NCBI GenBank assembly: GCA_009785325.1
Contig: WQWN01000002.1
Location: 1-64,000 of the forward strand
Length of the DNA: 64,000 bases
From: Candidatus Saccharimonadota bacterium
GTDB lineage: Bacteria > Patescibacteriota > Saccharimonadia > Saccharimonadales > Saccharimonadaceae
Reading direction: 5' to 3'
Shown here: positions 1-64,000 of the stretch, in pieces
How the letters are laid out: each line of letters starts with the position of its first letter
Numbering within the stretch: the stretch's first letter is position 1
Translations under genes and position numbers: made by a program
The notes under the pieces: model-generated
What the model was told of the DNA's origin: nothing
Seen by the model: only the letters and a program-made list of their open reading frames with translations
The model's database searches: none

Positions 1-113
1 ACCAGTTGGTTATATACTTAAACTCATTTACTTATAAACGTACTGGGCTTATGCCCCAGTGTCGTTCAATTAACGACTACTTAGATTGTAGCATAAACGG
101 GATAGAATGTCAA
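1..113 (-). promoter_or_regulatory. Strong promoter and conserved structured leader of a gene beyond the left edge
   Basis: Read on the minus strand there is a -35 TTGACA (108-113), a 17-bp spacer and a -10 TACAAT (85-90). The transcript then runs left out of the window. The leader carries a GGGC-ATAA-GCCC stem extended to ACTGGG/CCCAGT (42-60). The whole block is a near repeat of 3331-3439, the promoter and leader of a small membrane-anchored protein gene, so the off-window gene is probably related or co-regulated. Confidence 0.75.
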
Positions 114-129
114 GGAGGGGGTGGTTAAA

Positions 130-163
130 TAAAATCGCCCCAGACGAACTGGAGCGATTTTGT
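130..163 (-). terminator. Intrinsic terminator of the RRM gene
   Basis: On the minus strand an AAAATCGC stem, an internal loop region and GCGATTTT are followed by ATTT. It lies just after the stop of the RRM gene. Confidence 0.75.
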
Positions 164-180
164 TGCTTAATACCTAGGAA

Positions 181-435
181 TTATTCCTTTGGTCGTGCGA
201 TTGAGACCTTGATCTCGCGTCCGTCGAGGGTTTGACCGTCGAGGCGATCGACAGCGACTTGGTTATTAGCAGCGTCTTCGAATTCTACGAATCCGAAACC
301 ACGGCTGCGACCAGTGTCACGATCGGTGATTACGCGAGCAGATTTGACCTCACCAACAGACTCAAAGAAAGCTTTGAGGCTGTCATCTGTAGTAGCATAG
401 GCTAGTGAGCCTATGAAAAGATTTTGTGGTTGCAT
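181..435 (-). CDS. RRM-domain RNA-binding protein (cold-shock RBP type)
   Basis: This is an 84-aa protein made of a single RNA recognition motif. RNP2 reads LFIGSL near residue 6 and RNP1 reads RGFGFVEF near residue 46, with the aromatic residues that stack on RNA bases. Its length is typical of stand-alone bacterial RRM proteins, which act as cytoplasmic RNA chaperones and are often cold induced. It is monocistronic, with a -10 TATAAT on the minus strand at 524-529, a weak -35, a 5' UTR of about 80 nt and its own terminator. The long leader is compatible with cold regulation, but that is inference. Confidence 0.93.
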   Translation of the reverse strand: MQPQNLFIGSLAYATTDDSLKAFFESVGEVKSARVITDRDTGRSRGFGFVEFEDAANNQVAVDRLDGQTLDGREIKVSIARPKE

Positions 436-523
436 ATACTTCTCATATTTTTTAACATCAGATCGACCAGATATGTGTTACGCAATATTTGATGCTTTCC
501 ACTTGAATCTTCTGAACGAGGTG

Positions 524-552
524 ATTATATCATGGCGGTGGCAAAAATGATA
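524..552 (-). promoter_or_regulatory. Promoter of the RRM gene
   Basis: The minus strand has a consensus -10 TATAAT at 524-529. A poor -35 (TATCAT, 547-552) sits at 17-bp spacing. Confidence 0.6.
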
Positions 553-576
553 GTGGGATTTTAATGAAAATGGGGG

Positions 577-605
577 TTTACAAAATATTTTGGGCGAGAT
601 AGAAT
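577..605 (+). promoter_or_regulatory. Promoter of the orphan small RNA
   Basis: TTTACA (577-582), a 17-bp spacer and TAGAAT (600-605). No start codon with a good Shine-Dalgarno follows before the terminator at 730-757. Confidence 0.7.
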
Positions 606-611
606 AAGCGT

Positions 612-762
612 AAGCTGGTACGCTTCACTGGGGTTCCAAGGCGAACTCTAGAAGTGTGGAAACTTTAAAATAAACAGGATTAAAACAAAACAAAGCGTTT
701 TCTGCCCCATAGGGTGGGTGCGTAGCAGCAAAAGTGAGTCTTTAGGGACTCACTTTTATTTG
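612..762 (+). ncRNA. Candidate structured small RNA, about 150 nt, family not recognised
   Basis: A clear promoter (577-605) and a rho-independent terminator (730-757) bracket about 120 nt without a credible ORF. The 5' end folds into GCGTA/TACGC (608-623). A second element has CTGC and GCAG arms around 700-727, directly before the terminator. I compared it by eye with the signatures of SRP RNA (GGAAG...GCAGCC), tmRNA and RNase P and found none; its size would suit 6S or SRP. It lies upstream of, and may partly read into, the DUF308 gene, but the terminator suggests an independent transcript. Confidence 0.55.
729..760 (+). terminator. Intrinsic terminator of the small RNA
   Basis: AAAAGTGAGTC / GACTCACTTTT, an 11-bp arm with a six-base loop, followed by ATTT. 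Confidence 0.85.
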
Positions 763-843
763 GATAGCAGAGCGGATATTGCGAAGAGAAGGTGCTAGTG
801 GTAAACTGGAGTAAATTGTAATTAAACAGGTCTAGGAGGAGAG

Positions 844-1512
844 ATGAAACAGAAGGTCAAAAAATACGTAGAGGATCACTGGTGGGCGTTTGGGCTGCAG
901 GCAGTAATAGGGATAATTTTCGGGTTGGTGGCGTTGTTTTTGCCGCAACCTACGGTGTTTGAATATGGTGCAGATCATGCAGCGGAGCAGTTGCCGGTTC
1001 TGGCGACAGTGGTAGCGGGTGCGTTGGTGCTTCTCGGTGTGATTGAGATATTTAGGACGCTGATTAGTGTCAAAACGCAGAAGGACTGGGGGCTGAGTTT
1101 GTTGATCGCTGTGGTGTCGGTAGGTGTCGGTGTAGCGGCGTATGTGGGGCGTGATTCGGGTTATGCGATGTTGTCGTTTATTATTGGGTCGTTTTTGGTG
1201 TTGAAGGGTGTGTTTGATTTGATCGTAGGATTTGCAGTACATGATGACTCTACAGATCGAATTATCTGGGCGGCGAGTGGTATTGCAGGGGCGGTGCTAG
1301 GCGTGGCGATTGTGAATTATCCAAATACTGGGGCGAATCAGTTTATCGCGGTGTTTGGTGCTTATATGTTGATATTTGGTGTTGCGAATTTGATCTATGC
1401 AGCGCACTCGCGGGCGATCTGGAATGAGCTGAAAGAAGAAAAGATGAGTAGGAAAGAGGCTGCTAAGAGGATAAAAACGAAGAGGGCGGCAAAGAAAGCT
1501 AGTAAAAAGTAG
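844..1512 (+). CDS. HdeD/DUF308-family integral membrane protein
   Basis: This 222-aa protein starts HWWAFGLQ, the typical opening of DUF308/HdeD proteins. About six hydrophobic segments follow between residues 15 and 190, and the cytoplasmic tail is Lys/Ala-rich and strongly basic. The start follows a good Shine-Dalgarno (AGGAGGAGAG). In enterobacteria HdeD is linked to acid stress, but no biochemical role can be deduced here. The stop lies 8 nt before murF, so the two are probably co-transcribed. The basic tail of about 35 residues is longer than usual and could bind nucleic acid or acidic lipid. Confidence 0.8.
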   Translation: MKQKVKKYVEDHWWAFGLQAVIGIIFGLVALFLPQPTVFEYGADHAAEQLPVLATVVAGALVLLGVIEIFRTLISVKTQKDWGLSLLIAVVSVGVGVAAYVGRDSGYAMLSFIIGSFLVLKGVFDLIVGFAVHDDSTDRIIWAASGIAGAVLGVAIVNYPNTGANQFIAVFGAYMLIFGVANLIYAAHSRAIWNELKEEKMSRKEAAKRIKTKRAAKKASKK

Positions 1513-1520
1513 CGGCGGCG

Positions 1521-2822
1521 ATGTTTAAGAGTTACGTACAGAAAAAGCTAGAGGAGTATGTGCGGCGGTATTTTGCGGCGCATCCGAATGTGAAACTGAT
1601 CGGGGTGGCGGGAAGTGTCGGGAAGACGAGTACAAAGGCGGCGATCGCGGAGATTCTGACGGAAGGGTTTCGGGTGAGGATGGAATTGAAGAATTATAAT
1701 ACTGAGATCAGCGCGCCGATGGCGATTCTGGGGATTGATATGCCCGAGAAGGTGAGGAGTTTCTGGGCGTGGCGGAAGGTGTTTAAGATTGCGAAACAAA
1801 GGATCGCGACGCCGGATGATGTGGATATTATCGTGCAGGAGCTGGGGACGGATAGGGTGGGAGATATGGCGAATTTTATGAGATATCTGAAGCTAGATGT
1901 GGCGATCGTGACTGGGGTAACAGCAGAGCATATGGAGCAGTTCGTGACTCTGGAAAATGTGGCGAAAGAAGAACTGATGGCGGCGAATATGGCGGAGATA
2001 GCGTTTATTAATCGGGATGACGTGGACGGTGAGGCTTTTGCGGGGCTTTTGACGAATCAGAATATTGTGACGTATGGAAATAATGATCCGGCGCAGTATA
2101 GTTTTATGGTCGAGGATTTTGATTTTGAAAAGGGATATACAGGGGTATTCAAGACGGTAGAGCTGGGGGATATTCCTGCGACGGTACGAGTGTTTGGTGA
2201 GCATAGCCTCAGGCCAGTGCTAGCTGCGGTGGCTGTGGGGTGCAAGATGGGGATGAGTCGGGAGCAGATCCAAAATGGGTTACTCAGGACGAGGCCAGTG
2301 GCAGGAAGGATGAATGTCCTGAAGGGGCTGGCGGGGTCGATGATTATTGACGATACGTATAATTCGAGTCCAGCGGCGATGAGTGCGGCGCTGAAAACGC
2401 TTTATGAAGTGAGTGCGCCAAGCAGGATTGCGGTGATTGGTGATATGAACGAGATGGGGGCAGAGTCGGCGGCGGAGCATGAAAAGATCGGGAAGATGTG
2501 TGATCCTGCGCTGCTCTCGTGGGTAATTACTGTGGGGGCGGAGGCGGAGAAGTATCTGGCGCCAGCGGCGCAGACGCGCGGATGTCAAGTGAGGAGCTTT
2601 AAGGATGCGGTTAGTGCTGTGCCGTTTATCATGGGGGTGCTGGAGCGAGAATATGGTGCGGCGGTGCTTTTCAAGGGTTCGCAAGGGGGGATTTACCTGG
2701 AAGAGATAGTGAAGGATGTGTTGCATTCTTCTAGTGATGTGGTTGATTTGGTGAGGCAGTCGCCTGCGTGGATGCAGGAGAAGCGAGAGTTTTTTGCTAA
2801 AGTGCAGGAGAGTGATGAGTAG
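1521..2822 (+). CDS. murF: UDP-N-acetylmuramoyl-tripeptide--D-alanyl-D-alanine ligase-like Mur ligase
   Basis: This 433-aa cytoplasmic ATP-dependent ligase would add D-Ala-D-Ala to the UDP-MurNAc-tripeptide in peptidoglycan synthesis. The ATP loop GSVGKTSTK is at about residue 31. The Mur central signatures NYNTE and the MurF-type DDTYNSSPAAM, near residue 273, are visible, as is the C-terminal domain (GDMNEMG). The N-terminal UDP-binding domain is shorter than in E. coli MurF, as in other small-genome Mur ligases. The start is close behind the DUF308 gene with little Shine-Dalgarno, suggesting translational coupling. Confidence 0.88.
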   Translation: MFKSYVQKKLEEYVRRYFAAHPNVKLIGVAGSVGKTSTKAAIAEILTEGFRVRMELKNYNTEISAPMAILGIDMPEKVRSFWAWRKVFKIAKQRIATPDDVDIIVQELGTDRVGDMANFMRYLKLDVAIVTGVTAEHMEQFVTLENVAKEELMAANMAEIAFINRDDVDGEAFAGLLTNQNIVTYGNNDPAQYSFMVEDFDFEKGYTGVFKTVELGDIPATVRVFGEHSLRPVLAAVAVGCKMGMSREQIQNGLLRTRPVAGRMNVLKGLAGSMIIDDTYNSSPAAMSAALKTLYEVSAPSRIAVIGDMNEMGAESAAEHEKIGKMCDPALLSWVITVGAEAEKYLAPAAQTRGCQVRSFKDAVSAVPFIMGVLEREYGAAVLFKGSQGGIYLEEIVKDVLHSSSDVVDLVRQSPAWMQEKREFFAKVQESDE

Positions 2823-2849
2823 ATAAAGGTAAAGGGTTCGGAGTGTGAA

Positions 2850-2876
2850 AAAAGAGCGCATGTAGCGCTCTTTTTG
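2850..2876. terminator. Bidirectional intrinsic terminator between murF and the small - strand gene
   Basis: AGAGCGC/GCGCTCT stem flanked by A-rich sequence on the left and TTTTT on the right, so it can end transcripts from both sides. Confidence 0.85.
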
Positions 2877-2910
2877 TGAAGCGAATGAGTTTAGGTGTTG
2901 GGTTTATGAA

Positions 2911-3210
2911 CTATTGACCGAATAATTCGCGCATCGATCTAGAGAGTCTCGTCCAAAGATTATCATCGTTGATACGAATGACTTCTATTGAAGGATCGAT
3001 TAAATGGGCGAACTCTGGGTAGAACTCAGCAACTTGGGTGCGAACTTGCGTATCTGTCATGTGATGCATACTCATTACCGTTATGCGGTGCGTAGCAGTG
3101 GTAGGCTGCTCGTCTAGCTGCACTTCGTTGTTTCCAGAAAATGTGAAAATTAATACAAGTACAAATACTACTGCGAAGAAAGCTCCCGTTCCTATAGTCC
3201 GTCTTCTCAT
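2911..3210 (-). CDS. Small single-pass (signal-anchored) protein, unknown function
   Basis: This 99-aa protein starts at MRRRTIGTG. I chose this start because GGAGG (3218-3222) sits 7 nt upstream, while the longer frame has none. An N-terminal basic stretch and a hydrophobic segment (about residues 8-25) suggest a signal anchor, with about 70 residues outside the membrane and no cysteines. No family was recognised. It has a strong promoter and a leader of about 190 nt with three hairpins, one immediately before the ribosome binding site. The promoter and leader are repeated at 1-113. Confidence 0.6.
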   Translation of the reverse strand: MRRRTIGTGAFFAVVFVLVLIFTFSGNNEVQLDEQPTTATHRITVMSMHHMTDTQVRTQVAEFYPEFAHLIDPSIEVIRINDDNLWTRLSRSMRELFGQ

Positions 3211-3225
3211 TCTATTACCTCCATG

Positions 3226-3320
3226 GCAGCTCCCTATGGGCTGCAATTTTTATTTTTGCGCCCACATAAGAGTAGGCATATATATCGACAGAAAACTATC
3301 AACATATACACCTACTCTTG
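3226..3320 (-). promoter_or_regulatory. Structured 5' leader elements of the 99-aa protein gene
   Basis: A 9-bp stem AAGAGTAGG/CCTACTCTT (3268-3276 with 3311-3319) closes a long AU-rich hairpin. A second hairpin GCAGC/GCTGC (3226-3244) ends four bases before the Shine-Dalgarno, so it could affect ribosome access. The fold is inferred from sequence only. Confidence 0.55.
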
Positions 3321-3330
3321 GCTGTAAAGC

Positions 3331-3439
3331 CAGTTGGATATATAAACTCATTTACTTGTGAATGTACTGGGCTTATGCCCTATATGTCATACTTCTAAAT
3401 GACCACTTAGATTGTAGCATAAACAGAATAGAATGTCAA
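3331..3439 (-). promoter_or_regulatory. Promoter and conserved leader, second copy
   Basis: Minus strand -35 TTGACA (3434-3439), 17-bp spacer, -10 TACAAT (3411-3416), then a leader with a GGGC-ATAA-GCCC hairpin. It is a near copy of 1-113, with the promoter core almost identical and the leader matching with a few gaps. Confidence 0.8.
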
Positions 3440-3506
3440 GGGGGTGGGTGGTGGTGAGAGGTGATGAGATGAGGTATAATTGGGCGAAGAAAGAAAGTGA
3501 GACGAT

Positions 3507-6500
3507 ATGAAGCGATACAACCCGAGTGAAATTGAACCTAAGTGGCAGGCGAAATGGGAAGATGGTAGGTATGAGGCGAAAGACTTTAGCGAAAAGGCGA
3601 AGTATGTGATGCTCACGGAGTTTCCATATCCGAGTGGAGATGGGTTGCATCTGGGGCATACGCGGGAATACACACTGGGAGATGTGATCGCGCGGTATCG
3701 GCGAGCGAAGGGCGAGAATGTGCTGTATCCGATGGGGTTTGATGCTTTTGGGTTGCCGACAGAGAATTATGCGATCAAAAATGGAATTACGCCGCAGGAG
3801 GCGACGGCGCGGAATGTCGAGACGTTTACGAAGCAGATGAAGTCGCTGGGGTATTCGATTGATTGGGGGAGGAGTTTTTCGACGACGGATCCTGATTATT
3901 ATAAGTGGACGCAATGGTTGTTTTTGCAGTTTTATAAGGCGGGTCTGGCGTATCAGGATGAGATTGCGATTAATTGGTGTCCGGCGTGTAAGACGGGACT
4001 AGCGAACGAGGAGGTGATCGGGGGGCTGCACGAGAGGTGTGAGAAACCAGTTGAGAAAAAGACACTGAAGCAGTGGATGATGAGAATTACGGATTATGCG
4101 GATCGGCTGATCGATGGGCTGAGGACGGTGGATTATCCGAGTAGGATTGCGGATCAGCAAGTGAATTGGATCGGGAGGAGTGAGGGGGCGGAGATTGAGT
4201 TTAAGGTGGACGATCGGCCTCTGTTTAGATCTGAAGAGAATCCGGTGCGGGAGGATAAGGAATTTACGAAGCGGGATTTCGTGCAAGTGCATGTTTATGA
4301 TCCGAAGACGAAAAAATATCTGATGGTGAAGTGGAAGAAACAGCCGTGGGTGTCGTGTGTAGGTGGGGGTGTGGATGGTCGGGATGTTGTGGAGGCGGCA
4401 CGGGAGGAGGTGAAAGAGGAGACGGGGTATGTAGATCTGGAGTTTAAGCGAGTGGTCGGTGAGTATCGGTCGGAATTTTATGCGGCGAATAAGGATGTAA
4501 ATCGAGATCTGAGTGCTACGGCAGTTTTGTTTGAGCTGAAGAGCGGGAAGCGGGAAGAGATGAGTGAGGAGGAGAAGGCGATTCAGGAGCCGATGTGGAT
4601 GACGAGGGCGGAGATTGAGAGTTCTGAGGCGGAGATGCCAGCTTATAAAGAGACGATGTGGGTGTTTGGGGAAATGGATAAAGGTGCACGGGAGGAGCGG
4701 AAGATCAAGGTGTTTACGACGCGGGCGGATACGATTTTCGGGGCGACTTTTATGGTGCTGGCGCCTGAACATCCGATGGTGGCGGAGTTGGCGACGGATG
4801 AGCAGAGGAAAGTGGTTGAAAAGTATGTGAAGACGGCGGGAGCGAAGAGTGAGATCGAGCGGCAGGAGAATAAGGAGAAAACAGGAGTGTTTACGGGGGC
4901 GTATGTGATTAATCCTGCGAGTGGTGAGCGGATGGAGATTTGGGTGGCGGATTATGTGTTGATGGGGTATGGCGAGGGGGCGATTATGGCGGTGCCGGGG
5001 CATGATGAGCGGGATTTTGAGTTTGCGATGAAGTTTGGACTGCCAGTGAAGCAGGTGGTGATGTCTAGTGGAGTGGATCCTAAGAATCCGCCGAAGGAAG
5101 GGCTGGAGATGGTAGAGCGGTCTACGGTTTTTGCGCATTTGAGGGATAAGAAGACGGGGAAGTTTGCGCTACTGGAGTGGCATGAGACACTGGAAGGTGT
5201 AGTGACGGCGGTGATGGGAGGGGTTGAGGAGGGAGAGACGGCGGAAGAAGCGGCTTTAAAGGAGTTCGAGGAGGAGGTGGGGATTACGGGAATGAAATTG
5301 GTGAAGAAGTGTCTCTGGAAGACTTCAGCGGAGTATTGTGCGTCGCATAAGGGGGTGAATCGGAAGTCAGTGGGGGAGTGGTTGTTGTTTGAGGTGGATG
5401 GAGTGGGCGAGCGAGCGCAGGTGGACGAAAAAGAGGAGAGGCAACATACTTTGATTTGGGTGGATGAGGGAAAGGTTTTGGAAACTTTGACACCTGATGA
5501 TCAGAAATTGGGATGGAAGTTGTTGATGGAGGATGGGGTGTTTGCAGGTGTGGGGGAGATGGTGAATTCTGGGAAGTTTAACGGGAAGAGATCGGATGTG
5601 GCGGCGGTGGAGATTGTGGAGTGGCTGGAAGAGAAGGGTGTGGCGCGGAGGCGGACGACTTATAAATTGCGGGATTGGATTTTTAGTCGACAGAGGTACT
5701 GGGGAGAGCCGATTCCGATCATCCACTGTGATAGGTGTGGTGTGGTGCCTGTGCCTGATAAAGATTTGCCGGTGGTGTTGCCCGAAGTGGAGGATTATGA
5801 GCCGACCGATGACGGACATAGTCCGTTGGCGAGTGTGAAGGAGTGGGTGGAGGTGAAGTGTCCGAAGTGTGGGGATGATGCAGAGAGGGAGACGGATACG
5901 ATGCCGAACTGGGCGGGGTCGAGCTGGTATTGGTTGAGGTATTTCGATGCGCGGAATGATGAAGAATTTGCGGCGCGGGAGAAATTGGACTACTGGGGTG
6001 AGGTGGATCTGTATCTGGGAGGAATGGAACATACGACGCTACACTTGCTTTACTCGAGGTTTTGGCATCAGTTTTTGCATGATCAGGGACTAGTGCCGAC
6101 AGCGGAGCCGTATGCGGCGCGGCGTGGGCAGGGAATCGTGCTGGCGACGGATGGGACGAAAATGTCGAAGTCTAAAGGGAATGTGGTGAATCCGAGTACG
6201 GTGATTGATGATGGGTATGGGGCGGATGCATTGAGGACGGCGATCGTTTTTCTCGCGCCGTATGACCAGACGACTCCGTGGAGTCCTGAAGGTGTGGCGG
6301 GGACATATCGGTTTATAAATCGGGTGTGGAATTTGGTGCAGGAGTATTTGGAGGCGGAGGTGGTTAGTGAAGGCGCGAAAGATGCGGAGGTGCGGGCGGT
6401 GCAGAATCGGGTCGTGAAGAAGGTGAGTGAGGATCTGGAGGGGATGCACTTTAATACGGCAGTGGCGGCGTTGATGGAGGGAGTGAATGAGTTGTTTAAG

Positions 6501-6869
6501 TTGAAGCTGGAAGGGTTTAGCGAGGTGTGGCAAGGGGTGTTGGAGGATTTAGTGAGGTGTATGGCGCCTTTTGCGCCGCATGTGGCTGCGGAATTGTTTG
6601 AGCAACTGGGCGGTGGGTCTGTGGAAGAGGCGGGGTGGCCGACATGGGATGAGAAATATCTAGTGGCGAGTGAGGCGGAGGTGGTGGTGCAGGTGAATGG
6701 AAAGTTGCGTGGAAAGGTGGTGGTTGCGGCGGAGGATGCGAAGGATGAGGAAAAAGTGAAGGCGATGGCGCTGGAGCAAGAGAATGTGCAGAAATTTACA
6801 GAAGGGAAGAAGGTAGTGAAGGTGATTTACGTGGCGAAGCGGCACTTGGTGAATGTGGTGGTGAAATAG
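3507..6869 (+). CDS. leuS: Leucyl-tRNA synthetase with two NUDIX domains inserted in and around the editing domain
   Basis: This class Ia synthetase charges tRNA-Leu. HLGH (HIGH motif) is near residue 49 and KMSKS near 885. The CP1 editing core includes TTRADTIFGATF and GHDERDFEFA. At 1120 aa it is about 250-300 residues longer than normal. The extra length is two NUDIX-like domains, one at about residues 250-393 before TTRADTIFG and one at about 541-672 before the NSGKFNG segment. The second has an almost canonical NUDIX box (G-x5-E-x7-KEFEEEVGI). In the first the key E and R positions are R and E, so it may be inactive or altered. Both share the pattern K-x-VNR...LFE after the box, so one may be a duplicate of the other. 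The -10 TATAAT is at 3475-3480. Confidence 0.95.
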   Translation: MKRYNPSEIEPKWQAKWEDGRYEAKDFSEKAKYVMLTEFPYPSGDGLHLGHTREYTLGDVIARYRRAKGENVLYPMGFDAFGLPTENYAIKNGITPQEATARNVETFTKQMKSLGYSIDWGRSFSTTDPDYYKWTQWLFLQFYKAGLAYQDEIAINWCPACKTGLANEEVIGGLHERCEKPVEKKTLKQWMMRITDYADRLIDGLRTVDYPSRIADQQVNWIGRSEGAEIEFKVDDRPLFRSEENPVREDKEFTKRDFVQVHVYDPKTKKYLMVKWKKQPWVSCVGGGVDGRDVVEAAREEVKEETGYVDLEFKRVVGEYRSEFYAANKDVNRDLSATAVLFELKSGKREEMSEEEKAIQEPMWMTRAEIESSEAEMPAYKETMWVFGEMDKGAREERKIKVFTTRADTIFGATFMVLAPEHPMVAELATDEQRKVVEKYVKTAGAKSEIERQENKEKTGVFTGAYVINPASGERMEIWVADYVLMGYGEGAIMAVPGHDERDFEFAMKFGLPVKQVVMSSGVDPKNPPKEGLEMVERSTVFAHLRDKKTGKFALLEWHETLEGVVTAVMGGVEEGETAEEAALKEFEEEVGITGMKLVKKCLWKTSAEYCASHKGVNRKSVGEWLLFEVDGVGERAQVDEKEERQHTLIWVDEGKVLETLTPDDQKLGWKLLMEDGVFAGVGEMVNSGKFNGKRSDVAAVEIVEWLEEKGVARRRTTYKLRDWIFSRQRYWGEPIPIIHCDRCGVVPVPDKDLPVVLPEVEDYEPTDDGHSPLASVKEWVEVKCPKCGDDAERETDTMPNWAGSSWYWLRYFDARNDEEFAAREKLDYWGEVDLYLGGMEHTTLHLLYSRFWHQFLHDQGLVPTAEPYAARRGQGIVLATDGTKMSKSKGNVVNPSTVIDDGYGADALRTAIVFLAPYDQTTPWSPEGVAGTYRFINRVWNLVQEYLEAEVVSEGAKDAEVRAVQNRVVKKVSEDLEGMHFNTAVAALMEGVNELFKLKLEGFSEVWQGVLEDLVRCMAPFAPHVAAELFEQLGGGSVEEAGWPTWDEKYLVASEAEVVVQVNGKLRGKVVVAAEDAKDEEKVKAMALEQENVQKFTEGKKVVKVIYVAKRHLVNVVVK

Positions 6870-6880
6870 GGTAGACATAG

Positions 6881-6910
6881 AAAAACCCCGCCTGGTTTAG
6901 GCGGGGGTGG
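6881..6910 (-). terminator. Terminator of the transglutaminase-like gene, overlapping its stop codon
   Basis: On the minus strand CCCCGCC...GGCGGGG is followed by TTTTTC. The stop codon of the minus-strand gene lies inside the stem. On the + strand no T-run follows, so leuS is not clearly terminated here. Confidence 0.8.
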
Positions 6911-7673
6911 TGAAGAGGGTGGTGAATATTTCTTCGGTAATGACTGGGGTTGAAATACTATCTCCGCGGATGTCGTTGAATGTATGGCCGTCTGTATCTC
7001 TGAGAATTTGTTCAAGCTGATGGATGTTTCTGAAATTGAAATTGTCGTAGTTGTGGCGGGGATTATTTGCGTTGAAGATATGGCATATTTCGGAAAGTAA
7101 GAAGGAGGTTTTGGGAGATTTGAGGCGATTGACTAACTCTGTAATACTGGGTATTTGGCTGAATTCGGAGTGGCTGCAAGTGAACCGAATGTCGGGAGAG
7201 TTTTCGCGATAGAATAGTTTTTTAGAGATTGCGCAAGGTGTAAGCCATGCCAGGTCTATACAGAACCATTTGCCAAGATAGCGGATTTCGAGCCAGCTAT
7301 GTGTGTAGTTTGCGGCGTATCCGCGAACAATGCGAGAAGTCGGATTGTTGAGCGCGATCATGGCGAGAGTGCTAGACGCGTAGCAAAGTCCGACTTGGTT
7401 TCGTTTGTCACTTAGCTGCTTGAAGATACTTAAGATAGCGAAAAGCGAAAGTGGCTGGCCGTTGCAATATAGTTTGTCGAATCTCTGGAGGCAATAGTCA
7501 AAGCAGAGGATGTCGCGCCAGCGATTTGGGCGAGTGTATATGAGGATAATAAGAGGGATGTACGTCTTGCTTTTAGTAGCTAGCGGAACTAGGACTTTGA
7601 GCTGAGCAATGACGATACAGGCGAGTATCATATACGCAAACAGGAGTATTGGGGTATAGTACAGGATAAACAT
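6897..7673 (-). CDS. Transglutaminase-like (papain fold) protein with N-terminal membrane segment
   Basis: This is a 258-aa protein. I start it at MFILYY because AAAGGTGG lies about 9 nt upstream; a GTG 12 nt earlier is the alternative. One hydrophobic helix covers residues 1-30. A transglutaminase-type Cys-His-Asp triad follows: GLCYASS, then HSWLEI and CIDLAW, with the usual spacing of core transglutaminase/cysteine-protease folds. Bacterial members act as proteases or amide-modifying enzymes, often at the envelope; the substrate is unknown. It is monocistronic with its own promoter (7713-7741) and terminator. Confidence 0.75.
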   Translation of the reverse strand: MFILYYTPILLFAYMILACIVIAQLKVLVPLATKSKTYIPLIILIYTRPNRWRDILCFDYCLQRFDKLYCNGQPLSLFAILSIFKQLSDKRNQVGLCYASSTLAMIALNNPTSRIVRGYAANYTHSWLEIRYLGKWFCIDLAWLTPCAISKKLFYRENSPDIRFTCSHSEFSQIPSITELVNRLKSPKTSFLLSEICHIFNANNPRHNYDNFNFRNIHQLEQILRDTDGHTFNDIRGDSISTPVITEEIFTTLFTTPA

Positions 7674-7712
7674 GGAGGACACCACCTTTTTAAAGTACTT
7701 GTGAATGGTGCA

Positions 7713-7741
7713 ATTGTATAATATATTTGGTTATTTGTCTA
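7713..7741 (-). promoter_or_regulatory. Promoter of the transglutaminase-like gene
   Basis: Minus strand TAGACA (7736-7741), 17-bp spacer, TACAAT (7713-7718). Confidence 0.75.
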
Positions 7742-7761
7742 GGGCAAGTGTGACTTACCTC

Positions 7762-7790
7762 TTGAAAGGCGGGCGGATGAGGTGTATAAT
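7762..7790 (+). promoter_or_regulatory. Promoter of the rpmF-like/nusB/nudix/rnc cluster
   Basis: TTGAAA (7762-7767), 17-bp spacer, TATAAT (7785-7790). Confidence 0.75.
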
Positions 7791-7832
7791 GTGGAGCAAA
7801 TTGACTAATATTGATTAAGTAAGGAGTAATCC

Positions 7833-8027
7833 GTGCCAGAACCAAAAAAGCAAAGTAGTCCGAGAAAGACAGGCCTGAGGCGTTCGCATCTCAGACTGGA
7901 TCTTGCTAGGACTGTGAATAAGACTTCTCCAGTGAAAGCGTTTGAGACAAAAAAACAGACGCCAGGACTCGGTGTGAAGTGCGCCAAGAAGACCGAAAAG
8001 AAGAGTACGCCTAAAAAGGCGAAGTAA
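7833..8027 (+). CDS. rpmF: Probable ribosomal protein bL32
   Basis: This 64-aa, very basic protein has a GTG start behind AAGGAG. The N-terminus (P-x-PKKQSS followed by GLRRSH) matches the bL32 pattern in which PK-rich residues precede an RRSH/RRAH stretch. The rest is Lys-rich and lacks the CxxC zinc pair of classical L32, as in C- type paralogs. Position immediately before nusB fits a translation operon. The assignment rests on the N-terminal pattern only; another small basic ribosomal protein is the alternative. Confidence 0.6.
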   Translation: MPEPKKQSSPRKTGLRRSHLRLDLARTVNKTSPVKAFETKKQTPGLGVKCAKKTEKKSTPKKAK

Positions 8028-8057
8028 ATTAGCAAAATTAAACAGAGACAAACGTTA

Positions 8058-8618
8058 ATGGCATCAAATCGTCATCTAGGAAGAATAGTTGCATTGCAGA
8101 CGTTGTATGAATATGAATTTCGCAGAAAAGCGAATGACGCAGCGGCTGATGTGAAGGAAATAACGGTAAAAAACATCGAACCCTACAAGGATTCGTTGGG
8201 GGACGTGGAGTTCGTGGATCTACTCGTAACAGGAGTATCTGAGAATGAGGAAGACCTCGATGAAAAGATTCAGCCGATTGCGCCAGAGTGGCCGCTAGAT
8301 CAGATTTCGGCGATTGACAGGAATATCTTGCGACTAGGGGTGTATGAATTGATCTATCTGAAAGAACAGATACCACCAAAAGTGGCGATCAATGAAGCTG
8401 TGGAACTAGCAAAAGCGTTTGGATCAGACAACTCGAGTAAGTTTGTAAACGGGGTACTGGGGACGGTTTATAGAGAGTTTGTGGAGGAAAAACCAAGTAA
8501 TGAAGAAGAACCTAATGAAGAGCCAGGAGGAGACGGGGGCGAAGCAGTCGGCGGCGAAGAAGCCGGGGATGTTGATGAAGCAGTTCCCGCAGATGACGAA
8601 GCAGAGTCTAAAGCCTAG
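8058..8618 (+). CDS. nusB: Transcription antitermination factor NusB
   Basis: This protein is 186 aa. The NusB helical fold is recognisable from the N-terminal basic motif ([17 protein letters not shown]), [39 protein letters not shown]-type helices and the usual end near residue 140. NusB binds boxA RNA with NusE to prevent termination in rRNA operons. The last 45 residues are an acidic low-complexity tail not found in standard NusB. This tail is encoded in DNA that also encodes the basic start of the following NUDIX gene in another frame. Confidence 0.95.
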
Positions 8619-9180
8619 TGGTACTGTAGAGAAGAAAGAGCGTCGGATTGATGATTCGATGGTTAGTGATGATGTTGAGGTAGTGAAGCCGCCGACAACA
8701 ATCGAACAGATTAAGCAGGTATTTCGAAGGAAGCCGGCTATTCAGGAGATCGTGCGAGAACCGACGGCTGGGGGAGTGATTTTTCGTTATTCGGAAGATG
8801 GGAAAGATATTGAGATTTTGTTGATACAAGATAGTAAGGATCGCTGGACTATACCGAAAGGGCATATTGAGTCTGGTGAGACTGCAAAGCAGACGGCGAT
8901 GCGTGAGATCAGTGAAGAGACTGGATTGAAAGAGATGGAGGTCGTGGGATGGCTCGGGAAAATTCATTTCAAATATAGGAGATTAGAAACTCTAGTGTTG
9001 ATGACGACGCAGGTTTATTTAGTGAAAGCGCTGGGAAATACGGATCAAGTGCGAAAAGAGTCGTGGATGAATGGAATTAAGTGGACGCCTTTTTCTGAGG
9101 CGTACGATGTGATTGAGTACGAGGATATTGGGAAATTAATGCTGCTTGCGAAGAAGAGAATTAGGCAGGGGAAGATGTAG
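8500..9180 (+). CDS. NUDIX hydrolase, overlapping the end of nusB
   Basis: The NUDIX domain spans about residues 85-220, with box [23 protein letters not shown] split over residues around 120-142 (G-x5-E-x7-REISEETG, fully canonical). Its family would hydrolyse a nucleoside-diphosphate-linked substrate such as a dinucleoside polyphosphate. I place the start at 8500, with GGAGG 12 nt upstream; ATGs at 8569 or 8659 are alternatives. With this start the gene overlaps nusB by 119 nt and has a Lys-rich, disordered-looking N-terminus of about 80 residues. The stop is directly followed by the rnc ATG. Confidence 0.85.
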
Positions 9181-9897
9181 ATGACACCACAGCAAAAAGA
9201 GGCTTATCAGGAGTTTGCGAAGGAGAAGTTGGGGTTTAGGTTTGATGATGTAGAATTGTTGATAACTGCGATGACGCATAGGAGTTATGTGAACGAACAT
9301 AAAAAGAGCGTGAGTGAACATAATGAGAGACTGGAGTTTCTGGGAGATGCGGTGTTGGAGTTGGTGGCGACGGAATTTTTATATCGAAATTATAGTGAAC
9401 CAGAGGGAGTTTTGACGAGTTGGCGGAGTGCGTTGGTGCGGACGGAGTCGATTTCGGCGGCGGGTGAAGCGCTGGGGTATTCGCCGCTGGTGCGGATGAG
9501 CCGAGGGGAAAAAAATGGGAGTGAGAGGGCGCGACAGGTGATCGTGGCGGATGTGTTTGAGGCGTTGATTGGGGCTGTGTATCTGGAGAGAGGGTATGAG
9601 GGGGCGGAGAAGTTTGTAGCTGAGAATATTTTGGTGAAGCTGGACGGAATATTAGAGGAGGAGTCGTGGCGAGATCCGAAGTCGTGGCTGCAGGAGATCG
9701 TACAGAGAGAGGATGGAGTGACGCCGAGTTATCAGGTGCTTGGTGAGGATGGTCCAGATCATGATAAAGAGTTTGAGTTGGGGGTATTTGTAGGGGAGAA
9801 GATGATCGGGCGAGGGAAGGGGTCGAGTAAGCAGGCAGCACAACAAGAGGCGGCGACGGAGGCGATTGAGGCGTATCGGGAGATGGGGAAAGCTTAG
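9181..9897 (+). CDS. rnc: Ribonuclease III
   Basis: This 238-aa enzyme cleaves double-stranded RNA in rRNA and mRNA maturation. The RNase III signature ERLEFLGDAVLEL is near residue 48. The second acidic site is DVFEALIGAVYLE near residue 120, and the C-terminal double-stranded RNA-binding domain (DPKSWLQE...KQAAQQEAA) covers about 160-232. The start abuts the stop of the NUDIX gene (TAG then ATG), so the two are translationally coupled. Confidence 0.96.
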   Translation: MTPQQKEAYQEFAKEKLGFRFDDVELLITAMTHRSYVNEHKKSVSEHNERLEFLGDAVLELVATEFLYRNYSEPEGVLTSWRSALVRTESISAAGEALGYSPLVRMSRGEKNGSERARQVIVADVFEALIGAVYLERGYEGAEKFVAENILVKLDGILEEESWRDPKSWLQEIVQREDGVTPSYQVLGEDGPDHDKEFELGVFVGEKMIGRGKGSSKQAAQQEAATEAIEAYREMGKA

Positions 9898-9923
9898 GAG
9901 CTACTAGTAACGAGAGTTTATCA

Positions 9924-9958
9924 TTGACATTTTTAAGTAATTGGTATATAATACCAAT
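9924..9958 (+). promoter_or_regulatory. Perfect consensus promoter with a palindromic operator over the -10 box
   Basis: TTGACA (9924-9929), exactly 17 bp, TATAAT (9947-9952). A perfect 8+8 inverted repeat ATTGGTAT-ATA-ATACCAAT (9940-9958) covers the -10 and the start region, as expected for a repressor site. Confidence 0.85.
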
Positions 9959-10027
9959 GGGGAGTTTGCTATTCTACTTAAGTAGCTGGGTGAACGCCTA
10001 GTAATTTGAAATGAGAGGTAAGAGGTA

Positions 10028-10576
10028 GTGGGAAAGGTAAAGGGTACTATCAGCAAGAGGTACTATGAGTCCTTTAAGGGAAGACTCACTAGTATAAGAG
10101 AGTTGTACGAACAAGGCTGTGTGACAGACGAAGACTTATTGGACGTCGAAAACAGATTCTATTTCGTAGAGAAGATATACCTGGAGCAAGAAAAGAAAAA
10201 CGAGACAATCAAGGAAAAATATCCCGATGCCGATCCTGAACAGCGCGCGTTTGATTCTCTGTGTGAGCAAGTTGGAATTACGATGCAAGCATGGGGGGAT
10301 TATGCAAAGTCTCCAGAGGAACGTGAAAATGCGGAGACGGTAATATGCGGTCTGATTGATGATTTGATGAAGACATGGGATAAGGGGTGTATGTACTATC
10401 CTCATCCTAAAAACCCTGAACTGAGATTTCAGCTCGTGAAGGATCTGCGCGACAAGAATAGGCGGAGTCGGGCGAAAAAGCGCAACATAGCTGATATGGA
10501 CGCAAAAGCTCCGTATCGGGGTGCCGAGGCTCTAATGTCAGACACTAGGCAACGAGTACAAAAGAAAAAACAATAG
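10028..10576 (+). CDS. Hypothetical helical protein under a palindrome-controlled promoter
   Basis: This 182-aa protein has a GTG start with an AGAGGT-type site upstream. It is rich in charged residues, mostly helical in appearance (RELYEQGCVTDEDLLDVE), with a strongly basic C-terminus (RRSRAKKRN and a terminal VQKKKQ). There are no membrane segments and no recognised domain. It is monocistronic with its own perfect consensus promoter, a putative operator, a short leader containing the palindrome CTACTTAAGTAG, and a terminator. The basic tail suggests nucleic-acid contact, but that is only inference. Confidence 0.65.
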   Translation: MGKVKGTISKRYYESFKGRLTSIRELYEQGCVTDEDLLDVENRFYFVEKIYLEQEKKNETIKEKYPDADPEQRAFDSLCEQVGITMQAWGDYAKSPEERENAETVICGLIDDLMKTWDKGCMYYPHPKNPELRFQLVKDLRDKNRRSRAKKRNIADMDAKAPYRGAEALMSDTRQRVQKKKQ

Positions 10577-10587
10577 ACCCTACCACA

Positions 10588-10612
10588 TAAAGCCCCGAAA
10601 GGGGCTTTTAAA
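10588..10612 (+). terminator. Intrinsic terminator after the 182-aa gene
   Basis: AGCCCC-GAAA-GGGGCT followed by TTTAAAATTT. Confidence 0.9.
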
Positions 10613-10619
10613 ATTTGGA

Positions 10620-10648
10620 TTGACAGAGGTGGAGAGATGAGGTAGAAT
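10620..10648 (+). promoter_or_regulatory. Promoter of rpsP
   Basis: TTGACA (10620-10625), 17-bp spacer, TAGAAT (10643-10648). Confidence 0.85.
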
Positions 10649-10687
10649 GTGGTGAGTAGAATTAATTTGGAAAAGGAAAAAACGTAA

Positions 10688-11074
10688 ATGCTAGCAATTC
10701 GTTTGCAAAGATTGGGACGAAAAGGTTATCCGATATATCGGCTCGTCGTTCAAGAAGCTAATCGCCACCCTTTGAGCGGGAAGATCGTCGCGCAAGTAGG
10801 TAGCTATAACCCACATACAAAAGAGACTGTGCTGGATAAAGAGAACGCACAGAAATATCTCGATAATGGTGCGCAGCCAAGTACGCGCGTAGTGAAGATT
10901 TTTAAAGAGCAGGGAATTAAGTTGCCAAAGTGGGTAAAAGAAGCACCACAGTTGAGTGCGAAGGCGAAGAATGCCGAAAAACTAAGGAAGAATCAACCAA
11001 AAGAAGAAGTAGTGGAAGTCGCTGAATCTGAGGTGGTTGAAACTCCAGCCGAAGAAGCGTCAGCGGCAAAATAA
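10688..11074 (+). CDS. rpsP: Ribosomal protein bS16
   Basis: This is 128 aa. The N-terminal 80 residues are a standard S16 domain (LAIRLQRLGRKGYPIYRLVV, then GSYNPHTK), which binds 16S rRNA during small-subunit assembly. A Lys/Glu/Ala-rich tail of about 45 residues follows the core. Order rpsP-khpA-trmD is the conserved bacterial arrangement, although here each has its own promoter signal. Confidence 0.97.
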   Translation: MLAIRLQRLGRKGYPIYRLVVQEANRHPLSGKIVAQVGSYNPHTKETVLDKENAQKYLDNGAQPSTRVVKIFKEQGIKLPKWVKEAPQLSAKAKNAEKLRKNQPKEEVVEVAESEVVETPAEEASAAK

Positions 11075-11093
11075 GGTAATTGAAATCTAGGAA

Positions 11094-11126
11094 ACACACC
11101 TCGGTGAGTGAGGTGTGTTTTTGGTA
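11094..11126 (+). terminator. Intrinsic terminator after rpsP
   Basis: AACACACCTC/GAGGTGTGTT stem followed by TTT. Confidence 0.88.
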
Positions 11127-11188
11127 GAAAATAGCATAAGTGTGGTACAATGAGTGGGCGGTATTACAGAATAATTAAGGAGAAAGAA

Positions 11189-11611
11189 ATGTCAAACAAC
11201 AGTATAGACCAGCAGTTTATAGAATATATCGTCAAAACATTAGTGTCGAACCCCGATAAGGTGGAAGTTCAAAGAGATATTGATGAGAAGGGCGTGCTTC
11301 TATCTCTGACAGTTGATCCAGAAGATCTAGGTCGTGTAATCGGACGACGTGGTGTAACAGCACAGAGCCTCAGGACTTTGCTGCGTGCTTTAGGTACGAA
11401 GAATGATGCTCGTTATAATTTGAAGATCGTAAATAACGACGGTGGTGCGCCAGCTCCGCGCGATCGTGATGAAGATATAACTGAGGATGTTACAGAAGAG
11501 GTCGAAGAGGCTGTGGAAGAGGTAACAGATGAGGCTGTGGAAAACGAAGATTCAGATCTAGCGGAAAAGACTCGAAAAGAGCTTGCGGATCTAGATGATC
11601 TTGATATATAA
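11189..11611 (+). CDS. khpA: KH-domain RNA-binding protein
   Basis: This is 140 aa from MSNNSIDQQF, chosen because AAGGAG lies about 7 nt upstream; the frame is open 13 codons further but without a site. The KH core with the GxxG loop reads GRVIGRRGVTAQSLRTLLRA near residue 55. KhpA (YlqC) binds small RNAs and mRNAs and influences cell elongation in Gram-positive species. The C-terminal 50 residues are highly acidic (repeated Glu/Asp), longer than usual for this family. It sits between rpsP and trmD as in many bacteria. Confidence 0.92.
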   Translation: MSNNSIDQQFIEYIVKTLVSNPDKVEVQRDIDEKGVLLSLTVDPEDLGRVIGRRGVTAQSLRTLLRALGTKNDARYNLKIVNNDGGAPAPRDRDEDITEDVTEEVEEAVEEVTDEAVENEDSDLAEKTRKELADLDDLDI

Positions 11612-11696
11612 TCATAGGCAGTTCAGGGCGCAGCCCGAACATACGCTCTAACTGCGAGAGCTATTACATAAAAATAGTTGAGAGCTTTATATGTCT

Positions 11697-11727
11697 GAGA
11701 AACCACCCGTTGGGGTGGTTTTTTGGT
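11697..11727 (+). terminator. Intrinsic terminator between khpA and trmD
   Basis: AACCACCC-GTTG-GGGTGGTT followed by TTTT. The preceding 80 nt contain a GCAGTT/AACTGC stem and appear to be the khpA 3' UTR. Confidence 0.85.
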
Positions 11728-11792
11728 GGGAAGAGTTGAGAGGTTTGAGGAAAATGGAGATAAAAGTGATAGAGAGGGTGTATAATCGAAGT

Positions 11793-12449
11793 ATGAAGTT
11801 TTGGATTATTACGCTGTTTCCGGGGATGTTTGAGGGGGTGCTGGGGCAGAGTATGATGTGGAAAGCACAGGAGAAAGGACTGGCGAGTTTTGAGGTTGTG
11901 GATCTGAGGGAGTTTGGGCTGGGGCCGAGGAGGCAGGTGGACGACTCGCCGTACGGTGGCGGGGACGGGATGGTTTTGATGGCGGAACCGCTTTTTGGAG
12001 CGATTGAGTTTGCGAAAGAGAGGGCTGAGGAGGAAATAAAGGTGGTTTTAATGACACCAAAAGGGAAGAGGTGGGTGCAGAGTTCGGCGCGGGAGTGGAC
12101 TAAAGGGGGATGTCGGAACTATGTGTTGGTGTGTGGGCATTATGAAGGGTTTGATGAGAGAGTGATGGAGTTAGTGGATTTGGAGGTCTCGGTGGGAGAT
12201 TATGTTTTAACGGGCGGAGAGCTTCCAGCGATGACAGTGATTGATTCAGTAGTGAGGTTGATTCCGGGGGTTTTAGGTGGAGAGAATTCGGCGGTAGATG
12301 AGAGTTTTTCGGATGGAGTAACGTTGGAGTATCCGCAGTATACGCGGCCAGAAGAGTTTCGAGGGATGAAAGTTCCGGAGGTTCTTTTGAGTGGGCATCA
12401 TGCGGAGATTGCGAAGTGGAGACGAGAAAACTCTGGGAGAGTTGAGTAA
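11793..12449 (+). CDS. trmD: tRNA (guanine-N1)-methyltransferase
   Basis: This 219-aa SPOUT-fold enzyme makes m1G37 in tRNA. The trefoil-knot motifs GGGDGMVL, VCGHYEGFDERV and GDYVLTGGE are clear. I start at MKFWIITLFPGMF; the frame is open further upstream, but TATAAT (11781-11786) ends six bases before this ATG, so the mRNA is probably leaderless and upstream codons would not be transcribed. Confidence 0.96.
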   Translation: MKFWIITLFPGMFEGVLGQSMMWKAQEKGLASFEVVDLREFGLGPRRQVDDSPYGGGDGMVLMAEPLFGAIEFAKERAEEEIKVVLMTPKGKRWVQSSAREWTKGGCRNYVLVCGHYEGFDERVMELVDLEVSVGDYVLTGGELPAMTVIDSVVRLIPGVLGGENSAVDESFSDGVTLEYPQYTRPEEFRGMKVPEVLLSGHHAEIAKWRRENSGRVE

Positions 12450-12500
12450 AGTTGAGGGGTGTGATGATGGTGGTTTTGCGTGATGTGATATAATGCGGTT

Positions 12501-13175
12501 ATGATTAAGAAGATTTTTTCAACAGAAGCGGCGCCGCCAAGACTAAAAGGGATTAGGATGTTGGGGTGCTTGCTCGTGACAATGATATTGATAGCTGTAG
12601 TGGTGCAGGTGATGGCGCTGACGCGAGTGGGAGGTGGAATTGTGGAAATTACGAGCATCGAGACAGAGACGGCGAAAGTATTACTGTCGCCTGTATGGAT
12701 AGGGGTGGCGGTTTTGGTGCAACTGTTGGCGTTGCCGTTTATCGTGGGGATGAAAGTGAGTCCGTTGATGCGACTGATGAGTATGGCGATGGGCTGGTTG
12801 GCGGCGGTGAATTTTCTAGTGTCGGTGTTGGTGTTGAATTTGACGAACAGTAACCCAGTAGTGGTATTTGCGGAGGCGATGGGAGTGCCGCTGAATGGTC
12901 TTTTTGTCCTACTTTCAGTGATGATTGCGGTGGCGATGGGTTGGATGACGTGGGGGCGATGGCCTTCGAGAGAGTTGAACTTGGAAGAGGTCAAGAAAGA
13001 ACAGGAGAAGCTAGCGAAGAAGGATAAATATGCAAGTGTTTTGGCGGAGGCGCGGAAGGAAGCGGGAGTAGAGGAGGTCGCTGAGACAGATAAAGAAAAG
13101 GTGATTGAAAAGCCGAAGTCGCGTGTAAAAACGATAAAAAAGAAGAAGACTAGCGCGAAGAAAGCGACAAAGTAA
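12501..13175 (+). CDS. Integral membrane protein with a basic cytoplasmic tail, unknown function
   Basis: This 224-aa protein has four hydrophobic segments (about residues 20-42, 63-85, 90-115 and 128-152). A charged tail of about 70 residues ends in KIKKKK-type and AKKATK sequence. It has no recognised family. TATAAT (12489-12494) lies six bases before ATG, another leaderless arrangement. The stop is 4 nt before the HD gene, so they are likely co-transcribed. Confidence 0.65.
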   Translation: MIKKIFSTEAAPPRLKGIRMLGCLLVTMILIAVVVQVMALTRVGGGIVEITSIETETAKVLLSPVWIGVAVLVQLLALPFIVGMKVSPLMRLMSMAMGWLAAVNFLVSVLVLNLTNSNPVVVFAEAMGVPLNGLFVLLSVMIAVAMGWMTWGRWPSRELNLEEVKKEQEKLAKKDKYASVLAEARKEAGVEEVAETDKEKVIEKPKSRVKTIKKKKTSAKKATK

Positions 13176-13178
13176 GAA

Positions 13179-13757
13179 TTGCTGGTTGATGTAGGGCAAA
13201 TACAAGATAAGTATCGTGACTTGATCGAGAAGGCGCGAGAGTATGTGTTGGTGATTGGAGATAGTGATCGCGAACATGGTTGGCGACATATAGAGGATAA
13301 TGTGTGGTTTTTGACGGAGTTAATGGAGGATGTGGAGGAAGAGTTTGACGCAGAGGTGTGTGTAGTTGCGGTATATTGGCATGATGTCGGGAGGGTGGAT
13401 GGTGGCATGGAGGGGCATGAGGGGCGGAGTGCGGAGATGTTGACGGAAGAAATGCGACAAAGGGGCTATGATGAAGGGTTTATTTGGCGGTGTGCGGAGG
13501 CGATTCGATATCATAAGTGGAATATGGTGCCAAAAACGATCGAAGGGAGGATTTTGAGGGACGCAGATAAGCTAGGGTGGATTGGGACGGGGAGATGGGA
13601 GAGTTGCTTGCAGCACGGTCAGAAGTTGAAAAATATCCGTAAGATGCTGCCGAGGCTTAGAGATGAGATTTTATATTTTGATTGCGCACGAAAGATTTAC
13701 GATCGAGAAATCGTGAAGATCGTGATATTACTGCAGAAATGGGTGTACGTACGCTGA
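13179..13757 (+). CDS. HD-domain phosphohydrolase
   Basis: This 192-aa protein has a TTG start in the given frame; the true start could be slightly different. Metal ligands of an HD fold are visible as EHGWRHIEDN (first His), YWHDVGR (HD), the EGHEGRSAEM helix and a later Asp (RDADKLGWIG). HD proteins of this size usually act on nucleotides or small phosphate esters. Nothing in the sequence fixes the substrate. It is coupled to the preceding membrane protein gene. Confidence 0.82.
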   Translation: MLVDVGQIQDKYRDLIEKAREYVLVIGDSDREHGWRHIEDNVWFLTELMEDVEEEFDAEVCVVAVYWHDVGRVDGGMEGHEGRSAEMLTEEMRQRGYDEGFIWRCAEAIRYHKWNMVPKTIEGRILRDADKLGWIGTGRWESCLQHGQKLKNIRKMLPRLRDEILYFDCARKIYDREIVKIVILLQKWVYVR

Positions 13758-13778
13758 GAAGCAAGTGAAAACTGATGA

Positions 13779-15551
13779 TTAGCGACCAGGGAAGAGGAAT
13801 TTGAGGTAATCTTTCATCATGCGGGCGCCAGAGATGATAGGGAGATAAGCGGTGAGCTGGCGGTGGACTTCACTCTCGAGGAGGTGGTCGTCACGGATGA
13901 TTTTGCAGGCGTGACGCATATGAGCGTAGACTGACTCAACTTCGGCGTGATAATCGTGGCCGAGGACTTCGAGGACTGGGGCGGGCTGGAGGTCGGCGAC
14001 ACCACCGTCTGGAGTAGAGATGAGAATCTTGAAGTTGGCGATGTCTTTCATGAAGGAGGTGCCGCAGGCTTCAAGGCCGACGATCGGGACGTTGATGGCT
14101 ACGTCTGCACCGACGGCGAGAGCGAGGCCGAGCTCTTCGTTGTAATTCTGGATGTAATGGACGCGTTCTTTGAGGACTGGGTCGGCGTCAATGGCGGCGA
14201 GAACTTGCTGAAGACGCTGATACATGCGAGTGTCGCCGAGGTGGACACGACCAGCTGCGACGTAGTGAGCGTTGTTTTCTAAAAGAATCTGTTTGAGGGT
14301 GTCGAGATTTTCAAATGGTAGCCATGGGCGTTTGTATTCTACGAAGCGGCGTTTGAAGTCAAAGACGATGGCGTCTTCTGGGATTTGGATGGGATTGCCG
14401 TATTGGTCTTGGCGGTGAGCGAGGATTTGGTTGAGGTGGCGGCGACCGTTTATTTTGAGTTCGCGGATGTCGGAAGCGGGGATTTTAGCGATATTTTCGA
14501 TGTAATTTTCGGCTGGGAGGTTGAACTTGTCGATGATTTCTTTATCGCGGAAATAGGTGACAATACTCGGGTGAACCCAGGTGTTGATATCGATGCCATT
14601 TGTGACGGCGCGGAATTTTACTTTTTCGCCGTTGATGTCGCGATAATCGGCGACTTTGGCGTGGAGGCGGGATACGCCGTTCTTTGCCTCTGCTAATTCA
14701 ATGGTGAGAGTAGAGAGTTTGAGTCGGCCGTCGACGAAAAGTCCGCCAATCCAGCGGCGTAGGGCGGGACTAGTGATATTTGGGAAGACGAAGCGATCAA
14801 ATTGGTCGTAGGAGAATTCTGACTCAGCGGCTTGAACGAGAGTGTGATTGGTGTAGAGAGTGTGCTTGCGGACGTAAACTAGGGCCTCGTAGAGGTTCAT
14901 GCCGTTTGAACAGAGTTCGTTTAAGCGAGCTACTGCGGCGAAGACGGTGGCGGTTTCGTTGAGCTGGATGATGGCGGGTTTGATACCGAGACGTTTCATA
15001 GCCCAGTAACCACCGAAGCCGAGAGAGATCATCTGATAGAGGCGGTGATCGCCGGATCCGTCGCCAGCGTAGAGTTCGCCGAAATTTGGCTCACTCATAG
15101 TGAGGAAGCGGGTGGATCCGAGGATTTTTTGGTAGATGTTGAGAATTACGTCTGGTTGGTCTTTGATATGAATCCAAACGTCATCCACGAATTCGTAACC
15201 GTGATCTAGAGGTGAGACGTTTTTGAGTTCTTCTGTCTGAGATAGATTAGAGATGACCTGAGTGAGTTCTTGGCGATAGAAAGGGGTGATGAGTACGAGG
15301 GGGATGTCGAGTTCCTGAGCGACGCGTCGCGTGTCGGCTGCGAGGACGCCGAGGCCACCGCCACCGCGGATGCCATTTGACTGGTCGTAGACTTCCATAG
15401 TGTAATAGATATAGGGTCGCTCAGAGGAGAGTTGACGAGAGAGGTTGCAACGATCGATGGCGGAGTAAAATTCGGTGACGTCTTCGATTAATTGCTCACC
15501 GTGGTGATTGTCGTGATCGTGTTTTTCGTTACTATAAAGATTGTGTCCCAC
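13779..15551 (-). CDS. Alpha-glucan (glycogen/maltodextrin) phosphorylase, short GT35 type
   Basis: This 590-aa protein releases glucose-1-phosphate from alpha-glucans using pyridoxal phosphate. The C-terminal half has the GT35 signatures NGIDINTW, RRFVEYKR, AGRVHLGD and GLEACGTSFMKDIANF. In the last, the Lys after GTSFM is the PLP-binding lysine of the family. The N-terminal half contains the GGGGLGVLAADT loop. The length matches the short phosphorylases lacking the long N-terminal regulatory extension. GTG start with GAGGAA upstream, promoter at 15592-15620. With GH97 and PfkB genes in the window it suggests storage or scavenged glucan use. Confidence 0.82.
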   Translation of the reverse strand: MGHNLYSNEKHDHDNHHGEQLIEDVTEFYSAIDRCNLSRQLSSERPYIYYTMEVYDQSNGIRGGGGLGVLAADTRRVAQELDIPLVLITPFYRQELTQVISNLSQTEELKNVSPLDHGYEFVDDVWIHIKDQPDVILNIYQKILGSTRFLTMSEPNFGELYAGDGSGDHRLYQMISLGFGGYWAMKRLGIKPAIIQLNETATVFAAVARLNELCSNGMNLYEALVYVRKHTLYTNHTLVQAAESEFSYDQFDRFVFPNITSPALRRWIGGLFVDGRLKLSTLTIELAEAKNGVSRLHAKVADYRDINGEKVKFRAVTNGIDINTWVHPSIVTYFRDKEIIDKFNLPAENYIENIAKIPASDIRELKINGRRHLNQILAHRQDQYGNPIQIPEDAIVFDFKRRFVEYKRPWLPFENLDTLKQILLENNAHYVAAGRVHLGDTRMYQRLQQVLAAIDADPVLKERVHYIQNYNEELGLALAVGADVAINVPIVGLEACGTSFMKDIANFKILISTPDGGVADLQPAPVLEVLGHDYHAEVESVYAHMRHACKIIRDDHLLESEVHRQLTAYLPIISGARMMKDYLKFLFPGR

Positions 15552-15591
15552 CGCTTGTTCCTCGTTTGATGTTTATGGTTACTCTGAGGTA

Positions 15592-15620
15592 ATTGTAACA
15601 GGTATAGGTGTTGAGGGCAA
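15592..15620 (-). promoter_or_regulatory. Promoter of the phosphorylase gene
   Basis: Minus strand TTGCCC (15615-15620), 17-bp spacer, TACAAT (15592-15597). Confidence 0.7.
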
Positions 15621-15642
15621 TAAGTGTGGGCTGGATTGAGAT

Positions 15643-15673
15643 ATGAAAAAGGACGCTTATTTAGGCGTCCTGT
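15643..15673 (-). terminator. Terminator of the 138-aa protein gene
   Basis: Minus strand GGACGCC/GGCGTCC-type stem (AGGACGCC...AGCGTCCT) followed by TTTTTC. Confidence 0.85.
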
Positions 15674-15677
15674 GTGG

Positions 15678-16094
15678 TTACGGCAAATGAGCTACTGAGA
15701 GAGATATCCAGATAAGATCTCCTACTGGGGTCTCAGATAAGGTATTTATAAATCTATCTAGGTCGTGTGGTTTTTGGCCGTCAAAATAGTGACTTTTTCT
15801 AAAGTCATTTTCAACGCGGACTGAGGTGCGGGCTTCTATGAAGTATTCGGGCGGGATTTCGGATAGAATCTCCAAGATCTCTTCGATGCTTTCTTCGCTA
15901 ATGCGAGACTGTCTGAGTGAAACCGAGTAGTGTGGTGATGGGAGGGTGTTAGAGCGAGAGAATTCGAGATAACGTTCTACATCTGTGTGCTGATATCTGG
16001 TGAAGAAGGCTAATGTAATGATAATAGCGGCGAGAGCGGCTATCAAGAAAAGTGGAGCTTGAGATTTTTTTGCGGGAACTTTGTGGTTTTTCAT
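15678..16094 (-). CDS. Small signal-anchored protein, unknown function
   Basis: This is 138 aa from MKNHKVPAKK, chosen for the AGGAGG site upstream; the longer open frame has no ribosome site. One hydrophobic segment (about residues 15-35) follows a basic N-terminus, then about 100 polar residues predicted outside. It has no cysteines in the mature part and no recognised domain. It resembles the 99-aa protein at 2.9 kb in design (basic start, single helix, short outer domain, own strong promoter and long leader) but not obviously in sequence. Confidence 0.6.
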   Translation of the reverse strand: MKNHKVPAKKSQAPLFLIAALAAIIITLAFFTRYQHTDVERYLEFSRSNTLPSPHYSVSLRQSRISEESIEEILEILSEIPPEYFIEARTSVRVENDFRKSHYFDGQKPHDLDRFINTLSETPVGDLIWISLSVAHLP

Positions 16095-16210
16095 GGGGTG
16101 AGACCTCCTGGTATAGTGTAGTTTTCTGCGACGTGGCTTGTGAGTGGAGCTCATTTGGTTGGGAAGGTGCAAACAGTCATTCTGAAGTGGAAGGACTAAT
16201 CACTAATAAT

Positions 16211-16239
16211 AACATAGCATAAGTACTATGTGATGTCAA
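16211..16239 (-). promoter_or_regulatory. Promoter of the 138-aa protein gene
   Basis: Minus strand TTGACA (16234-16239), 17-bp spacer ending TATGC, -10 TATGTT (16211-16216). Confidence 0.75.
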
Positions 16240-16244
16240 GACGA

Positions 16245-16850
16245 CTAGATGACTTGGCGACCTTCGAGGGCGTGAGTGAGGGTGATTTGGTCGGCGTACT
16301 CGAGGTCAACGCCGATGGGGATGCCGCGGGCGAGGCGAGTGACTTTTACGTCTAGGTCAGCGTCTTTGAGTTGGCGTTGGAGGAAGATAGCGGTGGATTC
16401 GCCTTCGACGGATGCGTTAGTTGCGATGATAACCTCTTTTGCTTTGTCGTCGGTAATGCGCTTGATGAGTTCACGGATTTTGAGTTGGTCGGGACCGATG
16501 CCGTCGATGGGTGAAATGACGCCGCCGAGGACGTGGTAGGTGCCTTTGTAGCCGTGGGTGCGCTCGATGGCGAGAACGTCGAGGGGTTCTTCGACGACAA
16601 GAATGGTGGACTTGTCACGGGAGGGGTCGGAGTAGAGCGGGGAATGTTCTTGGTCGGAGTTGATGAGGGCGAAGGTGACGGGGCAGGTTTTGATGGAGGA
16701 GTGGAAATCGGAGAGAGAGGCGGAGATCTGTTGGGAGATGTGAGGGTCGGATTTGAGCAGGAAATAGGCGTAGCGCTCGGCAGTACGAGCGCCGACGCCA
16801 GGGAGGCGGCCGAGAGTGTCGATGACAGACTGAAGGGCTTCGGGGAGCAT
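16245..16850 (-). CDS. recR: Recombination protein RecR with a degenerate zinc finger
   Basis: This 201-aa protein has a helix-hairpin-helix (LPGVGARTAERYAYFLL), a Toprim domain (ILVVEEPLDVLAIE and NASVEGESTAIFLQ) and the C-terminal Walker-B-like region. In the family RecR works with RecO/RecF to load RecA at gaps. The central four-cysteine zinc motif has lost three of its ligands: only C56 remains, with T59, S70 and Y73 at the other positions. Downstream of ybaB by 15 nt, the conserved bacterial pair. Confidence 0.95.
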   Translation of the reverse strand: MLPEALQSVIDTLGRLPGVGARTAERYAYFLLKSDPHISQQISASLSDFHSSIKTCPVTFALINSDQEHSPLYSDPSRDKSTILVVEEPLDVLAIERTHGYKGTYHVLGGVISPIDGIGPDQLKIRELIKRITDDKAKEVIIATNASVEGESTAIFLQRQLKDADLDVKVTRLARGIPIGVDLEYADQITLTHALEGRQVI

Positions 16851-16865
16851 TGATTATCCTAAGAA

Positions 16866-17159
16866 TTACATCCCGAGGTTGCCGAGGCCACCCATGAGAG
16901 GTTTCATTTTTTCTGCGGCGATTTCTTGAGCTTTTGCGTAGCCGTCGCGCATAGCGATTTCTACCCAATGCTCTAACTCTTCGATGTCGTCGAGGTCGAC
17001 GCGCTCAGGGTCGATCGTGACTTTTTTGATTTTGAGCTCGCCGTTGATCTGGACGACGACAGCGCCGTCGCCTGCTTCGACTTCTACAATTTCTTTAGCG
17101 AGTTCTTTTTGCGCTTTGCGCAGTTGATTGATCATTTTTAGTTGGTCGCCCATGCCCAT
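16866..17159 (-). CDS. ybaB: YbaB/EbfC-family nucleoid-associated protein
   Basis: This 97-aa protein has the YbaB order: an N-terminal helix rich in K/Q (MINQLRKAQKELAKEI), the strand motif VVQINGELKIKKVTIDPE, and a C-terminal helix with KAQEIAAEKM and a Gly-Leu-rich end. Homodimers bind DNA. GGAGGAA precedes the ATG. It is paired with recR as in most bacteria. Confidence 0.93.
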   Translation of the reverse strand: MGMGDQLKMINQLRKAQKELAKEIVEVEAGDGAVVVQINGELKIKKVTIDPERVDLDDIEELEHWVEIAMRDGYAKAQEIAAEKMKPLMGGLGNLGM

Positions 17160-17180
17160 GATGAAAATTCCTCCGTTGGT

Positions 17181-18656
17181 TTATTCGGGAATTATATCAT
17201 GGGTGGGGAGGTAAATGAAGAGGCGGTCGGAGTTGTGGGTGTGGCGGGAAGTGATGATGCGGTGGAGTTGATGGGGATTTTGCTCTAGGTATGGGTGGGC
17301 GGAGCGGAGAATGATGAGATTTGATGGGATCTCGGCAGGGATCTCGGAGGTGATGGTAACGAAGCGCTGAGAGGCGAGGATCTGATAGAAACGGTACTCT
17401 GGAGAGTCGGCCGGGGCGAGGATAATGGAGCCGTCGGTGGTGTATGATTTGACTAGGGAGATGTCGCTGTTGAAGTGGCGGACGACCTGAGGAGTGTAAT
17501 AGTTGCCGTAGATGAAATGCTCGATACTGGTTGTGACGGCGAGGAAGGCGAAGAAAGCGATAGGGATGAGTCCGCCGATGCGGGCGTAAGGGTTTTCAGG
17601 GAAGAGGGAGTACCATTTGTCGAGGATGAGTTTGATACTACTGGCGATGAGAATAGTGAAAGGAAGAAAGAGGATGACGATGCGATCGGGGGCGAGAGAG
17701 ATGATAAAAATGGCGAAGATTGACCAGATGGTGAGGATGTAGTTTTTGGCGGTGTAGCGTTCTTTGACTGAGTCGGCGAGACCGATGAGGATGAGTGCGA
17801 AAGCAGCGAGAGAAATAGCGGGGGTGAGGATAGGATAGTCGAGGGCGTGGTTGAACGAGAAAAGGGTGGCGATGGCGATGCGGATGTTGTCGAAGAAATT
17901 GAAATAGGCGAGGTCGGTGTCGACGAGGAGTCGACCGAAAGTATGATAGTCATGAATAGTGGCAATAATGAGTGGGGTGATAGTGATAAGGAAGATGACT
18001 GCGCCGGGGATGGATTTGAGCGAGAGGAAAGACTTGACAGTGAAGCGAAGATGGGGATGAATAATAACACCGAGAATGAGGGCGAAAGCGGTATATATCA
18101 TGAATGGGGTGTAAAGACTGAGACCTAGAGTGAATAGGAATAGAGTGGAGAAGATAATACGAGTGCGGGCGCGGGTATGGTCGATGAGGTGGGCGCCGAG
18201 AAGAAGGATGATGATAGGCCAAAATATATACATAATGGCGGGAGTGCCTGATTGGGCGGTAAAAAGGAAGAGGCTAGAAGTGATAGTGATGGCGACGGCG
18301 AGGAATACAGTGTTGGGGCGGTACCAGCGACGGAGGAGGGCGACTAGACCGAGGGCGGAGAGGAAGGCGATAATTAAAGAAGGGAGTTTAATGGAGAAGA
18401 TACTGAGTCCGAAAAGACTGACCGAGGCGTGCTGGAGGAGGTGGTAGGGGGCGTCGATTATGTTTTGCGAGAAAGGGTCAGTGAGGACGCTGTGACTAGT
18501 GATCGTGCTGGAGATTTCGGCTTCAGTGAGGCCGCCGGGACTGAAAAGGGCGATGAAAATCAGGGCTAGGGCGAGAGTGATAGCGAGGCCTATATATCCG
18601 ATCTGGTATCGCCAGCGGTAGATGAGGGATCGTTTGGTTGCGTCGTGTTTTTTCAT
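17181..18656 (-). CDS. Polytopic membrane glycosyltransferase-like protein (GT39/RgtA-PMT type)
   Basis: This protein has about 491 aa from MKKHDATKRS; an upstream in-frame ATG at 18752 would add 32 residues antisense to the leucine dehydrogenase start region. Around 11-12 hydrophobic segments are present. After the first comes an outer loop with GGLTEAEISS, matching the acidic E/DE position that is catalytic in GT-C (PMT/ArnT/RgtA) enzymes. A soluble C-terminal domain of about 100 residues follows the last helix. These enzymes transfer sugars from lipid-phosphate donors. No donor can be assigned. Confidence 0.65.
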   Translation of the reverse strand: MKKHDATKRSLIYRWRYQIGYIGLAITLALALIFIALFSPGGLTEAEISSTITSHSVLTDPFSQNIIDAPYHLLQHASVSLFGLSIFSIKLPSLIIAFLSALGLVALLRRWYRPNTVFLAVAITITSSLFLFTAQSGTPAIMYIFWPIIILLLGAHLIDHTRARTRIIFSTLFLFTLGLSLYTPFMIYTAFALILGVIIHPHLRFTVKSFLSLKSIPGAVIFLITITPLIIATIHDYHTFGRLLVDTDLAYFNFFDNIRIAIATLFSFNHALDYPILTPAISLAAFALILIGLADSVKERYTAKNYILTIWSIFAIFIISLAPDRIVILFLPFTILIASSIKLILDKWYSLFPENPYARIGGLIPIAFFAFLAVTTSIEHFIYGNYYTPQVVRHFNSDISLVKSYTTDGSIILAPADSPEYRFYQILASQRFVTITSEIPAEIPSNLIILRSAHPYLEQNPHQLHRIITSRHTHNSDRLFIYLPTHDIIPE

Positions 18657-18771
18657 CGTTATAAAATTGGTGGCACGAATCGACGTGCTGTGATGGTATT
18701 TTAACATAAGAAGCTGGTTAAGGGCGACAAGTAGGGGGTATAATGCTAGCAAACATCTGAAGGAGGACGAG

Positions 18772-19848
18772 ATGAAGACGATCGAGCAAATGCAGAGCTA
18801 TGGGTATGAGCAGGTGAGTTATTTTTATCATGCGGAGACGGGGCTGAAGGCGATAGTGGCGATTCATAACACAGTGCTGGGGCCGGCGCTTGGCGGGAGT
18901 CGTTTTTGGAATTATGAGAGCGAGGAGGAGGCGCTGGAGGATGTGTTGAGATTGTCGCGCGGGATGACGTATAAGAATGCGTTGGCGGGGTTGAATCTGG
19001 GTGGCGGGAAAGCGGTGATTGTGGGGGATCCTGCGGTGTTGAAGGAAGATCCAGTGAGGCGGGAGGCTTTTTGGCGGGCTTTTGGGAGGTTTATCGAGGG
19101 GATGGGTGGGAGATATATCACGGCGGAGGATGTGGGAACTTCTACGGGCGATATGGCGTACATAAATATGGAGACTGATCATGTGGTGGGGCTGGCTGGG
19201 GGTTCGGGGGATCCGTCGCCGTATACTGCGCGTGGGGTTTTTGAGTCGATGAAAGCTTGTTGTAGACATGTTTATGGGAGTGAGGGTTTGAAGGGGAAGA
19301 CGGTAGCGGTGCAGGGGCTGGGGTATGTGGGGTATTATCTCTGTGAGTATTTGTATAAGGTGGGGGCGAAGTTAGTGGTGTGTGATATTGATCAGGAGAA
19401 GGTGACGCGGGCGGTGGAAGAATTCGGGGCGAAAGTAGTAGGGTTGGAGGAAATTTATGGCGCGAAATGTGATGTTTTTGCGCCGTGTGCGCTGGGGGCG
19501 GTGATAAATGACGATACGATTGCGAAGCTGAAGTGTAAGATCGTGTGCGGTGCGGCGAATAATGTACTGAAGGATGCGACTAAGCACGGTGCGGGGTTGA
19601 AGAAAAAAGGTGTGACTTACGCGGTGGATTATCTGGCGAATGCAGGTGGTGTGACGAGTGTGTCGTATGAACTGAGTGGCGAGTATGATGAGCGGGCTGT
19701 GCGGGATCATGTGGCGCAGATCGGTGATCGGATGTTGGCGGTTTTGGCGGAGGCTGAGATGACTGGGAGATTAGCACATGAAGTAGCGGATGAGATGGCA
19801 GAGAGACGAATTGAGGCTGTGGGGATGGTGGGGAGGATTTTTTACTAA
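18772..19848 (+). CDS. ldh: Leucine (branched-chain amino acid) dehydrogenase
   Basis: This 358-aa protein belongs to the Glu/Leu/Phe/Val dehydrogenase family. It reversibly deaminates branched-chain amino acids with NAD. The catalytic region reads GLNLGGGKAV with the substrate lysine, preceded by GMTYKNALAG. The ED-GT motif (AEDVGTSTGDM) and a Rossmann loop (VQGLGYVGYYL) are clear. The start has GAAGGAGG upstream and TATAAT at 18739-18744. It is unusual in a CPR-type genome that otherwise lacks amino-acid metabolism. Confidence 0.92.
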   Translation: MKTIEQMQSYGYEQVSYFYHAETGLKAIVAIHNTVLGPALGGSRFWNYESEEEALEDVLRLSRGMTYKNALAGLNLGGGKAVIVGDPAVLKEDPVRREAFWRAFGRFIEGMGGRYITAEDVGTSTGDMAYINMETDHVVGLAGGSGDPSPYTARGVFESMKACCRHVYGSEGLKGKTVAVQGLGYVGYYLCEYLYKVGAKLVVCDIDQEKVTRAVEEFGAKVVGLEEIYGAKCDVFAPCALGAVINDDTIAKLKCKIVCGAANNVLKDATKHGAGLKKKGVTYAVDYLANAGGVTSVSYELSGEYDERAVRDHVAQIGDRMLAVLAEAEMTGRLAHEVADEMAERRIEAVGMVGRIFY

Positions 19849-19884
19849 GGGTAGTGGGTTCTGGTGGAGTTTTGGGTAAAAAAT

Positions 19885-19912
19885 AAGGCCCGGAATGGTT
19901 CCGGGCCTTTGT
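19885..19912. terminator. Bidirectional terminator between ldh and the SAM-like gene
   Basis: AGGCCCGGAA/TTCCGGGCCT stem with T-rich sequence on both outer sides, serving the convergent genes on either side. Confidence 0.85.
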
Positions 19913-19966
19913 TGAAATGTGCGATTGGTAATGTGCGATGGGGTTGAGTCCCCTTTTTTTTGGTTT

Positions 19967-21136
19967 TTAGAGCTGGCCGACGCGGAGACTGCCGCTGGAA
20001 TCGCCGATGTTGATTCCGAGCTGGCGCCAGTCGATCTGACTACCGAGCATGAAGAGTGCGCTGAAGTAGCGTACCGCTTCGTCGCCGTCTGCGATATCTT
20101 TGGCCTGTATGAAGCCGAGTATATACTGGACGATGTTGTTTTCTTGCCTGGCGGAAGATGCTGAGACGGTGATATTGAGCTTCTTGAACATCTGCTCGGG
20201 GTTCGCTGCGCCAATCATGCTGGGGAGGGTACTGTCGCTGAGGATCTTGCGGATTTCGCCAGACCTGTAAGCCAAGGCTGATGCCGTAACAGTACCTGTA
20301 CCTGCAAAGATGTGGTTGAGCGCGTTATTGATGTCATCGCCTGCGTCGCGCAATGAACCTGTGTCTGGTGGGGCCATCATGCCCGGTGGTAGAGTTGCTC
20401 CACCGCCAGCCATGAAGTTCGCCATCATGATCATGGGATTGCCAGCGCCCTGCATCCAGGATTCTTGCCAAGCTTTTAACTGGAAGTAGCTGTTGCTTAG
20501 GGCTGCCCATAGCTTGGCGTCTATACGCCTAAACAGTTCGGCTTTACGTGCTTTAGTAACATAGTTGCCGTCAAGTCCGTCTATGGCGCTGAAAAGGTCG
20601 CCATAGTCATTGCGGACAAGCTGCTTGCGTAGGCTAAAGTAGCTAGGGCCAACGGGGTCGTCATTTGAATCTGCGAATGCTTCCATTTCTGCGACGAGTT
20701 TTTCGGGAATGTCGTACAGGCCGAACCTGTTTGCCAGGGCTGCGCGAACTGCTGCAATAACAGTGGAAACGTCGGCTTTTAATATGCCACCACTTATTAG
20801 CATGGTAAGCAGTGCGCCATCGTCGGGGACTTTTGGTAAGATACTGTCAAAAGATGCGGTTGGGATGACTGTTGGTGTTGTTTCGGGTGCGGGGGTAGGT
20901 TTGAGTAGTTTGCCAATTTGGACGGGGTTTAAGCCTGCTTCGCGTAGATCGTCTTTGTCGAGTATGGCGATGTCGGAAGGTTCCGTAACGCCGAGGTTCG
21001 CGAGGGCTTTGGCGATGTCGCCGAGCTTGTCTTCTGCGACGCCGATTTCGGCGAGCTTGGTGGTGATTGGGCAAGTGATTTCCGCTGTTTCGGTCGTTTC
21101 AGCCGTGATTTCTGGGGTTTTGTTAGGATCTGTCAT
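19967..21136 (-). CDS. SAM-like-domain protein, last gene of the kinase/vWA/PurA-like operon
   Basis: This 389-aa protein has no recognised full-length family. Residues about 22-80 look like a sterile-alpha-motif type helical bundle (LAEIGVAEDKLGDIAK, then LDKDDLREAGLNPVQIGKLL). A Pro/Thr-rich linker (80-105) follows, then a mostly helical region with a Gly/Met/Pro-rich insertion (NFMAGGGATLPPGMMAPP). There are no membrane helices or signal peptide. Its start is 34 nt after the PurA-like gene with AAGGTAGG as the ribosome site. The SAM domain suggests oligomerisation or scaffolding of the operon products, an inference. Confidence 0.7.
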   Translation of the reverse strand: MTDPNKTPEITAETTETAEITCPITTKLAEIGVAEDKLGDIAKALANLGVTEPSDIAILDKDDLREAGLNPVQIGKLLKPTPAPETTPTVIPTASFDSILPKVPDDGALLTMLISGGILKADVSTVIAAVRAALANRFGLYDIPEKLVAEMEAFADSNDDPVGPSYFSLRKQLVRNDYGDLFSAIDGLDGNYVTKARKAELFRRIDAKLWAALSNSYFQLKAWQESWMQGAGNPMIMMANFMAGGGATLPPGMMAPPDTGSLRDAGDDINNALNHIFAGTGTVTASALAYRSGEIRKILSDSTLPSMIGAANPEQMFKKLNITVSASSARQENNIVQYILGFIQAKDIADGDEAVRYFSALFMLGSQIDWRQLGINIGDSSGSLRVGQL

Positions 21137-21170
21137 TTTAGATTCCTACCTTTCGATTTTTATTTTGGGG

Positions 21171-22436
21171 TTACTTTAGAACTTTGTCCCGTTCGGTGGG
21201 GCCAAATGACACCATGCGAACAGGCGCGTCGATATGTTTCGCGATGATCTGGGCGGCGAAGTCGAACAGCTCTGATCCAGAGAGACTCTCCGGTACGATG
21301 ATCGATTCGATGATTGGCGTGCCGCGCTTATCGTATTTGTTGCAGAATTTCCACACTCCCCTTCGCTGAATTTGGTCGAGCCAAGTGAGCGCAAGCCCAT
21401 CGAATTTGATAGGATGGCTATCTGAGATGGCTTTTCGCATTTGAACAAAGTCTAATGCGCCGACGCGAACTGAGCCTTGCCAGCGATTCGCTTCCTTATT
21501 GCTGCCAGGAAGGAGATCTTCGGCGAGATTTGGGTCTGCTGTCGGGAGCGGGCCTGCACCGTGCCTAATTGCATAGGCGCGGCAAACTGCAAGGTGGACA
21601 ACTGTGCCGTCGTATCCTGATTCTCGCAACATATTGTCGGTGAAAATCGGGAGAGTACGAATAGCACTAACGTGTGGCTGGAAGCCGCACTCGCGGTCGG
21701 TTATGACCCCGTGGGAGGATTCGACGACTGCGTGAGCGTGCTGGTCCAGGATTTCGTAGAGGCTGGCGGTGCGGAGAAGCTTTGCTACTTGACGGAATCT
21801 CTCGGTTTCATATTTGAGGAAATTGTCGTCGTAGAGGAGCTGTTTTTCTCGCTCCAGTAGCTCGCTGTCTTCTGGCAAAAAATCGCCAGTCTCTAAGATC
21901 GGGAGGAGCTTTTCGCGCTGATATAGAAACACAGCTTCGAGTCGATCGCCGATCGAGGGGTCGTAAAGATCTCTGATGCGAATGACTAGTTCTGGTTTCT
22001 GGTGGTAGTCGCGATACGCTTCTCCGACTCCTGTGCCGATTGTGCCGCGAGGATTGTCTCCACGGGCTAACTCTTTGACATGGGAGGCAATTCCGTGAAA
22101 CGAAGTGGCAACCAGCGCTCTTGGATCGGCGCTGATTAGTCTAAACGGGTCATGGACTCCGTAGCCCAGAAGAGCTGTAGCCTCGTTGAGGAGACCCTCG
22201 GGGGAGGCGATCATTTGTTCGGAGATGAATGTTGGAATTCCCTCGAACGTACCGCATCCCCATTGGCTGAAATTGTAGCTTCGGCCGCGCGAAGTGCGAA
22301 CGCCGTGCGAACCCTGAGCGCCTCCACGTTTAATTACAACGCATGAAGGCAGGAGGGTTGCGAGTCGGTGAACAACACCACCTTTGCCGCCGTCACCAGG
22401 TCCAATGTCGGTGACGACGTAGATTTTTTCGGTCAA
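21171..22436 (-). CDS. Diverged adenylosuccinate-synthetase-like enzyme in an accessory operon
   Basis: This 421-aa protein has a TTG start behind AAGGAGGTGA. The PurA fold is clear. GPGDGGKGG (residues 12-20) corresponds to the GDEGKGK loop and keeps the catalytic Asp, but its Glu is Gly. GGAQGSH keeps the catalytic His44. GTIGTGVGEAY and GAGPLPTAD match later motifs, and FGPTERD matches the end motif TGPDRTE. The Arg-rich IMP/aspartate loop (GRRRRTGWLD in PurA) reads NRWQGSVRVGALD, so the substrate is probably changed. No purB or other purine-synthesis genes were seen nearby. It lies between a vWA protein and a SAM-like protein. Confidence 0.82.
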   Translation of the reverse strand: MTEKIYVVTDIGPGDGGKGGVVHRLATLLPSCVVIKRGGAQGSHGVRTSRGRSYNFSQWGCGTFEGIPTFISEQMIASPEGLLNEATALLGYGVHDPFRLISADPRALVATSFHGIASHVKELARGDNPRGTIGTGVGEAYRDYHQKPELVIRIRDLYDPSIGDRLEAVFLYQREKLLPILETGDFLPEDSELLEREKQLLYDDNFLKYETERFRQVAKLLRTASLYEILDQHAHAVVESSHGVITDRECGFQPHVSAIRTLPIFTDNMLRESGYDGTVVHLAVCRAYAIRHGAGPLPTADPNLAEDLLPGSNKEANRWQGSVRVGALDFVQMRKAISDSHPIKFDGLALTWLDQIQRRGVWKFCNKYDKRGTPIIESIIVPESLSGSELFDFAAQIIAKHIDAPVRMVSFGPTERDKVLK

Positions 22437-22466
22437 ACAGTGTCACCTCCTTTTTGGGGCTTAGGC

Positions 22467-23603
22467 TTAGAGCCAGTTTTTTGGTGCGGTTTCTGGGGGT
22501 TTTGTAGCGTCGTCACTGGGGCTAGTGGGCCATAGGTCGGATTTGTTGGCAAAGATATCGCCAGCTACAGGTACGGGGTGTTCGAGTTTTTCGCGTAGTT
22601 TCGCTTGTTCCAGGAGTGGAACATTGCGGACCGCTGCCTCTATTATCTCTGCGATATTGCCAGAGAGATTGGTGGAGCGGAGAAAGTCTCGAACTCCGCC
22701 GATTTGAAGCGTGCCCTCGGTGAGGCCGATAATTGTGGCTTTTACGTGGGGTAGATACTTCGTGTCGGGGAGCTTAATTACTCGTTCGGTGTCGTAGACT
22801 TCTGTCCAGAAACGACTGGTTTCGGAGCTGTCGCCAACCTGTAAGAAGAACGCGTGTGCGCGCTTCAGGAGGTGTCGAACAGTAGAGTGCGTACTCGGGA
22901 GGTTATGTTCGTCGATTTCGTGGCCGTTTTGGCGTACGAGGTCGAAAACACTGTCTCCGAAAACGCGTTGGAGGTTGCTGATACTGAACGCGAGAGCATT
23001 ACTATTGCTGCCGTCGCGCCCGGGGGCGTCCGAGATAGTGAAGTGGTAGCCTTTGAGGCCGATACGGTTTGTGTATGTCGCCGTTAGGAACGCGGCACCG
23101 AAGAGTCCGTATTGAGGATCCTCGGGTGTGTCTTTTCCTGCGCGTTCGGGGGACATGTTCGTGAGGTATTCTACGATTTTGTCCGCGGTCATTTCGAACT
23201 GCGGACGCTGCAGCGGCCATTTGTCTTGAATGTCGGCAAAAATGCCGAGTGCAAGTTGGGGGTCATAGCCGGGAAGCACTTTGCTCACCAGGTCATAAGT
23301 GTCTGGAAATACGCGCAGTGCTGTGTCGACGTTGTCGCCCATGCTGCCAGTTGTGTCGCAGATGGACTCGATGTCCATGGGGCAGCCAACTGTGACGATA
23401 AGCCTGTCACCATGCTTGTCGAGTCTGAGTTTGGAATGGCGAATCGCGTCGGGATGACCTAACGCAGGGTCGACTTCGGGTGCGAGCTTGCCGGTTGTTT
23501 TGGCTTTTTGCTCGGCGGCGTGTGTGACGTGTGTGTCACTTGTTGCGCCGAAAGTGTGTCTTGCTGCTTCGTAGGTTGTTCTGGTTGGGACTTCTTTACC
23601 CAT
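22467..23603 (-). CDS. von Willebrand factor A (vWA) domain protein
   Basis: This has 378 aa from MGKEVPTRTT; AGGTACTCC-type sequence and AGGCAGG precede it, and the open frame extends 26 codons further without a good site. The MIDAS metal site reads CDTTGSM (DTTGSM at residues 83-88). A Thr/Asp-rich segment (GKDTPEDPQYGL) and TISDAPG complete the domain. No signal peptide or membrane helix is seen, so it acts in the cytoplasm. The C-terminal end is Pro/Ser-rich. Intervals to its neighbours are 35 and 30 nt, a tight operon. Confidence 0.8.
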   Translation of the reverse strand: MGKEVPTRTTYEAARHTFGATSDTHVTHAAEQKAKTTGKLAPEVDPALGHPDAIRHSKLRLDKHGDRLIVTVGCPMDIESICDTTGSMGDNVDTALRVFPDTYDLVSKVLPGYDPQLALGIFADIQDKWPLQRPQFEMTADKIVEYLTNMSPERAGKDTPEDPQYGLFGAAFLTATYTNRIGLKGYHFTISDAPGRDGSNSNALAFSISNLQRVFGDSVFDLVRQNGHEIDEHNLPSTHSTVRHLLKRAHAFFLQVGDSSETSRFWTEVYDTERVIKLPDTKYLPHVKATIIGLTEGTLQIGGVRDFLRSTNLSGNIAEIIEAAVRNVPLLEQAKLREKLEHPVPVAGDIFANKSDLWPTSPSDDATKPPETAPKNWL

Positions 23604-23638
23604 CTTGGAGTACCTGCCTTTCAAGATTTTTTGGGAAG

Positions 23639-24469
23639 TTATTTCGGAATGATGGTCATGGGATGGTAGTTGCTGCCCCAAAGTCTGCCGATGAGCTCAT
23701 AGAACTCGCGGTGGACTTCGTGGCTGTCCCCGAAATGCTTGGAGAGCTCAACAAATGTTTTTCGTGCGAGCATCGTTAAGAATGCGTCGTACTCTGGAGT
23801 GGGAGACGATCCTTCGGCGGCGTCGAGCAACTGGAGAGTTGTTTGAGCGGCGCTTCTGACGTTCCCGATCCATGATGCTGGTAGCAATGACATGTTGGCG
23901 AAAAGGGCTTTTGACCAGTCGAACAGAACGATATTGTGGTACTGTTCAGGGCCGGATAAAAGCACGTTTTCGGGTGTGATGTCGATGCCGATACCGACGT
24001 GGTGCAGGAAGGCGAGTAGTTTTAAAAACCTACCCATGATCCATGCACTGGTTTTTTCGTCGACCTTTTGGCTGGACGCGGGGATTTTCGCGAGTGGAAT
24101 CATACTGTCGATACCAGTAGGATCGCGAGGATCCATTTTGATAGACAGGATGTTTACCATGCGATTACCCTGGTCTTCGCCTGCACGTTCACTCTGGACT
24201 ACCTGTGGAAAGAAGCGGTCGTAACCGACAGTCTTCCCTGAGTTGTTTTCGGAGTGTACCTGCTCGATTTGGTCGGCGTACCTCTGGAGCTCGCGTAGTG
24301 TGTACGCGGACTTCTCGAGGATGGCGCTGTTTTCTGCAGAGTTATCTTTTGCGATTTGCAGAAACAACAGATTGCCATCTGCGTCTTTGCAGAGGTAGAC
24401 CTTAAAGGCCTCCATCTCTGCTACGGGTTTTGTAACAACATACGTGTGGTCACCTAGCTTGAGATTCAC
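23639..24469 (-). CDS. Protein-kinase-fold protein, first gene of the vWA/PurA-like operon
   Basis: This 276-aa protein has a GTG start with GAGGTG 8 nt upstream. The kinase fold is reduced. A candidate VAIK-type lysine is K41 (LFLQIAK) and an alpha-C helix Glu lies near residue 60. The catalytic loop GIDITPENVLL retains Asp163 and Asn168 but replaces the HRD His and the loop Lys. DFG is FDW with Asp184. The metal-binding residues are therefore kept, so activity is plausible. A structured leader precedes it. Confidence 0.75.
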   Translation of the reverse strand: MNLKLGDHTYVVTKPVAEMEAFKVYLCKDADGNLLFLQIAKDNSAENSAILEKSAYTLRELQRYADQIEQVHSENNSGKTVGYDRFFPQVVQSERAGEDQGNRMVNILSIKMDPRDPTGIDSMIPLAKIPASSQKVDEKTSAWIMGRFLKLLAFLHHVGIGIDITPENVLLSGPEQYHNIVLFDWSKALFANMSLLPASWIGNVRSAAQTTLQLLDAAEGSSPTPEYDAFLTMLARKTFVELSKHFGDSHEVHREFYELIGRLWGSNYHPMTIIPK

Positions 24470-24516
24470 AAATTCTTCACCTCACTTTTTGGGATTTTGG
24501 ATTGTTCTAAAGTTTG

Positions 24517-24660
24517 TGCTGGGTTGTTAATGGGCGTCGCGTCTGTGGCTGCGAAGGAATTGATGGTTGAAATTCAACCAATACAGAAGCTGGCGATCGC
24601 CCAAGAAAAAATGACCCAGCAAATCTTGTACACTTAATCACAACCTACGCTTGATGTCAA
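24517..24660 (-). promoter_or_regulatory. Promoter and nested three-stem leader of the kinase operon
   Basis: Minus strand -35 TTGACA (24655-24660) with a weaker -10 (TTAAGT, 24632-24637). Immediately after the expected start, TGCTGGGT (24614-24621) can pair with ACCCAGCA (24517-24524). Inside, TGGGCG (24598-24603) pairs with CGCCCA (24531-24536), and inside that a GGTTGAA/TTCAACC hairpin (24565-24579). This nested fold resembles a riboswitch or protein-binding leader. Confidence 0.6.
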
Positions 24661-24684
24661 TGGTAGAAGTGGATGTATGGGCGT

Positions 24685-24716
24685 GAAAAAAGCCTCTTGT
24701 TGAAGGAGGCTTTTTG
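24685..24716 (-). terminator. Terminator of the nucleotidyltransferase-fold gene
   Basis: Minus strand AAAGCCTCC...GAGGCTTT stem (with a TTCAACA loop) followed by TTTTC. Confidence 0.88.
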
Positions 24717-26144
24717 TCAATTGAGCTTCGGGAGGAAAACGTGCGATAAGAATAATAGTGTAGCGATGCGACGGAAACCAGAATCGTAGAATGCGCTGGA
24801 GCCATCGATGCCAGCGTGGCGAGCAAACTCAGGGTTGTATTGGGGGTGTGTGCGAGCGTAGCCTGTGTGACAAAGACGGTATAGGAGGGCGTCGAATTCG
24901 AGGCGATCGAGACAGTCGAGTCGTGTGGGCGCATCGCAGTGGAGGTATTCTTTTAAAGTTTCTTTTATGAAAGTCTGGATAAACGCAGGGTCGCCGATTG
25001 GTATGGAGTTGAACAGGATATGGATTTTTTGCACTCGGGCGAAATGGATATCCTCGTCGCTTAAGTTGTCATTCGGATTAAGGGTGTTGAGTGAGAAACC
25101 TAGAAAGGCGTTTGTGATGCCAGCATCTCGTACGAGAGACAGAGGATTATTCTCTAGGGGCTTTTTGGCGATTAGGTAGAGATCAGTATCGGAGTTTGCA
25201 GTGCTGTAGCCTTTTATCCGAGAGCCGCCAAGGAGAGCTATGGGGTGGAAATAGTCGAGAAGCCAGGAGTTTTCGGCGAAGGCTTGTTTGACTCTTTCGA
25301 TCTCGGGAGTGAGCTCGGAAATGCGAGACGAGAATGGTGCAGCTAAGTCGGGTAACTGATCGAATGGTGTGTTTGCGGATGGGCGGATGATTTTCTCTTC
25401 TTTATCTCTGCTGAGTAGCCAACCTAGACGCTCAGGTGAGATGTAGATAGGATCTTTTTGTTCGGGGAGTGGAGGGAGAGATCTGATGATGCGAGTGAAG
25501 TAGTCGAGGGATTTTTTACTCACGAGGTTGAGGTCGGTGTAGAGTGAGAGAGTGTCTGCGAAGCTGTGGCGAAGAACTAAGTTGTCGGAGTGTTGTGTAT
25601 TATAAACGATATCATCGAACGGAACGATACCAGCACGGACAAGCCAAGGACTGATATGGGCGGCTTTTACGACTGGTTGTGGGTCGCTGGCGCGAGCTGC
25701 GAGTTCGAGAACGTCGCCATCTACGAAGTTTGCGCGGACGTCTTCTTTAGCTAGTAGATAGCGCCAAGCTGTCCTGTAGTGATTAATGAAACTATTTATC
25801 GCGGTGGATCTGGTGAGAGTAGGGTCGGGTAGGATTTCAAAAGGTAAGTAGAGGGCGAGGTAGTGGTTGTCGGAGCTTCCGAGGTAAGGACCTTTGAGTA
25901 TTGTGGTGAGGTTAGAGTAGAGAAGATCGACATCTTCAACTGTAACCTCGCCGTTTTCGAGGGCGGCGGAGATGGTGGTGCGAGGATCTTTGATCTTGTT
26001 GAAAATAATAGCGATGATACTATGGATGCGGATGCGCTCAGTGATCTGTTTGGTGAGTCGTGGGTGGTCAGGGAAGATTTCTTTCATGTAATCGGGATTG
26101 TTGAGAAATTCGCGAATAGGACTGGCGGTGGTCATTCTAGGCAT
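24717..26144 (-). CDS. Nucleotidyltransferase-fold protein with long helical N-terminus
   Basis: This 475-aa protein has AAAGGAGA just upstream of ATG. The first 300 residues are helical with no recognised domain. At about residues 310-330 the motif LLGGSRIKGYSTANSDTDLYLIAKK gives the GS-x-x-K-G...SD-x-D core of the pol-beta/MNT/CD-NTase nucleotidyltransferase superfamily, read here in pieces (GGSRIKGYS and NSDTDLYL). The rest is helical. It could transfer an NMP to a protein, RNA or nucleotide. It has its own promoter and terminator, directly upstream of the kinase operon. Confidence 0.72.
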   Translation of the reverse strand: MPRMTTASPIREFLNNPDYMKEIFPDHPRLTKQITERIRIHSIIAIIFNKIKDPRTTISAALENGEVTVEDVDLLYSNLTTILKGPYLGSSDNHYLALYLPFEILPDPTLTRSTAINSFINHYRTAWRYLLAKEDVRANFVDGDVLELAARASDPQPVVKAAHISPWLVRAGIVPFDDIVYNTQHSDNLVLRHSFADTLSLYTDLNLVSKKSLDYFTRIIRSLPPLPEQKDPIYISPERLGWLLSRDKEEKIIRPSANTPFDQLPDLAAPFSSRISELTPEIERVKQAFAENSWLLDYFHPIALLGGSRIKGYSTANSDTDLYLIAKKPLENNPLSLVRDAGITNAFLGFSLNTLNPNDNLSDEDIHFARVQKIHILFNSIPIGDPAFIQTFIKETLKEYLHCDAPTRLDCLDRLEFDALLYRLCHTGYARTHPQYNPEFARHAGIDGSSAFYDSGFRRIATLLFLSHVFLPKLN

Positions 26145-26192
26145 AAAAATCTCCTTTCGAAGCTGAATTTGTAAGGTGCATTGTATTGAGAG

Positions 26193-26221
26193 ATAATACC
26201 ATCTTGTGTGGGTAGTGTCAA
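26193..26221 (-). promoter_or_regulatory. Promoter of the nucleotidyltransferase-fold gene
   Basis: Minus strand TTGACA (26216-26221), 17-bp spacer, TATTAT (26193-26198). Confidence 0.85.
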
Positions 26222-26243
26222 TATTCTGTAGGTGTAGATGAGG

Positions 26244-26831
26244 TTATTTTGTGAGACTTGGGAGGTTTTTGAGACCGTCGATGGAGTTTGCGGATTTGAT
26301 AATTGGGTGGAATTTGTGGAGGGAAGAATTGCTTGGGTCTGCGCTGAGATTTACTAGTTCGTCGTAGGGGAGATATTGGACGGAGATTTTTTCGCCTGGG
26401 TCGGTGTGTGGGGCAACTTCTCGGTCGAAGTCGAAGGCGATGAAAGTGTAGAGAAGCCATTCGATTTTGTTGGTTTCGGTGATGGGTGCGTGGCAGTCGA
26501 CGAGCTTCCAGGAATGGAAGGAGAGGCCAGTTTCTTCGAGGAGTTCGCGTTTGGCGGCGTCGAGTTCGGTCTCGTGAGGCTGGTCGTGGCGGCCGCCTGG
26601 GAGGGAGAGGTGGGCGGGGCGATGGGGTTGCTGGTCGTTTATGATGACGATTTTGTCGTCATGAATAGCGAGAATAGTGACGGTGTCGGGGCGTTTAGCC
26701 ATTTCAAAAGTGGCGGTGGAACCGTCGAATAATTGCTGCTGCCATTGGTAGATATCGAAGATTTTGCCAGAGAAGACTTTTTCGGCGTGAGCGGGGATGA
26801 GGATGGCGTCTGGCGGGGTGTGGGTTCGCAT
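26244..26831 (-). CDS. NUDIX hydrolase, ADP-sugar-pyrophosphatase-like
   Basis: This is 195 aa. The NUDIX box is complete: G-G-R followed by the conserved Glu, then RELLEETGL near residue 100. The box follows LSLPGG, typical of ADP-ribose pyrophosphatase-type enzymes (family M/P). The N-terminal beta region (IFDIYQWQQQLFDGSTATFE) matches ADPRase organisation. The likely role is removal of ADP-ribose or a nucleotide sugar. No neighbour of related function is adjacent; the GLUG gene lies 54 nt away, upstream to the right. Confidence 0.88.
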   Translation of the reverse strand: MRTHTPPDAILIPAHAEKVFSGKIFDIYQWQQQLFDGSTATFEMAKRPDTVTILAIHDDKIVIINDQQPHRPAHLSLPGGRHDQPHETELDAAKRELLEETGLSFHSWKLVDCHAPITETNKIEWLLYTFIAFDFDREVAPHTDPGEKISVQYLPYDELVNLSADPSNSSLHKFHPIIKSANSIDGLKNLPSLTK

Positions 26832-26885
26832 AAGAGAATTATAGCAGATATTGGGATTTTATCGGGTTGGTTTTAGGGAGGTTAT

Positions 26886-28655
26886 CTAAAGATTGGGGCG
26901 TTGAGTGACATTTATGAATGACTGTAGTATTGGCAGGTTTGTGCCTGAAGCGACATTTGTGTGGTTGAATGTCCAGGGGCCGTTTGCATCAAACCCCCAA
27001 AGTCCGATAGTTTCGAAGTGTGTTTGTGTTGTGGCATCTGAAAATGTGATACTCTGTCCGTGATAATTAGTAGTAGTTCCTGTGGCTATGGCGTTGGAAT
27101 TAACCAGTATTCCTTCGTATGCGTGGTTGTTAACACCTATCCTCCAGCCAGCTCCCTGAATCCTTCCGATATGCCAACCATTTAAGACTGTGACGAAAGA
27201 ATAAGAATTTATTATGTTGTCGTCGTATTCATTATATCCGAGAAGACCTCCGGTGTATGCTCCTGTTGAAGTAATCGTTCCGGTGGCGAAAGAATTCTCA
27301 ATATAACCAGCACCACCCGCCCAAGCTGACCAGCCCGCGAGGCCGCCGACAGCAGACCATAAATTAGGGAATCCAGTCGTGTCGGACTGTATATCTACAA
27401 TAGCGTAACTGTTTCTGATTATGCTGCCACCTGCAAGTAGGCCTGTGAGTCCGCCGCCATATCCAACTATATCCATAGTGACATCGGCAAAACTATTTTC
27501 GATGAGGGCGCCATTAGTCATCCCTCCTGTGATGCTGCCTCCGCCACGAACTGTAGCTGTAATATCAACATTGGTCATAGCCAGGTTTTTGACAGTTCCT
27601 CCATCTAGTCCGCTGAACAGTCCTGCGCCGCCCGTAGTATTAATTGTCATGTTGTCAATAGCGTGATTGTTACCGTCAAATACTCCTGAGAAAGTAGGTA
27701 GGGGTGTCCAGTTAAGGTCTACTAGATCAAGGTCTTTCAGTAAAATATAGCTACTTTCTGGGCTGAGTGTGTATTTCCTATTGGTCGAGGATAATGATAC
27801 TACTTCGTTGCTGCCGATCAGTTCTAGTAGTCCGTTGCAGAATATAGGTATGATAGCGTTTGCGGGTGCTTCAGTTTGTTGCTTCGTGGAGAACGTTACA
27901 GATGGACTTTGTGAGTTATAAGTTCCACTGCCGAGTTCGGCGTTAATAGTGTGGATGGGTATTTCACCAAGATTAAACACGCAACTATCTTGTAGGTCTG
28001 CGCGATAAGTGATGCTCTGGGTTGGTTCTATGCTTGGGAGATTCCATGTAAAGCCAACTATTTCACCACTTTCTTCAGTCATAGTGTATGTGCCGTTAGA
28101 TATAGATGTGATTTGATTGAATGAAAATGCCGACAGAGTGTCGTCCGAGAGTGATACAGTGACTGTAGCGACACCACCAGACGCGCTGACAGTACCGAGT
28201 GTAATGACAGATAAAATCGTGACAGATATAGTGCCGATGAATCTTTTAGAAGGTTTTTTAGCGAGCAGGAATATGGCAGTGATAATAATTAGCGCTAATG
28301 CACCGACGATTAAAAAATTTTGATAAGACAGTCCGCCGTTTATCTGTGAAGCGCCATAGCCTGTATTTGGGGTACCAGGAATGTTCGACAGATCTTCGTC
28401 TGGGGGTGTTTGCAGGGTGAGAGTGACGTATAGATTATCATCAGCAGACAGAGTAATGTTCGTTGTGAGATTTAGCTTTGATTCGTTATTTCCGATAGTT
28501 TGGATTTTATTACTACTCGGCCCTTCAATTATTACACTATCTCTGTCGGCTAGCCCGTATGCACTATTAGATATAACTACTGCGCCAAATACAGCAAGAA
28601 TCAAGGTGGAAATTGAAAGAAGCAGCCTGTTAAATAGTTTGTTAGTTGATTGCAT
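26886..28655 (-). CDS. Surface/secreted GLUG-repeat protein with an internal sorting-signal-like segment
   Basis: This is about 589 aa from MQSTNKLF, which has GGAGGAGA upstream. It has a signal-peptide-like hydrophobic start (about residues 11-34) and a short beta-rich region. Residues about 94-99 carry IPGTPNTG, followed by a hydrophobic helix (112-132) and KKPSKR, like a sortase or archaeosortase-type C-terminal sorting signal placed internally. A second hydrophobic stretch (about 139-157) follows. The C-terminal 250 residues hold GLUG repeats (GGLTG, GGLAGWS, GGLLGYN followed by NSY or NSF), typical of adhesin or cell-wall proteins. It may contact the host. Confidence 0.75.
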   Translation of the reverse strand: MQSTNKLFNRLLLSISTLILAVFGAVVISNSAYGLADRDSVIIEGPSSNKIQTIGNNESKLNLTTNITLSADDNLYVTLTLQTPPDEDLSNIPGTPNTGYGASQINGGLSYQNFLIVGALALIIITAIFLLAKKPSKRFIGTISVTILSVITLGTVSASGGVATVTVSLSDDTLSAFSFNQITSISNGTYTMTEESGEIVGFTWNLPSIEPTQSITYRADLQDSCVFNLGEIPIHTINAELGSGTYNSQSPSVTFSTKQQTEAPANAIIPIFCNGLLELIGSNEVVSLSSTNRKYTLSPESSYILLKDLDLVDLNWTPLPTFSGVFDGNNHAIDNMTINTTGGAGLFSGLDGGTVKNLAMTNVDITATVRGGGSITGGMTNGALIENSFADVTMDIVGYGGGLTGLLAGGSIIRNSYAIVDIQSDTTGFPNLWSAVGGLAGWSAWAGGAGYIENSFATGTITSTGAYTGGLLGYNEYDDNIINSYSFVTVLNGWHIGRIQGAGWRIGVNNHAYEGILVNSNAIATGTTTNYHGQSITFSDATTQTHFETIGLWGFDANGPWTFNHTNVASGTNLPILQSFINVTQRPNL

Positions 28656-28722
28656 TGAAAATCTCCTCCGCATTAAATTGGCTTAACTTTGAACTTACGA
28701 CACTCCAAAGTCTATTAGAAAA

Positions 28723-28751
28723 ACACTAGCATATTTTGGGAGTAACTACAA
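28723..28751 (-). promoter_or_regulatory. Promoter of the GLUG protein gene
   Basis: Minus strand TTGTAG (28746-28751), 17-bp spacer ending TATGC, TAGTGT (28723-28728). It is weaker than its peers. Confidence 0.5.
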
Positions 28752-28815
28752 GAAGTTTCATCTCTCACTATTCGAGGAGAATTTGTCAGTATTTTATTAC
28801 AACTGAGGTGGCAAT

Positions 28816-28848
28816 ACAAAAAGCCATTCGATTTGATGGCTTTTTGTG
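28816..28848 (-). terminator. Intrinsic terminator after tRNA-Gln
   Basis: Minus strand AAAGCCATC...GATGGCTTT-type stem (AAAAAGCCAT/ATGGCTTTTT), close to the 3' end of the tRNA. Confidence 0.85.
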
Positions 28849-28862
28849 ACAATCATTCTTCT

Positions 28863-28937
28863 TGGCTGGGGAGAAGGGATTCGAACCCCTGCATGCTGGG
28901 ACCAGAACCCAGTGCCTTACCGCTTGGCGACTCCCCA
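28863..28937 (-). tRNA. tRNA-Gln (anticodon CTG)
   Basis: Read on the minus strand the acceptor TGGGGAG pairs with CTCCCCA, the discriminator is G, and CCA is encoded. The anticodon stem-loop is CTGGG-TTCTGGT-CCCAG, giving anticodon CTG, which reads CAG (Gln). The T arm is GGGGTTCGAATCCC. It is followed by its own terminator. Confidence 0.95.
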
Positions 28938-29082
28938 AGATATTGAAATGGTGATGTGCGTACTTGGAAGATTGTAACATCTTTTGGTGAGGAGTTGTAG
29001 AGGGTATGTTATAGTTGGAAAGTGACGTGGTGGTGTTAGTACGTTAGCGGATCTCAAAACATATTAAAAGGATGGTGATTCT

Positions 29083-29454
29083 ATGCCAAGAGGGCATAAA
29101 GGTTTGGTGCGAAGGTTTAAACGAGAACTTCTGGAAGAATTTCGTGAAAAGCTGTCTGGCGATGGAGTATATGTGACCGAAGGTGGCTATGAGGTGTATA
29201 GAGAACTCATAAGGCAACCTATCGAGTGGAAAGGAGGGATACTTGAAGCGGGGGTTATGCTATATACTTGGGAAAATTATGGACTTGAAGGTATACAGGT
29301 ATATATCGGAAGTAGCGGTGTTGTCATAAGATGGACAAGGTCACAAAATGGAGCTATCTATGGTTACCCGCAGCTTCGGGCTGAGAGTGTGGGGTTTGCG
29401 ACCCTGAAGAAGGCACTTGCAGATATAAAGGCGGGTGAGTTGCGGCCAGCGTAA
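29083..29454 (+). CDS. Hypothetical small protein
   Basis: This 123-aa protein has AAAAGGATGGTG upstream of ATG. Its N-terminus is basic (RGHKGLVRRFKRELLEEF). A central stretch (EGGYEVYRELIRQPIEWKG) and a later part (GIQVYIGSSGVVIRW) suggest a small alpha/beta fold. No membrane segment or recognised domain. Its own terminator lies at 29483-29520. Function unknown. Confidence 0.6.
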   Translation: MPRGHKGLVRRFKRELLEEFREKLSGDGVYVTEGGYEVYRELIRQPIEWKGGILEAGVMLYTWENYGLEGIQVYIGSSGVVIRWTRSQNGAIYGYPQLRAESVGFATLKKALADIKAGELRPA

Positions 29455-29482
29455 TAATATTAAACTGAGATCTTATAATAAA

Positions 29483-29520
29483 TAAAGACCTCTTCTGAGT
29501 TTTCAGGAGGGGTCGTTTTT
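29483..29520 (+). terminator. Intrinsic terminator after the 123-aa gene
   Basis: GACCTCTTCTGA/TCAGGAGGGGTC stem followed by GTTTTTT. Confidence 0.8.
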
Positions 29521-29564
29521 TGCGCCGGACATGGTAAAATTAAGAAAACATAAGGAGGATTTGC

Positions 29565-31577
29565 ATGAAATGGCTGGGGAATAAGTTTAGTCAGAAAACC
29601 CAGACGGGAGAATATAGTCACGAGGTGTTTTCGCCGAGTGGACGGGTGAGGTTTATGCTGGGAGTGAGGGATGGTGGAGTGTTTTACTCACTAAAGAGGG
29701 ATGAGAAGGTGATAGTCCGAGAGTCGAAGCTAGGGCTGGACTTTGTGGGGGAGGAGTCGTTTGGTCGGAAGTTTAAGTTGCTGGCAGTGAAAGGGCAGGA
29801 GGTGAATTCGAAGTGGGAGACGGTGTTTGGAGAAGAGAAGGTGGTAGTGAATAAGTATCATGAGGGGGAGTTTCGGCTGGGGTGTTTGGAGGATGAGCGT
29901 GGGGTGATTGTGGTGAGGGTGAGGGTTTTTGATGACGGAATTGGGTTTAGGTATGAGATCGCGGAGCGGGGTGTAGAGCAGTTGACGGTGAAAGAGGAGT
30001 TGACGGAGTTTAATGTGGACCAAAATGGGCGGGCGTGGTGGATTCCTGCATATCAGCCGGATCGGTATGAGTATCTGTATCAGCGGAGTCAGGTGGTGGC
30101 GATGGATAAGCCTGTACATACGCCGTTGACGATCAAGACGACGAGCGGAGCGTATGTTTCGATACATGAGGCGGCGCTGTATGACTATGGAGCGATGGTG
30201 GTGCGGCGACATGGAGATACTTTGCGTGCAGAGGTGACACCGATGGCGAACGGAGATGCGGCGCAGATCGAACTACCGTTTAATACGCCGTGGAGAGTAG
30301 TGATGGTGGCGAGTCGGGCGATGGATTTGGCTGTGAATCGGATCATGTTGAATTTGAATGAACCTGCGCGGGAGGATTTTGCGTGGGTGAAGCCGATGAA
30401 GTATCTGGGGATTTGGTGGTCGCTGCATATCGGGGAACAGACGTGGCATGCGGGTGATCGGCATGGGGCGACGACGGAAAATACGATGGAATATATCGAC
30501 TATGCGGCGAAGTTGGGGATTCGGGCGGTTTTGATCGAGGGGTGGAATGAGGGGTGGGAGGGGGATTGGCTGGAATGCGGGAAGGATAACAAATTCACGT
30601 TGGCGTATCCTGATTTTAATATGAAGAAAGTGGCGGACTACGCGAAGGAGAAAGGGGTGGAGATCGTGGGGCATCACGAAACAGTTGGGTTTATCGAGAA
30701 TTATGAGTCACAGTGGCCGGAGGCGTTTGAGTTTTACAAGGATCATGGGGTGAAATATATCAAGCTGGGGTATGCGGGGACGAGGATGTTGATTGATGGG
30801 ACGAGGGAGTTTCATCACTGCCAGCCGGGGGTGAGGCATTACCAGAGAGTGGCGGAGATAGCGGCGAAATACGGGATGATGCTGAATATCCATGAACCAA
30901 TTAAGGGGACGGGGATCGAGCGGACGTGGCCGAATATTATGACGCGAGAGGGTGCGCGTGGACAGGAGTACGAGGGTGGCGGGATGACGCCTGAGCACCA
31001 CACGATAATTCCGTTTACGAGAGGTCTGGCCGGAGGGTTTGATTATACGCCGGGGATTTTTGATATCCACTCGAACGGAGTGAAGACTGTATGGAGTACG
31101 CTAGCGCGACAGTTGGCGTTGTTTGTGACTATTTATAGCTCGTGGCAGATGGCGGCGGATCGACCGAGGTTTTATGAAGGGAATCCGGCGTTTAAATTTG
31201 TGCAGGATGTGCCGGCGGACTGGCAGAAGACAGTACCGCTAGTGGGAGAGATCGGTGAGTGCTGGGTGGTGGCGCGTCAGGATAGAGAGTCGGACGACTG
31301 GTATGTGGGTGGTGTGACGAATGAAGACGCGCGGGCGGTGAGTGTGTATTTTGAGTTCCTCGATGAAGGTTGTGAGTATGAGGCGGAGATCTATCGCGAT
31401 GGATGTGAGCAAGAGGCGGAGGGTGTGACGTGGGTGGGAGCAGAAGGGAGGGCGCATTTCCGGGAGAATCCTCTGGCGGTCGTGATAGAGAAGCGAAGAG
31501 TGAAAAAGGGAGATCGGCTAGAGGTGTGGATGGCGGAAGGTGGAGGTTTTGCGGTGCGGGTGAAGAGGGTGGAGTAG
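29565..31577 (+). CDS. Glycoside hydrolase family 97 (alpha-glucosidase/alpha-galactosidase type)
   Basis: This 670-aa protein has AAGGAGG upstream. The GH97 organisation is visible: an N-terminal beta domain with SPSGRVRFML and GIGFRYEI, a TIM barrel with KYLGIWWSLHIGEQTW, VLIEGWNEGWEGDW, IVGHHETVGF and MLNIHEPIKGTG (acidic catalytic candidates lie here), and a C-terminal beta domain. Family members hydrolyse alpha-glucosides or alpha-galactosides and are common in Bacteroidetes. No signal peptide is seen, so it is probably cytoplasmic. It may work with the phosphorylase. Transfer from Bacteroidetes is possible, but not shown. Confidence 0.88.
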   Translation: MKWLGNKFSQKTQTGEYSHEVFSPSGRVRFMLGVRDGGVFYSLKRDEKVIVRESKLGLDFVGEESFGRKFKLLAVKGQEVNSKWETVFGEEKVVVNKYHEGEFRLGCLEDERGVIVVRVRVFDDGIGFRYEIAERGVEQLTVKEELTEFNVDQNGRAWWIPAYQPDRYEYLYQRSQVVAMDKPVHTPLTIKTTSGAYVSIHEAALYDYGAMVVRRHGDTLRAEVTPMANGDAAQIELPFNTPWRVVMVASRAMDLAVNRIMLNLNEPAREDFAWVKPMKYLGIWWSLHIGEQTWHAGDRHGATTENTMEYIDYAAKLGIRAVLIEGWNEGWEGDWLECGKDNKFTLAYPDFNMKKVADYAKEKGVEIVGHHETVGFIENYESQWPEAFEFYKDHGVKYIKLGYAGTRMLIDGTREFHHCQPGVRHYQRVAEIAAKYGMMLNIHEPIKGTGIERTWPNIMTREGARGQEYEGGGMTPEHHTIIPFTRGLAGGFDYTPGIFDIHSNGVKTVWSTLARQLALFVTIYSSWQMAADRPRFYEGNPAFKFVQDVPADWQKTVPLVGEIGECWVVARQDRESDDWYVGGVTNEDARAVSVYFEFLDEGCEYEAEIYRDGCEQEAEGVTWVGAEGRAHFRENPLAVVIEKRRVKKGDRLEVWMAEGGGFAVRVKRVE

Positions 31578-31584
31578 GGTGGTG

Positions 31585-32514
31585 ATGGGTATGATGTTGG
31601 GTGCGAAAAGCGTAGTGGTGACAGCGGGATGGAAATATTTGGATATTGATGCGTATGCGGGGTGTATCGCATACGCGGAGTTGTTGAGGAGTGTGGGAGT
31701 GGAGGCGCGAGCAGTGAGTGATGCGCCAGTGAATTGGAGTGTGCCGAAGCTGGTTAAGGATTTGGGTTTTGTGATGGAGAGTGGCGGGGTGACGAGCGAG
31801 GATAAGTTCGTAATGGTGGATTTGAGTGATCCTGAGATGTTTGAAAAGTTCGTGGAATTGGATCGAGTGGTGGAGGTGATCGATCATCATACGGGGTTTG
31901 AGGAGTTTTGGGCGGAGAGGATTGGCGAGGGTGCGCAGATTGAATTTATCGGGTCGGTATGTACGATGATTTATGAAAAGTATATGGAGTGGGGAAAGGT
32001 GGAGTTGCTGGACGAGCGGATGTGTAAACTGATGAGTGCGGCGATTTTGGATAATACGCTGAATCTGCGGGCGGGAGTGACGACGGAGCGAGACAGGGGG
32101 GCGTATCGGGAACTGTTGGAGATCGGTGGGCTGGATGAGAATTGGGCGGCGGAGTATTTCAGGGCGTGCGAGGATGGGGTTTTGACGGATCTGGCTGGGG
32201 CGATTCGGGATGACGTGAAGTATCCAGGTGTGGAAGGGCTGCCTGAAGAGGTCGGGCAGGTGGTGGTTTTTGATCATGAAAAAGTGCTGGCTAGGGCGGA
32301 TGAACTGGAAGGGGTTTTTGATGGGGATAGCTGGATGATGAATGTGATTTCGTTGAAAGATGGGAAGAGCTATGTTGTGGCGGCGGAGGGGCTGGCTGTG
32401 GGGATAAGTGAGTTGCTGGGTGGTGACGTGGAGAGTGAGGTTTTGGTGTTGGAGAAGTTTATGCTCAGAAAAGAAATTGTGAAGCGGGCGCAAGAGAGAG
32501 TTAGTAACACTTGA
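31585..32514 (+). CDS. DHH-family phosphoesterase (manganese pyrophosphatase/exopolyphosphatase type)
   Basis: This has about 309 aa; the start is uncertain, with GTG at 31579 or ATG at 31585 or 31594. The motifs DIDAYAG, MVDLSD, EVIDHHTG and DNTLNLRAGVT give the DHH metal site. The order and length match family-II pyrophosphatases, but the N-terminal HxGP motif reads TAGWKYLDIDA and the C-terminal DHHA2 domain is not obvious to me. It could act on pyrophosphate, polyphosphate or another phosphoester; a normal Ppa is encoded at 48.6 kb. It begins 8 nt after the GH97 stop. Confidence 0.75.
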   Translation: MGMMLGAKSVVVTAGWKYLDIDAYAGCIAYAELLRSVGVEARAVSDAPVNWSVPKLVKDLGFVMESGGVTSEDKFVMVDLSDPEMFEKFVELDRVVEVIDHHTGFEEFWAERIGEGAQIEFIGSVCTMIYEKYMEWGKVELLDERMCKLMSAAILDNTLNLRAGVTTERDRGAYRELLEIGGLDENWAAEYFRACEDGVLTDLAGAIRDDVKYPGVEGLPEEVGQVVVFDHEKVLARADELEGVFDGDSWMMNVISLKDGKSYVVAAEGLAVGISELLGGDVESEVLVLEKFMLRKEIVKRAQERVSNT

Positions 32515-32629
32515 CTAGCTGGTTGGAGTGTGTGACTATATTGTTATATGTTTTAGGTTATGGATCTATAGCTAGGTACGGAGCGTAGTACGTTAGAATT
32601 AAATCTTGGAGAAATGGAGGAAGGCGGAT

Positions 32630-33157
32630 GTGAGGGAGGTTTTCGAGGTAGTAGTGACACGAATAAGTGGAGTTTGGAGCGGGTTCTTCGGGTCGAGCGT
32701 TGGTAGTGGAGGTCTCTGGGTTACAGACAAAGAGTTTCGAACTAGGATCAGATTGATGTTTGTTGCGGCAGAGTATTTTATGAAGATTACATTGATTATG
32801 CTGGTCTTTGGACTATTGGCGTCTGGAGGGCGACTGTCAGTCGGGATGATAAGTATGGTGATGACTTGGCTGAGTATGAGCCTGTGTATTAGGGCGGTAT
32901 GTGTACATCTGTGGTATGACTACTGTAAGTATATGCGGAAGCAGCTATCTAAGGAGTTGGATCATGGGAGTACTAGGTTAAATACTGTATTGTCGTATGT
33001 TGTAGCTGTAGTAGCGCTGGCTGCACACGTAGCTATAGATTATAGGATGTTTATGTCTATGATGTGGGCTTTACTCCATACAACACCTGTAGTCGCAGTG
33101 AGTGGCTATTTGTTTTGGCGAGGCAAGGTTTTAGCAAAGAAAGCCCTAGGTCGTTAG
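32630..33157 (+). CDS. Integral membrane protein, unknown function
   Basis: This is 175 aa from the GTG at 32630, chosen for GGAGG 9 nt upstream; a TTG at 32606 is the alternative. Four hydrophobic segments (about 46-64, 70-90, 117-135 and 140-160) are present. There are no diagnostic residues. A terminator follows at 33175-33205. It lies between the DHH gene and the convergent LtaS-like gene. Confidence 0.55.
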   Translation: MREVFEVVVTRISGVWSGFFGSSVGSGGLWVTDKEFRTRIRLMFVAAEYFMKITLIMLVFGLLASGGRLSVGMISMVMTWLSMSLCIRAVCVHLWYDYCKYMRKQLSKELDHGSTRLNTVLSYVVAVVALAAHVAIDYRMFMSMMWALLHTTPVVAVSGYLFWRGKVLAKKALGR

Positions 33158-33174
33158 CGAGATTTAATTAGCTA

Positions 33175-33205
33175 GAGAGCGTACTGTGATGTGCGCTCTT
33201 TTTTA
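33175..33205 (+). terminator. Intrinsic terminator after the 175-aa membrane protein gene
   Basis: AGAGCG/CGCTCT stem extended by GTAC/GTGC-type partial pairs, followed by TTTTTT. Confidence 0.8.
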
Positions 33206-33231
33206 TCGGAAGTGGTTTAGTAGTGGGGAAG

Positions 33232-35175
33232 TTAGCGGCTGGAGGAGGTGCTGATGAAGTGGTAGGTGAGTAGCTCGTATTGGGTGAGTGCGTAGGGTAG
33301 TGGATGCGGGATGCCGTGGCGGAAATTGGGGCGGGCGAGGATAGGGAAGTCGGCCTTTACTTCGTCTAAGAGGAAGTGGAGAGGAGGTTTTTGAACACCG
33401 AGGAAGTCGAAGAAGGCTGTGAGAATAAAGTTGGAGGAGATGGTACCGAGGTCTGAGCGAGGGTTGGGGGTGTCGAAGTTGGCGTAGAAAAAGAGAGGGG
33501 TGCGGTGGATGTATTGGTAGGATTCGTCCCAGAAATGGCCGAAGATGCCGGGGGCGTGGTCGCCCCAGAAGACGAGGGCGATGCGTTGGTCAGAGGCGTC
33601 GATGCGGTCGATGAGCTGGCCGAGGGCGGCGTCGGAGATCGAGAGGGATTCGAGGTAGTTGTTGATGGCTTCGTTTGCGTGAGGGTCGATTTGTGCGTGG
33701 GATTGGAATTGGTGGGTGGGGAAGCGGCCGACGAAAGGAGAGTGATTTTGCATAGTGACGAGGTTGATGAATTGAGGTGTGTCAGAATTTTCAATAATGT
33801 CCATAGCGAGGTCATAGGAGGCGCCGTCTGAGATATAATGGAAGCGTTCAGCGTCGTCTGGGAAATCGGACTCGTCAAAGAAGTATTGAAATCCGAGAAG
33901 GGGGTAGACTAGGTTACGTTTATACATAGTGCCGTGGAAAGAGTGGATGCCGGTGGTGGTGAAACCATAGTCGCGGAGATGGCTGGCGATGGATGGGATG
34001 GGGCGACGGGAGGCGAAGTGGACGAATGGCATGACGTTTGCAAAGAAGTTAGTGAGGCTTGTGAGGGCTTCGAATTCGATGTTGGCGGTGCCGCCACCGA
34101 AGTCCTGCGAGAAGTGCCAGCCGTGGGCGGATCGGGGGTGTTGTTGGATGGCGTGGAGGTTTGGTGTGGGGTTGCCGCCGGTGAAGGGGTACCAGCGAGA
34201 GACGATGCTGGGGTCGAAGAAGGATTCGTTCATAACGAAAATAATGTTGATGTCGGAGTCGGCGAGGCTAGGGCGGGCGGCGTTTTCTATGTCGGCAATG
34301 CGTTGGTAGTAGGCTATGATGTCGGCGACTGCTTGAGCGCTGTAACCCTCTGGAGTGAGGATGCGCATGGCGTGGAGGTTATAGATGAATCCGATAATGA
34401 AGCCGTTGCGATCGTAGTTTTCGTTTTGGTTCCAGGCTACGAGGTAGGTGTTGAGAAATTCGTTGCGCTCATAGTTGAGGCCTTGGTTGTTGCGGATGAA
34501 GTCGGTACCAGCGATGAGAAAGGTAGCACTGATAGCAATCATGAGGGTTCGAGTGATGAGACGGGTTTTTTTGGAGAAGCGGTTGATGAAGAAGCGGCGG
34601 CGGAGATAGCGCTGGATGGTGATGGCGAGCGCAATGACGATGAGGACGGTGGCGATGAGGCGGATGAGGTTTAATGGGTGGACGAAGTGGACAAGTGAAG
34701 CGGCTTGGGCGGCGAGGAGGAAATCTTCGGGGAGGAGTGGGGCACCGCGGTATTGGAATTTGTAGGCATTAATGAACATGATGACAATAAAAGTACTGAA
34801 GAGGGTGGCTGTGGCGATGATAGTACTACCGAATACGCCCGTGAGGAATACGAGCATGGCAGCGATAAGTATGATAGTGTAGCGGACGACATTTGGGTTG
34901 TCGAAGAAGTTCCAGCGGTAGAGTGAAACTTCTGAGGCGCTGATTTCGTAGGAGATCTGGACGAAGAACATGATAGCGATGGCGGCAAGGAGGACGAAGA
35001 GGATGTTTGCGGCGATGAAGATGGCGAATTTATCGCGACGGTAGAAATTGGTGATTTTTGTACGAATTTTGAGGAGAGATTTTTTAGAGAGATTACATAT
35101 GCGAGAAATAACTGAGGGGGATTTTTTGGGTTTTTCAGGGGAGTGGTGTTTCGACTTTTTAGAGTTTTTTGTCAT
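33232..35175 (-). CDS. LtaS-type phosphoglycerol transferase (sulfatase/alkaline phosphatase fold)
   Basis: This 647-aa protein has five membrane helices in the first 225 residues, then a large extracellular domain. The sulfatase-type active site is visible: the metal-binding Glu in FVMNESFFDPS, the nucleophile Thr in GGGTANIEFEALTSL, and the WGDHAPG motif that carries Asp/His ligands. LtaS polymerises glycerol phosphate from phosphatidylglycerol onto lipoteichoic acid. That supports a Gram-positive-type envelope. A Lys/Ser-rich cytoplasmic tail of about 45 residues precedes the first helix. Confidence 0.87.
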   Translation of the reverse strand: MTKNSKKSKHHSPEKPKKSPSVISRICNLSKKSLLKIRTKITNFYRRDKFAIFIAANILFVLLAAIAIMFFVQISYEISASEVSLYRWNFFDNPNVVRYTIILIAAMLVFLTGVFGSTIIATATLFSTFIVIMFINAYKFQYRGAPLLPEDFLLAAQAASLVHFVHPLNLIRLIATVLIVIALAITIQRYLRRRFFINRFSKKTRLITRTLMIAISATFLIAGTDFIRNNQGLNYERNEFLNTYLVAWNQNENYDRNGFIIGFIYNLHAMRILTPEGYSAQAVADIIAYYQRIADIENAARPSLADSDINIIFVMNESFFDPSIVSRWYPFTGGNPTPNLHAIQQHPRSAHGWHFSQDFGGGTANIEFEALTSLTNFFANVMPFVHFASRRPIPSIASHLRDYGFTTTGIHSFHGTMYKRNLVYPLLGFQYFFDESDFPDDAERFHYISDGASYDLAMDIIENSDTPQFINLVTMQNHSPFVGRFPTHQFQSHAQIDPHANEAINNYLESLSISDAALGQLIDRIDASDQRIALVFWGDHAPGIFGHFWDESYQYIHRTPLFFYANFDTPNPRSDLGTISSNFILTAFFDFLGVQKPPLHFLLDEVKADFPILARPNFRHGIPHPLPYALTQYELLTYHFISTSSSR

Positions 35176-35216
35176 GCTGATTTATTTTATCACAAAAATA
35201 GTGTAAAATATGGTTA

Positions 35217-35657
35217 ATGGAGAGATATCAGAGAGTGAACATGTTGGATGACAAGATGCTGAGGACTTCTTCGCCGAAGAAATTCGCGGGGGTTGTTGGT
35301 GTTGGTGTGGCGATTGGGGCGGTAACGGTGTTAGTGGCGTACCTACTTAGCCAGATTTTTACGGGTGTGGAATTTCCAGTTATGTTTAATATTGCGCTGG
35401 TGTTGACGTTTTTGATCGGGATGGTGAATGTAGTGGTGGCGAAAATTCATCAGGGACCATTGGTACTTTTAGCGAATTTGATTGCACTCTGGGGGTTTGC
35501 GCGGACGGATGAGAACTTAGTGGGGTTAGTGTTGGCATTTATGATTTTGTATGGGCTGGTGACAGCGGTGTTTTATCAGATTTTTAGAGTTCGAGATTTG
35601 AAGATTGCGGGGATTTTGGCGCTGGTGATGGTTATGTTGGTACGAATGCTGATATAA
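35217..35657 (+). CDS. Small integral membrane protein
   Basis: This 146-aa protein has about four hydrophobic segments (about 23-45, 55-75, 80-97 and 100-145) and a polar N-terminus. The function is unknown. TAAAAT (35204-35209) lies seven bases before ATG, giving a leaderless arrangement; the divergent LtaS-like gene starts only 41 nt away. rmuC follows closely. Confidence 0.6.
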   Translation: MERYQRVNMLDDKMLRTSSPKKFAGVVGVGVAIGAVTVLVAYLLSQIFTGVEFPVMFNIALVLTFLIGMVNVVVAKIHQGPLVLLANLIALWGFARTDENLVGLVLAFMILYGLVTAVFYQIFRVRDLKIAGILALVMVMLVRMLI

Positions 35658-35665
35658 TTGTGGTT

Positions 35666-36724
35666 ATGGAAATAGTTATTGTTACTTTGATGATTGTAGT
35701 GGTGGGGTTGGTGATGGCGGTTTTGGCAGCGAAGGCTCTTGGTGGTGAAAGGAAGGGTGTGGTTGATGATAAGCTGAAGGAGGAGATGGGGGAGATTTCG
35801 CGGCGGATGGAGAGACTGACGGAAGTGATGGGGGAGAAGTTGGATCGGAATAATGCGGCAGTACAGTCGTCTGTGATGAAGCAGTTGTCGGAGTCTTCTA
35901 AGCTGGTGGGGGATGTGAGTGCGAGGCTGGCGAAATTGGATGAGACTAATAAGAGGGTGGTGAGTGTGGCGGATGAGTTGAAGACTTTGCAGAATGTTTT
36001 GTCGAATCCGAAGCAGAGGGGGGTGTTTGGAGAGTTTTATTTGGAGTCGGTGCTCGAGAATGTTTTGCCGGCGGGGCAGTATAAGATGCAGCATAAGTTT
36101 AAGGATGGGAAAATTGTGGATGCGGTTGTGCTGCTGGATAAGGGGAAGATGCTGCCAGTGGATTCGAAATTCAGTTTGGAGAATTATAATCGGATGATCG
36201 AGGCGGAAGGGGAGGAGAGGGAGAAGTATTTGGCGAAAGTGAAGGCGGATTTGAAGGGGAGGATTGATGAGACGAGTGGATATATTCGGCCGCGGGAAGG
36301 GACGATGGATTTTGCGTTTATGTTTATTCCTAGTGAGTCGCTTTATTATGATCTGCTAGTGGGAGGTGTGGGGACGGGGGTGTCGAGTCGGGATTTGATT
36401 GAGTATGCTTTTCGGGATCGGAAGGTGATAATTGTGTCGCCTACGAGTTTTATGGCGTATTTGCAGACGGTTTTGCAGGGGCTGAGGAGTTTGCAGATCG
36501 AGAAGGAGGCGAAAGAGATTCAGGCGCGGGTGGCGAAGTTGGGGGTGCATATTGGGAAATTTGATGAGTATATGGTGAAGTTGGGGAATTCGTTAGGGAC
36601 GACTGTGGGGCATTATAATTCGGCGTATAAGGAGGTGGAGAAGGTGGATAAGGATGTGGTGAAGATTGCGGGGAGTGAGCGGCAGATTGAGGCGAATGTG
36701 GTGGAGAAGCCGGCGGGGAAGTAA
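35666..36724 (+). CDS. rmuC: DNA recombination protein RmuC
   Basis: This 352-aa protein has an N-terminal membrane helix (about 1-25), a coiled-coil region (40-110), and the RmuC nuclease-like core. The core motifs are NPKQRGVFGE, HKFKDGKIVDAVV, LPVDSKFSLENY, IPSESLYY and VIIVSPTSFMAYLQ. RmuC limits inversions at short repeats in E. coli. TATAAT at 35653-35658 is seven bases from ATG; the GTG six bases earlier is less likely as it would abut the -10. Confidence 0.94.
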   Translation: MEIVIVTLMIVVVGLVMAVLAAKALGGERKGVVDDKLKEEMGEISRRMERLTEVMGEKLDRNNAAVQSSVMKQLSESSKLVGDVSARLAKLDETNKRVVSVADELKTLQNVLSNPKQRGVFGEFYLESVLENVLPAGQYKMQHKFKDGKIVDAVVLLDKGKMLPVDSKFSLENYNRMIEAEGEEREKYLAKVKADLKGRIDETSGYIRPREGTMDFAFMFIPSESLYYDLLVGGVGTGVSSRDLIEYAFRDRKVIIVSPTSFMAYLQTVLQGLRSLQIEKEAKEIQARVAKLGVHIGKFDEYMVKLGNSLGTTVGHYNSAYKEVEKVDKDVVKIAGSERQIEANVVEKPAGK

Positions 36725-36734
36725 GCGGATTTAA

Positions 36735-36772
36735 AAAGTAAAACCGCACTTTTTAGAGTGCGGTTTTGGGGT
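36735..36772. terminator. Bidirectional terminator between rmuC and a small - strand gene
   Basis: AAAACCGCACT/AGTGCGGTTTT stem with a short TTTTTAG loop; T-runs are available in both directions. Confidence 0.85.
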
Positions 36773-36794
36773 GGGAGGAGTCTGGGATAAAAGA

Positions 36795-37151
36795 TTACGT
36801 ACGGATGGGTGTATCGCTGGAGTAAGGTAGTGCTACATCCCAAAGATGGGAGACTATGAACTTAAGTCTGTATAGATACATAGTTCTTGTGAGGCAACGC
36901 TGGTAAAATCCTGAGTCTTTGGAGTTTGGCGCAGAGTATCTGAGTTCGTGTTTGATAGCAGCTAGGAAGTTATAGAAAAATTCTCTGTCTTGCGGTGGCA
37001 CGTCAGGGTCGTCAAGGATTGATTTTACAATTTTGCCATTTGGGCCATCGAGTAGTAGGGCTTGTAGAGCGGCTTTTTCGCCGCCGAGAATTCGGAACAT
37101 TTCGGTGATTTGTTCAGATATGCTTTTTTCGGGTGTATCGTGATGTAGCAT
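36795..37151 (-). CDS. Hypothetical small protein
   Basis: This 118-aa soluble protein is helical in appearance (SEQITEMFRILGGEKAALQALL) with a cluster of aromatic residues later. No domain recognised. AAAGGAGGTC precedes ATG by 9 nt; AGGTC/GACCT between the site and ATG could form a short hairpin. Its own promoter is at 37209-37237. Confidence 0.6.
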   Translation of the reverse strand: MLHHDTPEKSISEQITEMFRILGGEKAALQALLLDGPNGKIVKSILDDPDVPPQDREFFYNFLAAIKHELRYSAPNSKDSGFYQRCLTRTMYLYRLKFIVSHLWDVALPYSSDTPIRT

Positions 37152-37208
37152 AGGTCACAGACCTCCTTTTGTAGGTTCTAAAATAGCTAAACACTTATTT
37201 TCGGATAT

Positions 37209-37237
37209 ATAATAACAGATTATACTTACTCTGGCAA
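37209..37237 (-). promoter_or_regulatory. Promoter of the 118-aa gene
   Basis: Minus strand TTGCCA (37232-37237), 17-bp spacer, TATTAT (37209-37214). Confidence 0.75.
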
Positions 37238-37284
37238 TATGTGTGGGTGTGTGGATTCTGTAAGAAACAGAATATATAATTACG

Positions 37285-37321
37285 TAAGGAAAACACCCCC
37301 ACTAGGGAGGTGTTTGGTTTT
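37285..37321 (-). terminator. Terminator of the aquaporin-family gene
   Basis: Minus strand AACACCTCCC/GGGGGTGTT-type stem with TAGT loop, followed by TTCC. Tail is short, so strength is uncertain. Confidence 0.6.
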
Positions 37322-37337
37322 CGGGATAGTTCAGGAT

Positions 37338-38258
37338 TTATTTCTCAAGGGTGTTGGTGGAGGTTGCGAGGATGTCGTTTAGGATGAAGCCGATAATACC
37401 ACCAGCCAGAGGAGCTATCAAGTAAACTAGTAGACCCCAGTTGAGGGCGATAGCGTCGTTATTGAAAGCTTCCATCGAGAGGGCGATTGCTGGGTTTAGT
37501 GCGAAACTGCCACCGCCAATAAACATGGTTGCAACAGAGGCGAAGATTACCGCAGCTGAAACACCAAGACCGACAGTAGCGGCAAAAGTGAAGACACTCT
37601 TGCGGTACTGGAGGGCGCGGGCAAAGAAGAGACCTATGATGATAGCACCGATGAGCTCAATTGCAAGTACGTGCCACTCGCCGTCAGCTGGAAGTGGGAG
37701 CATAGTGAAGAGTTCTGGAGCGTGCTGCCCAAACTGAGCCATCTCTGCGCTAACTTCTGGATGTACAGAGATGAATGATCGTAGCATGACGAAAGCAAGC
37801 ATAGCACCGATAGCTTGTGCGAGGATATAGAAGACTGCGCGGATCGCCGAGATGCGGCGCGTGACAGCTAAGCCGAGTGTTACTAATGGGTTGAGATTGG
37901 CGCCAGAGATGGAATAAACGAGAATAGTAACACCAATAACACTAAGCCAGATGAAGTGAGGATTTGCTTGGAGCATCAGGAATAGCGTGGTAAGTAGGAA
38001 GACGCCGATGATTTCAGCGACGAGTGCGCCGATGAAAGCTGGTCGCTGGAAGATAGTAGAAGCATCTTCTGTTTCGGTGTATTTTTTGCTAAAGAAACTC
38101 TTGACGAGACCTGATTGTTGTGGGGTCGCGGTAAAAGTTTCGGCTTTTAGAGTCTCGGTTTTTTTCTTTATTGATGATGTTGTAGTTTTGGCTTTTTGGG
38201 TCTTTGTAGCGGCGGAAGATTTGGACTTCGACGCAGTTTTGGCTTTTTTCGTGGCCAT
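37338..38258 (-). CDS. MIP (aquaporin/glyceroporin) family channel with unusual pore residues
   Basis: This is 306 aa. A Lys/Thr/Ser-rich cytoplasmic extension covers residues 1-70. Six hydrophobic helices and two half-helices follow. The first box is SGANLNPL (NPL instead of NPA, residues 123-125), the second is ALNPAIAL (NPA, 255-257). The Arg normally following the second NPA, which forms the selectivity filter, is Ile258. Loss of this Arg widens pores in glycerol or larger-solute channels. The substrate is not predictable. A good ribosome site (AAGGAGG) precedes ATG. Confidence 0.88.
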   Translation of the reverse strand: MATKKAKTASKSKSSAATKTQKAKTTTSSIKKKTETLKAETFTATPQQSGLVKSFFSKKYTETEDASTIFQRPAFIGALVAEIIGVFLLTTLFLMLQANPHFIWLSVIGVTILVYSISGANLNPLVTLGLAVTRRISAIRAVFYILAQAIGAMLAFVMLRSFISVHPEVSAEMAQFGQHAPELFTMLPLPADGEWHVLAIELIGAIIIGLFFARALQYRKSVFTFAATVGLGVSAAVIFASVATMFIGGGSFALNPAIALSMEAFNNDAIALNWGLLVYLIAPLAGGIIGFILNDILATSTNTLEK

Positions 38259-38356
38259 TTTACCTCCTTAAATGAAAATATGCGACTATTATATCATATT
38301 ATCAAGCGGCATGAGTGGCTTTTGGAATAATCTGGGAAACAGTGTAGAATGTGAGT

Positions 38357-38593
38357 ATGGGACTAATCGTAAAACAAGATGGGCAAAGAAGTCAGCTGCG
38401 AGATCGCGTGGCGGCGGAATTAAGGGAGAAGGCGCAGCGGACGTCGCTGGATGAAGGTGCGAAGACGGATTTCGTGGAAGATTCGGTGCATCAGCGAGAT
38501 ATGAAACAGACGACATCGCTGGCGGGGGCGTGGGTAGCGCTGTTTGTGCTGGTGGCGGTGGCGATTTTGATAGTGTTTTTGACATTGAGGTAG
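38357..38593 (+). CDS. Small tail-anchored protein
   Basis: This 78-aa protein (MGLIVKQDGQ start) has a charged N-terminal part and a single hydrophobic helix at its C-terminus (about 55-76), with no signal peptide. TAGAAT (38345-38350) lies six bases before ATG; an in-frame GTG at 38351 is less likely. It immediately precedes pheS. Unknown function. Confidence 0.55.
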   Translation: MGLIVKQDGQRSQLRDRVAAELREKAQRTSLDEGAKTDFVEDSVHQRDMKQTTSLAGAWVALFVLVAVAILIVFLTLR

Positions 38594-38594
38594 G

Positions 38595-39599
38595 ATGATG
38601 AAAATTGATGAAGTGAAGAAATTATTGATGGAGCGGGTGAAGGTGGCGGAGGATCCGAGGAGTGTTTTGCGTGCGAAAGAGCTGAGGGGGTTGTATGGGG
38701 AGATTGCGAAGTTGCCAGCGGAGGAGCGTGGGGGGTTTGGGCGGAAGGTGAATGAGCTGAAGGTGGAGTTGGAGGGGATGATTGTGGAGATTGAGGCGGA
38801 ACGAGAGAGTGCGGCGGTGGAGGCGATCGACGTGACGGCGCCGATGGGTGTGAACGGGAAATTGCCTGAACTGATGACGGCGGAGAGTAGTTCGCGGCAT
38901 CCGTTGATGGTAGAAATTGAGCGGGTGGCGGATATTTACCAGAAGATGGGGTTTGAGGTGGTGGAGTCGAGGCAGCTGGATGATGATTTTCATATGTTTG
39001 GGGCGTTGAACTTTCCTGATGGTCACCCTGCGAGAGATGGATATGATACTTTTCGGACGAGTGAAGGGTTTATCCCGCCTGCGCATACGTCGACTATGCA
39101 ATATAGGGTTTTGACGGCGGGGCGAGAGAAGTTGGAGGCGGGTGGACAGATTGCTGTTGTTGTTCCTGGGCGGGTATTTAGAAATGAGGATGTGGATGCG
39201 ACACACGAACATACTTTTTATCAGTGTGAGGGGGTTTTTGTGTCGAAAGATGCGACACTGGGGCAGATGCTGGGGGTGTTGCGCGAGTTTTTTGAGACGT
39301 ATTATGGGCAGAAGTTGAAAATCAGGACGCAGCCAGGGTATTTTCCTTTTACGGAGCCAAGTTTGGAGTTTGCGATTGAGAAGCCTGCGAGTCTCGGCGG
39401 GAAGGGCGATGGGTGGCTGGAGATGCTCGGATGTGGGATGATCCATCCGAATGTTCTGAAGACGGCGGGGATTGACCCAGAGGTTTATAAAGGGTTTGCG
39501 TGGGGTGGGGGGATCGAGCGACTGGTGATGTTGAAGTATGGGATCGATGATATACGGTGGTTCGAGAGTGGGAAATTGAAGTTTTTGAAGGAGTTTTAG
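38595..39599 (+). CDS. pheS: Phenylalanyl-tRNA synthetase alpha subunit
   Basis: This 334-aa class II synthetase subunit starts at ATG 38595 or 38598. It has an N-terminal coiled coil (about 1-80), HPLMVEIERVADIYQKMGFE, the phenylalanine-site and motif-2 regions (ALNFPDGHPARD, GRVFRNEDVDATHEHTFYQ) and motif 3 (GFAWGGGIERLVMLKYG). It forms a tetramer with PheT. In most bacteria pheT follows at once; here four genes intervene, but the six genes remain closely packed and probably co-transcribed. Confidence 0.96.
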   Translation: MMKIDEVKKLLMERVKVAEDPRSVLRAKELRGLYGEIAKLPAEERGGFGRKVNELKVELEGMIVEIEAERESAAVEAIDVTAPMGVNGKLPELMTAESSSRHPLMVEIERVADIYQKMGFEVVESRQLDDDFHMFGALNFPDGHPARDGYDTFRTSEGFIPPAHTSTMQYRVLTAGREKLEAGGQIAVVVPGRVFRNEDVDATHEHTFYQCEGVFVSKDATLGQMLGVLREFFETYYGQKLKIRTQPGYFPFTEPSLEFAIEKPASLGGKGDGWLEMLGCGMIHPNVLKTAGIDPEVYKGFAWGGGIERLVMLKYGIDDIRWFESGKLKFLKEF

Positions 39600-39601
39600 T
39601 G

Positions 39602-39856
39602 ATGGGAAAAGTGAAACTGATCGCGGGCGTGGTAGCTGGGCTGGGGGTTTTGGCGGTGTTGGTTTTTGCGGTGCCGCTGGTGAGGATGGGGCTGGAGTGT
39701 GACGTGGTGTCTGAGTGTAGGCGGGATCCGGAGAGTTTAACTTGTTTGCCGGATGTTTGTTTCGACTCGAGGCGGACGGTGACGCTTTTTGAGGCGTTGA
39801 CGGATCAATATCCGGACAGTAGGTATCATTGGTATGGTGAGGGGGCGGATGAGTAG
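39602..39856 (+). CDS. Small signal-anchored, Cys-containing protein
   Basis: This 84-aa protein begins MGKVKLIAG; start is 3 nt after the pheS stop. A hydrophobic helix (about 8-28) precedes a short outer domain with four Cys (residues about 34, 41, 51 and 55; C-x6-C and C-x3-C spacing), probably paired as disulfides or binding metal. It lies between pheS and the HIT gene. Unknown function. Confidence 0.5.
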   Translation: MGKVKLIAGVVAGLGVLAVLVFAVPLVRMGLECDVVSECRRDPESLTCLPDVCFDSRRTVTLFEALTDQYPDSRYHWYGEGADE

Positions 39857-40226
39857 GACGGTTTTTGAGCGGGTGATCGACGGGGAGTTGCCGAGTCGGA
39901 AGGTTTATGAGAATGAGACGGTAGTGGCGTTTTTGGATATTGATCAGAGCGATGAGGGGCATCTGTTGGTGGTGCCGAGGATTGCGGTAGATAAGTTTTA
40001 TGAACTGGAGGATGAGGTGTGGAGTGAGCTGATGCGAGTGTCGAAGGAGTTGGCGGTGCGACTGGAGAGAGTGACGGGTTGTCGGACGCGGATGGAGATT
40101 CTCGGGGTGGATGTGCCGCATGTACATGTACATCTAGTGCCGATTACGGTGGTGAGTGGGAAAGTTTTTGGGGAGAATAAACTGGCGGGGTTGAGCGCGG
40201 ATGAGATTTGGGAGGCGCTGAAGTGA
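39849..40226 (+). CDS. HIT-family nucleotide hydrolase
   Basis: This 125-aa protein starts at MSRTVFERVI and overlaps the preceding gene by 8 nt. The histidine triad HVHVHLVP is near residue 97, with the HINT-type N-terminal CFE/FERVIDGELPSRKVYE pattern lacking the usual Cys. The family cleaves AMP-lysine, AMP-lipid or adenylated intermediates, including aminoacyl-AMPs, which fits its place in a Phe-tRNA-synthetase operon (inference). Its stop overlaps the next start. Confidence 0.9.
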   Translation: MSRTVFERVIDGELPSRKVYENETVVAFLDIDQSDEGHLLVVPRIAVDKFYELEDEVWSELMRVSKELAVRLERVTGCRTRMEILGVDVPHVHVHLVPITVVSGKVFGENKLAGLSADEIWEALK

Positions 40227-40804
40227 AGAAGGCGATTTTGATTCATGGATGGGGGGATAGGGAAGAGTTTGATAATCTGGAGATTCCGACGGCGAGTAAT
40301 TGTCATTGGTTTCCGTGGGTGAGTAAGCGGCTGATGGTGGCGGGCGTGCATGCGGTGGCGATTGAGATGCCGAATTCGTATTATCCTGAGTATGAAGTCT
40401 GGAAGAAGGAGCTGGAGAGGTTTGAGCTGGATAAGGAGACGGTGTTGGTGGGGCATAGTTGCGGGGCTGGGTTTTTGGTGAGGTATTTGAGTGAGGAGGA
40501 CGTGCGGGTGAGGAAGGTGGTTTTGGTGGCACCGTGGCTGGGGATAAAATATGAGTGGACAGAGCCGTTTGATCAGGAATTTTTTGAGTTTGAGATTGAT
40601 CGGGATTTGGTGGAGAAGACGGTAGATGGAGTGGTGTTAGTGGAGTCAACGAATGATATGCCGCAGATTAACGAGAGCGTGGAGGTTTTGAAGGAGAAGG
40701 TGGACGGGATGAGGGTGGTGAAGTTGGAGGGGTGCGGGCATTTTATCTTGAAACATATGGAGACAGAGGAGTTTCCTGAGCTGGTGGAGGAGGTACTGAG
40801 ATGA
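40223..40804 (+). CDS. RBBP9/YdeN-type alpha/beta hydrolase
   Basis: This 193-aa protein starts at GTG 40223 by the GTGA overlap with the HIT gene stop. The serine hydrolase elements are ILIHGWGD, the nucleophile elbow GHSCGAGF with Ser near residue 82, and HF (the catalytic His in GCGHF near 177). Asp in NDMPQINES is the third triad member. The family is cytoplasmic with uncertain natural substrates. The lid is small. Confidence 0.82.
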   Translation: MKKAILIHGWGDREEFDNLEIPTASNCHWFPWVSKRLMVAGVHAVAIEMPNSYYPEYEVWKKELERFELDKETVLVGHSCGAGFLVRYLSEEDVRVRKVVLVAPWLGIKYEWTEPFDQEFFEFEIDRDLVEKTVDGVVLVESTNDMPQINESVEVLKEKVDGMRVVKLEGCGHFILKHMETEEFPELVEEVLR

Positions 40805-41337
40805 CGAAGATTGTGATTGTGGATGAGAAGGATGAGGTGATTGGGGCGAAGAAGCGGGAGGAAGTTGATGAAAATAGAGAGATTATTTATCGGGTGGCGG
40901 CGCTTTGGTTGGTGAATTCTAGGGGGGAGCTGCTGGTGGCGAGGCGGGCGTATTCGAAGTCGCATCATCCTGGGAGGCTGGCATGTTCGGCAGCGGGGAC
41001 GGTGGAGGAAGGGGAGAGTTATTTAGAAAATATCGTGAAGGAGGCGGAGGAGGAGCTGGGAGTTTCGGGGGTGGAGTTTGAGGAGTTGTTTAAGGATTTT
41101 CGGGATGGGAATTATCGGCATTTTACGCAGTGGTATGTGGGGAGGTGCGAGTGGAGTGTGGAGGAGTTTAAGGTGGATGAGCGGGAGGTAGCGGAGATTT
41201 TTTGGATGAAATACAAGGATGTAGTGAAGGATTTTGAGGAGAATGCAGATGGTTGGGTGGGGGCTGGGCGGTCGCTGGAGGAGATTGGAAAATGGCTAGC
41301 TGAGAGAAAAGAAAATGAGGAAGGAGAATCGTCGTGA
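40801..41337 (+). CDS. NUDIX hydrolase (IPP-isomerase-like sequence family)
   Basis: This 178-aa protein begins with ATGA overlap to the hydrolase. Sequence IVDEKDEVIGAKKREEVD, followed by YRVAALWLVNSRGELLVARRA, is typical of the IDI/YfcD-like NUDIX group. The box G-x5-E-x7-KEAEEELG is near residue 67. Such proteins hydrolyse nucleotide derivatives rather than isomerise IPP when the IPP isomerase Cys/Glu residues are lacking. Coupled at its end to pheT by GTGA overlap. Confidence 0.88.
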   Translation: MTKIVIVDEKDEVIGAKKREEVDENREIIYRVAALWLVNSRGELLVARRAYSKSHHPGRLACSAAGTVEEGESYLENIVKEAEEELGVSGVEFEELFKDFRDGNYRHFTQWYVGRCEWSVEEFKVDEREVAEIFWMKYKDVVKDFEENADGWVGAGRSLEEIGKWLAERKENEEGESS

Positions 41338-43991
41338 TTGTGTCGTTGAACTGGCTGAAGGAGTATGTGGATATTGATGTGAGCGTGGAGGAGCTGGGGG
41401 TTTTGATCGGGGCGCGGCTGGTGGAGATTGAAGGGAAGGAAGACTGGGCGGAGAAGTATGCCGGTGTGGTGATTGTGAAAGTGGTGGAGTGTGAGGGGGT
41501 GGAGGGATCGGATCATTTGAGTTTATGCAGGGTGGATGATGGCGGTGTAGTGGAGGGGATGGAGAGGGGTGAGGATGGGCTAGTGAAGGTAGTTTGTGGG
41601 GCGCCGAATGCGAAGGCGGGGATGATGGCGGTTTGGTTGCCGCCTGGAGTGGTGGTGCCGGAGACTTGGGGCGATGATGAACCGTTTGTGCTGGAAGCGA
41701 GGAAATTGCGTGGACATGTAAGTAATGGGATGTTAGCTTCGATGAAAGAACTGGGGCTGGGCGAGGAACATGATGGGATTGTGGATCTGGGGAGTTCCAC
41801 GCGAGCTAGTGAAACTCAGGAGGACTTGGTGGGGAGAGGGTTTGCGGAGAGGTTTGGGTTGGATGATGTGCTGTTGGATGTGGAGAATAAATCACTGACG
41901 CATCGGCCGGATTGTTTTGGGGTGGTGGGGTTTGCAAGAGAGGTAGCGGGGATTTTGGGAAAGAAATTTGAGACGCCAGAGTGGCTGCAGTTGTCCGAGA
42001 CGAAGTCTGCTTTTGCCAAGTCGACACAAGCAGGTATTTCTGAGTCGCTTGACGATGTCGATCCTGCCGAAGGCAAGCTTCGTCACTACTCATCGTCAAA
42101 TCAAGATCAGAAAACTGATGTGGCGAAATTGGCAAAATTAGACTCCGCCTCTACGGAGTTGCTGGCTGTTAAAATCATAGACTCAAGACTGTGTCCGCGA
42201 TATCAGGCGGTGGTTTTGGAGGCGGGGGAGGTGAAGGAGGGGCGAAGGGATGGTTTGAGTGAGGAGGAGTTGAAGTTGGTGAAGGCGGGGATGCGGGTGA
42301 TTGATCCGATTGTGGATTTGACGAATTATCTGATGCTACTAATTGGGCAGCCGCTTCATGCTTTTGATTATGATAAGTTGGTGGAAGTTGGTGGTCTAGA
42401 CGTGCCGAAGATTATCGTGCGGGCGGCGAAGGATGGCGAGGAAATTGAGCTGTTGGATGGGCGGACGGTGAAATGTGATACGAATGATATTTTGATTACG
42501 TCGAATGATGTGCCGGTGGCGCTGGCGGGGGCGATGGGGTGTGCGAATACGGTGATCGATGAGGGGACGAAGCGGATTATCGTGGAGTCGGCAACTTTTA
42601 GTTTGTATAATCTCAGGCGGACGCAGATGAAACATGGGATTTTCAGTGAGGCGATTACGAGGTTCACGAAGGGGCAGCCGGCAGAGTTGACGGATCCGGT
42701 GGTGAGAGAATTTGTGCGGAGGATGGAGGGTATGGGGTATGAGGTGGTGAGCGAGGTGGTGGATTGCTATCCTGTGAGACAGGAGAATCCTGTGATTGAG
42801 GTGAGTGTGGAGGAAGTGAACGGGCTACTCGGGACGGATTATTCTTGGAGGGCGATGGAGGAGACGCTGCGGAATGTGGAGTTTGAGGTGTGGTGTGAGT
42901 GTGGCGAGGAAGGGAAGTGTAAGTGTGAGAAGGTGAATGTGCGGGCGCCGTATTGGCGGACGGACGTGCGGATCCGGGAGGATGTGATAGAGGAAGTGGG
43001 GAGGCTGCTGGGGTACGATTCGGTGCCGATGGGTTTGCCGATGAGGGAGTTTCGGGCGGTGAGGCGAGATGAACTGGGGGAGTTGAAGGCGAGGATTCGC
43101 GGAGTGTTGTCAAGTGGTGGGGCGAATGAAGTGTTGACTTATGGGTTTGTGCATGGGGATTTGATACGGAAGGCGGGGCAGGACGTGGAGAATTCTTATC
43201 AGCTGACGAATTCTATTTCGCCGGAGTTGGAGTATTTGCGACAGTCGATCGTGCCGAGCTTGCTGGAGAAAGCGCAGATGAATTTGAAGGCGGGGTATGA
43301 GAAGTTTGGGCTGTTTGAGATGAACCGAGTAAGTCCGAAGCATTTTGGGGTGAATGAGGAGGGTGTGCCAGTGGAGAAGAATAAGTTGGCGATGGTGGTC
43401 GTGGATCGGAAGGGGGATGGGGCGTATTATGAGGCGAAAAAGTATGTGGAGTTTTTGATGCGGAAGCTGGGTGTGAAGGTGGAATTTGTGGCGATGAAGG
43501 AGAAACTAGCGGCTACGAGCGCGCCGTTTGAGATGAAGAGGACGGCGGAGGTGAGGAGTTTGGATGGGGAGATTTTGGGGATCGTGGGGGAATTTACGGG
43601 GGGTGTGAGGCGGGCATTTAAGTTGTCTGAAGGAGTGGCGGGGTTTGAGTTGGGTGTGGATGTTTTGTTGCCATTGGTGAGTTCGCTGGAGGGGCAGTAT
43701 CGGAAAATGAGTCGGTATCAGGGGGTGGAGCGGGATTTGACGGTGAGGGTGAGCGCGGAGGTGGAGTACGGGGAGATTTTGAAGGCAGTGGAGGGGGTGC
43801 TTGCGGGGAAGGGGTTAGAGTTTGAAGTAGAACCTGTGAGTATTTGGCAGGGGGAGGATTTGAGTACGAAGAATGTGAGTTTGAGGCTGAAGTTTGCGAG
43901 TTTTGATGGGACACTTGGGAAGGAGGAGATAAGTGAAGTGATGGATAGTGTGGTGGATGGAATGAAGAAAGTGGGTGCGGAGGTAGTGTAG
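41334..43991 (+). CDS. pheT: Phenylalanyl-tRNA synthetase beta subunit with an atypical in-frame insert
   Basis: This 885-aa protein has a GTG start at 41334. Domain order: the EMAP/tRNA-binding-like N-terminus (VDIDVSVEELG), B3/B4 editing domain with DPIVDLTNYLMLLIGQPLHAFDY, B5 and class-II-like core with RTDVRIREDVIEEVGRLLGYD, and a C-terminal anticodon-binding B8 domain (KMSRYQGVERDLTVRV). A segment at residues about 219-283 (41990-42180) lies where other PheT proteins have a short linker and has different base composition and inverted repeats, so it is probably inserted. Confidence 0.94.
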   Translation: MIVSLNWLKEYVDIDVSVEELGVLIGARLVEIEGKEDWAEKYAGVVIVKVVECEGVEGSDHLSLCRVDDGGVVEGMERGEDGLVKVVCGAPNAKAGMMAVWLPPGVVVPETWGDDEPFVLEARKLRGHVSNGMLASMKELGLGEEHDGIVDLGSSTRASETQEDLVGRGFAERFGLDDVLLDVENKSLTHRPDCFGVVGFAREVAGILGKKFETPEWLQLSETKSAFAKSTQAGISESLDDVDPAEGKLRHYSSSNQDQKTDVAKLAKLDSASTELLAVKIIDSRLCPRYQAVVLEAGEVKEGRRDGLSEEELKLVKAGMRVIDPIVDLTNYLMLLIGQPLHAFDYDKLVEVGGLDVPKIIVRAAKDGEEIELLDGRTVKCDTNDILITSNDVPVALAGAMGCANTVIDEGTKRIIVESATFSLYNLRRTQMKHGIFSEAITRFTKGQPAELTDPVVREFVRRMEGMGYEVVSEVVDCYPVRQENPVIEVSVEEVNGLLGTDYSWRAMEETLRNVEFEVWCECGEEGKCKCEKVNVRAPYWRTDVRIREDVIEEVGRLLGYDSVPMGLPMREFRAVRRDELGELKARIRGVLSSGGANEVLTYGFVHGDLIRKAGQDVENSYQLTNSISPELEYLRQSIVPSLLEKAQMNLKAGYEKFGLFEMNRVSPKHFGVNEEGVPVEKNKLAMVVVDRKGDGAYYEAKKYVEFLMRKLGVKVEFVAMKEKLAATSAPFEMKRTAEVRSLDGEILGIVGEFTGGVRRAFKLSEGVAGFELGVDVLLPLVSSLEGQYRKMSRYQGVERDLTVRVSAEVEYGEILKAVEGVLAGKGLEFEVEPVSIWQGEDLSTKNVSLRLKFASFDGTLGKEEISEVMDSVVDGMKKVGAEVV
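41990..42180 (+). repeat. Candidate palindromic insertion element within pheT
   Basis: About 190 bp with high C content compared with the flanking G-rich, C-poor coding sequence. It contains inverted repeats TTGACGATG/CATCGTCAA (42049-42057 and 42091-42099) with an inner TGCC-GAA-GGCA hairpin, and a second hairpin ACTCCG/CGGAGT (42142-42159). The frame stays open through it. It resembles Rickettsia-type palindromic elements in behaviour; no second copy was found in this window. Confidence 0.5.
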
Positions 43992-44089
43992 GCGGGGTGT
44001 TGTGAAATTTTGAAAATGTGAGGTAAGCGGGATGGTGGATGTGATACAATGAGAGTCAGTGTTTTTATGCGAGTAAATAAGGAGGTAAG

Positions 44090-44836
44090 ATGAAGAGTGT
44101 AGAAAGCAAGACGCCTATGGGGCAGAGGATTGCGATTGGTGGGATAGCGGCGCTAATGGTGATAAGTACGATTGCGCTTTATTTGATGATTATTATTTCG
44201 GACGGGAACGATCGGTCGGAGTTGGCGAGGCAAGAGGAGGCGATGGCGAGGTTTGTTGAGATGGAGTCGGTTTGGAGCGCGGAGGCTAGCGCTCTAATGG
44301 AGGAGCAGAGGGTGGAGCTGTCGGAGCGATATTTTGAAGAGTTTAGTAGGTTTAGGGGTGAAGTGAGGGGTTTTAATGCGGCGGCGGTGACTGAGCTTTC
44401 GACGCGAGATCTAGTGATCGGTGGTGGGCGAGAGATCGGCGAGAATGATTTCGACTACGCAGCGTTTTATATTGGGTTTCTTGCGGACGAGACGATCTTT
44501 GACTCGTCGCTGAATGAGGCATCGTTAGCAAATCCACTAATGGGTGGAAGTATGATCGATGGGTGGAATGAGGGGATTGTAGGGATGCGAATTGGTGGTG
44601 TGAGGGAGATTACGATACCAGCACATATGGGATATGGTCCGCAGGAGATGGGTGAAATTCCACCAAATTCACCACTGAGGTTTATCGTTATGATGATCGA
44701 GAGACCGGCTGATATAGATTTCCCGCCGTTTCCAGAAGGAATAGTCGAGGCCTGTATTGAAGCACATAGGCATGAATTGGGTGATATGGCAGAGTTCCTC
44801 TGTGAGGATGCGTACGGAAATCACGGAGAATTCTAA
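44090..44836 (+). CDS. Membrane-anchored FKBP-type peptidyl-prolyl isomerase
   Basis: This 248-aa protein has a single N-terminal helix (about 14-38), a helical region to about 100, then a complete FKBP domain (about 110-205). Signatures are DFDYAAFYIGFL, GGSMIDGWNEGIVGMRIGG and IPAHMGYG followed by PPNSPLRF. The family accelerates proline isomerisation in envelope proteins outside the membrane. AAGGAGG precedes ATG. Confidence 0.9.
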   Translation: MKSVESKTPMGQRIAIGGIAALMVISTIALYLMIIISDGNDRSELARQEEAMARFVEMESVWSAEASALMEEQRVELSERYFEEFSRFRGEVRGFNAAAVTELSTRDLVIGGGREIGENDFDYAAFYIGFLADETIFDSSLNEASLANPLMGGSMIDGWNEGIVGMRIGGVREITIPAHMGYGPQEMGEIPPNSPLRFIVMMIERPADIDFPPFPEGIVEACIEAHRHELGDMAEFLCEDAYGNHGEF

Positions 44837-45748
44837 ATGAAGGAGTTGGTGGTAGTCGGTTCGGGGCCAGCGGCTCTGACGGCAGCGCTGTATGCAGCGA
44901 GAGAAGGGGTGGGAGTGACGGTTTATGAGAAAGAGAGTTTGGGTGGTTTAGCGGGGACGATTGATGTAATTGAGAATTATCCCGGGACAGGAAATGTGAC
45001 TGGTGCGGAGTTGGTGGGGAAGATGCGAGAGCAGGCTGAGAGTTTTGGCGCGGAGTTTGATTATGGCGAAGTGAATAAGCTGGAAGATCGAGGTGATGTA
45101 AAGGTATTGACGGTGGACGGGATGGAGGTGGAAGCGCGGAGTGTCTTGATCGCGACTGGATGTGCGAGGAGAAAATTGGGCGTACCTGGTGAGGCGGAGT
45201 TTGATGGTAGGGGTGTGCATTATTGTGCGATCTGTGACGGGGCTTTTTATAAAGACAAGAAAGTGATTGTGATCGGTGGGGCGAACTCTGCGATACAGGA
45301 AGCGCTGTTTTTGGCGAAGTTTGCTAGTGAAGTGGAGATCGTGGCGTTGTTTGATATTATGGCGAGCGGGGTGTTGAGAGGGCGGTTAGAGGAGGCGGTG
45401 AAGAGTGGTAAAGTGAAGGTGAATACATATGCCGATACAGTAGAGGTGGTGAGTAAAGATGGGAAGGTGGTGGGAGTGAGAGTGAAAGAAGAGAGTGGTG
45501 AACGAGTGGTTGAAGGGGATGGGGTGTTTGTGTTTATCGGACTAGTGTCGACGACGGAGTTTTTGGAGGGATCGGGGGTGGAATTGAGCGAGCGAGGGTT
45601 TGTGGTGACAGATGAGAGTTACGAGACGGGGATGAAGGGGGTTTTTGCGGCGGGGGATGTACGTGAAGGGGCGACGCGGCAGATTGTGTGTGCGGCGGGT
45701 GAGGGAGCGGCGGCGGCGCTGGTGATTGGGGAGTATTTAGGAGAGTAG
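44837..45748 (+). CDS. trxB: Thioredoxin reductase
   Basis: This 303-aa flavoprotein has FAD-binding GSGPAALTAALYAAR, NADPH-binding VIVIGGANSAIQEAL, the redox pair CAIC (about residue 132) followed by DGAF, and GVFAAGDVREG. It transfers electrons from NADPH to thioredoxin. The ATG begins one base after the preceding stop TAA, indicating coupled translation with the FKBP gene. Confidence 0.95.
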   Translation: MKELVVVGSGPAALTAALYAAREGVGVTVYEKESLGGLAGTIDVIENYPGTGNVTGAELVGKMREQAESFGAEFDYGEVNKLEDRGDVKVLTVDGMEVEARSVLIATGCARRKLGVPGEAEFDGRGVHYCAICDGAFYKDKKVIVIGGANSAIQEALFLAKFASEVEIVALFDIMASGVLRGRLEEAVKSGKVKVNTYADTVEVVSKDGKVVGVRVKEESGERVVEGDGVFVFIGLVSTTEFLEGSGVELSERGFVVTDESYETGMKGVFAAGDVREGATRQIVCAAGEGAAAALVIGEYLGE

Positions 45749-45775
45749 GGATTTCGGAAGTTTTTAGGGAAATTA

Positions 45776-45806
45776 AAAACCGCCTTTTGAGGGGCGGTTC
45801 TTTTGT
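45776..45806 (+). terminator. Intrinsic terminator after trxB
   Basis: AACCGCC-TTTTGA-GGGCGGTT stem followed by CTTTTG. Confidence 0.85.
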
Positions 45807-45828
45807 GCGAGCTAGGTATAATACCTAG

Positions 45829-47313
45829 TTATGATGTGATTGAGTGGAATACTTGCCATGCATCTAACATCGCATGAGTGTAGGGGACGCAGTATCCAGA
45901 TTGGGTTGTGACGAAGAAGCTACAGAGCTCTTTTGTGGAATTGGTAGTACAGAGGTCGAGCATGTGATAGGTTTCGCCGACGGCTTTTAGGACAAAGTCG
46001 CGGATGCGACCGTCTGGACTATCTTTAGCGATCTGTTCTGAAGTTGCGATACGTATTTTGATTTCTTCGTAGCGATCAAGCTGTGTTCGTATTGTTTGGA
46101 TAAAGCTGATCGGGGTACAAACAGTGATGTTGTTTGCAAACATACGGAGACAGTATGCTTCGCGAAGGAGTTCGTTCTCGATAGTGAGGATGTGTGAAGC
46201 GTCGCCGTCGCCGACCAGTGAGTCGCGTAGGGATGGAAGTATCAGAAGAGCATCTCTACGATTATCTCTGACAGCATGTTCGAAGGACAAAGTTGCGGTT
46301 TTACGGAAGATAGACTGCTCTGGTAGAATCGGAAATTCAAGGCGGCCTCTTGGGGTTTTGGTGGTCGGAAGGACGTTTATGACAGTCAGGAGGCCTTCAG
46401 GAATGATGATTGTTCCTTCGCCTGTTCTCCAGTGGACGATCGTGGACTCGATAGGGAAGTCAGGGTCTTCTGGGAAGTTGCGACCGACGTGAGTCATCCA
46501 GTTGCGAATGTTTACCGATAGAGGTCTACCAAAAAAGTCTCCAGTAGTAGTTTTGTCTGCGAATAGGCCAGTCGCGTAATGAGCTATAAATTCTTTACGG
46601 AACTTCTCGCGAGCGGCGGGGCCTTGGGTGTGGATTTTAAGGTTGCGCATAAGACTGTCGATGAGTTCATCGATGAGGGTGCGTACCATCTCTGCGTTAC
46701 GGTCAGTGACGCTGACGATAAGTTGTGGCTGTGAATCAATCAAGTTTCTGGGTCTTAAGCGTTTACCGTCTTTGTAAAAGTTTGTAAATACTTTTGTGTA
46801 GTACTGAAGGAGGGCTTTGGACGCGTGAATTGGTATGTGAGTGACGTCTTGGGTGATAGGGAAATGACTGCAGGGGTGGTGGCGAATTTTGAGAAAACTA
46901 AAAATGTCGTACGTGTTGTGGCCGCTGGGTGATAGTTCGATATAATCGAGCGGGTCGGACCCAGCATGGAGAACGAAACAGGCTTTTGTACAGCAGTCGA
47001 TGTCTGGGTCTGCGAGAAACTCGCGGATAAGTCCAGCTGTAGACTCGTAGGTGAGCTGTTTAGTGATTCCGGGTTGAGATGCTTCGCCACAGAAATCACA
47101 GCGACCGTTGCAGCCGTTTGTAAGACCGATAGCATACAGGTGACTGAGAGCGAGACGGCGATTTTGGGGTGAGAAGCTTGCGAAGAATTGATTTGGGTCG
47201 ATAGATTCACGGGCGTGAACGTTTGTGATTAGGGGGGGGAGATTTGCGCTAGCGCAGTCACTGATACTGTGGTACTGTCTGGTGACGCCGTTAGCGTCGT
47301 AGGCTTCGAACAT
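45829..47313 (-). CDS. Radical SAM domain protein
   Basis: This is about 494 aa from MFEAYDANGV, which has AAAGGAG upstream; the longer open frame lies inside the promoter. The iron-sulfur motif CNGRCDFC (C-x3-C-x2-C) sits near residue 75. GSDPLDY follows, as in many radical SAM proteins. The C-terminal 250 residues have no recognised domain; there is no obvious second Cys cluster. No precursor peptide is adjacent. The substrate is unknown. Confidence 0.8.
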   Translation of the reverse strand: MFEAYDANGVTRQYHSISDCASANLPPLITNVHARESIDPNQFFASFSPQNRRLALSHLYAIGLTNGCNGRCDFCGEASQPGITKQLTYESTAGLIREFLADPDIDCCTKACFVLHAGSDPLDYIELSPSGHNTYDIFSFLKIRHHPCSHFPITQDVTHIPIHASKALLQYYTKVFTNFYKDGKRLRPRNLIDSQPQLIVSVTDRNAEMVRTLIDELIDSLMRNLKIHTQGPAAREKFRKEFIAHYATGLFADKTTTGDFFGRPLSVNIRNWMTHVGRNFPEDPDFPIESTIVHWRTGEGTIIIPEGLLTVINVLPTTKTPRGRLEFPILPEQSIFRKTATLSFEHAVRDNRRDALLILPSLRDSLVGDGDASHILTIENELLREAYCLRMFANNITVCTPISFIQTIRTQLDRYEEIKIRIATSEQIAKDSPDGRIRDFVLKAVGETYHMLDLCTTNSTKELCSFFVTTQSGYCVPYTHAMLDAWQVFHSITS

Positions 47314-47366
47314 AAAATAGATACTCCTTTCGGGTGGGTTTTTAAGGTACTTCTGTAAACCTGTAG

Positions 47367-47395
47367 ATTGTGACATGTTTATCGTTGTATGTCAA
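47367..47395 (-). promoter_or_regulatory. Promoter of the radical SAM gene with inverted repeat TGACAT-N12-ATGTCA
   Basis: Minus strand TTGACA (47390-47395), 17-bp spacer, CACAAT (47367-47372). The -35 TGACAT and the ATGTCA just before the -10 form an inverted repeat, identical in spacing to two other promoters at 54.6 and 59.1 kb. Confidence 0.8.
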
Positions 47396-47432
47396 TAATA
47401 GTAGTAATGAATAAGGGTTTTGAGTGAAAGAG

Positions 47433-47463
47433 AAGAGCCGCCTCAAAGGAGGCGGCTTAAGGA
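47433..47463 (-). terminator. Terminator of the DUF11-like gene
   Basis: Minus strand AAGCCGCCTCC/GAGGCGGCT stem followed by CTTCTCTTTC. Confidence 0.8.
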
Positions 47464-47478
47464 AATATCTAACCAAAT

Positions 47479-48411
47479 TTACTGAAGTTGTGCTTCAGTG
47501 ACCTTAGCCCTGACTCTGATATAACAGTCACCGTCTGGGAGGAGACCCCCGATATTTACGCCTGTAGTGGTGATATCGCCAGGAATGGCGATGCCGTTTG
47601 GGTGGTTGGTGTTGAAGAGAAGAATGGTGTCTGGCACGTAGGCGGTGTGAAGCGGAAGTTCTTTGCGAATGCGGACGTTTTCTAGAGTTATGTCGCTTGT
47701 GTTCTTGATGTGGATCTGGTATTCGATTAGATCTCCAGGCTGGGCGTCGAGAGTGGATTGCCAGCTATCTACGCCAGTTTGACCAAGAGATCGCATCTTT
47801 AGATCGTCCGTAATTGGAGTGTTGTCGGTAAATTGGGGTTTAATGACAAAAGTTACGTAACCTTCGTGTTGGAGACCGCCCGGAAAATTACCGTCGAGAG
47901 TTTCGTAGCCGAGAAGGACACCAGTTTTTGTGAAGAGGTATTCTGAGAGCGGGACGCATTCTTTGAAGTGATTGTTGTAGTACTGGATGGAGCTTGGGTC
48001 GCAGAAGATGTTGAATTCTTCTGTCGCCCAAATTGTGACACCGTCCCATATACGGGAAGGTTTGGAGTTGCTGGACTCAATTCCGCCTGTAATACCGTGA
48101 ATTTTGGCGGTTGTAATGGGGAGATTGAAGTTGGCGCGGACGTTTTTAGCTATACGACTCGAATTATTGTGAACGTAGAGGCGTATGATGTACTGACGGC
48201 CTGGGTTGATTCGTAAAGTAGAAGACCAGGGGTTGTTTGTTCCCAGTTCTCGAATACCTACGAAATTGCGTTCGTCTCCTCCGATATGAGGGTTGCTGGT
48301 GATTGAGTTGAAGGTGGCGCTTAGGGGTAGAGTGTTCTTTGTAAACATTTTGCGTTTTGGGCCCCAGCCAGCGATAGGTTTTGCTGGTATTGTCGTAGAA
48401 TGAATCAGCAT
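47479..48411 (-). CDS. DUF11-like beta-sandwich protein without an obvious signal peptide
   Basis: This 310-aa protein has AGGAGGT upstream of ATG. Residues about 215-300 form a DUF11-type repeat (PGDLIEYQIHIKNTSDITLENVRIRKELP), and the first half contains a similar pattern (NPGRQYIIRLYVHNNSS then NVRANFNLP), so it holds two tandem immunoglobulin-like domains. The first 30 residues are short and basic without a hydrophobic core, so export by Sec is unclear. DUF11 proteins are usually surface structural proteins. Its own promoter is at 48499-48527. Confidence 0.75.
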   Translation of the reverse strand: MLIHSTTIPAKPIAGWGPKRKMFTKNTLPLSATFNSITSNPHIGGDERNFVGIRELGTNNPWSSTLRINPGRQYIIRLYVHNNSSRIAKNVRANFNLPITTAKIHGITGGIESSNSKPSRIWDGVTIWATEEFNIFCDPSSIQYYNNHFKECVPLSEYLFTKTGVLLGYETLDGNFPGGLQHEGYVTFVIKPQFTDNTPITDDLKMRSLGQTGVDSWQSTLDAQPGDLIEYQIHIKNTSDITLENVRIRKELPLHTAYVPDTILLFNTNHPNGIAIPGDITTTGVNIGGLLPDGDCYIRVRAKVTEAQLQ

Positions 48412-48498
48412 ATTAAAGACCTCCTATAGGATGATTTGGTTCAAATATATGAATGTGCGTCGCAGATGTCTAGTATGGACGTCCGACAAAGTCCTATT

Positions 48499-48527
48499 AT
48501 TGTAGCATAATTGTGATTGATTGTCAA
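48499..48527 (-). promoter_or_regulatory. Promoter of the DUF11-like gene
   Basis: Minus strand TTGACA (48522-48527), 17-bp spacer ending TATGC, TACAAT (48499-48504). Confidence 0.85.
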
Positions 48528-48624
48528 TCTTAGAGAGGATTTAGCGGGTTAGTGATGCTTTTGCTAATTAGGTGTGTGGATGGTAGAATGGGGACACTGA
48601 ATATTTAAGCGGAGGTTTAGTTCG

Positions 48625-49152
48625 ATGGCAGATTTTAATAAGATTTTGACCCCTGGTGACTATGAGAATGGCGAAATTAATGTAGTAATTGAGATTCCGA
48701 CAGGGAGTAATCATAAAGTTGAATGGAATCGTGAGTTGGCTTGTTTCGAGTTGGACCGCGAGGAGCCGACTATTTTTGCGAAACCTTGTAATTATGGGTT
48801 TATCCCGCAGACTCTGGATGAGGATGGGGATGAGCTGGATGTTTTGTTGGTGACGGATCATCCATTGCCGATGGGGGTATTTCTAAAGGCGCGAGTACTT
48901 GGCGTGATGAAGTTTGTGGACGATGGCGAGGTGGACGACAAGATTATCGCGGTGCCAGCGGATGACCGAAATAACGGAGATATGTACCGGACAATTGACG
49001 ACCTACCAAAGCAGTTTATTAAGCAGTTGAATCATCATTTCGACCACTATAAGGATTTAAAGAAGCCTGGATCGACTGAAGTAAAAGGGTTTGAAGGGGT
49101 TGAAGAGGCGAAGAAGGTGATCGCTGAGGCGATTCTGCGCTGGGGAAAGTAG
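48625..49152 (+). CDS. ppa: Inorganic pyrophosphatase, family I
   Basis: This 175-aa protein hydrolyses pyrophosphate, pulling biosynthetic reactions forward. Signature motifs are EIPTGSNHKVEW, CNYGFIPQT, the D-x-D-x-x-D metal motif in EDGDELDVLLV, and VPADDRNNGDMY. GGAGG precedes ATG. Next gene starts 2 nt after the stop. Confidence 0.96.
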   Translation: MADFNKILTPGDYENGEINVVIEIPTGSNHKVEWNRELACFELDREEPTIFAKPCNYGFIPQTLDEDGDELDVLLVTDHPLPMGVFLKARVLGVMKFVDDGEVDDKIIAVPADDRNNGDMYRTIDDLPKQFIKQLNHHFDHYKDLKKPGSTEVKGFEGVEEAKKVIAEAILRWGK

Positions 49153-49153
49153 A

Positions 49154-49963
49154 TTGACTAGGGTGGTAGATCAAAGAGTTCGAGAGTCGCTAGGGCTGGT
49201 TATTGAGGTGTTTCGAGGGTTTCGAGGGGAGTTGATGGAACATTTCGGGAGGCTTGATTTCGAGCGGAAGGGGGATCTGTCACCTGTTACTGTTTATGAT
49301 CGGAAGATTGACGAGGAGGTGCGGCGGAGGCTTGCGGAAGACTTTCCAGAAATGGGTTATGAAGGGGAAGAAACGGGGGATTCTCGTGGAAGTGGAGGGT
49401 ATTGGACAGTGGACCCAATTGATGGGACGACGAGCTATATTCGGCGACTGACGAGTTGTACGAGTATGGCGGCGTATGTAGACGGGGAAGATATTCTAGC
49501 GGCAGTGATTTATGATTTTGTGGGAGATGTTTTGTATACGGCGATTAGGGGAGAGGGGGCTTATCGGGACGGAGAGAAGATTGAGATATTTGAGAGTGAT
49601 CGGATGTTTGAGGTGAATATGCATGGGCGGAAGGTATTTTCGGAGGTGAGTGCTTTGCTTTCGCCGCAAGACTTCAGAGTGCATCACCCGATGGGGGCGA
49701 TGGGGAGGCAGGCGTTGCATATTGCGGAAGGAAAGTTTGACGGGTATATGAATCTGGATGGTCGTGGGGCGATGCATGATTTTGCGCCGGGTATTTTGAT
49801 AGCTATGGAGGCTGGGGCGGTGGTAGTACCGATTTTGGACGAGGAATCTTCTATCTATAGATGGGATAGGCCATTTTTTATAGGGTCGGGGAAGGCGGCG
49901 GAGATAGTAAGGAGAAATCGAGAAGAGATTGGGCGGATTTTTGTGAAGAATTTTGGCGAGTAA
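49154..49963 (+). CDS. Inositol monophosphatase family protein
   Basis: This 269-aa protein has a TTG start in frame; GTG at 49163 is an alternative. The metal site motifs are GYEGEETG (Glu), DPIDGTTSY, and the C-terminal site is RGAMHDFAPGILIAMEAG. The family acts on inositol phosphates, 3'-phosphoadenosine phosphates or fructose-1,6-bisphosphate. The substrate is not defined here. Confidence 0.9.
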   Translation: MTRVVDQRVRESLGLVIEVFRGFRGELMEHFGRLDFERKGDLSPVTVYDRKIDEEVRRRLAEDFPEMGYEGEETGDSRGSGGYWTVDPIDGTTSYIRRLTSCTSMAAYVDGEDILAAVIYDFVGDVLYTAIRGEGAYRDGEKIEIFESDRMFEVNMHGRKVFSEVSALLSPQDFRVHHPMGAMGRQALHIAEGKFDGYMNLDGRGAMHDFAPGILIAMEAGAVVVPILDEESSIYRWDRPFFIGSGKAAEIVRRNREEIGRIFVKNFGE

Positions 49964-50052
49964 ATAATTAGTAGGATGGTTTTGGCGTTTATTTGGTGAG
50001 GTGGGTGTGATATGATTGGAGCATAAGCGAGATAAATTAAGTAGGAGGCTTT

Positions 50053-51060
50053 ATGGTGAAAATTGCGATTAATGGATTTGGGCGGATCGGGAGAAATGCG
50101 TTTAAGATTGCGTTTGAGCGTAAGGATGTGGAAATCGTAGGGATTAATGATCTGACAGATACGCGAACGTTGGCACACTTGTTGAAGTATGACTCAAACT
50201 ACGGAACTTATCAGAAACAAGTGAGTCACGAGGATGGGTATCTGGTGGTGGATGGGCAGAGAATCAAGGTGACAGCAGTGAAAGAACCACGAGAATTGCC
50301 GTGGGGTGATCTAGGTGTGGATGTAGTGATGGAATGTACGGGGCGGTTTGTGGATCCAGCGGCAGCGCGGGCGCATATCGAAGCGGGGGCGAGGAAGGTG
50401 GTGATTTCGGCACCGGCGAAAGGTGAGGGTGCGAAGACAATTGTACTCGGAGTAAATGAAGATATTCTGGTGGCTGAGGATGAAGTTGTGAGTAATGCGA
50501 GCTGTACGACGAATTGTATTGCGCCAGTGATGAAAGTTCTCGAGGAGACTTTTGGGATTGAGAAGGCGATGATGACGACGATCCATAGTTATACGGCGAC
50601 ACAGGCATTACTAGATGGTCCTGCGAAGGACTTGCGCGAATCGAGGGCTGCAGCGGAGAACATGGTGCCGACAAGTACGGGGGCGAGTATCGCGGCAGGG
50701 ATTGCGCTACCTGCGATCAAGGGTAAGTTTGCGGGGCTGAGCGTGCGTGTACCGACGCCAGTGGTGAGTATGAGTGATTTCGCAGTGCTGTTGAAGCGAG
50801 ATACGAATAAGGATGAGATAAATGAGGCGTTTAAGAAAGCTGCTGCTGAGCCGTATTATCAGGGAATTTTGGCGGTGACCGAAGAGCCGATGGTGAGTGT
50901 GGATTTCAAGGGGAATTCTCATAGCTCGATCGTGGATTTGGCGCTGACAGATGTTGTGGCAGGAAATTTGATTAAGGTGGTGGCTTGGTATGATAATGAA
51001 TGGGGATATTCGAATAGGTTGGTGGAACTCACGGCAGATATGGGGAAGATGGCGGCGTAG
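50053..51060 (+). CDS. gap: Glyceraldehyde-3-phosphate dehydrogenase
   Basis: This 335-aa glycolytic enzyme oxidises GAP with NAD. The Rossmann motif NGFGRIGRNAFK and the catalytic SCTTNC (Cys near residue 152) with the conserved His in TTIHSYTATQ are present, as is the C-terminal WYDNEWGYSNR. AGGAGG precedes ATG. Supports substrate-level ATP gain with the pentose-phosphate genes at 54.7-56.8 kb. Confidence 0.97.
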   Translation: MVKIAINGFGRIGRNAFKIAFERKDVEIVGINDLTDTRTLAHLLKYDSNYGTYQKQVSHEDGYLVVDGQRIKVTAVKEPRELPWGDLGVDVVMECTGRFVDPAAARAHIEAGARKVVISAPAKGEGAKTIVLGVNEDILVAEDEVVSNASCTTNCIAPVMKVLEETFGIEKAMMTTIHSYTATQALLDGPAKDLRESRAAAENMVPTSTGASIAAGIALPAIKGKFAGLSVRVPTPVVSMSDFAVLLKRDTNKDEINEAFKKAAAEPYYQGILAVTEEPMVSVDFKGNSHSSIVDLALTDVVAGNLIKVVAWYDNEWGYSNRLVELTADMGKMAA

Positions 51061-51079
51061 AGTTGATTGAACTACACGA

Positions 51080-51108
51080 AAAACCACCTCTTTACAGAGG
51101 TGGTTTTT
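51080..51108 (+). terminator. Intrinsic terminator after gap
   Basis: AACCACCTC-TTTACA-GAGGTGGTT followed by TTTG. Confidence 0.88.
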
Positions 51109-51118
51109 GATGGTGTGC

Positions 51119-51213
51119 TTGACAAAATGGGGGGGGGTTGTGTTATTGTGTGATTTCAGCTGAGAGGGAATGTTTAGTTAGATTCTACTCGGCTTTTTCG
51201 CGAGAAGCGAGTA
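51119..51213 (+). promoter_or_regulatory. Promoter and leader hairpin of the ubiquitin-like operon
   Basis: TTGACA (51119-51124) precedes a G-run spacer of 18 bp (9 consecutive G) and a -10 TTATTG (51143-51148), or TATTGT one base later. The leader has a hairpin TACTCG/CGAGTA (51186-51213) extended by GCTT/AAGC, followed by CTTTTAC. It could be an attenuator. The ribosome site GGAGGGAGG precedes the first gene. Confidence 0.5.
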
Positions 51214-51250
51214 CTTTTACAAATAGTTTTGGAGGGAGGCGGACTGATAA

Positions 51251-52516
51251 ATGGTACTGCGATGCGGAGATTACAGCGATATTGACTGGAAGGAGGTTTT
51301 TGGAAAGACACTCTGGGCGTTGATTGTTTATGTTGTGTTATTTGGTCTGATATGTTTTATTATCTGGGCTGGTTGCACAAGAGCAGAGACTATGGAATTT
51401 AATGAGTATGCAGAAGCGTTTAATGTATTGTCGGAAGATGAGCGTGAGATGTTTGCGCCGCTTGTGAGATTTCGAGACAGTCTTTCGGAAGAAGAAAATT
51501 TATTCCCACTAAGAACCTTAAGAGACCCTGTTGGAACGCTAATAGGTAGATTGATATGGCTTGCTATTGTGATTGCGCTGCCGATTTTGTCCTTGGTGAC
51601 ATTTCTGGCGTACTGGTACGAGAAGGATTCGCGTTATCGACTGGCGAATTTACCACTTTCGAAGATTTATGGCTGGGTTTTGTTACTAGCGATGTTTGCT
51701 GCATGGCCAATTTTGGTTATCAGTGGCATCATGATGTTAGTGGCGAGATATGGCTGGAGTAAGCGTGAGAAAAAGGCAATTGAGGAGCAGGTACAAGAAG
51801 AACTAGACTATAAGCAACCGTCGGTTAGTGAGCGTATAAAAACAATGCGATCGGCGCGCCAACAGTATGTAAGATACCGTGCAAAAGGCCGTATGGACGC
51901 ATGGCTACACGAAAAACAAGAAATTCAAGAAGCGATCGATAGAGAAAAGAAGCACTTGCAAGCTTGTGGTAAGCGAGTTCAGGAGAGTCAAAAGCGGCTG
52001 AGTGAATATAAAGCTCAAATGGAAGGGATGGGATCTGGTCCAATATCTGAAGAAGATACGAGGGCGAGGGCTGCTGCAGAATGGGATATTATCTCAGAGA
52101 TGCGAGGTGTTTCGTCGATCGTGAGTCGGAAGACGCAAAAATCAGGACAGAAGAGTTTGATTATTGATGTTGCTGTGCGAGTGCCGTATAAAGGTGACTT
52201 GTATGATTTCGGAGATTATCGAATTTCGATTGGTAATGCAGACTTTTCGTGTCGAAGAATTCGTTCTGGTGTTAGGTTGAATGCTTTAAGCAGGTCACCT
52301 GATTATAATCAAAGTAGTGGTTTTTGTTTTGGCGGTCGTCGTAGTGCTATCGATGACTACGTGAAGAACGGCAGATTATTAGAGGCGATTACGCTGATTA
52401 TTGACAGCCTACATTCGGTTAACGAAGGTGTCGAGGTGGATATTCCACATTGTTTTCGTAAAATATCGACCATAGAAAGAGCTCGGAGAAAAATATGGCG
52501 CAAACGTAGCGCATAG
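51251..52516 (+). CDS. Membrane-anchored E2-like protein of a ubiquitin-like system
   Basis: This 421-aa protein has three predicted helices (about 20-42, 97-124 and 139-167), a charged coiled-coil-like region (175-260), and a C-terminal domain (about 295-395). The last reads SPDYNQSSGFCFGG then LLEAITLIIDSLHSVNEG. This follows the ubiquitin E2 plan: a near HPN motif, a catalytic Cys in SGxxC context, then a helix ending in LLNEPN-like sequence. C359 is the candidate thioester Cys. The E2 call is by pattern and by neighbours (JAMM, E1, Ubl). If right, conjugation occurs at the cytoplasmic membrane face. Confidence 0.72.
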   Translation: MVLRCGDYSDIDWKEVFGKTLWALIVYVVLFGLICFIIWAGCTRAETMEFNEYAEAFNVLSEDEREMFAPLVRFRDSLSEEENLFPLRTLRDPVGTLIGRLIWLAIVIALPILSLVTFLAYWYEKDSRYRLANLPLSKIYGWVLLLAMFAAWPILVISGIMMLVARYGWSKREKKAIEEQVQEELDYKQPSVSERIKTMRSARQQYVRYRAKGRMDAWLHEKQEIQEAIDREKKHLQACGKRVQESQKRLSEYKAQMEGMGSGPISEEDTRARAAAEWDIISEMRGVSSIVSRKTQKSGQKSLIIDVAVRVPYKGDLYDFGDYRISIGNADFSCRRIRSGVRLNALSRSPDYNQSSGFCFGGRRSAIDDYVKNGRLLEAITLIIDSLHSVNEGVEVDIPHCFRKISTIERARRKIWRKRSA

Positions 52517-52527
52517 GAGGTGTAGGT

Positions 52528-53037
52528 ATGCTAGATTTAGTCATACCTTTGAAAATTTGGCAGGAGATTTTGTATTGTACGAAGCTGTGTGATCCGAACG
52601 AAGTGACCGGAATTGGGATATTGAGGTTGAAGAGAGTGGATAAAGAAACTCTGAAGGTGGAGCGATTGTTTTTACCTGAACAGAAGGTGTCACGCGGCTT
52701 GAGTACTTTTGATGAAACGGCGCTGCACGGCATAATCGTGGATCTTGCTGATGAAGGTAAGGGGGATGATATAGAGTGGCTGAGGTTTCGCTGGCACTCG
52801 CACGGTAGAGGAGATGTTTATTTTTCGACTATTGACGAGGAAGATATCGACAACTGGGCGGGCGACTGGGTGATAAATTTGGTTGTAAATGTGTATGGCG
52901 AACATGTGGCGCGGTTGGATATGTTTGAGCCGCTGCGCATCCGGCAATATCCTGTGCGAGTGATCATAGATTACCCTGTCAACAGGCGACTTATGGATCG
53001 CTGTAAAGACGAGGTCGATGCAAAAGTACGAGATTAG
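52528..53037 (+). CDS. JAMM (JAB1/MPN) metalloprotease of a ubiquitin-like system
   Basis: This is 169 aa with AGGAGG before ATG. The JAMM signature is complete: H90-x-H92-x7-S100-x2-D103 within WHSHGRGDVYFSTIDEED, with E25 (NEVTGIG) as catalytic Glu. The family removes ubiquitin-like proteins or trims their C-terminus using zinc. It starts 11 nt after the E2-like gene. It would process the Ubl or release it from targets. Confidence 0.88.
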   Translation: MLDLVIPLKIWQEILYCTKLCDPNEVTGIGILRLKRVDKETLKVERLFLPEQKVSRGLSTFDETALHGIIVDLADEGKGDDIEWLRFRWHSHGRGDVYFSTIDEEDIDNWAGDWVINLVVNVYGEHVARLDMFEPLRIRQYPVRVIIDYPVNRRLMDRCKDEVDAKVRD

Positions 53038-53060
53038 TTTCATAAAAAGAGGTGGTATTA

Positions 53061-53714
53061 GTGAGAGATTTTTCGGATCAGACAAATATATTCGACCCCA
53101 GTAAGTTTACTTGGCCAGTACATATAGTTGGTGCTGGCGGTATAGGAAATATCGTAGTGCAACTGCTCGCTAAGATGGGTGTGCAAGAGATTCACCTCTG
53201 GGATGATGATGTTCTGGAGACTCGTAATGGTCCAGTAGAAATTGCCTACAGCGAGGCTTACGTAGGGCAACTAAAGATAGATGCTGCGCGAGCGACTGTG
53301 GATTTTTTGGTTGGAGAGGGTGCTGTTAAGTTGATCACACACAATGAGCGTGTAACGAAAGATACAGCGCTTGAGGGAGTGGTGATTAGCGGCGTGGATT
53401 CTATGGCGAGTCGGGCGGAAATCTGGGAATGTGTGAAAGACAATTTTCTGGGGATTCCACTCTATGTAGATGCGCGTAGTTCCGGTGAAGAAATCATGGT
53501 TTTTGGTTTTTCACCTGCGGATTTTGCTGCAGCGGAAGAGTATACTGAAGACTGGATGTATTCGGATAGTGAAGCTTCGAAGCTGGAATGCGGTGCACGA
53601 AATATCGGCTATATCGCCGCTATGATCGGTGGCGAAATTGCAAGGATTGTTACGAGATTCCATCGGGATTTACCGATTGAATTTAGGACAGCGAGAGATC
53701 TGTCCAACAACTAA
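53061..53714 (+). CDS. E1-like ThiF/MoeB-family adenylyltransferase of a ubiquitin-like system
   Basis: This is 217 aa from GTG 53061 with AAGAGGTGG upstream. The Rossmann nucleotide loop IVGAGGIGN is at 22-30 and WDDDVLETRNGP (the acidic ATP-ribose binding motif) follows. K72 in VGQLKIDAA fits the conserved Lys. C177 in the segment SKLECGARNIGYIAAMIGG is the candidate Ubl-thioester cysteine. There is no CxxC zinc pair, unlike ThiF/MoeB, as in several Ubl-specific bacterial E1s. It is compact (no large Cys or UFD domain). Confidence 0.87.
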   Translation: MRDFSDQTNIFDPSKFTWPVHIVGAGGIGNIVVQLLAKMGVQEIHLWDDDVLETRNGPVEIAYSEAYVGQLKIDAARATVDFLVGEGAVKLITHNERVTKDTALEGVVISGVDSMASRAEIWECVKDNFLGIPLYVDARSSGEEIMVFGFSPADFAAAEEYTEDWMYSDSEASKLECGARNIGYIAAMIGGEIARIVTRFHRDLPIEFRTARDLSNN

Positions 53715-53729
53715 AAGGAGGGCTAGATA

Positions 53730-53957
53730 ATGTCAAAGCAATTAGTAAGAATCTCAGTAGGTGCTGGTACGAAGCCGATCGAGGTGGAGTGGAAGCAGGG
53801 CGACACAGTTGCGACGGTCTTGAAGCGCGCAGACGTGAAGATGGAAGAAGGTAGAGTGGCTACTCTCGGGAAGAAAAAGGTCAAGAATCCCGAAAAGACT
53901 ACAGTGTCGGCAGGCGATCTGATCGTTGTGGAAGGTCAGCCCCGGAACGGATGCTAG
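53730..53957 (+). CDS. Beta-grasp ubiquitin-like modifier protein (Ubl)
   Basis: This 75-aa protein has AAGGAGG before ATG. Order of predicted strands and helix fits a beta-grasp: VRISVGAG and PIEVEW strands, a helix at TVATVLKRADV, then VATLGKK and DLIVVEG strands. It ends PRNGC, so a single Gly is followed by Cys instead of GG. The last residue may be trimmed by the JAMM protein to expose Gly74, or the Cys itself may matter. It is the last gene of the operon, 15 nt after the E1-like gene, before the terminator at 54002. Confidence 0.8.
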   Translation: MSKQLVRISVGAGTKPIEVEWKQGDTVATVLKRADVKMEEGRVATLGKKKVKNPEKTTVSAGDLIVVEGQPRNGC

Positions 53958-54001
53958 GAGCGTCAAGAAATAAGCACTGAGTGCGGCAAAACTATTTGAA
54001 T

Positions 54002-54034
54002 AAGGTCGAGTATTATGCTCGGCCTTTTTCTTTT
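54002..54034 (+). terminator. Terminator of the ubiquitin-like operon
   Basis: GGTCGAG...CTCGGCC stem with TATTATG loop followed by TTTTTCTTTT. Confidence 0.88.
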
Positions 54035-54067
54035 GGATATAATTCGTTCAGTAGTGGGTGTTGAGTG

Positions 54068-54107
54068 CAAAAGAAAAATCCGCCCTTTTTACAGGGCGGA
54101 TTTTGGT
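54068..54107. terminator. Bidirectional terminator between the Ubl operon and the 199-aa gene
   Basis: AAATCCGCCC/GGGCGGATTT stem with TTTTTACA loop; T-rich on both sides, and on the minus strand it ends the 199-aa gene. Confidence 0.85.
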
Positions 54108-54135
54108 TGGCTGCTTGTTGTGGTGTGACTAGAGG

Positions 54136-54735
54136 TTAGGTGTTTCGCATGTAGTCGATTACTTGCTGCGCGGCGGCTTGTGTGTCGGGTTGACTAGTGT
54201 TTGTAATTTGTGCGATGTTGCCAATTATTACGAGCGTATGGATATTGAAGTTGGCTAGACAGGAGTTGACACTGGCGGCCCAGAGTTCGGCCAGAGCGCG
54301 TTGTCTGGAGATGATACCGTTTGAGTTAAGGAATTTGAGCGTGTGGGGAGTTTGCGAGAAGAGACTGCCAGGTGTGTCGAGAAGTTTAATGATGGCTTGA
54401 TGTGCCGAATCGGGAATGTCGCTAACGAATGTATTGTAGTGGTTCTTAATAGGTATCCAATTGCGGTCTGACGAGTCTGGGTCTTTTTGGCAGTTGTCGA
54501 CAGCCCAGTAGTACAGGAGGACGGTGTGTTTTTTGAAGATTTCAGAGCCTTCGCCGTAGGCTATTTGGTGGAGGAGAGACCCGTGTAGTTCTCTCTTTTT
54601 TTCGTCGGGCCAATCGTATGAGGGTTTTATTGTGACATATATAGTGATATATGTCAATATTAGTGGAGATAGTGCGGGGGTTGAGGTGAGTGTGATACAA
54701 TCATAAGCATGAAGATATTTGTCGCGGCGGATCAT
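54136..54735 (-). CDS. Hypothetical protein with unresolved start
   Basis: The open frame is 199 codons from an ATG at 54735, overlapping the rpiB start on the other strand. A strong minus-strand promoter (54629-54657), however, predicts a transcript starting near 54622, inside the frame. After that point no in-frame ATG, GTG or TTG occurs until near the end. Possible explanations are a non-AUG start or the A7 run at 54595-54601, which could allow slippage, or a second upstream promoter. The protein part is helical and soluble with no domain recognised. Confidence 0.5.
   Translation of the reverse strand: MIRRDKYLHAYDCITLTSTPALSPLILTYITIYVTIKPSYDWPDEKKRELHGSLLHQIAYGEGSEIFKKHTVLLYYWAVDNCQKDPDSSDRNWIPIKNHYNTFVSDIPDSAHQAIIKLLDTPGSLFSQTPHTLKFLNSNGIISRQRALAELWAASVNSCLANFNIHTLVIIGNIAQITNTSQPDTQAAAQQVIDYMRNT
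54629..54657 (-). promoter_or_regulatory. Promoter with inverted repeat TGACAT-N12-ATGTCA at the 199-aa gene
   Basis: Minus strand TTGACA (54652-54657), 17-bp spacer, CACAAT (54629-54634). The inverted repeat extends to TGACATATAT/ATATATGTCA here, the best-conserved copy of the three. Confidence 0.8.
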
Positions 54736-55155
54736 GGGGGTTTTCGGATGAGGGAGAAGATTTTAGAGTACTTGCAGGAGCGGGGGCGAGAGGTGGTTGA
54801 CGTAGGAAATAAAGAACTAGAGCCAGAGGACGATTTTCCGGGAATTGCGAGGGCGGCGGTGATGGGGCTTCTGTCGAGTGATGATGGGGCGCGGGCGATT
54901 TTGATCTGTAGTGGTGGGCAAGGAATGGCAATGATGGCGAATCGATTTAGGGGAGTTAGGGCGGTGGTAGCGTGGGATACGACAGAGGTGAGAGTTAGTC
55001 GAAATGATAACGACAGCAATGTACTGTGTCTACCTGCGCGAGTACTAGATGGAAACGAAACTCTATGGAAAGATATTATTGACACTTGGCTGGAGGCGCC
55101 GTTTGCGGCGGCATCGCGATATATTAGACGTAATGGTCAGCTTGACGAAATTTAA
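54709..55155 (+). CDS. rpiB: Ribose-5-phosphate isomerase B
   Basis: This 148-aa protein interconverts ribose-5-phosphate and ribulose-5-phosphate. The RpiB signature starts FVAADHGGFRMRE and contains ICSGGQGMAMMANRFRGVRA (catalytic Cys is in the ICSGGQG loop) and DNDSNVLCLPARV. TACAAT (54696-54701) ends seven bases before ATG, so leaderless. First of the pentose-phosphate set rpiB-rpe-PfkB. Confidence 0.95.
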   Translation: MKIFVAADHGGFRMREKILEYLQERGREVVDVGNKELEPEDDFPGIARAAVMGLLSSDDGARAILICSGGQGMAMMANRFRGVRAVVAWDTTEVRVSRNDNDSNVLCLPARVLDGNETLWKDIIDTWLEAPFAAASRYIRRNGQLDEI

Positions 55156-55167
55156 AAAGGGGGAAAT

Positions 55168-55815
55168 ATGAGCAGTGTAATCGTGCCGACAATAACAACC
55201 GATAATCCAGAAATCTATAAGAGTGAAATGGAGAAGATTAGGAAGTTTTCGCTGAGAGTGCAAGTGGATGTGGCGGACGGGGTATTCGCGCCGGTGCAGT
55301 TGACGCCAGTTGAGAGGATTTGGTGGAATGCGGGGATGGAGGTGGATGTACACATGATGGTGGCGCGGCCGTCGGATTATATGGATATTTTGCTGAAGTT
55401 GAAGCCGAGCATGGTGATTTTGCATGCGGAGGTGGAGGAAGATATTACGCCACTTCTGGAGCTTCTGAAAAAGAGTGGGATTAAGTCAGGGATTGCGTTG
55501 CTACGTCCGACATTTCCTGGACATCTAGCGAATGCAATTCATCAAGCGAATCATGTAATGATATTTAGTGGAGAGCTGGGGAAACAGGGTGGAAAGGCGA
55601 GTTTGATGCAGCTCGAGAAGGTGAGGATGATTAAGGCGCTGAATGCCGATGTGGAGATCGGTTGGGATGGAGGGATCGGGATGGATAACGCGTTTACGAT
55701 TGCACAGGGTGGAGTTGACGTGCTGAATGTGGGGGCTGCGCTTTCTGAGGCGACTGAGCCAGCGGAAGTTTACAAGGCAATGATGGAAGAGATAAATAAA
55801 CATGGGATTTTTTAG
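55168..55815 (+). CDS. rpe: Ribulose-phosphate 3-epimerase-like protein
   Basis: This 215-aa TIM-barrel protein interconverts ribulose-5-phosphate and xylulose-5-phosphate. Family motifs: VQVDVADGVFAP (catalytic Asp), VDVHMMVARP (metal His and Asp), ILHAEVEE, GWDGGIG and VLNVGAAL. It is slightly diverged from the classical MxMxxVxPG loop (here HVMIFSGELGKQGGKA). AAAGGGGG precedes ATG. Close behind rpiB. Confidence 0.87.
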   Translation: MSSVIVPTITTDNPEIYKSEMEKIRKFSLRVQVDVADGVFAPVQLTPVERIWWNAGMEVDVHMMVARPSDYMDILLKLKPSMVILHAEVEEDITPLLELLKKSGIKSGIALLRPTFPGHLANAIHQANHVMIFSGELGKQGGKASLMQLEKVRMIKALNADVEIGWDGGIGMDNAFTIAQGGVDVLNVGAALSEATEPAEVYKAMMEEINKHGIF

Positions 55816-55825
55816 TGAGGCGTAG

Positions 55826-56800
55826 ATGAAGCGAGTGAAAATTGTCTGTATCGGGTCGGCGCTTCAGGATGTGTATTTGAAAGATCGTGATGATTTTACG
55901 ACGATTAATATGTTTGGGACGAGTTTGTTTGATCGGATTGAGTTAGGGGCGAAGGTGGAAATTGATAAGGTGTACTACAGTACGGGCGGTGGGGCGACAA
56001 ATGCGGCAGCGACTTTTGCAAGACAGGGGCATGAGGCGGTTTTCCTCGGTGTGGTAGGGCGGGATTCTGCGGGGGCTGCAGTGATTGATAAATTAGATGA
56101 GGAAGGTGTGGATACGCGATATGTAAAATATACGGGGCGATACGGGACGGGATATGCGGTGATTTTACTAGCGCCGAGTGGGGAGCGGACGATTCTGGTG
56201 TATCGGGGAGCGTCGAATAAGTATGATTTAGTGGATGCTGCGAGTATTTCAGAGATTCAGCCTGACTGGGCGTATTTGACGACGATGGCGGGGGATTTTG
56301 GGATGTTAAATAAGGTGTTTGCGGAGTGTGGGAAGGTGGGAGCGAAAATTATGTTTAATCCTGGGAAAAACGAGCTGGAGGAGCCGCAGAAATTAAAGGC
56401 ATTACTGGAGGATGTGGATGTACTGCTGGTAAATAAGGAAGAGGCGCGGAAGATCGTGCATGGTGAGACGCTGGATGAGTTGGCGGCGCATCTGTTGAAT
56501 TATGTGAAAGTGGCGATAATTAGCGATGGAGAGAATGGTTCGATGGCTTCGGATGGGAAAAGTCGAGTGCGGGCGGGGGTGTATGAGGATGTGAAGTCGG
56601 TGGATCGAACTGGGGCGGGCGATGCTTTTGGGAGTGGGTTTTTGAGCCAGTGGGCGAAAGGGAAGAGTCTCAGAGATGCGGTGCATTTTGCGAGTGCAAA
56701 CTCGACGAGCGTAGTGATGAAGATCGGGGCGAAGGATGGGATTTTGAGTGAGGGGGCGGAATTGCACGGGATGCCGATTGTGGAGACGAAGTTGAAGTGA
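55826..56800 (+). CDS. PfkB-family carbohydrate kinase
   Basis: This 324-aa protein has the ribokinase-type signatures GGGATNAAATFARQG and the ATP/catalytic motif DRTGAGDAFGSGF with catalytic Asp. Ribokinase, fructokinase or adenosine kinase are all possible substrates types. Placement after rpiB-rpe suggests a sugar of the pentose or hexose phosphate pathway. Its stop overlaps the next start by GTGA. Confidence 0.9.
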   Translation: MKRVKIVCIGSALQDVYLKDRDDFTTINMFGTSLFDRIELGAKVEIDKVYYSTGGGATNAAATFARQGHEAVFLGVVGRDSAGAAVIDKLDEEGVDTRYVKYTGRYGTGYAVILLAPSGERTILVYRGASNKYDLVDAASISEIQPDWAYLTTMAGDFGMLNKVFAECGKVGAKIMFNPGKNELEEPQKLKALLEDVDVLLVNKEEARKIVHGETLDELAAHLLNYVKVAIISDGENGSMASDGKSRVRAGVYEDVKSVDRTGAGDAFGSGFLSQWAKGKSLRDAVHFASANSTSVVMKIGAKDGILSEGAELHGMPIVETKLK

Positions 56801-57207
56801 ATTTACTATTGAGGCTGCTAGGAGAGGATCACCGGGAGTTGATTGCGGTGATCGATGAGCGGGAGAAGCGGCGAGGTTTTGCAAGTGTGGATGCGGAGTT
56901 GGTGGGAGAGTTGTATGATCGTAGGACGAAATTGATGGGCGAGCTGGGGTTGGACGTGGGGGACACAACGGCAGAGGAGTTGTATTATGCTCTGAGGGTG
57001 AGGTGGCAACGGGAAAAAGACGAGGAAGTGCGGAAGAAGTTTTGGCGGGAATATCAGTATCTGGGGGTGATGTTGGATGGTGAATTGGTGAGTGCGAACG
57101 GGAAGGATGTGGAGGAGAATTTGGGGCGGGATTTTGCGGAGCGGAGTTTGGAAGGGTTTCGAAAAGGGCTAGTGAAAGAGATTAAGCGGAGGTATGGACT
57201 GAAGTAG
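56797..57207 (+). CDS. Hypothetical helical protein coupled to the PfkB kinase
   Basis: This 136-aa protein has a GTG start overlapping the kinase stop. It is strongly charged and mostly helical (LYDRRTKLMGELG then EELYYALRVRWQREKDEE). No domain is recognised and no membrane segment. Translational coupling suggests it is expressed with the kinase. Confidence 0.65.
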   Translation: MNLLLRLLGEDHRELIAVIDEREKRRGFASVDAELVGELYDRRTKLMGELGLDVGDTTAEELYYALRVRWQREKDEEVRKKFWREYQYLGVMLDGELVSANGKDVEENLGRDFAERSLEGFRKGLVKEIKRRYGLK

Positions 57208-57239
57208 AGAACTTCGCACATTACTGATATGATTGGAGG

Positions 57240-57893
57240 GTGATGAGTCTTGAAGAGTTGAATCGGGAGTTTGGGAGGATGCAGGGGAAATATGGGGCGG
57301 TGGAGCTGGATGCGATTTATGGAGGCGGATGTGTGGATAGGCCGGAGGTTTGTTTTGTATTTATGAATCCGACAGGACGGAATGTGGCGGCGCAAAAGTC
57401 GTGGCGAGGTGTGAAGACGCCGTGGTTGGGGACGCGGGATGTTTGGAAGTTGTTTGGGGGGTTGGGGTTGATTGGGGAAGAGTTGGTGGAGCGGATTCGG
57501 GGGATGAAGGTGGGAGATTGGACGGAGGATTTTGCGAAGGAGGTTTATGAGGATTTGGCAGGACGGGGTGTGTATGTGACGAACTTAGCGAAGTGTACGC
57601 AGGTGGACGCGCGGGAATTGTCGAGTGAGGTTTATGGGGATTATTTGGAGCTTTTTTGGCGAGAGATGGAGTTGGTGAGGCCGAGTACGATAGTGTTGTT
57701 TGGGAATCAGGTGGGGTCGGTGGTTTTAGGAGAGAAAGTGAAAGTGGGTGAAGTGCGACGGCGGAGATTTGAGCGAGGGGTCGCGGGTGAGAAAGTTGGG
57801 GTTTATGTGGTGTATTATCCTGTAGGGAATGGGAGGTTTAATGCGGCGAAAGCGATTGAGGATTTGAGGTGGATTTTGGAGCGGACTGATTGA
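57240..57893 (+). CDS. Uracil-DNA-glycosylase-superfamily protein
   Basis: This is 217 aa; the first codon is GTG 57240 or ATG 57243. The UDG fold motifs are CFVFMNPTGRN (motif A), the strand YVTNLAKC, and YYPVGNGRFN (motif B, leading the HP-x-x-x region but with Tyr-Pro in place of His-Pro). There is no clear four-Cys iron-sulfur cluster. UDGs remove uracil from DNA. The exact substrate class is not certain. TATGAT at 57228-57233 precedes the start. Confidence 0.78.
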   Translation: MMSLEELNREFGRMQGKYGAVELDAIYGGGCVDRPEVCFVFMNPTGRNVAAQKSWRGVKTPWLGTRDVWKLFGGLGLIGEELVERIRGMKVGDWTEDFAKEVYEDLAGRGVYVTNLAKCTQVDARELSSEVYGDYLELFWREMELVRPSTIVLFGNQVGSVVLGEKVKVGEVRRRRFERGVAGEKVGVYVVYYPVGNGRFNAAKAIEDLRWILERTD

Positions 57894-57924
57894 TTTAGTG
57901 CGGGGAAGTGTGTAGAATAGGCAT

Positions 57925-58533
57925 ATGCGTTATCAAATTTGTGTATCTGGAGCGGCGAGCGGAGAAACAGTAAAAGCGAATCGGGCGTTGGCGTTTACGC
58001 TGGGGAAGGTGATTGCGGAGCAGGGTAAAACGCTTATTACGGGGGCGACGGTAGGTTTGCCGATGTATTCGGCGGCGGGGTTCAAGAGTGTGAAAGATGC
58101 GAAGGGTGTGTCGGTCGGGTTTTCGCCTGCGTCGAGCTTCCGGGAGCATGTGACAGTTTATCGTCTGCCGACAGTAGAGTTTGATTATATTAATTTCACA
58201 GGGATGGCGTATGTGGGGCGGGATGTGCATCTGGTGCGGAGTAGTGATGCGGTGATTACGATCGGGGGAAGGATGGGGAGTTTACATGAGTTTTCGACAG
58301 CACTGGAAAGTAGGAAGGTGTGTGGGGTTTTACTGGGGAGTGGTGGGCTGGCGGATTTTATCCCGAAGTTGCTGGAGAATATCGAGGCGCCACATGCGAG
58401 TGGGGTGATTTATGACACGTCGCCTGAATCGCTGGTGAAAAAGGTGGTGGCAGCGCTAGATGAGAAGTATAAAGATTTTGAACATGATGGTACGGATGCT
58501 CAAGTGAGCGATAAGAGAGCTGGGCGAGGGTAG
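57925..58533 (+). CDS. LOG-family / TIGR00725-type Rossmann protein
   Basis: This 202-aa protein resembles LOG proteins (cytokinin-activating nucleoside-5'-monophosphate phosphoribohydrolase) and the TIGR00725 group. GGRMGSLHEFSTALE corresponds to PGGxGTxxE. N-terminal ICVSGAASG and TLITGATVGLPM complete the phosphate site. The likely activity is hydrolysis of nucleoside monophosphate-type compounds. TAGAAT (57913-57918) ends six bases before ATG. Confidence 0.83.
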   Translation: MRYQICVSGAASGETVKANRALAFTLGKVIAEQGKTLITGATVGLPMYSAAGFKSVKDAKGVSVGFSPASSFREHVTVYRLPTVEFDYINFTGMAYVGRDVHLVRSSDAVITIGGRMGSLHEFSTALESRKVCGVLLGSGGLADFIPKLLENIEAPHASGVIYDTSPESLVKKVVAALDEKYKDFEHDGTDAQVSDKRAGRG

Positions 58534-58551
58534 AGTTTTCTGTAGAAAGTT

Positions 58552-58583
58552 GAAACCCCGCTGAAAGGCGGGGTTTTTGGTTA
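58552..58583. terminator. Bidirectional terminator between LOG gene and a small - strand gene
   Basis: AACCCCGC-CTGAAAG-GCGGGGTT stem followed by TTTGG. On the minus strand it ends just after the stop of the 161-aa gene with AAAACCCC loop-out, so it may act in both directions. Confidence 0.8.
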
Positions 58584-58586
58584 GGA

Positions 58587-59072
58587 CTAGTTGTCTTGGA
58601 ATCTGTAGTGTGTACCGCGACCATAGTTGTCGTCGGACGATTGTCGGGTGAGAGGTCTTCGCGGGGGTGGTGATGGAGGGGTGAGTAGATGGTGATAGTA
58701 ATGAATAGCGCGGTCTTTTGCGGGCAGGTCGGCGGCGCTGTATTGTGGTGGTGCTGTCCAAAAGGATTTGTCGAGATGGAAGTCTGGTAAGTGGGCGTCT
58801 TTGGAGAGCTGTTTAAGGGCTTCATTAATTTTAAGACTTGTGGCATGAGTGGCGTGAGGGTTGAGGAAGATCATGGCGATGTCGGTGAATTTACAGTCGA
58901 ACACGTCGCCGCTCGTTACTTTAGGTGGGGTTGCGAGAGTTGCTTCTGGTATGGTGGAGTGGATGGTTGAGAGAATTAGTTCGATGTTGGGTGAGTGTTT
59001 TTCGGGGTGGTAGAGGAGAGTGTAGTAGAGTGACCCTGGGCCTTTTGAGATTGTGAATAGTATAATATTCAT
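58587..59072 (-). CDS. Hypothetical protein with a Pro-rich tail
   Basis: This 161-aa protein has AGGAGGT 9 nt upstream of ATG. The N-terminus has a short beta-like strand (MNIILFTISKGPG), and residues about 127-160 are Pro/Ser/Arg-rich (PPSPPPRRPLTRQ), probably disordered. There is no recognised domain or signal peptide. It is monocistronic and its promoter has the TGACAT-N12-ATGTCA repeat. Confidence 0.6.
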   Translation of the reverse strand: MNIILFTISKGPGSLYYTLLYHPEKHSPNIELILSTIHSTIPEATLATPPKVTSGDVFDCKFTDIAMIFLNPHATHATSLKINEALKQLSKDAHLPDFHLDKSFWTAPPQYSAADLPAKDRAIHYYHHLLTPPSPPPRRPLTRQSSDDNYGRGTHYRFQDN

Positions 59073-59138
59073 AGTGGCTACCTCCTATCGAAGATTATTT
59101 TGAGATGGGAAAATGCGACTAGTTAGTTTAGGGTGAGT

Positions 59139-59167
59139 ATTGTGACATGGATAGTGTGTGATGTCAA
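59139..59167 (-). promoter_or_regulatory. Promoter with inverted repeat TGACAT-N12-ATGTCA at the 161-aa gene
   Basis: Minus strand TTGACA (59162-59167), 17-bp spacer, CACAAT (59139-59144). Confidence 0.8.
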
Positions 59168-59211
59168 GCTTTGGGGTGGAGCGGTGGAGGGATTTGAGGT
59201 AGAATGTAGGG

Positions 59212-61185
59212 ATGAAGAAGTTCAAACTAGTGTCGAAATATGAACCGACAGGGGATCAGCCGGGGGCGATTGAGGAGCTGGTGAGGGGGCTGGAGAAAGG
59301 GAAGAAGGAGCAGGTTTTGCTGGGGGTGACGGGGAGTGGGAAGACTTTTACGATGGCGAATGTGATTGCTGCTCGAGGAGTGCCGACTCTGGTTTTGGCG
59401 CACAATAAGACGCTGGCGGCGCAGCTTTATGCGGAGTTTCGGGAGTTTTTTCCGGAGAATGAGGTGCATTATTTTGTGTCGTACTTCGACTATTATCAGC
59501 CGGAGGCGTACATTGCTTCGTCGGATACTTACATCGAGAAGGACTCGCAGATTAATGATGAGATTGAGCGGTTGCGGCATGCGGCGACTACGGCGCTGAT
59601 CACGCGGAGGGATGTGATAATCGTGGCTTCAGTTTCGTGTATTTATGGGATTGGTAGCCCTGATACTTATGAGGAGATGTCGCTGGTGGTGAAGAAGGGG
59701 GAGCGACGGGTGCAGGATAAGTTTGTGCGGCTGTTGACGGACCTGCAGTATCATCGGAATGATGTGGATTTTCGGCGGGGGACTTTTCGGGTGAAGGGGG
59801 ATGTGGTGGATGTTTATCCGGCGGGGGAGGATAAGGCGTATCGGATTGATTTTAGTTTTGATGAGGTGGAGAGGATTACGGTGATTGATGGGTTGACGGG
59901 GGAGGTTTTGGATGAGCCGGGGGAGGTGAGGATTTTTCCGTCGAGTCACTATGTGACACCGAAGGAGAAGCTCAGGGTGGCGATGGATGGGATACGGCAG
60001 GAGTTTGAGGAGAGGATGGCGTTTTTTGAGCGGAGTGGGAAGTTGCTGGAGGCGCAGAGGCTGGGGCAGAGGACGAAGTTTGATCTGGAGATGATGGAGG
60101 AGACGGGGTTTGTTAAGGGAATCGAGAATTATTCGAGGTATTTGACGAATCGGGAGGTGGGGGAACAGCCGGCGACTTTGATGGATTATTTTCCTGATGA
60201 TTTTTTGATGTTGATTGATGAGTCGCATATGACTTTGCCGCAGGTGAGGGGGATGTACAATGGGGATCGGGCGAGGAAAGAGGTGTTGGTGGAGCATGGG
60301 TTTCGGTTGCCGTCGGCGTTGGATAATCGGCCGTTGAAGTATGAGGAGTTTAATGGGCATTTGAATGAGGTGATTTATGTGAGTGCGACGCCGGGGGATT
60401 ATGAGTTGAGTCTGGTGGAGAAGCCGGTGGAGCAGGTGATACGACCGACGGGGCTTTTGGATCCGGTGATCGAGGTGAGGGGGACGGAGCATCAGGTGGA
60501 TGATCTGGTGGATGAGATCGAGAAGGCGGTGGAGAAGGGGCAGAGGGTTTTGGTGACGACGCTGACGAAGAGGATGGCGGAGGATTTGTCGGTTTATCTG
60601 CAGGAGTTAAGAGTGAAGACGGCGTATTTACACTCGGATGTGGATACGCTGGAGCGGAGTGAGATTTTGAAGGATTTGAGGGTGGGGACTTATGATGTGT
60701 TAGTGGGGATAAATTTGTTGAGGGAAGGGTTGGACCTGCCGGAGGTGAGTTTGGTGGCGATTTTGGATGCGGATAAGGAAGGGTTTTTGCGGTCGGAGCA
60801 GGCGCTGGTGCAGACGATTGGGCGGGCGGCGAGGCATGTGGAGGGGCGAGTGATTATGTATGCTGATAATGTAACAGGGTCGATGGCGCGGGCGATCGGT
60901 GAGACGGAGAGGCGGCGGGGGATTCAGCAGGCTTATAACGAGAAGCATGGAGTGACGCCTAGGAGTGTGGCAAGTGGTGTGAAGGAAGGGCTGGCGGCGG
61001 TGGTGTCGAAGAAGGAGGAGAAGTCGAGGGTGGATTTGAAGAAGATTCCGAAGGATGAGTGGGGGGCGCTGGTGAAAGATTTGACGAGCCAGATGGAGCT
61101 AGCGGCGGCGAATTTGGAGTTCGAGAAGGCGGCGGGGCTACGAGATCTAGTAGTGGAGATTAAGGAAAAGATGACAAAAAAATAG
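59212..61185 (+). CDS. uvrB: UvrABC excinuclease subunit B
   Basis: This 657-aa helicase-like repair protein forms the DNA damage-verifying complex with UvrA. Motifs: Walker A ([14 protein letters not shown]), the beta-hairpin region [19 protein letters not shown] (Walker B DE), and domain motifs SATPGDYE and [17 protein letters not shown]. The UVR C-terminal motif is about 620-655. TAGAAT (59200-59205) ends six bases before ATG. Confidence 0.97.
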
Positions 61186-61210
61186 CCGCCCTTTTGAGGG
61201 GGCGGCGTGG
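61178..61210 (-). terminator. Terminator of the 192-aa gene, overlapping the end of uvrB
   Basis: Minus strand CCGCCCCC/GGGCGG stem with TCAAAA loop followed by CTATTTTTTT. It overlaps the uvrB stop codon. Confidence 0.85.
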
Positions 61211-61238
61211 GTGGTACGTTGCTGTTTTTGATGTGAGG

Positions 61239-61817
61239 TTAAGCGGGGAATTTGTCGTGGAGGAATTCCCGTGCCCGTTCGAAGATGTCGGGGTATTCGG
61301 TGGAGAGTTTCTTGAGGCAGGAGGATAGTTCTCGGTTTTCGCCAATGACCTGCTCAAGGAACAGGAGGATAGTGGCGGCCACAAACTGATCTTCTTCGCC
61401 TGTTGCGCCCGACACAGATACGACAAGGTCGAGGTTGACTTCGCCGTAAAGAAGCTGCACGACGAAAGCCCCGCGGCTCTGGGCGCGGCCGATGATTTGA
61501 GGGTGTTTTTCGGAGGACGATAGGTTGGCGTATGCGCTGGCTAATTTGAGGGCGGAGTATCCGCTAGTGTCGATTTCGGGGTTGTTTGGGTCGTTTCGCC
61601 AGCCAGCAGAACGCGTGCGGCTTGTGCCGATAGTTTGGGATACCTCAGACATTCTCTGGGGCTTTAATGGACTTACAATACCGAAGCGGATGGTGCCTTG
61701 ATTGAAATCAGGCACGTGGTCCGCAGCCCTTAGGCCGATGTTGAAAAGTAGACACTGGTAGCTGCTCAGAAAACAAGTCATAGCAGTCGTTTCTGGACAA
61801 TTTTTACAGCTTGACAT
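61239..61817 (-). CDS. Hypothetical protein with N-terminal Cys motif, controlled by a leader
   Basis: This is 192 aa from MSSCKNCPET, as GAGGTG lies 7 nt upstream. The early CKNC and a further Cys pair (TCFLSSYQC) might bind metal, but no family is recognised. The remaining sequence is soluble and Ser/Thr/Ala-rich with helical ends. It is monocistronic and follows a leader that can form alternative terminator or antiterminator stems. Confidence 0.6.
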   Translation of the reverse strand: MSSCKNCPETTAMTCFLSSYQCLLFNIGLRAADHVPDFNQGTIRFGIVSPLKPQRMSEVSQTIGTSRTRSAGWRNDPNNPEIDTSGYSALKLASAYANLSSSEKHPQIIGRAQSRGAFVVQLLYGEVNLDLVVSVSGATGEEDQFVAATILLFLEQVIGENRELSSCLKKLSTEYPDIFERAREFLHDKFPA

Positions 61818-61831
61818 AAGTATCACCTCGC

Positions 61832-61904
61832 AAAAAAAATTCTATGACATTTAGTCATAGGGTGCTGAAGCCTCGGATGAGAACACAGGACGCTATGACT
61901 AAAT
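61832..61904 (-). promoter_or_regulatory. Terminator/antiterminator leader before the 192-aa gene
   Basis: In the minus-strand transcript CTATGAC (61854-61860) can pair with GTCATAG (61842-61848) and is followed by AA and eight U, an intrinsic terminator just before the ribosome site. Alternatively the 12-base CTATGACTAAAT (61849-61860) can pair with ATTTAGTCATAG (61893-61904), which excludes the terminator. This is the arrangement of a transcription-attenuating riboswitch or protein-controlled leader. Confidence 0.75.
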
Positions 61905-61946
61905 TAGCAACGTTAAGGGGCGAGAAGGAAAAACTCTTCTTTATAT

Positions 61947-61975
61947 ATAGTACGTTATAAATGGTATTTTGTCAA
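61947..61975 (-). promoter_or_regulatory. Promoter of the 192-aa gene
   Basis: Minus strand TTGACA (61970-61975), 17-bp spacer, TACTAT (61947-61952). Confidence 0.8.
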
Positions 61976-62006
61976 TATGGGACTTGAGGCGGGGTAGTAG
62001 AAGACA

Positions 62007-62040
62007 AAAACCTCTCCCGTGTTGAGTTGGGAGAGGTGAT
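62007..62040 (-). terminator. Terminator of the 264-aa gene
   Basis: Minus strand ACCTCTCCC/GGGAGAGGT stem followed by TTTTTG. Confidence 0.88.
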
Positions 62041-62057
62041 TAAGGAAAAAGAAAGCG

Positions 62058-62852
62058 TTATTTATTTCTCTTTTTGGAGATGGAGAGATGTAGTCTACTG
62101 CGTTCGTTTGCTGCATTGAAATGAGTGTTCCATTGTAGAGCGATACCGTCCTCTATGCCGATACGTGGGTCGTTGTAGGTATTTATGCGCAGTTGCCATT
62201 CTTGATCACGGGGGTGTTGGATTGTTGTCGCATAAAAGGTGTCGAGTATGCTGTCGTAGGGTGATTCTGAATTCATGCAATAAAGCATATGTGCGAAGAT
62301 TAACTCACTTACTGTTGCTTCTGCGACCTTGATTTTGCCTTTTGACTGAGCGACATAGGACGCTTGAACTTCTGCGAGAGCTGTGAGTTTCTCATCGTGG
62401 AATGTTGGTCTATCGTCGTGGTGATCTTCGGGATATTCGTAGTCGTCGTAGGCGTCGTAGTCGTAGAATCCTGCATCGGGTGAGTGTATTAGTGCGGTGA
62501 AAGTGATGTGTTTATGGGGGTTTGCGGCGTTTATGGCGCCTAAGATGTTGTCGTCACAGACATGGATATACCCTGAGTTGCGGTGACAAGGAAATGCGTT
62601 GACGGTTTGAAGCAAGTCGTTTGATATATTAATTAGTTTTGAGATTGGTAGGTATTTGCTGGGGACGGCTGGGACTATGGCGATGATATTTTCTCTGATG
62701 TCGGGCGGTATGCTGTCGAGTAGACCTTTGATGGTAGAGCTGATTTCGGTATCGGATTTGGCGATATCGCAACGGTTTAACAGTAATCGCATGTCCATAA
62801 CTGTGGACGCCAGGCTGGACTGAGGGACTTTGAATCTGTTAACTAATGACAT
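62058..62852 (-). CDS. Hypothetical protein with acidic-aromatic segment
   Basis: This 264-aa soluble protein has GGAGG (62860-62864) 7 nt before ATG. A segment near residues 128-150 is rich in Asp/Tyr/His (DAYDDYEYPEDHHDD). The C-terminus is basic (SKKRNK). The N-terminal half looks helical and the C-terminal part beta-like. No recognised domain. It is monocistronic; translation may be set by the leader hairpin. Confidence 0.6.
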   Translation of the reverse strand: MSLVNRFKVPQSSLASTVMDMRLLLNRCDIAKSDTEISSTIKGLLDSIPPDIRENIIAIVPAVPSKYLPISKLINISNDLLQTVNAFPCHRNSGYIHVCDDNILGAINAANPHKHITFTALIHSPDAGFYDYDAYDDYEYPEDHHDDRPTFHDEKLTALAEVQASYVAQSKGKIKVAEATVSELIFAHMLYCMNSESPYDSILDTFYATTIQHPRDQEWQLRINTYNDPRIGIEDGIALQWNTHFNAANERSRLHLSISKKRNK

Positions 62853-62859
62853 ATATATT

Positions 62860-62917
62860 CCTCCTTTTTTGGAGGCTTTCTTTTTGACTGGGGTTTTAAT
62901 GTTCGAGGCGAAAGCCT
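62860..62917 (-). promoter_or_regulatory. Shine-Dalgarno sequestering leader before the 264-aa gene
   Basis: The ribosome site GGAGG (62860-62864) pairs with CCTCC (62871-62875) across an A6 loop, hiding it. The 5' AGGCTTTC (62910-62917 on the minus strand) can pair with GAAAGCCT (62873-62880), which overlaps the CCTCC and would free the site. These are mutually exclusive folds, as in translational riboswitches. Confidence 0.7.
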
Positions 62918-62929
62918 GCTAAGTCGTGT

Positions 62930-62958
62930 ATTTTAGCATAGTATGCTGATATTGTCAA
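62930..62958 (-). promoter_or_regulatory. Promoter of the 264-aa gene
   Basis: Minus strand TTGACA (62953-62958), 17-bp spacer ending TATGC, TAAAAT (62930-62935). Confidence 0.85.
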
Positions 62959-62989
62959 TAGGCGAAAGATGAGTGATATAATTAGGGAG

Positions 62990-63415
62990 ATGAGTGATAT
63001 AAGCGATAAGGTAGGTAGGGCGATTGTTTTTGATATTTTTGGAGTACTGATTAGTAATGGGAAAAATTTGGAGCTTTTTGAATCGATTCGCGAGTGGCGG
63101 AGTGAAGGCTGGATGATCGGGGTGATGAGCAATACGAGTAGGGGAGTTTTTGAACGATGTTTTACAGAGGTAGAGCGGGGACTGTTTGATGTTGTGGTGT
63201 TGTCTGGAGAGGTGGGAATATCGAAGCCAAACGTGGGGATTTATGAGGTGACTATCAATAAGTTAAGGGTTGAGGTTGAGGAGATAGTTTTTGTGGATGA
63301 TGTAGTGTGGAATGTGGAGGCGGCGGAGAGTTTAGGGATGAAGGGTGTGGTGTTTCGGGGGAATGATGATTTGGTGGAGAATATCAAAAGGATCGCTTTG
63401 ATCAAGCGATCCTAA
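62990..63415 (+). CDS. HAD-superfamily hydrolase
   Basis: This is 141 aa from MSDISDKVGR; TATAAT (62977-62982) ends seven bases before this ATG, making the in-frame ATG at 62969 unlikely. HAD motifs: FDIFGVLIS (motif I, where the second Asp is replaced by Phe-Gly, unusual), MSNTSRG (motif II), GISKPNVGIYE (motif III Lys) and FVDDVVWNVEAAE (motif IV). Unlike most HAD phosphatases the acid/base Asp two residues after the nucleophile is lacking, so activity may be altered. Confidence 0.8.
   Translation: MSDISDKVGRAIVFDIFGVLISNGKNLELFESIREWRSEGWMIGVMSNTSRGVFERCFTEVERGLFDVVVLSGEVGISKPNVGIYEVTINKLRVEVEEIVFVDDVVWNVEAAESLGMKGVVFRGNDDLVENIKRIALIKRS
63388..63414 (-). terminator. Possible terminator of a small minus-strand transcript
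   Basis: Minus strand GGATCGCTT-GATC-AAAGCGATCC stem followed by TTTTGATATT; it lies at the 3' end of the HAD gene. Confidence 0.6.
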
Positions 63416-63540
63416 TTGATTCTAATTGAAGTTACTGAGTCTGAATAATTGTTGCGGAGTCGCGTGGCGATCCGTTCACCGATAAGTTTCGCGAGTAGCG
63501 CGGGGGCTATCGAGTAGTTATCGTCTCCAGAGTAACGTTT
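63395..63540 (-). ncRNA. Small transcription unit of about 150 nt, RNA or unrecognised small ORF
   Basis: A good minus-strand promoter (63544-63572) faces about 130 nt that end in a stem-loop. One frame encodes about 40 residues with an ordinary composition (IAPALLAKLIGERIATRLRNN), but has no ATG, GTG or TTG after the start site. It may be an sRNA, or an ORF with a non-standard start. This 302-nt gap between 63416 and 63717 otherwise contains only the promoter and no other feature I can support. Confidence 0.45.
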
Positions 63541-63543
63541 ATA

Positions 63544-63572
63544 ATTGTATCACATGTAATATACATTGTCAA
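63544..63572 (-). promoter_or_regulatory. Promoter of the small minus-strand transcript
   Basis: Minus strand TTGACA (63567-63572), 17-bp spacer, TACAAT (63544-63549). Confidence 0.8.
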
Positions 63573-63717
63573 GAGCCTATAAAATAATGTGGTGCGTTTG
63601 TAAATTGTTAGTCAGAGTTGACTGAGGTGGAGGAGGAGAGTTGCTTTTTGAAGATAATATGTTTGGTTTTGTCGAGGGGTTTTTGAGTGAGTGGAGATGG
63701 TGTATACTGAGAGTATT

Positions 63718-64000
63718 ATGATAAGCTTATGGATTTTTGCAAATGGAGCAGCAGGTGGAGTGAACTGGACAGTGCCGATAATAGGAGTTGTGGTGGGAGT
63801 AGTGATTGTGTTGGTCGCGCGGACGAAGTTGAAAAATAGAAGTAAGGAACTGGAAGGTGTTGGCTTGCAGGCGGAGATGGATGCAGAGGCGCTGATCGCT
63901 AGAGCAAAGGCGGATTTGGCGGCAAGAGAAGGGAAGTCTTCTGATGATATAGAGGAAAAAGAGAAATCGGACGAAGAGAATGATGATGGTGATGATACTG
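63718..64000 (+). CDS. N-terminal part of a membrane-anchored protein, cut by the window end
   Basis: The frame is open from ATG 63718 to the end of the window (94 codons visible). It has one hydrophobic helix (about 16-37), then a charged region rich in Glu, Asp, Lys and Ala (EGVGLQAEMDAEALIARAKADL), with a highly acidic stretch at the end. TATACT (63703-63708) precedes ATG by 9 nt. The function cannot be judged from this part; an FtsY-like N-terminus is one possibility. Confidence 0.6.
   Translation, partial: MISLWIFANGAAGGVNWTVPIIGVVVGVVIVLVARTKLKNRSKELEGVGLQAEMDAEALIARAKADLAAREGKSSDDIEEKEKSDEENDDGDDT

Follow-up and report, generated by a model that had tools for sequence, protein, structure and literature searches.

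A Putative Membrane-Tethered, Phase-Variable Ubiquitin-like Conjugation Cassette in a Saccharibacteria Genome, with Homologous Clusters on Viral Contigs

Introduction

Could a very small bacterium that lives on other cells run a ubiquitin-like (Ubl) conjugation pathway of its own, and what would such a pathway be for? The question is raised by a four-gene locus in a 64,000-nucleotide stretch of DNA (NCBI assembly GCA_009785325.1, contig WQWN01000002.1, positions 1 to 64,000), hereafter called the window. The host belongs to the very small parasitic or epibiotic Saccharibacteria, bacteria of a kind with genomes below ~1.5 Mb. Our analysis points, with moderate confidence, to a phase-variable, membrane-tethered, self-contained Ubl-conjugation cassette that most likely serves in conflict with phages.

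Gene Layout and Insertion of the Operon

Four closely spaced genes on the forward strand (51251-53957) encode, in this order, an E2-like membrane protein (E2L, 421 aa), a JAMM protease (169 aa), an E1 adenylyltransferase (220 or 217 aa) and a Ubl (75 aa). All four ORFs lie where the initial annotation had placed them, and its gaps of 11, 23 and 15 nt were reproduced, the 23 nt with an E1 start at 53061. This start, a GTG with AGAGGTGG upstream, is likelier than that at 53052 (217 aa, compared with 220 aa), and it accounts for both the 23-nt gap and the C177 numbering of that annotation; the catalytic Cys codon (53589-53591) is Cys180 from 53052 and C177 from 53061. The features of the locus are as follows:

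51119-51149, forward strand: operon promoter, predicted to be phase-variable (sequence; same layout elsewhere in the genome)
51251-52516, forward strand: E2L, putative membrane-anchored E2-like conjugating enzyme, 421 aa (ORF; conserved at 18 other loci)
51308-51364, forward strand: predicted membrane segment 1 of E2L, aa 20-38 (hydropathy, mean 2.76)
51551-51607, forward strand: predicted membrane segment 2 of E2L, aa 101-119 (hydropathy, mean 2.72)
51677-51733, forward strand: predicted membrane segment 3 of E2L, aa 143-161 (hydropathy, mean 2.39)
51743-52072, forward strand: charged linker of E2L, probably coiled-coil, aa 165-274 (sequence; weak, spurious coiled-coil profile matches)
52073-52450, forward strand: UBC/E2-like domain of E2L, ~aa 275-400 (invariant Cys; hhalign to viral E2; AF2 model)
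52528-53037, forward strand: JAMM/JAB metalloprotease, 169 aa, with E25, H90, H92, S100 and D103 (residues invariant in 17/17; PDB profile matches)
53052-53714, forward strand: single-domain ThiF/E1-type adenylyltransferase (Pfam ThiF; invariant residues; PDB profile)
53730-53957, forward strand: Ubl modifier, 75 aa, C-terminus ...RNGC (Asn-Gly invariant; PDB profile matches)
54002-54026, forward strand: intrinsic terminator of the operon (11-pair stem, loop of 3, T-tail)

The terminator, a good hairpin with a T-tail, bears out the single terminator that had been assigned to the operon. An Rfam scan of the window found one tRNA and nothing else.

The operon is flanked by GAPDH on one side and RpiB on the other, and in relatives of this genome RpiB directly follows GAPDH with no operon between them. 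The operon is therefore an accessory cassette inserted between these two genes. Its location is chromosomal, and a plasmid search gave no match.

The E1 gene was found in 23 of 295 genomes of the same family, usually with the same partner genes, in 18 of 393 genomes of the class, and in 5 of 379 other genomes sampled from the phylum. The gene set recurs at ~20 loci of other genomes, with invariant catalytic residues, which excludes chance as its origin; the insertion sites differ among genomes. The neighbourhood search in relatives also confirmed the expected co-occurrence of the four genes, whose order is conserved in most cases. Next to the E1 there is nearly always an E2-like protein in which the Cys is invariant, and no constant neighbour besides the four genes was found in these relatives.

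Conserved Active Sites of the Modifier, Protease and E1

The fourth protein, described initially as small and beta-grasp-like, has PDB profile matches to SAMP2 and PF1061 (~1e-6) and weak matches to ThiS. Its C-terminal Asn-Gly is unchanged in 18 of 18 sequences, and the conserved Gly74 (53949-53951) is followed by Cys75, which is predicted to be the tail removed by JAMM. In the protease, the JAMM motif H-S-H-x7-S-x2-D is intact, as had been claimed, and Glu25 makes the active site complete; all five E..HSH..S..D residues are unchanged (17/17 sequences), and the PDB profile matches are to Rpn11/PSMD14 and JAMM1 (E ~1e-6 to 1e-5).

The third protein proved to be as compact as annotated, with a single ThiF domain (Pfam, 60.2 bits; cut-off 28.1), and its GxGG, D51, D53, K75, D116 and Cys180 are unchanged in 21/21 sequences. 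Its best PDB profile match is NEDD8-activating enzyme (8.5e-19), and NEDD8 and ubiquitin E1s outrank ThiF among the matches. The PADLOC E1-E2 models align with the adenylation part of the E1 only.

E2L Resembles a Viral E2 Family

Is the first protein an E2? The proposal that it is one draws strength from Cys359 (codon 52325-52327), which lies within the motif S-P-D-Y-N-Q-S-S-G-F-C-F-G. This residue, whose conservation had been named initially as a point on which the proposal could fail, is a Cys in 19 of 19 Saccharibacteria homologues, and it aligns with the catalytic Cys of a viral HPH...C E2 family (hhalign, Saccharibacteria E2L against viral E2: 98.9%, 1.3e-17). E2L thus has the conserved catalytic Cys of the E2/UBC superfamily. 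The window protein has S-P-D-Y instead of an HPN-type motif before the Cys, so the H of HPN/HPH is absent, and the homologues do not all keep the His in the L-H-S-V-N further downstream. Other prokaryotic E2s without the usual active-site His have been described as type 6d (PMC1779556).

The AF2 model of the window E2L domain (pLDDT 83.9) comprises a helix, four strands, the Cys loop and helices. Foldseek searches with this model returned UEV/RWD folds among the best TM matches, weakly (TM 0.42-0.44, E ~1). Because this result was too weak by itself, a viral homologue was also modelled; the inputs to structure prediction were the window, L002 and viral-contig sequences. The ten best PDB matches of one viral E2L were all E2 enzymes, including UBE2L3, UBE2L6 and Ubc13 (prob 0.69-0.91, TM 0.46-0.52, E 0.03-0.18), and none of the E-values for either model was below 0.001. 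The UBC fold that had been suggested for the C-terminal domain is a probable one: the model of the viral homologue resembles E2 enzymes, the window's own model is weakly UEV/RWD-like, and the assignment rests partly on the viral protein because the window matches are weak.

E2L gave no sequence or PDB-profile match against Pfam, NCBIfam or the PDB. The single-sequence matches with Pfam, NCBIfam, PADLOC and PHROG were rejected as chance coiled-coil or membrane matches, and those to LeoBC/JetC/Rad50 profiles as weak, spurious and limited to the coiled coil. E2L appears to belong to an E2 family that has no curated profile and no description in the searched databases and literature.

Hydropathy recovers the three membrane helices claimed for E2L (aa 20-38, 101-119 and 143-161). 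By the same method, membrane segments are predicted in 11 E2L proteins and are lacking in roughly half of the E2L proteins from Saccharibacteria and in almost every viral one. The charge pattern is contradictory for a topology with three segments, as loop 1 is acidic and loop 2, like the C-terminal flank, is basic. Attachment of E2L to the membrane is a supported prediction.

Relatives on Viral Contigs

Relatives of the E1 are encoded on 157 viral contigs (IMG/VR), and most of the contigs examined carry Ubl-E2-JAMM-E1 clusters. The E2L profile search reached viral E2L proteins directly, down to 5.7e-10; a scan with the full-length E2L protein gave no viral relative because that method finds close relatives only. 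JAMM+E1 pairs occur in crAss-like phages as well, and they were not counted as full systems because the adjoining ORFs gave no reliable E2L match. The presence of homologous clusters on many viral contigs implies that Ubl machinery is in use among phages as well as bacteria and may pass between them.

A G9 Tract in the Operon Promoter

The promoter expected upstream of the operon was found, with a perfect TTGACA and a TATTGT, and its spacer layout is more unusual than the initial annotation had said. The -35 element TTGACA (51119-51124) is followed by AAAT, a tract of nine G (51129-51137), TTGTGT and the -10-like TATTGT (51144-51149). Since the spacer is 19 nt long, a standard 16-18-nt promoter scan misses this promoter. 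The spacer holds a homopolymer, as is characteristic of phase-variable promoters.

The same layout precedes three other genes of the window genome, all encoding secreted IPT/TIG-RCC1 surface proteins. Its G-tract version occurs 28 times, spread over 10 of 295 family genomes, compared with 1 in the reversed control, and poly-G/C promoters in other genomes precede genes for IPT/TIG and collagen-like surface proteins. The operon promoter is predicted to be phase-variable through G9 slippage; as the operons of relatives lack the G9 tract, switching is proposed for the window genome only. By its poly-G promoter, the operon seems to share a class of switch with the surface proteins, and this promoter makes Saccharibacteria phase variation directly testable from metagenome reads. 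Neither this promoter nor the viral relatives appeared in the initial annotation.

Proposed Mechanism and Purpose

How might the four proteins act together? In the cascade we propose, whose chemistry is well supported by the sequence, JAMM would trim the Ubl precursor after Gly74, with the loss of Cys75. The small, homodimer-type E1 would adenylate Gly74 using ATP and then hold the Ubl on its catalytic Cys (C177/C180), from which the Ubl would move to Cys359 of E2L. The N-terminal membrane segments and coiled-coil arm may fix E2L at the inner membrane face, and E2L, without a separate E3, would join the Ubl to membrane proteins, or to proteins lying at the membrane, through their lysines; JAMM might also undo this modification. 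Slippage of the G9 tract would change the -35/-10 spacing and turn the promoter on or off, so that the operon would be expressed in part of the population. Such a cascade would be very small: E1 and Ubl have one domain each, there is no E3, and the tail of the Ubl has an invariant Asn-Gly.

Most likely the operon serves in conflict, defending the cell at its membrane against the entry, assembly or release of phages. In the nearest relative, the operon adjoins Schlafen-type helicase, AIPR, zeta-toxin and MazG genes, and in another relative a PDC-S01-type ATPase lies near it; defence neighbours are limited to these cases and are not general. More tentatively, the epibiont's cells might use the system, with its undescribed E2 family shared with phages, to tag membrane-proximal proteins stochastically alongside variable surface proteins, resisting phages or managing contact with the host.

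Could the operon serve the envelope and host contact rather than defence? Here the membrane E2 would belong to a phase-variable surface programme and would tag envelope proteins of the epibiont, such as adhesins, pili or secretion parts, so as to alter how fast they turn over or how active they are. The IPT/TIG-RCC1 genes behind the genome's other poly-G/C promoters, the IPT/TIG and collagen-like genes behind those elsewhere, and the predicted membrane attachment of E2L all speak for this. However, the operon is present in fewer than one in ten family genomes, at variable sites, a pattern more in keeping with an accessory conflict module than with a core surface function, and the membrane segments are missing from nearly every viral E2L and from roughly half of those in Saccharibacteria. 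We consider this reading unlikely.

We give rather less credence to an origin in phages that modify host proteins, with the present cassette as a relic or a domesticated counter-weapon. It would agree with the 157 viral contigs and their clusters and with the E1 tree, in which the Saccharibacteria E1s form one clade (84/99) amid otherwise widespread viral rows, but this tree is unrooted and the direction of transfer is therefore not readable from it. Furthermore, no phage genes surround the window copy, whose neighbours are GAPDH, RpiB, RPE and PfkB, and the Saccharibacteria proteins diverged long ago yet have kept their active sites intact, indicating a module that is maintained rather than a relic.

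It is very improbable that the Ubl instead carries sulfur in the manner of ThiS, MoaD or TtuB, with a ThiF/MoeB-like enzyme to activate it and JAMM to process it. The E1 is compact and of the ThiF type, and the Ubl matches ThiS weakly; on the other hand, genes for rhodanese, thiamine and molybdopterin are all missing from the operon, the E1 has kept its Cys throughout, its neighbour is nearly always an E2-like protein whose own Cys does not vary, and NEDD8 and ubiquitin E1s come before ThiF among the E1 profile matches. Least credible of all is a PRTRC-type (Iyer type 6d) plasmid-maintenance system minus its other parts: the gene logic is alike (E2-JAB-ThiF plus a small Ubl), E2s without the usual His are on record for type 6d (PMC1779556), and JAMM and E1 weakly match PRTRC_A (0.009) and PRTRC_ThiF (1.2e-5), but these scores are far under the curated cut-offs (15.6 vs. 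101.8 and 24.8 vs. 144.75), profile searches gave no PRTRC_B match for E2L, no ParB, ParM or further PRTRC genes were seen in the stretch examined, from 48.5 to 57.5 kb in the window, and the site is chromosomal, with no plasmid match.

Comparison with Known Systems

The operon brings together an E1, an E2, a Ubl and a deconjugating protease, the general mark of a bacterial Ubl-conjugation operon. To our knowledge, the known types of such operons are few, and membrane binding has not been reported for their E2s. BilABCD also has four genes, for Ubl, E2, JAMM and E1; the viral relatives keep the Bil order (Ubl-E2-JAMM-E1), and rotating it gives the E2-JAMM-E1-Ubl of the window. There are two Ubl domains in BilA, and one inactive and one active adenylation domain in BilD, unlike the single 75-aa domain of the window Ubl and the one ThiF domain in the 220 aa of its E1. 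The window E2 differs further in being putatively membrane-anchored and recognised by no database profile. BilB carries a CEHH motif, namely Cys, Glu at +6, His at +8 and His at +13 (PMC11354881), which E2L lacks, the residues after C359 being FGGRRSAIDDYVK. Membership in BilABCD was rejected on the missing CEHH, the one Ubl domain and the one adenylation domain.

In CBASS, Cap2 is an E1-E2 fusion acting on a cGAS-like CD-NTase, with no Ubl gene. The window operon shares the E1, E2 and JAMM chemistry of Cap2/Cap3 (type 6a/6b, Iyer 2006), with catalytic cysteines, but it encodes E1 and E2 as two proteins, includes a gene for a Ubl and has no CD-NTase as a neighbour; Cap2/Cap3 membership was rejected on the lack of a fusion and on neighbours that are GAPDH and RpiB instead of a CD-NTase. 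Type 6d/PRTRC systems (Iyer, Burroughs, Aravind 2006) likewise have a separate small Ubl with a C-terminal Gly, a JAB, an E1, an E2 without the usual active-site His and the E2-JAB-E1 logic. The window differs in having no profile match above cut-off, no PRTRC_B match, no further PRTRC genes and no plasmid, and the profile scores led to rejection of PRTRC membership.

Bub operons are described as multi-gene Ubl-conjugation operons with a suspected immune role, many with dedicated regulation (PMC13373217). The window operon is of the same general kind; the E1 profile matches BubCD weakly (1e-7), the one link that could be measured, and E2L matches no solved structure. The IMG/VR clusters have homologous E1, JAMM, E2 (hhalign 98.9%) and Ubl. 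Most of their E2s have HPH...C, and N-terminal membrane segments are missing from nearly all of them, whereas the window E2L has S-P-D-Y and predicted segments. Many viral Ubls have G-G followed by a tail at the C-terminus, where Saccharibacteria Ubls have N-G.

Among eukaryotic E2s, Ubc6 and UBE2J2 also tether a catalytic UBC domain to a membrane. Each is anchored in the ER by one helix at its C-terminus, unlike E2L with its up to three predicted N-terminal segments, and no sequence relation was shown. Overall, the operon looks like an undescribed branch of bacterial Ubl systems that is also carried in phage genomes, and it would add a lineage with an E2 family outside every curated profile and with a putative membrane anchor.

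Operon organization and genomic setting

The initial annotation proposed four open reading frames (ORFs), and all four are present in the sequence of this 678-kb, seven-contig assembly, flanked by a promoter and a terminator hairpin:

51119–51149, + strand: operon promoter, TTGACA-AAAT-GGGGGGGGG-TTGTGT-TATTGT, from the sequence
51251–52516, + strand: E2L, the 421-aa E2-like protein, ORF
52528–53037, + strand: JAMM protease, ORF
53052 or 53061 to 53714, + strand: E1, ORF
53730–53957, + strand: Ubl, the 75-aa ubiquitin-like modifier, ORF
54002–54026, + strand: 11-pair terminator hairpin that closes the operon, from the sequence
54136–54735, − strand: 199-aa ORF of unknown family, adjoining the operon in the GAPDH–RpiB interval

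Relatives have RpiB and RPE immediately after GAPDH. The window has the operon and the opposing 199-aa ORF between GAPDH and RpiB and, because this interval is empty in the other genomes, the operon is an insertion. No constant companion gene beyond the four was found around the relatives' operons. The operon of the nearest relative adjoins AIPR, zeta-toxin, MazG-like and Schlafen-type helicase genes (L029:58-4471), the helicase having a GIY-YIG domain and AbiO/Nhi-like similarity; this neighbourhood is defence-like. Most other copies have housekeeping neighbours.

Identity of the four proteins

Profile searches against the PDB placed E1 nearest to the NEDD8- and ubiquitin-activating enzymes (8.5e-19), Ubl nearest to SAMP2/PF1061 (about 1e-6) and JAMM nearest to Rpn11 and archaeal JAMM1 (about 1e-6 to 1e-5). 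E2L had no match in Pfam, NCBIfam or PDB. The AlphaFold2 model of its C-terminal domain (pLDDT 83.9, pTM 0.76) consists of a helix, four strands, a Cys loop and helices; on the UBC fold suggested for this domain, the PDB matches were not significant, but the best TM-scores were to E2-variant (Tsg101/Vps23 UEV) and RWD folds. For a viral E2L homologue (pLDDT 83.7, pTM 0.81), the ten best PDB matches were all E2 enzymes (UBE2L3, UBE2L6 and Ubc13; probability 0.69–0.91, TM 0.46–0.52, E 0.03–0.18). That E2L is an E2 enzyme is well supported but not proven.

Distribution and conservation

E1 was present in 23 of the 295 family genomes, in 18 of the 393 class genomes and in 6 of a sample of 380 from the phylum, each count including the window genome. 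In the closest named relative, an uncultured Saccharibacteria MAG, E1 is 61% identical and all four genes are present with their order unchanged. In wider stretches around the E1 matches, E2L, JAMM, E1 and a small Ubl are found together, mostly in the order E2L–JAMM–E1–Ubl; other families of the order and more distant members of the phylum have all or most of these genes.

E2L Cys359 and the JAMM active site are invariant in the alignments (19/19 for Cys359; 17/17 for Glu25, His90, His92, Ser100 and Asp103), as are the E1 nucleotide-site residues with Cys180 (C177 from the later start; 21/21) and the C-terminal Asn-Gly of Ubl (18/18). In four cases, the window among them, Asn-Gly is followed by an extra Cys, Gln-Ile or Gln, and such tails may be natural substrates of JAMM maturation.

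Two variants were also observed. Genome G143 has a second Ubl-type operon (L036:5459-6757, −) whose E1 comprises two near-identical ThiF halves, of which the first has lost its catalytic Cys; this recent arrangement parallels the inactive/active E1 halves found in eukaryotes and BilD. An E2L at L035:6620-7945 (−) has two tandem E2 domains, the second without Cys (S-G-F-G), similar to an E2-UEV pair with both in one chain.

Relatives on viral contigs

When viral contigs were scanned with the E1 profile, 157 relatives were found. Among the best 80 of these 157, JAMM adjoins E1 in most, Ubl and an E2L homologue occur in many, and 51 of the 80 have an ORF with [HSQ][PN]H...C[WLFM]G. The Saccharibacteria E2L profile picks up viral members directly (best 5.7e-10), and profile–profile comparison aligned the two groups with their Cys residues (98.9%, 1.3e-17).

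Ubl-E2-JAMM-E1 clusters occur on many IMG/VR contigs (L051-L130), some longer than 100 kb, and GG with a short extension is a frequent C-terminus of their Ubls. Gut phages of the crAss-like and related groups (L131, L132, L177), Bacteroides phage Kolpuevirus 'frurule' for example, have JAMM immediately 5′ of E1. This pair lies between primase and uracil-DNA glycosylase genes, with no reliable E2L adjoining it.

Predicted membrane anchor

The three membrane segments claimed for the window E2L are also predicted by hydropathy. N-terminal membrane segments are also predicted in ten other Saccharibacteria E2L proteins and are absent from eight, a further one being truncated at the end of its contig; nearly all viral E2L lack them. 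Anchored forms lie in two neighbouring clades of the E1 tree, which marks the anchor as a feature of Saccharibacteria that arose or disappeared inside that group. The C-terminal domain must be cytosolic because it needs ATP, E1 and Ubl, but the loop charges (loop 1 acidic, loop 2 basic) argue for the opposite topology count.

Candidate phase variation and role

Could the operon promoter be switched? The genome holds three G9 tracts and eight of at least G8; four of these eight lie between TTGAC and TA[AT]TGT, at the operon and at three other genes (G000:C1:174345, C4:59085 and C5:57529) that encode secreted IPT/TIG-RCC1-repeat proteins and have 16–17-nt spacers. These homopolymer G/C tracts in promoter spacers apparently form a phase-variation class. 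At G9, the operon spacer is 19 nt, which would be poor, and at G7 it would be 17 nt; slippage would thus switch the operon. Another G9 tract (G000:C5:35069) splits a reading frame into overlapping 97-aa and 637-aa frames (L182, about 2015-2308 and 172-2085), as would be seen if the gene were phase-variable or frameshifted.

The pattern TTGAC-poly-G-TATNNT, with 7–14 G in the tract and spacers of 14–21 nt, occurs at 28 promoter-like sites in 10 of 295 family genomes (L197-L216), versus 1 for the reversed control. Where readable, the genes 3′ of these sites often encode secreted IPT/TIG or collagen-like surface proteins. The G tract is absent 5′ of the relatives' operons, and no publication about phase variation in Saccharibacteria was found in the literature searched.

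Protein families and residues suggest the following chemistry: JAMM would trim Ubl, E1 would adenylate it and form a thioester, and Ubl would move to Cys359 of E2L for conjugation to targets near the membrane, which JAMM could reverse. We favour a role in conflict because of the sporadic occurrence, the insertion, the predicted promoter switching, the viral relatives and the one defence-like neighbourhood. The chief rival is regulation of the envelope or of host contact, with which the predicted switch also fits, being associated with surface genes as well.

Comparison with known systems

The Bil family was excluded, as the CEHH motif of BilB, a two-domain Ubl and a two-domain E1 were each sought and none is in the operon. 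Cap2/Cap3 was excluded on architecture, and PRTRC because curated cut-offs were not reached and partner genes are missing. Judged from its sequence, the operon probably functions much as Bil or other Ubl systems do, as a variant assigned to none of them.
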